Assembly (NCBI GenBank): GCA_003165855.1
Contig: PMXH01000152.1
Span: 16,463 to 28,188, forward strand
DNA from: Acidobacteriaceae bacterium
Lineage (GTDB): Bacteria; Acidobacteriota; Terriglobia; Terriglobales; Acidobacteriaceae
Direction: 5' to 3'
DNA length: 11,726 nucleotides
This document shows, in pieces, positions 1 through 11,726 of the stretch. Each line of letters starts with the position of its first letter. Positions within the stretch are counted from its first letter, which is position 1. The notes beneath the pieces were generated by a model. The model had not been told where the DNA came from and did no database searches. It saw only the letters and a list, made by a program, of their open reading frames with translations. Both the position numbers and the translations under genes were made by a program.

Positions 1-97
1 GTATTGTAGCGGCGAACGGGTTCTCATACTTCTGCACACCTTCGTCTGCAGGAACCGATGTGGATCCGGCCGCCGCTACCCGATCACTTGTATTCAT
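1..97 (-). CDS. Start of a probable encapsulin cargo protein (partial, N-terminus only)
   Basis: An open frame begins with ATG at 97, inside the last codons of the encapsulin gene, and runs off the window edge without a stop. It overlaps the encapsulin by 14 bases in a different frame, so the two are probably translationally coupled. The 32 visible residues begin MNTSDRVAAAGSTSVP and end near KYENPFAATI. They are rich in Ala, Ser, Thr and Pro with no predicted fold. Family 2A encapsulin genes are typically followed by a cysteine desulfurase carrying a long disordered N-terminal domain that directs it into the shell, and this fragment fits such a domain in position and composition. That identity is an inference: no catalytic part is in the window. 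No good Shine-Dalgarno precedes the ATG, consistent with coupling. The alternative is a chance frame or a different downstream gene. Confidence 0.5.
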   Translation of the reverse strand, partial: MNTSDRVAAAGSTSVPADEGVQKYENPFAATI

Positions 98-1007
98 GGT
101 ATTGGTCGACATTGACGTTCTCCAGCACACCGATCGCGTCCTCAGTTAGAACCGCAATCGAGCAGTAGAGCGAGATTAAATACGAAGCGATCGCCTTATG
201 GTTGATGCCCATGAAGCGGACCGAGAGGCTGGGGGACACTTCGCCCGGAAGGCCCGGCTGGAACAATCCCACCACGCCCTGCTTCTTCTCACCAGTACGC
301 AGGAGGAGGATGCTGGTTTTCTCGGCTTTTACCGCGAGCTTGTCGCAGGGGACAAGTGGAATCCCACGCCAGGTCAGGAACGGCGAACCGAACATAGTCG
401 CTGTGGGCGGAGGAACGCCACGGCGCGTGCACTCGCGACCGAAAGCGGCAATCGCCCGCGGGTGTGCAAGAAAGAAGCCGGGCTCTTTCCAAACTCTAGC
501 AACGAGTTCGTCCAAGTCGTCGGGGGTGGGGGCGCCCTTTCTGGTCTTAACGCGGAACTCAGGGGCGACGTTGTGGACCAGTCCGTACTCGGTGTTGTTG
601 ACCAGTTCATTTTCCTGGCGCTCTTTGACCTTCTCGATCATCAGGCGCAATTGCTCCCGGATCTGGTCGTGCGGACTCCGGTACAAATCGGAAATGCGGG
701 TCTGCACATCGAGAACCGTGGTTACTGCGTTGAGCGTATATTCCCGCGGCTTCTCTTCGTAGTCGACATAAATCTCTGGCAGGTCAATTTCCTCGTCGGG
801 GCTGCACTCAATGGTCCGCGTACCCGGGCGCGTAACTTTGACTTTGTTGACGCGATAGGTGCCGGCTTCAACTGGCACCCAGGACAGGAAGGTGACCAGC
901 CAGCGCGGCGTGATCACCTCCATCATAGGAACCGTTTTGGTGACGTTCGCAAGCTGGCGGGCCTGTTGCTCGCTCAGCGTATGACGGACTTCAGCTTTCT
1001 CAGGCAT
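84..1007 (-). CDS. srpI: Family 2A encapsulin shell protein (SrpI / MMP-I type)
   Basis: This 307-residue protein is a Family 2A encapsulin, an HK97-fold protein that self-assembles into an icosahedral nanocompartment. Recognised blocks shared with cyanobacterial SrpI and mycobacterial MMP-I are ARQLANVTKTVP (16-27), ITPRWL (32-37), WVPVEAGTYRVN (43-54), YVDYEEKPREYTL (80-92), ISDLYRSPHDQ (105-115), KGAPTPDDLD (157-166), FFLAHP and AAFGRE (178-192), GVVGLFQPG (244-252) and the C-terminal VDQYHEYK. Length is typical of the 2A subgroup. There is no inserted cyclic-nucleotide-binding domain, which marks Family 2B. In characterised systems the 2A shell encloses a cysteine desulfurase and stores sulfur; that role here is inferred. 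The start is supported by GAGGAG at 1015-1020, seven bases from the ATG. It overlaps the next gene downstream. Confidence 0.95.
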   Translation of the reverse strand: MPEKAEVRHTLSEQQARQLANVTKTVPMMEVITPRWLVTFLSWVPVEAGTYRVNKVKVTRPGTRTIECSPDEEIDLPEIYVDYEEKPREYTLNAVTTVLDVQTRISDLYRSPHDQIREQLRLMIEKVKERQENELVNNTEYGLVHNVAPEFRVKTRKGAPTPDDLDELVARVWKEPGFFLAHPRAIAAFGRECTRRGVPPPTATMFGSPFLTWRGIPLVPCDKLAVKAEKTSILLLRTGEKKQGVVGLFQPGLPGEVSPSLSVRFMGINHKAIASYLISLYCSIAVLTEDAIGVLENVNVDQYHEYK

Positions 1008-1014
1008 GGATTAG

Positions 1015-1020
1015 CTCCTC
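1015..1020 (-). promoter_or_regulatory. Shine-Dalgarno of the encapsulin gene
   Basis: The minus strand reads GAGGAG here, seven bases before the ATG at 1007. This is a strong ribosome site and fixes the encapsulin start. Confidence 0.8.
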
Positions 1021-1380
1021 ACTGCGGTAAGCAATATTAGAAACCAAATGTCAGACGGTGTGGTGCATGAAATGTGCCCGGGTAGAAGACACCCGAACGA
1101 TTTTGCTTTTCGGATTTGGCATTTCCCTGGGTTGAAGTGGTCGGATGAGCCCGCACTGTGCGAGCCCATTGTTGGGGTACGGCAAGTCTCCAATAGGCGG
1201 CTGCGTCTTGTCTGTGACGCAAATCACCGTGCGAGGTAATTTAAACGCCGCTGCGGTCTTTCCCATCGTGTGGCTTCCGATTGTCTGGGAATGACTTGGA
1301 TTACCGAATCGAACCACCCCAGCGGAGAAATATCACGCACCGCGGCATGTTGTCAAGCATCTCTATTGTATTAATGGGCA
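1021..1380 (-). promoter_or_regulatory. Encapsulin upstream region with putative promoter and inverted repeats
   Basis: No convincing gene lies here. On the minus strand a perfect TTGACA (1351-1356) is followed after 18 bases by TATTTC (1327-1332), a possible sigma-70 promoter; the -10 match is only partial. It would give a leader of about 310 bases before the encapsulin. Within the leader are three short inverted repeats: TGCGTC and GACGCA with an 8-base gap (1202-1221), CGCAC-t-GTGCG (1152-1162), and CGGGT and ACCCG with a 7-base gap (1079-1095). They could be operator half-sites or RNA hairpins. I recognise no known riboswitch. A promoter closer to the gene cannot be excluded. Confidence 0.35.
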
Positions 1381-1652
1381 TCGATACCATAGAGTATCCA
1401 AGCCTTCGCTATCCCGGCTCTTGCTGTTGGGGTGAGCCAGACTAGCAAGGTGCCTGCCGACCGCAAAATCGGCAGGCTTATTCCACGTCGGTAACCCTCG
1501 ATTACGGCGAAAGCGCATGGGCCGTGGTCGACACAGCAGAAACTACGATTGGGGAAACGAAGGATGCCGTGAGGTAAATGGCTGCGGAACAAAACTCGAG
1601 GGCTTTGGCGCTCTCTATGTTGTCCTACGGCATGTTGTCTTGCAGTGGGTGG
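1381..1652. other. Gene-poor interval
   Basis: I see no supportable gene in this stretch. Short open frames exist on both strands but have no ribosome sites or recognisable protein features. The one clear structure is the 9-bp-arm inverted repeat at 1452-1477. Together with the encapsulin upstream region this makes about 640 bases without a confident gene. Confidence 0.5.
1452..1477. repeat. Perfect 9-bp inverted repeat (hairpin)
   Basis: The arms GCCTGCCGA (1452-1460) and TCGGCAGGC (1469-1477) pair perfectly around an 8-base loop, CCGCAAAA. On the plus strand it is followed by TTATTCC, a poor U-tract; on the minus strand there is none. It lies between two minus-strand genes, so it could be a Rho-assisted or RNA-stabilising hairpin at the end of the small-gene transcript, or a protein-binding dyad. 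A canonical intrinsic terminator is not supported. Confidence 0.5.
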
Positions 1653-1934
1653 TTACGCTCCTGCCGCCTGCGCTTTATAGAACCTCTTCTTGGCACGGGA
1701 GCGGATTTCGTCAAGCTCCGCATGCAGCCTTCTGATTTCCGCGTCCAGTTCGATGAAGCTCAAGCACGGGGACGTAATCAGCTTTTCAGCAGCGACGCCT
1801 CCGTAATCCTGGCGGGTGTTCGCTTTTACGTAAACGCAGGCGGAAGGCTGCTTGGTCAATGGATCCCGGTCTAAGTACATGAGATCAAGACTTGAGGTTT
1901 CCATAATGCGGCGATTATCCCACGAGTTTTGCAT
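1653..1934 (-). CDS. Small hypothetical protein with C-terminal coiled coil
   Basis: I do not recognise this 93-residue protein. It looks like real coding sequence: balanced charged and hydrophobic residues, and a C-terminal amphipathic helix (about residues 58-88, with the heptad-like LDAEIRRLHAELDEIRSRA) likely to form a coiled coil. The middle contains YLDRDPLTKQPSACVYVKAN and a DYGGV turn. It has no signal peptide or membrane segment, so it is probably cytoplasmic. The start is uncertain. ATG at 1934 has no nearby ribosome site (a GGAGG lies about 30 bases upstream, without a start codon at the right distance); internal ATGs at 1904 or near DLMYL are possible. It stands alone on the minus strand between the arylsulfotransferase-family and encapsulin genes. 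An overlapping plus-strand frame (1578-1874) looks much less protein-like. Confidence 0.55.
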   Translation of the reverse strand: MQNSWDNRRIMETSSLDLMYLDRDPLTKQPSACVYVKANTRQDYGGVAAEKLITSPCLSFIELDAEIRRLHAELDEIRSRAKKRFYKAQAAGA

Positions 1935-2111
1935 AACACCGCAACTACGATCTGACGCTGTGGGTAACCTCCGAGGAACACTTTTAGAAGCTTAGACAAT
2001 CACCTCCGTTGAGCGTGACGGCTCTCCGCAAAAGAGTTGCCAATGGATAAGCCGAGAGACCCTCCTAGGCGATTTTGAGTGTAATCCGGCGATTGGCCGA
2101 ATGAAACGCGA

Positions 2112-3284
2112 TTATCTTCGATCAGGCGGCCAACGGAAACGGTAGGCTCGATACGTATCGTAGCCCTTGGGTAGAGTGGCGTCGAAGATCAGGCGGCCAT
2201 TGGCGTCAAATTCCGAGAAGCGGCCCGGCTCACCCCATCCCACGAACGTGTTGCCGTTGTCCAGCGGTTGGGCGCTGCCTTGCGAGAGCACCGAAATATG
2301 ATCGGGATGATCGAGGGAGCGGATCAGCGTGGCAGTCTTTGCCGACGGATCGAGTTTCAGCCAGATGACACGCGACCCGGGCAGGACCGGCTTGGGATTC
2401 ACTTCGTTGTCGAATATGCGCAGCGTATTGGGCCCTGCGACCACAGGGTCGTGCTGAAAAGAGAAAGCGGCTCCCGGTCCGAAGCGGAAATCGCTTTTCT
2501 TGCCTCCCAGTCGCCAGATCACTGCGCCGGTGTGGCGGTCGAGCTTGTAAACGGTTGAGGTGTGGCGTGCCGAAAGCAGCAAGGTGCCGTCGTCGTCGAG
2601 GGCGATGCCGTTGATGTGGATATAGTCCCAGGCCTTGGTCGATGAGTCTGGCAGGGGCCAATAGCTCTCGTCGAATCCAACCTTACCCAAACTGTGCCAT
2701 TCGAAGATCACTTTGCCGGTTGCGACATCGATTTCCTGAATCGATCCCTCCCATACCGGGGCGTTCTTCGATCCGCCGACCGAAGACAGGTCGGCCGTCA
2801 CGACGTCGTAGATGGTAATGAGGGCTGTGCCTTGGGGCGTGAGCAGGAAATCGTGAGCATCGGCGTTGAATCCGTTCCCAGCGCGCACGGTGGCGACGAT
2901 GTGATAGGTGTCGTCGAGGATGTAATTCACCGACGTAGCCCCGGCGAGTTTGCCAAAGTTGCTCTGCTGAGCCCAGGTCAACACCGGCTTGCCCCGATAG
3001 GACTGAACGCGGAAGTCGGCGGCGACTTGACCGTTTGTCACTTCGGAGAACCAGATGACGTGGCCACTGCTGTCCACGATTTCGGGACCTACCGGGCCCG
3101 GCTGCGGGCCCCCGCCTATGCCCGCGCCTTTGGGAGCGATAAAAATTAACCCATCGGCTTGCCCCGGACTGTTCTTGAGAACCGTGACCTCCGGCGGCTT
3201 AACGGCAGTCGCCGTCTGCGCCTCTAACGAATTAGCTGCAAGACCGAGCAGCAGGAAGATGACAGCAAACGACGGGCGTAGCAT
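2112..3284 (-). CDS. Secreted arylsulfotransferase (ASST) family protein
   Basis: This 390-residue protein belongs to the ASST family of beta-propeller proteins, which in characterised members move sulfate from one phenolic ester to another phenol. A signal peptide is visible: a hydrophobic stretch at 6-18 and a likely cleavage after LEA (residue 22), so it acts outside the cytoplasm. Family blocks in order are HDFLLTPQGTALITIYD (144-160), SIQEIDVATGKVIFEWHSL (181-199), WDYIHINGIALDDDG (219-233), LLLSARHTSTVYKLDRHTG (235-253), VIWRLGGKKSDF (255-266) and FSFQHD (274-279). The conserved His residues 144, 223, 241 and 278 are candidates for the active centre. The start is fixed by AGGAGA at 3292-3297, seven bases away. 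It is divergent from the sulfate transporter genes. The family call is strong; activity on a given substrate is unknown, since many family members are uncharacterised. Confidence 0.88.
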   Translation of the reverse strand: MLRPSFAVIFLLLGLAANSLEAQTATAVKPPEVTVLKNSPGQADGLIFIAPKGAGIGGGPQPGPVGPEIVDSSGHVIWFSEVTNGQVAADFRVQSYRGKPVLTWAQQSNFGKLAGATSVNYILDDTYHIVATVRAGNGFNADAHDFLLTPQGTALITIYDVVTADLSSVGGSKNAPVWEGSIQEIDVATGKVIFEWHSLGKVGFDESYWPLPDSSTKAWDYIHINGIALDDDGTLLLSARHTSTVYKLDRHTGAVIWRLGGKKSDFRFGPGAAFSFQHDPVVAGPNTLRIFDNEVNPKPVLPGSRVIWLKLDPSAKTATLIRSLDHPDHISVLSQGSAQPLDNGNTFVGWGEPGRFSEFDANGRLIFDATLPKGYDTYRAYRFRWPPDRR

Positions 3285-3414
3285 GAGCTAATCTCCTATG
3301 TCCAGTATTTCAATCGACTATATAGTATACTGCCGGGGTTCGGTTGGGGAGGCTGCCTGATTCTCAGGAATAAAAAAGGCCCTCTGCCCCGCGCATCGCG
3401 GAACTAACTGACTC
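3285..3414. promoter_or_regulatory. Divergent control region between ASST-family and sbp genes
   Basis: These 130 bases must hold the start signals for both divergent genes. The AT-rich centre contains two overlapping palindromes, ACTATATAGT (3317-3326) and AGTATACT (3324-3331), bracketed by CAGTA (3303-3307) and TACTG (3328-3332). They supply -10-like hexamers on both strands (TATACT on plus at 3326-3331; TATACT on minus at 3324-3329), but no good -35 box on either side, so an activator is plausible. Nearer sbp are two small hairpins: CCTGA-ttc-TCAGG (3356-3368) and CCGCG-cat-CGCGG (3389-3401), the second ending 13 bases before the ATG. The sbp start has no strong Shine-Dalgarno. Confidence 0.45.
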
Positions 3415-4455
3415 ATGCGAACTCTTTGGCTCAATGCGTTTGCTGTCACTGCGGTGGTAATAGCCGTGACGCTGGTGGTGGTCAAGAACATCGAAGGCGA
3501 CACCTCCAACCAACTGCTGAACGTCTCCTATGATCCGACCCGTGAACTGTTCCAGGATCTAAATCGGCAGTTCATCACGCAATATGCAAAGCAGACCGGA
3601 AAAAAACTGACGATCCAGCAGTCCCACGGAGGCTCGTCGCGCCAGGCGCAGGCGGTCATGGATGGCCTGCCCGCCGATGTCGTCACCCTGGCATTACGCT
3701 CCGATGTCGAAGCTCTTCACAAGCGCGGCTTGATCGCCGATGGCTGGGCCGAGCGCTTGCCGGACAGCTCCGAACCTTACACCTCGACCATTGTGTTCGT
3801 CGTCCGCAAAGGAAATCCCAGGAACATAAAAGACTGGCCTGACCTGGTTCGCCCCGGCGTTTCCGTCATCACGCCGAATCCGAAGACATCGGGAAACGGA
3901 AAACTCAGTGTGCTGGCTGCCTGGGGATCGGTGATCTACCGCGGTGGGACCGAAACGCAGGCTCTGCAATACCTCAAAGAGCTCTACCAGCACGTGCCCG
4001 TTCTCGACACCGGCGCTCGCGATGCGACCAATACCTTCACGCAAGAGAAGCTCGGAGATGTCCATCTGACCTGGGAAAACGAAGGTCTTCTCGAAACGGA
4101 GGAATACCGGGGCGATCTGGAGATTGTTTATCCGCCGGCCAGCATTCGCGCCGAGCCGAGCGTGGCCTGGGTGGATGCCAATGTCGCGCGTCGTAAGACC
4201 GAAGCCAATGCCAAGGCCTACCTGGAGTTCCTCTACACGGACCAGGCACAGGAAACCATCGCCCAGCACGGCTACCGGCCCATCAATCCCGAAGTATTGA
4301 AGAAGCACGCGAACCGGTTGCCGCAGATCGATCTCTTCCCTGTCACCATTCTTGCCAAAGATTGGGACGACGCGCAGCACAAGTTCTTCGCCGAGAACGG
4401 CATCTTTGACGCGATTCATCCAGCGCAGGCAAAACCAGGGCAGGCAAAACAATGA
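3415..4455 (+). CDS. sbp: Sulfate-binding protein (Sbp/CysP family), probably membrane-anchored
   Basis: This 346-residue protein is a sulfate/thiosulfate-binding protein of the ABC-transporter substrate-binding type. Diagnostic blocks are LLNVSYDPTRELF (34-46), SHGGSSRQAQAVMDGLPADVV (starting at 70), NPKTSGNGKLSVLAAWG (155-171), DTGARDATNTF (198-208) and DVHLTWENE (215-223), which include the oxyanion-binding loops of the family. Residues 7-23 form a hydrophobic segment, but no clear AxA signal-peptidase site precedes the mature-like LLNVSYD, so the protein may stay tethered to the membrane. An in-frame TGA just upstream makes ATG 3415 the first possible start. Its stop overlaps the start of the SulP gene (ATGA), so the two are coupled. 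The usual CysT, CysW and CysA partners are absent from the window. Confidence 0.93.
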   Translation: MRTLWLNAFAVTAVVIAVTLVVVKNIEGDTSNQLLNVSYDPTRELFQDLNRQFITQYAKQTGKKLTIQQSHGGSSRQAQAVMDGLPADVVTLALRSDVEALHKRGLIADGWAERLPDSSEPYTSTIVFVVRKGNPRNIKDWPDLVRPGVSVITPNPKTSGNGKLSVLAAWGSVIYRGGTETQALQYLKELYQHVPVLDTGARDATNTFTQEKLGDVHLTWENEGLLETEEYRGDLEIVYPPASIRAEPSVAWVDANVARRKTEANAKAYLEFLYTDQAQETIAQHGYRPINPEVLKKHANRLPQIDLFPVTILAKDWDDAQHKFFAENGIFDAIHPAQAKPGQAKQ

Positions 4456-6218
4456 AGCTCGACTACTCCTGGGGAAATGCACGCCACGATTTGCTCGCTG
4501 GCGTAACCGTTGCCGCCATTTCCCTGCCTCAAGCGATGGCATACGCCATGATCGCCGGCGTCGACCCGCGCTTTGGCCTGTATTCCGCCATCGTGGTTAC
4601 GCTCGTAGCCTCGATCTTTGGTTCATCGTCCCACTTAATCAACGGCCCAACGAACGCCATCTCCCTCGTGGTTTTCAGCGCGCTCGCTTTCTTTGATCCC
4701 GATGCCCGCTTCGATGCCTACCAGGCTATGTTCCTGTTGGGAATCATGATTGGCACCATCCAGATTCTGATCGCTGTGTTCAAACTCGGCGACCTGACGC
4801 GCTACATTTCCGAATCGATAGTGATCGGTTTCATGGCCGGAGCGGGCACCTTGGTGGGCTTAACCCAGCTCGGGAACCTGACCGGCATTCGCGACCGCGG
4901 AACTGGACAACAACATGTGCTATATCGCCTCTGGCTAACGCTCAGCGGTGGCCACGTGAATCCCCGCGCTCTCGGCATCGGATTAGGAACGATTGTCCTG
5001 GTTGTCGTGCTCAGAAAATTGGCACGCAGATATCGTCTGCCGCAGCTCGACATGCTCCTGGCCTTGATCGTTGCAGGGGTAGTAGCTTCCGCGTTCGGTT
5101 GGTCCAAGCCGGCGCTAGACGGCAAAACGGTCATATCGGTGGTCGGCAGCGTTCCCCGCAGCCTGCCCTTACCTCATGTTCCTGAAATTAAGTTTTGGTG
5201 GGTGAAGGAATTGTCAGGAAGTGCGCTGGCCATCGCTTTCCTCGGACTTCTAGAAGCATTGGCGATCGCCAAGTCCATTGCCAACACTACGCGCCAATCG
5301 CTGGATTACAACCGGCAGTGCCTGGCTGAGGGTCTGGCCAATCTTACTGGCGGATTCTTCCAATGCTTACCGGGCTCCGGCTCCCTGACCCGCTCGGCGA
5401 TCAACTTTCAGGCGGGCGCAGTGAGCCGCGTTTCCGGTGTCTTCGCAGCGGGAACGGTCGCCTTGGTAGTGGTCGCGCTCGCGCCTTTCGCCCGTTACAT
5501 TCCGAAATCCGCTCTAGCCGGGCTCCTGCTGGTCACGGCCGCAAGACTGGTCGATTGGAAGAGGCTCAGCTATGCCATGCGGGCCTCTCGCTACGACGCA
5601 GGCTTAGTCTTGGTTACCGCTCTTTCAGCAGTCTTTATCAGCGTCGAGTTCTCCATTCTGATCGGTGTGGCTTTGTCGATTCTCTTGTTCGTTCCCCGCG
5701 CCGCACTTCTGCGCTGGTCGGAACTGGTGGTCAGCAGCGAGCGCGTCGTTCGCGAGCGCTTGCCAGACGACCCGCCTTGCACCGCCATGCTGCTTTACGA
5801 TCTGGAAGGCGAACTGTTCTTTGGCGCCGCGCCAGAACTGGATCGTTGTTTCGATCAGCTGAAGCAGCGGACACGCGACGAGAAGATTCGTTTCGTGGTG
5901 TTGCGCCTCAAACGCACGCGAAATCCTGACATGGTTTCCCTGGAGCGCTTCGACCACTTTCTGCATGACATGCAGGCTCGCGACGTAACTGTATTGCTCT
6001 GCGGTGTGCGCCCGGAGTTTGCCAAGGCGATGGGGAATCTGCGCTTCCAGGACTGGCTTCCGGCTGACCGCACTTTCCCGGAAGAAGCAGAAAAGTTTTC
6101 TGCCACTCTCAAAGCCGTTCGCCATGTTTACGATCTGTTGGAGCAGAACTCCTGCGATCACTGCGGACACAATGAGTTGGTGGGCGTGGACCGGCAAGCG
6201 CTGTACTACCTGGTTTAG
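4452..6218 (+). CDS. SulP family sulfate permease with STAS domain
   Basis: This 588-residue inner-membrane protein is a SulP/SLC26-family anion transporter, most likely importing sulfate. The transport core (about 12-415) starts with DLLAGVTVAAISLPQAMAYA (13-32) and GVDPRFGLYSA (36-46), continues with GPTNAIS (65-71), and has the conserved GSGSLTRSAINFQAGA (308-323). A cytoplasmic STAS domain follows (about 440-562); the usual DxSG-like loop is replaced by RTRNPDMVSLERF, so a conventional phosphorylation serine is not obvious. The C-terminal tail has a CDHCGH cluster (568-573) and ends YYLV. The ATG lies in the sbp stop region (ATGA), so translation is coupled to the sulfate-binding protein, and the pair probably works on the same substrate. 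SulP proteins can also carry bicarbonate, but the partner favours sulfate. Confidence 0.93.
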   Translation: MKLDYSWGNARHDLLAGVTVAAISLPQAMAYAMIAGVDPRFGLYSAIVVTLVASIFGSSSHLINGPTNAISLVVFSALAFFDPDARFDAYQAMFLLGIMIGTIQILIAVFKLGDLTRYISESIVIGFMAGAGTLVGLTQLGNLTGIRDRGTGQQHVLYRLWLTLSGGHVNPRALGIGLGTIVLVVVLRKLARRYRLPQLDMLLALIVAGVVASAFGWSKPALDGKTVISVVGSVPRSLPLPHVPEIKFWWVKELSGSALAIAFLGLLEALAIAKSIANTTRQSLDYNRQCLAEGLANLTGGFFQCLPGSGSLTRSAINFQAGAVSRVSGVFAAGTVALVVVALAPFARYIPKSALAGLLLVTAARLVDWKRLSYAMRASRYDAGLVLVTALSAVFISVEFSILIGVALSILLFVPRAALLRWSELVVSSERVVRERLPDDPPCTAMLLYDLEGELFFGAAPELDRCFDQLKQRTRDEKIRFVVLRLKRTRNPDMVSLERFDHFLHDMQARDVTVLLCGVRPEFAKAMGNLRFQDWLPADRTFPEEAEKFSATLKAVRHVYDLLEQNSCDHCGHNELVGVDRQALYYLV

Positions 6219-6240
6219 TTCGTGATTTCTCTGACAATCG

Positions 6241-6252
6241 CAGCGTACGCTG
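6241..6252. repeat. 12-bp perfect palindrome after the SulP gene
   Basis: CAGCGTACGCTG reads the same on both strands and sits 22 bases after the SulP stop, followed by TTTAGGG. It could be a short terminator hairpin (4-bp stem, GTAC loop, weak T-run) or a binding site. A palindrome of this length can also arise by chance. Confidence 0.3.
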
Positions 6253-6296
6253 TTTAGGGACCGTTCGCATTCGGGCAGCAAACTTAAAGCTCAGCG

Positions 6297-6509
6297 GTGA
6301 CCCCAATGTGGAAGACCGATCCAACTTTCTATCCCTCCCCCAAACTCGCCATGCAGGCGCCAGCCGAGAAACTGGCGTATGTGGCCGCGCTGAATGCCAA
6401 CGGCGGCACTGAACCTGACCCTCTCGTCGTGATGAGCGAAAATGGAATGTGCACGGTCGCGGCCGGAAATCATCAATCGGAGTGGCACCAAAGCTGGAAC
6501 TTACTCTAG
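6297..6509 (+). pseudogene. N-terminal remnant of methanethiol oxidase (selenium-binding protein SBP56)
   Basis: The frame encodes about 70 residues. The first 45 match the N-terminus of the SBP56 / methanethiol oxidase family: WKTDPTFYPSPKLAMQAPAE (5-24), then KLAYVAALNANG and DPLVV. Family members are usually about 450 residues and oxidise methanethiol to formaldehyde, sulfide and peroxide. Here similarity ends near 6431, followed by unrelated-looking residues and a TAG. The rest of the gene, including all metal-binding parts, is missing, and a tRNA gene begins 21 bases after the stop. I therefore call it a pseudogene or truncation relic. Starts are GTG 6297 or ATG 6306; no ribosome site is visible. 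Its position behind the sulfate transporters suggests that the locus once carried a fuller sulfur set. Confidence 0.7.
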
Positions 6510-6530
6510 AATCAATCTTGCTAGTCATGT

Positions 6531-6607
6531 CGGGGCGTAGCGCAGCCTGGTAGCGCACCTGCCTTGGGCGCAGGGGGTCCGCGGTTCAAATCCGCGCGCC
6601 CCGACCA
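6531..6607 (+). tRNA. tRNA-Pro (anticodon TGG)
   Basis: The 77 bases fold as a complete cloverleaf with an encoded CCA end. The acceptor stem is CGGGGCG with CGCCCCG, including the C1-G72 pair usual for bacterial proline tRNAs, then discriminator A and CCA (6605-6607). The D arm is GCGC...GCGC. The anticodon stem CCTGC/GCAGG holds the loop CTTGGGC with anticodon TGG at 6565-6567. The T arm is CGCGG-TTCAAAT-CCGCG. TAGAAT at 6507-6512 could be its -10 box, but no -35 box is clear. tRNA genes are common integration sites, and a truncated gene lies directly upstream. Confidence 0.97.
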
Positions 6608-6875
6608 ATTTACCCAGTTCCCATCGACCGCGAATATCTGCTACTGTGCAAGGCTATGCGTCAGAGGTTGACGCGTGGCCTGAGACTCCGATCTTCAAGC
6701 ATCTTGATTAGTCCGTGGCTGGTGAAGACACTGCTGCTCCTACGAGCGAGTGAGCTGTCCTGCAAGTGCGCTTCGAATCGCGGTTGAATTCTGTGACGCG
6801 CCGGGCATTCGCGGAGCGACAGCCCGATACGAATCGAAACGATTTTTCAGCAGCAACGGATTCCAATCACTGACC
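6608..6875 (+). promoter_or_regulatory. Leader between tRNA-Pro and dctA
   Basis: These 268 bases hold no separate gene. The symporter frame stays open upstream to a GTG at 6750, but the extra 42 residues do not look like the family. A perfect inverted repeat, GCGTCA-gaggt-TGACGC (6658-6674), lies 50 bases after the tRNA. It has no T-run, so it is more likely a regulator-binding dyad or a processing hairpin than an intrinsic terminator. I see no convincing promoter hexamer pair, although dctA must start here unless it is read through from the tRNA. Confidence 0.35.
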
Positions 6876-8177
6876 ATGTCCACTCCAACTATTAATTCAC
6901 AACCCGACGCCGCACCCTCTGCCCTTCCGCGCCGCAAGCCGTTCTACGCCTCTCTGTGGGTGCAGGTATTGATCGCCATGGTGGCTGCCTTGGTCCTGGG
7001 ATATTTCAGTCCCGCTCGCGCCATCGCTATGAAGCCGCTGGGCGACGCCTTCATCCGCATGATCACCATGATCATCACCATCCTCATTTTCTGCACGGTG
7101 GTGACCGGCATCGCCGGCATGCAGGACTTGAAAAAGGTGGGCCGCGTTGGGGGCAAGGCTCTGCTCTACTTTGAAATCGTTTCCACCATCGCGCTGGCCG
7201 TTGGACTCATCGTGGGCAACGTGGTCCGTCCCGGCAGCGGCTTCAACGTGAACGCGGCCTCGCTCGATGCGCGGGCCGTCTCCGATTATGCCGGCCAGGC
7301 CAAAGCGCAAAACGTCACTGAATTCCTGATGCACATCATTCCCACCACAGTGACGGACGCTTTTGCGAAAGGCGACATCCTGCAGGTGGTGTTCATCTCG
7401 ATTCTGTTTGGCTTTGCCTTGTCCTCGGCGGGGCCGCGCGCCAAGCCGATTGTGGGGCTGCTCGAATCGCTGACCCAGGTGGTGTTTCGAGTGGTCAACA
7501 TCCTGATGCGCTTTGCCCCAATCGGCGCGTTCGGCGCCATGGCCTTTACCATCGGCAAGTACGGCTTCGCTTCGCTGGGGCCGCTGGTAAAGCTGATCGC
7601 CACCTTTTGGCTGACGTCAATTTTCTTCGTGCTCATCGTGCTGGGAGCGATTTGCTGGGCAGCGGGCTTCAGTATTGTGAAGTTTCTGCTGCACATCAAA
7701 GAGGAAATCTTGCTGGTGCTGGCCACCAGTTCGTCGGAAACCGCCCTTCCCACCCTGATGGAGAAGCTTGAGAAACTGGGCTGCTCGCGCTCTCTGGTGG
7801 GCCTCGTAGTCCCCACCGGCTACACCTTCAACACCGACGGCAGCGGTCTCTACATGACGCTGGCGGCGTTGTTCGTCGCCCAGGCCACCAATACTCACCT
7901 GACATTTCTGCAACAGATGACCATTTTCTCGGTCGCCACGCTGACCTCGAAGGGAGCGAGCGGGGTGCAGGGAGCTTCGTTCATCGCGCTGGTCGCGACC
8001 TTGTCGGTGATCCCCACGATTCCGGTGGCGGGGATGGCGCTCATCCTCGGCATCGACCGTTTCATGAGCATGTTCCGAGGACTGGTGAACATGATCGGCA
8101 ACGGCGTGGCTACGCTGATCATTGCGCTATGGGAAAAGGAGTTGGACCGGGGGACGCTGAGGGGCAGGCTGGCGTGA
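6876..8177 (+). CDS. dctA: C4-dicarboxylate:cation symporter, DctA type
   Basis: From ATG 6876 this is a 433-residue inner-membrane protein of the dicarboxylate/amino acid:cation symporter family (glutamate transporter fold), close to the 428 residues of E. coli DctA. It shows the serine-rich first re-entrant loop [10 protein letters not shown] (283-292), the TM7 motif [19 protein letters not shown] (318-336), the second re-entrant loop [12 protein letters not shown] (355-366) and the TM8 motif [19 protein letters not shown] (392-410), with Asp and Asn residues expected for substrate and cation binding. These fit the C4-dicarboxylate branch (succinate, fumarate, malate), though glutamate or aspartate cannot be excluded. 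The start was chosen because family members begin shortly before the first helix ([13 protein letters not shown], 23-35); no strong ribosome site is visible. The gene seems monocistronic, and its link to the sulfur genes is unclear. Confidence 0.93.
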
Positions 8178-8227
8178 GAGCGGCAGTTTACCTGTTGTTT
8201 CGATGCCTTCATCTGGACTAGTATTTC

Positions 8228-9319
8228 GTGGCAATGCGGATACAGGACCTCGCCCGGGCGTACGAAACGAAAACAGACGAAGAACTCCTGGAGTTGGCGA
8301 CGGAGTCGGAACAGTTAACCCATGAGGCTCATTCTGCCCTAACAACCGAATTGGCAAAACGTCGGATCGACAGCGCAGAGCATTTAAGAATACAAGAGCG
8401 AAGCGACCAAGACGGCCTTGAGCGGCTAGGATCTCAAACGCATCTATCCCGGCCTGAAGCGTATGTGGTCGGCAGATTCGTAGCAGAAGTCCTCCGGGTG
8501 TACCACGACCAGTTATGGCTCTTCGTCAAACTCACTGGCCCCGCTGTAGTTGTGGGCTGCCTTGCACTCATGCTCGGCCGTAACGAGGGACGCGAGATTG
8601 CCGGGCGCCTTCCCCGTGGCGTTGCAATACTCGAACGCCGAACTGAACTTTTCGAGATTTGGCTCGCAAACACTGCCGGGTATTTTGTCAGTTGGATGGC
8701 TTCCTGTTTTTCATTTGGCGCTATTTGCTCGGCTGTGCAGGAAATTAAGAGAGGCGGCGTCCCGTCGGCTTCAGACTGTTTTGCCCAGGTTCGCGAACGG
8801 ATTGGTCCATTTGTGCGGCTTTCCCTCCTACTCTTCGTTTTGCTCCTCATAGGAGTGGCGGCGGCTGGGTTTCTGGGAACAGGCGTTTTCTGGGTTCTGC
8901 ATCAGGCTCACTATCGCTACGGCGCCCTCGGAATCTGGACCGTGACGTTTGTGTCGTTTGGGTTAATGCTGCTAGTCTTTTCGCGATTTGGACTAGCTGT
9001 CCCTGCACTTCTTCTCGACAATTGCAGTGTCTCCCAAGCAATGTTCCGCAGCGACGAGCTAACCGAAGGAAAGTGGGTTACCCTCGCCATTCTTCTGGCG
9101 AAGTCACTCATCGGGGGCTACATTGCCGGGATGCTTCCGTTTTGGCTCACCCATTGGGCTTGGCCTTATTTTCGATTGCCGTCGTGGCTTCCTGCCGTTG
9201 GCTCGATTGCCGCGGTTTCCCTAGTCGAGCCGTTCATGTTCATCGGCTTCGCGCTGTTGTACGTGAGAATGTCGGCTCCTTCCGATGCTCGCGAAGCAAT
9301 GGCGCGCCAGTTCGCGTAA
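8228..9319 (+). CDS. Hypothetical six-helix membrane protein
   Basis: I do not recognise a characterised family for this 363-residue protein. It starts with GTG 8228 or, equally likely, ATG 8234; neither has a good ribosome site. Residues 1-60 are cytosolic-looking and helical, with YETKTDEELLELATESEQL (11-29) followed by HEAHSALTTELAKRRI, a short helix-turn pattern I associate with membrane proteins of Acidobacteriota, from memory only. About six hydrophobic helices follow at 97-117, 146-168, 195-224, 232-263, 283-306 and 320-347, with no obvious catalytic motif. The overall layout resembles 'membrane-domain' proteins such as those beside glycerophosphodiesterases, but the resemblance is weak. 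It follows dctA by 50 bases on the same strand, so cotranscription is possible. Base composition seems less GC-rich than dctA. Confidence 0.8.
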   Translation: MAMRIQDLARAYETKTDEELLELATESEQLTHEAHSALTTELAKRRIDSAEHLRIQERSDQDGLERLGSQTHLSRPEAYVVGRFVAEVLRVYHDQLWLFVKLTGPAVVVGCLALMLGRNEGREIAGRLPRGVAILERRTELFEIWLANTAGYFVSWMASCFSFGAICSAVQEIKRGGVPSASDCFAQVRERIGPFVRLSLLLFVLLLIGVAAAGFLGTGVFWVLHQAHYRYGALGIWTVTFVSFGLMLLVFSRFGLAVPALLLDNCSVSQAMFRSDELTEGKWVTLAILLAKSLIGGYIAGMLPFWLTHWAWPYFRLPSWLPAVGSIAAVSLVEPFMFIGFALLYVRMSAPSDAREAMARQFA

Positions 9320-9385
9320 GCATCCATTTCACAAGCAGACGCTCGGTCGAGCATTTATGATCGGTTCAAGTTGGGAGTTGACGCT

Positions 9386-9606
9386 ATGACTGGAAAGATT
9401 GCTCTGGTGACCGGAGCCAACGGCGGCCTCGGAACTCACGTTACGACAGCCCTGCTGGATGCAGGTTTCACTGTCGTCGGCCTCGCCCCGCAAATCCAGT
9501 AGTCTGACTTCAACCATCCGAATTTCATTGCGCTTCCCGCGCGCTCACCGATCTGGAGACTGCCAAGAAGGCCGCGGACTGTAATGGATCTGTCCCGTTT
9601 TGGTAA
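9386..9606 (+). pseudogene. Decayed N-terminal fragment of a short-chain dehydrogenase/reductase
   Basis: ATG 9386, preceded by GGGAG at 9373-9377, opens a frame reading MTGKIALVTGANGGLGTHV, the first strand and TGxxxGxG NAD(P)-binding loop of the SDR Rossmann fold, then TTALLDAGFTVVG (second helix and strand). A TAG stops it at 9500-9502 after 38 residues. The same frame continues past the stop with SDFNHPNFIALPA, and a frameshift near 9540 leads to ALTDLETAKKAADCNG, matching the next helix of an SDR. The trace ends at TAA 9604-9606. Full SDRs are about 240-260 residues, so the catalytic YxxxK part is lost. One stop, one frameshift and the missing 3' end make this a clear pseudogene. Confidence 0.8.
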
Positions 9607-9638
9607 CTATAGTACCCACCCTGCCTGCACAATTTTTG

Positions 9639-9666
9639 TTGCACGTTAACATTCGTGAAATATCTT
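9639..9666 (+). promoter_or_regulatory. Putative sigma-70 promoter of the Nudix gene
   Basis: TTGCAC (9639-9644) and TATCTT (9661-9666) are separated by 16 bases, an acceptable promoter layout, 30 bases before the ATG at 9697. It lies directly after the SDR remnant. Confidence 0.5.
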
Positions 9667-9683
9667 ACGAGTAACATAGTTGC

Positions 9684-9689
9684 AGGAGG
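9684..9689 (+). promoter_or_regulatory. Shine-Dalgarno of the Nudix gene
   Basis: A perfect AGGAGG lies seven bases before ATG 9697. It decides the start against the in-frame ATG at 9655, which has no such site. Confidence 0.85.
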
Positions 9690-9696
9690 GCGCCCC

Positions 9697-10218
9697 ATGG
9701 GTTCGCCGCGCATCGCGAAGTCGCTGCCGCTGCAAGTGGCCGCGGTCTGCTATCGCAAGCGGGGCACGGCGGTTGAGTTCCTTCTAGTCAATACCAACGG
9801 CGGAAACAAGTGGACCTTCCCCAAAGGCTCAACCGATGCCCGGCTCTCGCACAGCCAGGCCGCCGAACGCGAAGCCGCCGAGGAAGCCGGCGCTCTCGGC
9901 ACCATCGAGCCGCGCCACTTTCATCTCTACATTCACTCCAAGGGCGTCTTCTGGCAGACGGGTGGCGTGCAGGAGTTTGTGGTGAAAGCATTTCTGATGG
10001 AGATCCACGATCTGCGCCGGCCCGATGAGCCGCAGCGCCGGCCCACCTGGTTCAGCCCGGAAGACGCCCGGCAACGGCTGGCCAAGGGCCGCGAGGTCAA
10101 GTACGCGCATGAACTGGAGACCGTGATCGATCGCGCCCTCGAGCGCATTCACGTCCACAGCGAGCTATGGGGCGGCTATCCCGAGAGCCGCAACGGCCGC
10201 GCCGCTGCGCATTCCTGA
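9697..10218 (+). CDS. Nudix hydrolase (DIPP-like)
   Basis: From ATG 9697 this is a 173-residue cytoplasmic Nudix protein; the family cleaves nucleoside diphosphates linked to other groups. The N-terminal strand VAAVCYRKRG (14-23) is followed by KWTFPKG (38-44) and the Nudix box G44 to A66, with REAAEEAGA at 58-66 carrying the metal-binding glutamates. The first Glu of the classical GX5EX7REUXEEXGU pattern is Leu here (residue 50), as I recall for PKG-type diphosphoinositol-polyphosphate-like Nudix proteins, so it is probably still active. The substrate is unknown. The start is set by AGGAGG at 9684-9689, seven bases away; a longer frame from 9655 adds 14 residues but lies in the leader. It is likely transcribed alone, from the promoter just upstream to the terminator just downstream. 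Confidence 0.88.
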   Translation: MGSPRIAKSLPLQVAAVCYRKRGTAVEFLLVNTNGGNKWTFPKGSTDARLSHSQAAEREAAEEAGALGTIEPRHFHLYIHSKGVFWQTGGVQEFVVKAFLMEIHDLRRPDEPQRRPTWFSPEDARQRLAKGREVKYAHELETVIDRALERIHVHSELWGGYPESRNGRAAAHS

Positions 10219-10234
10219 TTCGTCTCTTTCCACT

Positions 10235-10263
10235 CGGTACCAGGTACTTGGTACTGCCTTTTT
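10235..10263 (+). terminator. Probable intrinsic terminator after the Nudix gene
   Basis: CGGTACCA (10235-10242) pairs with TGGTACTG (10249-10256) around a 6-base loop, with one G-U pair, and is followed by CC and a run of five T (10259-10263). The position, 16 bases after the Nudix stop, fits. The stem and loop consist of three tandem 7-base units beginning GGTAC (10237-10257). Confidence 0.55.
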
Positions 10264-10284
10264 GTGAGACGATGAATCCAGCTC

Positions 10285-11726
10285 ATGATCCAGCTTTCCG
10301 GCGCCGGAAAACGTTTCGGCCACAAACTTCTTTTCGAAAACACCGACTGGCTGATCACGCCTCGCGACCGCGTCGGCCTGGTGGGCGCAAACGGCACCGG
10401 CAAGTCCACGCTGATGAAGATTCTCGCCGGCCTGGACACATTCGACTACGGCTCGCTCATTGTCGCTAAAGGCACCACTGCGGGATATTTACCGCAGGAT
10501 GGCCTCTCGCTTTCCGGCCGCACCGTGTTTGCGGAGTGCATGGCGGTGTTCACCGAACTGCACGCCATGGAGCGCGAACTGGAAACCCTCACCAATCGCA
10601 TCTCCGAACTCGATCATGCCAGCCCGGAGTATGCCGACGTTGCCGACCGCTATCACAGCCTGGAACACGAATTCCGCACTCGCGACGGCTACTCGATCGA
10701 AGCCGAGGTGGGGCGCGTGCTGCAGGGACTTGGCTTTCGCAAGGAAGACTGGGAACGGCAGACCGACGAATTCTCCGGCGGTTGGCAGATGCGGCTGGCG
10801 CTGGCCAAGCTGCTGCTGCAGAAGCCGAATTTGCTGTTGCTCGACGAGCCAACCAACCATCTTGACCTGGAAGCGCGCAACTGGCTGGAAGAATATCTGC
10901 ACGATTATCCGTACGCCCTGGTGCTCATTTCGCACGACCGTTATTTTCTCGATGTGACGGTGAACAAAATCGCGGAAATCTGGAACAAGCGTTTCTGGTT
11001 TTACGTGGGCAACTACGACAAGTTTCTGTCGCAGAAGACGCAGCGCAACGAACAATTACAAGCCGCTTACAAAAACCAGCGCGATCGCATCGAGCAACTG
11101 GAAGTATTCATTAACCGTTTCCGTTACCAGGCCACCAAAGCCAAGCAGGTGCAGAGCAGAATCAAAGAACTGGAAAAGATCGAACGGATCGAGATTCCTC
11201 CGGAAGAAAAAACGATTCACTTCACCTTCCCCCAACCCAAGCCCAGCGGCCGCATCGTGGCCGAGTTCGAGGGCGTAGCCAAGAGTTATGCAAAGGCCGA
11301 TGGTGGCGAAAAGGAAGTCTTCCGCGACGTTAGCTTCATGATCGAGAAAGGTGACCGAATCGCTTTGGTGGGCGTAAACGGCGCCGGCAAATCCACGCTG
11401 ATCAAGCTTCTGGCCGGCACTGAGAGAACGACGCGCGGCGAATTCCGCCTCGGGCACAATGTGCAGGCCGACTACTTTGCCCAGGATCAGTACAAAGAAC
11501 TGGATGCCGACGCGCGCATGATTGACGACCTGGGCAACGCTTCTCCGGGCTCCACGCAGACTGAGCTGCGCAGCCTGCTTGGCTGTTTTCTGTTTTCTGA
11601 AGACGACGTATTCAAGAAGATCGGCGTGCTTTCCGGCGGCGAGCGCGGGCGCTATGCCCTGCTGCGTCTGCTGCTGCATCCCGCGAACTTCCTGCTGCTC
11701 GATGAACCCACCAACCACCTCGACCT
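10285..11726 (+). CDS. ABC-F family ATPase (YheS/Uup-like), 3' end outside window
   Basis: The frame runs from ATG 10285 to the window edge, 480 complete codons without a stop, so the C-terminus is missing. It encodes two fused ABC ATPase domains without membrane segments, typical of ribosome-associated ABC-F proteins. Domain 1 has Walker A GANGTGKST (34-42), signature FSGGWQMRLA (163-172), Walker B LLLLDEPTNHLDL (183-195) and H-loop SHDRYF (216-221). A basic, helical linker (about 240-310, with FRYQATKAKQVQSRIKELEK at 279-298) corresponds to the tRNA-interaction motif. Domain 2 has Walker A GVNGAGKST (363-371), signature LSGGERGR (449-456) and the start of Walker B at the edge. An in-frame TGA four codons upstream makes this ATG the first start; the ribosome site is weak. 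The linker resembles YheS-type proteins; antibiotic resistance is not indicated. Confidence 0.93.
   Translation, partial: MIQLSGAGKRFGHKLLFENTDWLITPRDRVGLVGANGTGKSTLMKILAGLDTFDYGSLIVAKGTTAGYLPQDGLSLSGRTVFAECMAVFTELHAMERELETLTNRISELDHASPEYADVADRYHSLEHEFRTRDGYSIEAEVGRVLQGLGFRKEDWERQTDEFSGGWQMRLALAKLLLQKPNLLLLDEPTNHLDLEARNWLEEYLHDYPYALVLISHDRYFLDVTVNKIAEIWNKRFWFYVGNYDKFLSQKTQRNEQLQAAYKNQRDRIEQLEVFINRFRYQATKAKQVQSRIKELEKIERIEIPPEEKTIHFTFPQPKPSGRIVAEFEGVAKSYAKADGGEKEVFRDVSFMIEKGDRIALVGVNGAGKSTLIKLLAGTERTTRGEFRLGHNVQADYFAQDQYKELDADARMIDDLGNASPGSTQTELRSLLGCFLFSEDDVFKKIGVLSGGERGRYALLRLLLHPANFLLLDEPTNHLD

Follow-up and report, generated by a model that had tools for sequence, protein, structure and literature searches.

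The closest described relative of the locus analyzed here is the SrpI/CyD system of Synechococcus elongatus PCC 7942 (6x8m), in which the gene for a Family 2A encapsulin shell is followed by that for a cysteine desulfurase. In the sections of PMC8049743 used here, the SrpI fivefold pore is lined by Gly194 and Pro196, Phe262 and Tyr273 lie near the cargo at the threefold axis, and S. elongatus knockouts of shell and cargo show no growth defect; the destination of the sulfur after the encapsulated desulfurase strips cysteine is left open there. The portion of PMC12407261 drawn on here ties desulfurases to sulfur storage and defines Family 2B by a cyclic-nucleotide-binding domain. Rhodaneses and serine acetyltransferases appear as accessories of 2A operons in the part of PMC8346489 considered, and the small open reading frame (ORF) described below was not found among the accessories given there. 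One acidobacterial encapsulin is mentioned in PMC6934571, in a passage on peroxidase cargo, and the text available from that paper names neither SrpI nor Family 2. Titles and abstract openings, which mostly do not cover subscription papers, yielded nothing on acidobacterial Family 2A encapsulins or on the small protein. Family 2A shells reportedly store elemental sulfur, according to a 2024 paper.

The window, by which we mean the whole stretch of 11,726 nucleotides that was analyzed (bases 16463 to 28188 of a 33,581-base contig), comes from a 77% complete genome in 610 contigs. We consider it probable, at roughly 85%, that the Family 2A shell encoded there encloses a SufS-type desulfurase, and that the sulfur this enzyme removes from cysteine is stored or handed over. 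The locus is a clade-specific variant, marked by repeats in the loading region of the cargo, a linked cysteine protein, and a CRP-like box at the shell promoter. It was compared with numbered loci (L), of which L005 to L018 are the close loci (n=14) and 57 loci within L022 to L083 represent other lineages, and with numbered genomes (G). Counts from the two collections are kept separate and never summed, since some of the genomes are probably identical. The features are collected in Table 1.

Table 1. Features at the shell end of the window and the evidence on which each rests
Feature	Position	Strand	Evidence
Cysteine desulfurase cargo gene start, first 37 codons	1..112	-	Likeness to relatives' MSxNT start
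Family 2A encapsulin shell protein, 307 aa	84..1007	-	Profile, PDB and alignment matches
Possible -10 hexamer GAGACT	1185..1190	-	Class II spacing from box; weak in window
CRP-like box, GGTGATTTGCGTCACA read on minus strand, one mismatch	1213..1228	.	Pattern search
Linked small ORF, 83 codons	1653..1904	-	Homologue alignment, linkage, selection
GATAAT, possible -10 element	1914..1919	-	Printed stretch; promoter reading inferred

The sequence-only reading had proposed a Family 2A shell at this gene, to be checked by a Family 2 profile search and by comparison of a predicted structure with SrpI, and the profiles bear it out. The ORF is intact (307 codons), and its product matches NF041162, the family 2A shell model, across all of its positions (1 to 295 of 295; E value, 3.3e-154; 512.2 bits against a cut-off of 380). 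The only Pfam domain in the 307 residues is the SrpI-like PF19307, at 352.8 bits. The 2B model NF041163 is also above its cut-off (436 bits against 400), but only over positions 216 to 449 of 450, and the part before position 216, which holds the cyclic-nucleotide-binding domain, is unmatched. Judged from its sequence, the protein lacks the cyclic-nucleotide-binding insert of the E-loop, as had been claimed from the letters alone, and falls outside Family 2B; the low-confidence structural model agrees more weakly. A PDB sequence search gave eight matches, with five 2A-type chains first (6x8m SrpI, the best at 2.5e-135, 8t6r, 9ksl, 8wol, and 8won) and three 2B-type chains last, the 2A/2B labels for 8t6r, 9bje, 9bix, and 9bhu being taken from the fold search. 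By tblastn, residues 11 to 307 are 67.7% identical to S. elongatus srpI over 297 residues. The chains 8t6r (Acinetobacter baumannii) and 8wol (Mycobacterium smegmatis), compared at the protein level, are full-length matches in sequence and fold and score below SrpI. The 2B encapsulins 9bje, 9bix, and 9bhu share the HK97 core with our shell but have the cyclic-nucleotide-binding domain that it lacks.

An AlphaFold model of the shell built from 29 sequences is of low confidence (mean pLDDT of 57.4, below 50 for residues 1 to 120); its best PDB match is again SrpI, with a TM-score of about 0.5. Homology to solved shells points to an HK97 fold, and the low-confidence model matches the same shells. 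With an alignment offset of three, the SrpI pore and threefold-axis residues are kept as G197, P199, F265, and Y276, of which G197, F265, and Y276 are invariant in the 29 shell sequences and P199 is found in at least 90%. The shell is a clear and ordinary member of Family 2A and, taken alone, adds one more member to a known kind. The guess that an automatic annotation would be uninformative is outdated, as NCBIfam and Pfam models now name the protein. Absent from the earlier account were the strand, the fact that the cargo gene begins within the window, the small ORF linked to the shell, and the promoter box.

The gene next to the shell is that of the cargo. Its frame opens at an ATG at position 112, with an alternative ATG at 97, and overlaps the last 29 nt of the shell gene; in S. 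elongatus, by contrast, the two genes do not overlap. The frame runs to the first bases of the window, where the assembly has a two-N scaffold gap, and beyond the gap lies a cysteine desulfurase frame (L002:14108-16459). This piece matches the 2A cargo model NF041166 at 839.7 bits (cut-off, 800) and a SufS model as well, and through it the sulfur link proposed from the sequence alone holds. The motifs SGHK and GHHCAQP, which are those of the cofactor lysine and the active cysteine, are present. About 390 residues precede the catalytic part and form a long, unannotated N-terminal region. The desulfurase of the relatives is one uninterrupted gene, and the order shell then cargo was found, by desulfurase matches, in at least 73 of 80 loci; 5 of the 62 loci in L022 to L083 had no desulfurase match. 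The cargo of L006 and P0002 are the same protein, giving one NF041166 match. The S. elongatus locus differs in its surroundings, with cysteine synthase and serine acetyltransferase genes preceding and a rhodanese gene following. Where NCBIfam names the ORFs after our cargo gene, they are sugar-metabolism-like or have no relation to sulfur.

If it behaves as SrpI does, the shell protein would form T=1 shells, each about 25 nm across and built of sixty copies. The SufS-type desulfurase encoded by the overlapping gene would be held inside by its long disordered N-terminal region, cysteine would enter through the fivefold pore, and inside the shell the enzyme would strip its sulfur, to be stored or handed over in a controlled way. 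In this acidobacterial clade of soil bacteria, the loading region has gained repeated FSFPGVP-type motifs, and a CRP-family protein may control the shell promoter through the CRP-like box.

The loading region is where the close relatives depart most visibly from other lineages. Counted from the preceding stop codon, the N-terminal region of the cargo has a median of 435 residues in the 14 close loci versus 250 in the 57 others. The motif LANEFF occurs once in each of the 14 close loci and in 49 of the 57; it is not visible in our cargo because the assembly gap falls at that place. A strict FSFP[G/A/R]xP-type pattern was present in 13 of 14 close loci, L012 being the exception, with a mean of 2.5 copies, versus none of the 57 (shuffled control, mean of 0.003 copies). 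These counts leave out L004, whose cut cargo has three copies, and the five loci in L022 to L083 without a cargo match. The more distant acidobacterial loci L019 to L021 have one or two copies, and a looser pattern was met once in each of 7 of the 57 other-lineage loci and more often in none. Our own cargo has four copies of the FSFPGVP-type motif in its disordered loading region. At least two copies were also found in 119 of 120 cargo proteins (consensus, EMFSFPGVPG; median spacing, 85 residues), a set that is biased toward repeats because the N-terminal query itself had them, so that the loci found by their shell provide the fair comparison. The N-terminal region of S. elongatus CyD matches neither the repeat nor the LANEFF pattern. 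The repeats may bind the shell; if they do, they would be a natural multivalent loading tag, useful for cargo engineering.

The second clade-specific feature lies 221 nt before the shell ATG. The pattern TGTGAN6TCACA, allowing up to one mismatch, occurs upstream of the shell in 13 of 16 stretches (the window and L004 to L018) versus 2 of 69 other loci, loci with a minus-strand shell match or fewer than 200 bases upstream being left out. Across all 85 stretches, 15 boxes were observed versus 0.6 in simulated sequence; L005 and L014 have none at two mismatches or fewer. A perfect TATACT begins 31 or 32 bases from the box center in 10 of the 16 (10 of the 15 relatives, the window not being among them), which would place the box near -42, the position of class II activation. 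In the window, the corresponding GAGACT has two mismatches to TATACT. Our genome contains 26 perfect boxes versus 3 for a reversed control, and for this reason a CRP-type regulon is likely. One paper, by its title, places the S. elongatus plasmid genes under the control of sulfur and CysR. CysR belongs to the CRP family.

The third feature is the small ORF upstream of the box. Its frame extends over positions 1653 to 1934 (93 residues, with cysteines at 33 and 57), and the alignment with most relatives begins at the ATG at 1904, for a product of 83 residues. A GATAAT nine bases before this ATG may be the -10 element of a leaderless transcript. Upstream of the small ORF, CRP-like boxes were not found as a rule; among the copies listed, one (L124) has a box with one mismatch. 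Cysteine 57 is invariant in 121 of 121 aligned sequences, and the second cysteine is kept in 118. The ORF is under purifying selection, with dN/dS of 0.09 to 0.21 in five of nine pairs and silent sites saturated in the other four. Of the 15 loci L004 to L018, 14 have a relative upstream of their shell; the exception, L013, shows only about 650 bases there. In 397 genomes of the order, the small ORF was found in 17 (29 copies, two with an internal stop) and the shell in 60, 58 of these scoring above the cut-off. Every carrier of the small ORF also has the shell, and none of the 337 genomes without a shell has the small ORF. In 16 of the 17, one to three copies lie upstream of the shell, sharing its contig and strand; in the remaining genome (G251) the two are on different contigs, and the shell is cut by the contig start. 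The shell of G246 was matched as two overlapping pieces that both score below the cut-off. Hypergeometric values for the co-occurrence are 1e-15 over the order and 1.5e-8 within our genus, and both overstate independence because the genomes are related. The small ORF was found in 3 and the shell in 15 of 150 genomes sampled from the family, the 3 falling within the 15, and among 396 genomes of the phylum it was found in 2, both already counted.

We regard the product as a candidate accessory of the compartment, and two readings of it have to be weighed. The first, plausible to us though somewhat short of even odds, is that the ORF is a lineage-specific passenger, inherited with the shell locus, whose function is unrelated to the compartment. 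Thirteen of the 17 carriers belong to one genus and the carriers are related, so the linkage does not amount to 17 independent events. The CRP-like box lies between the two genes, which therefore need not share a transcript. There are also decayed copies, one with an in-frame stop (L008:3739-3984) and one with ATT in place of the start (L015:5878-6126), each at a locus with further copies. On the other side, all 13 carriers in our genus fall among the 14 shell-bearing members of its 34 listed genomes, and at loci whose other neighbors vary, the ORF keeps its place next to the shell.

The second reading, a doubtful one, makes the product a sulfur (persulfide) acceptor or a redox partner of the encapsulated desulfurase. 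Its invariant cysteine directly precedes a predicted helix (residues 58 to 92), a common setting for reactive thiols, and relatives have a metallo-beta-lactamase/rhodanese protein or a cysteine synthase at the same locus. The model behind the helix, however, is of middling confidence (pLDDT of 65.3, pTM of 0.40), and no known sulfur carrier was matched by profile, PDB sequence, or fold: there was no Pfam or NCBIfam match at E values up to 10, the best PDB profile match had an E value of 0.17, and the fold search gave none better than 5.9. In addition, no copy was detected in 43 of the 60 shell-bearing genomes, so the product is not needed by the system generally. That the protein is a new dedicated Family 2A component, a sulfur acceptor or release factor, and that the repeats let one desulfurase chain hold several shell sites, we likewise consider improbable as a combined proposal. 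The small invariant-cysteine protein is a testable candidate for a missing partner. Last, a phage or provirus capsid identity for the shell protein has shared HK97 ancestry and some phage capsids far down the fold search (E values of 0.2 and worse) in its favor, but it is contradicted by the profile scores and the desulfurase cargo gene next door, by the fact that all seven fold matches of the low-confidence model at E values up to 0.001 are Family 2 encapsulins, and by Pfam and NCBIfam searches in which no phage gene was recognized among those window proteins that were compared, and we dismiss it.

Around the shell and desulfurase genes of the relatives, further neighbors recur. Of the 14 loci in L004 to L018 that carry the small ORF, 10 have upstream of it at least one of two proteins, an FAD/NAD(P)-binding one and a metallo-beta-lactamase/rhodanese one; L004, L006, L011, and L014 are without them, and L006 shows fewer than 400 bases. 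Neighbors of the rhodanese type are expected, since rhodaneses and serine acetyltransferases are known 2A operon accessories. In L018 (positions 3399 to 6287) the two proteins form one 962-residue frame; in L009 they are two genes. In our own genome, contig C259 carries a relative of the rhodanese protein (69% identity) and C253 a relative, in two pieces, of the FAD protein; neither gene has a perfect CRP-like box around it. Five loci have a cysteine synthase gene downstream, namely L008 (on the opposite strand), L009, L010, L013 (cut), and L016, and several contigs end before the place where it would be.

Upstream of the small ORF, positions 2112 to 3284 on the minus strand encode a 390-aa arylsulfotransferase-like protein. 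At positions 3415 to 6218, the genes for a sulfate-binding protein and a SulP sulfate permease share four bases, and no ABC transporter genes lie beside them. In L026 the same pair is immediately upstream of the shell, and relatives of the sulfate-binding protein occur in the fetched stretches of 16 of the 80 loci L004 to L083, all outside the close clade. The arylsulfotransferase, sulfate-binding protein, and SulP were considered as conserved partners and are taken as context only, since none had a tblastn match in L004 to L018.

A search of the window with Rfam gave a tRNA and two sub-threshold matches only. One of the latter, at positions 972 to 1026 on the minus strand (20 bits against 38), overlaps the beginning of the shell gene and was regarded as a chance match. 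In seven relatives, the region upstream of the shell matched no RNA family at the gathering score. The stretch from 1350 to 1650 has a folding z score of -2.3, and non-coding positions 1401 to 1482 contain a hairpin (CCTGCCGA / TCGGCAGG) that is about 75% alike in L014 and L018, with no Rfam family in the window or in those two loci. A 363-aa ORF at positions 8228 to 9319 has no Pfam or NCBIfam match. At positions 9386 to 9502, a 38-residue frame containing VTGANGGLG, presumably the start of a short-chain dehydrogenase, runs into a stop and is likely a gene remnant.
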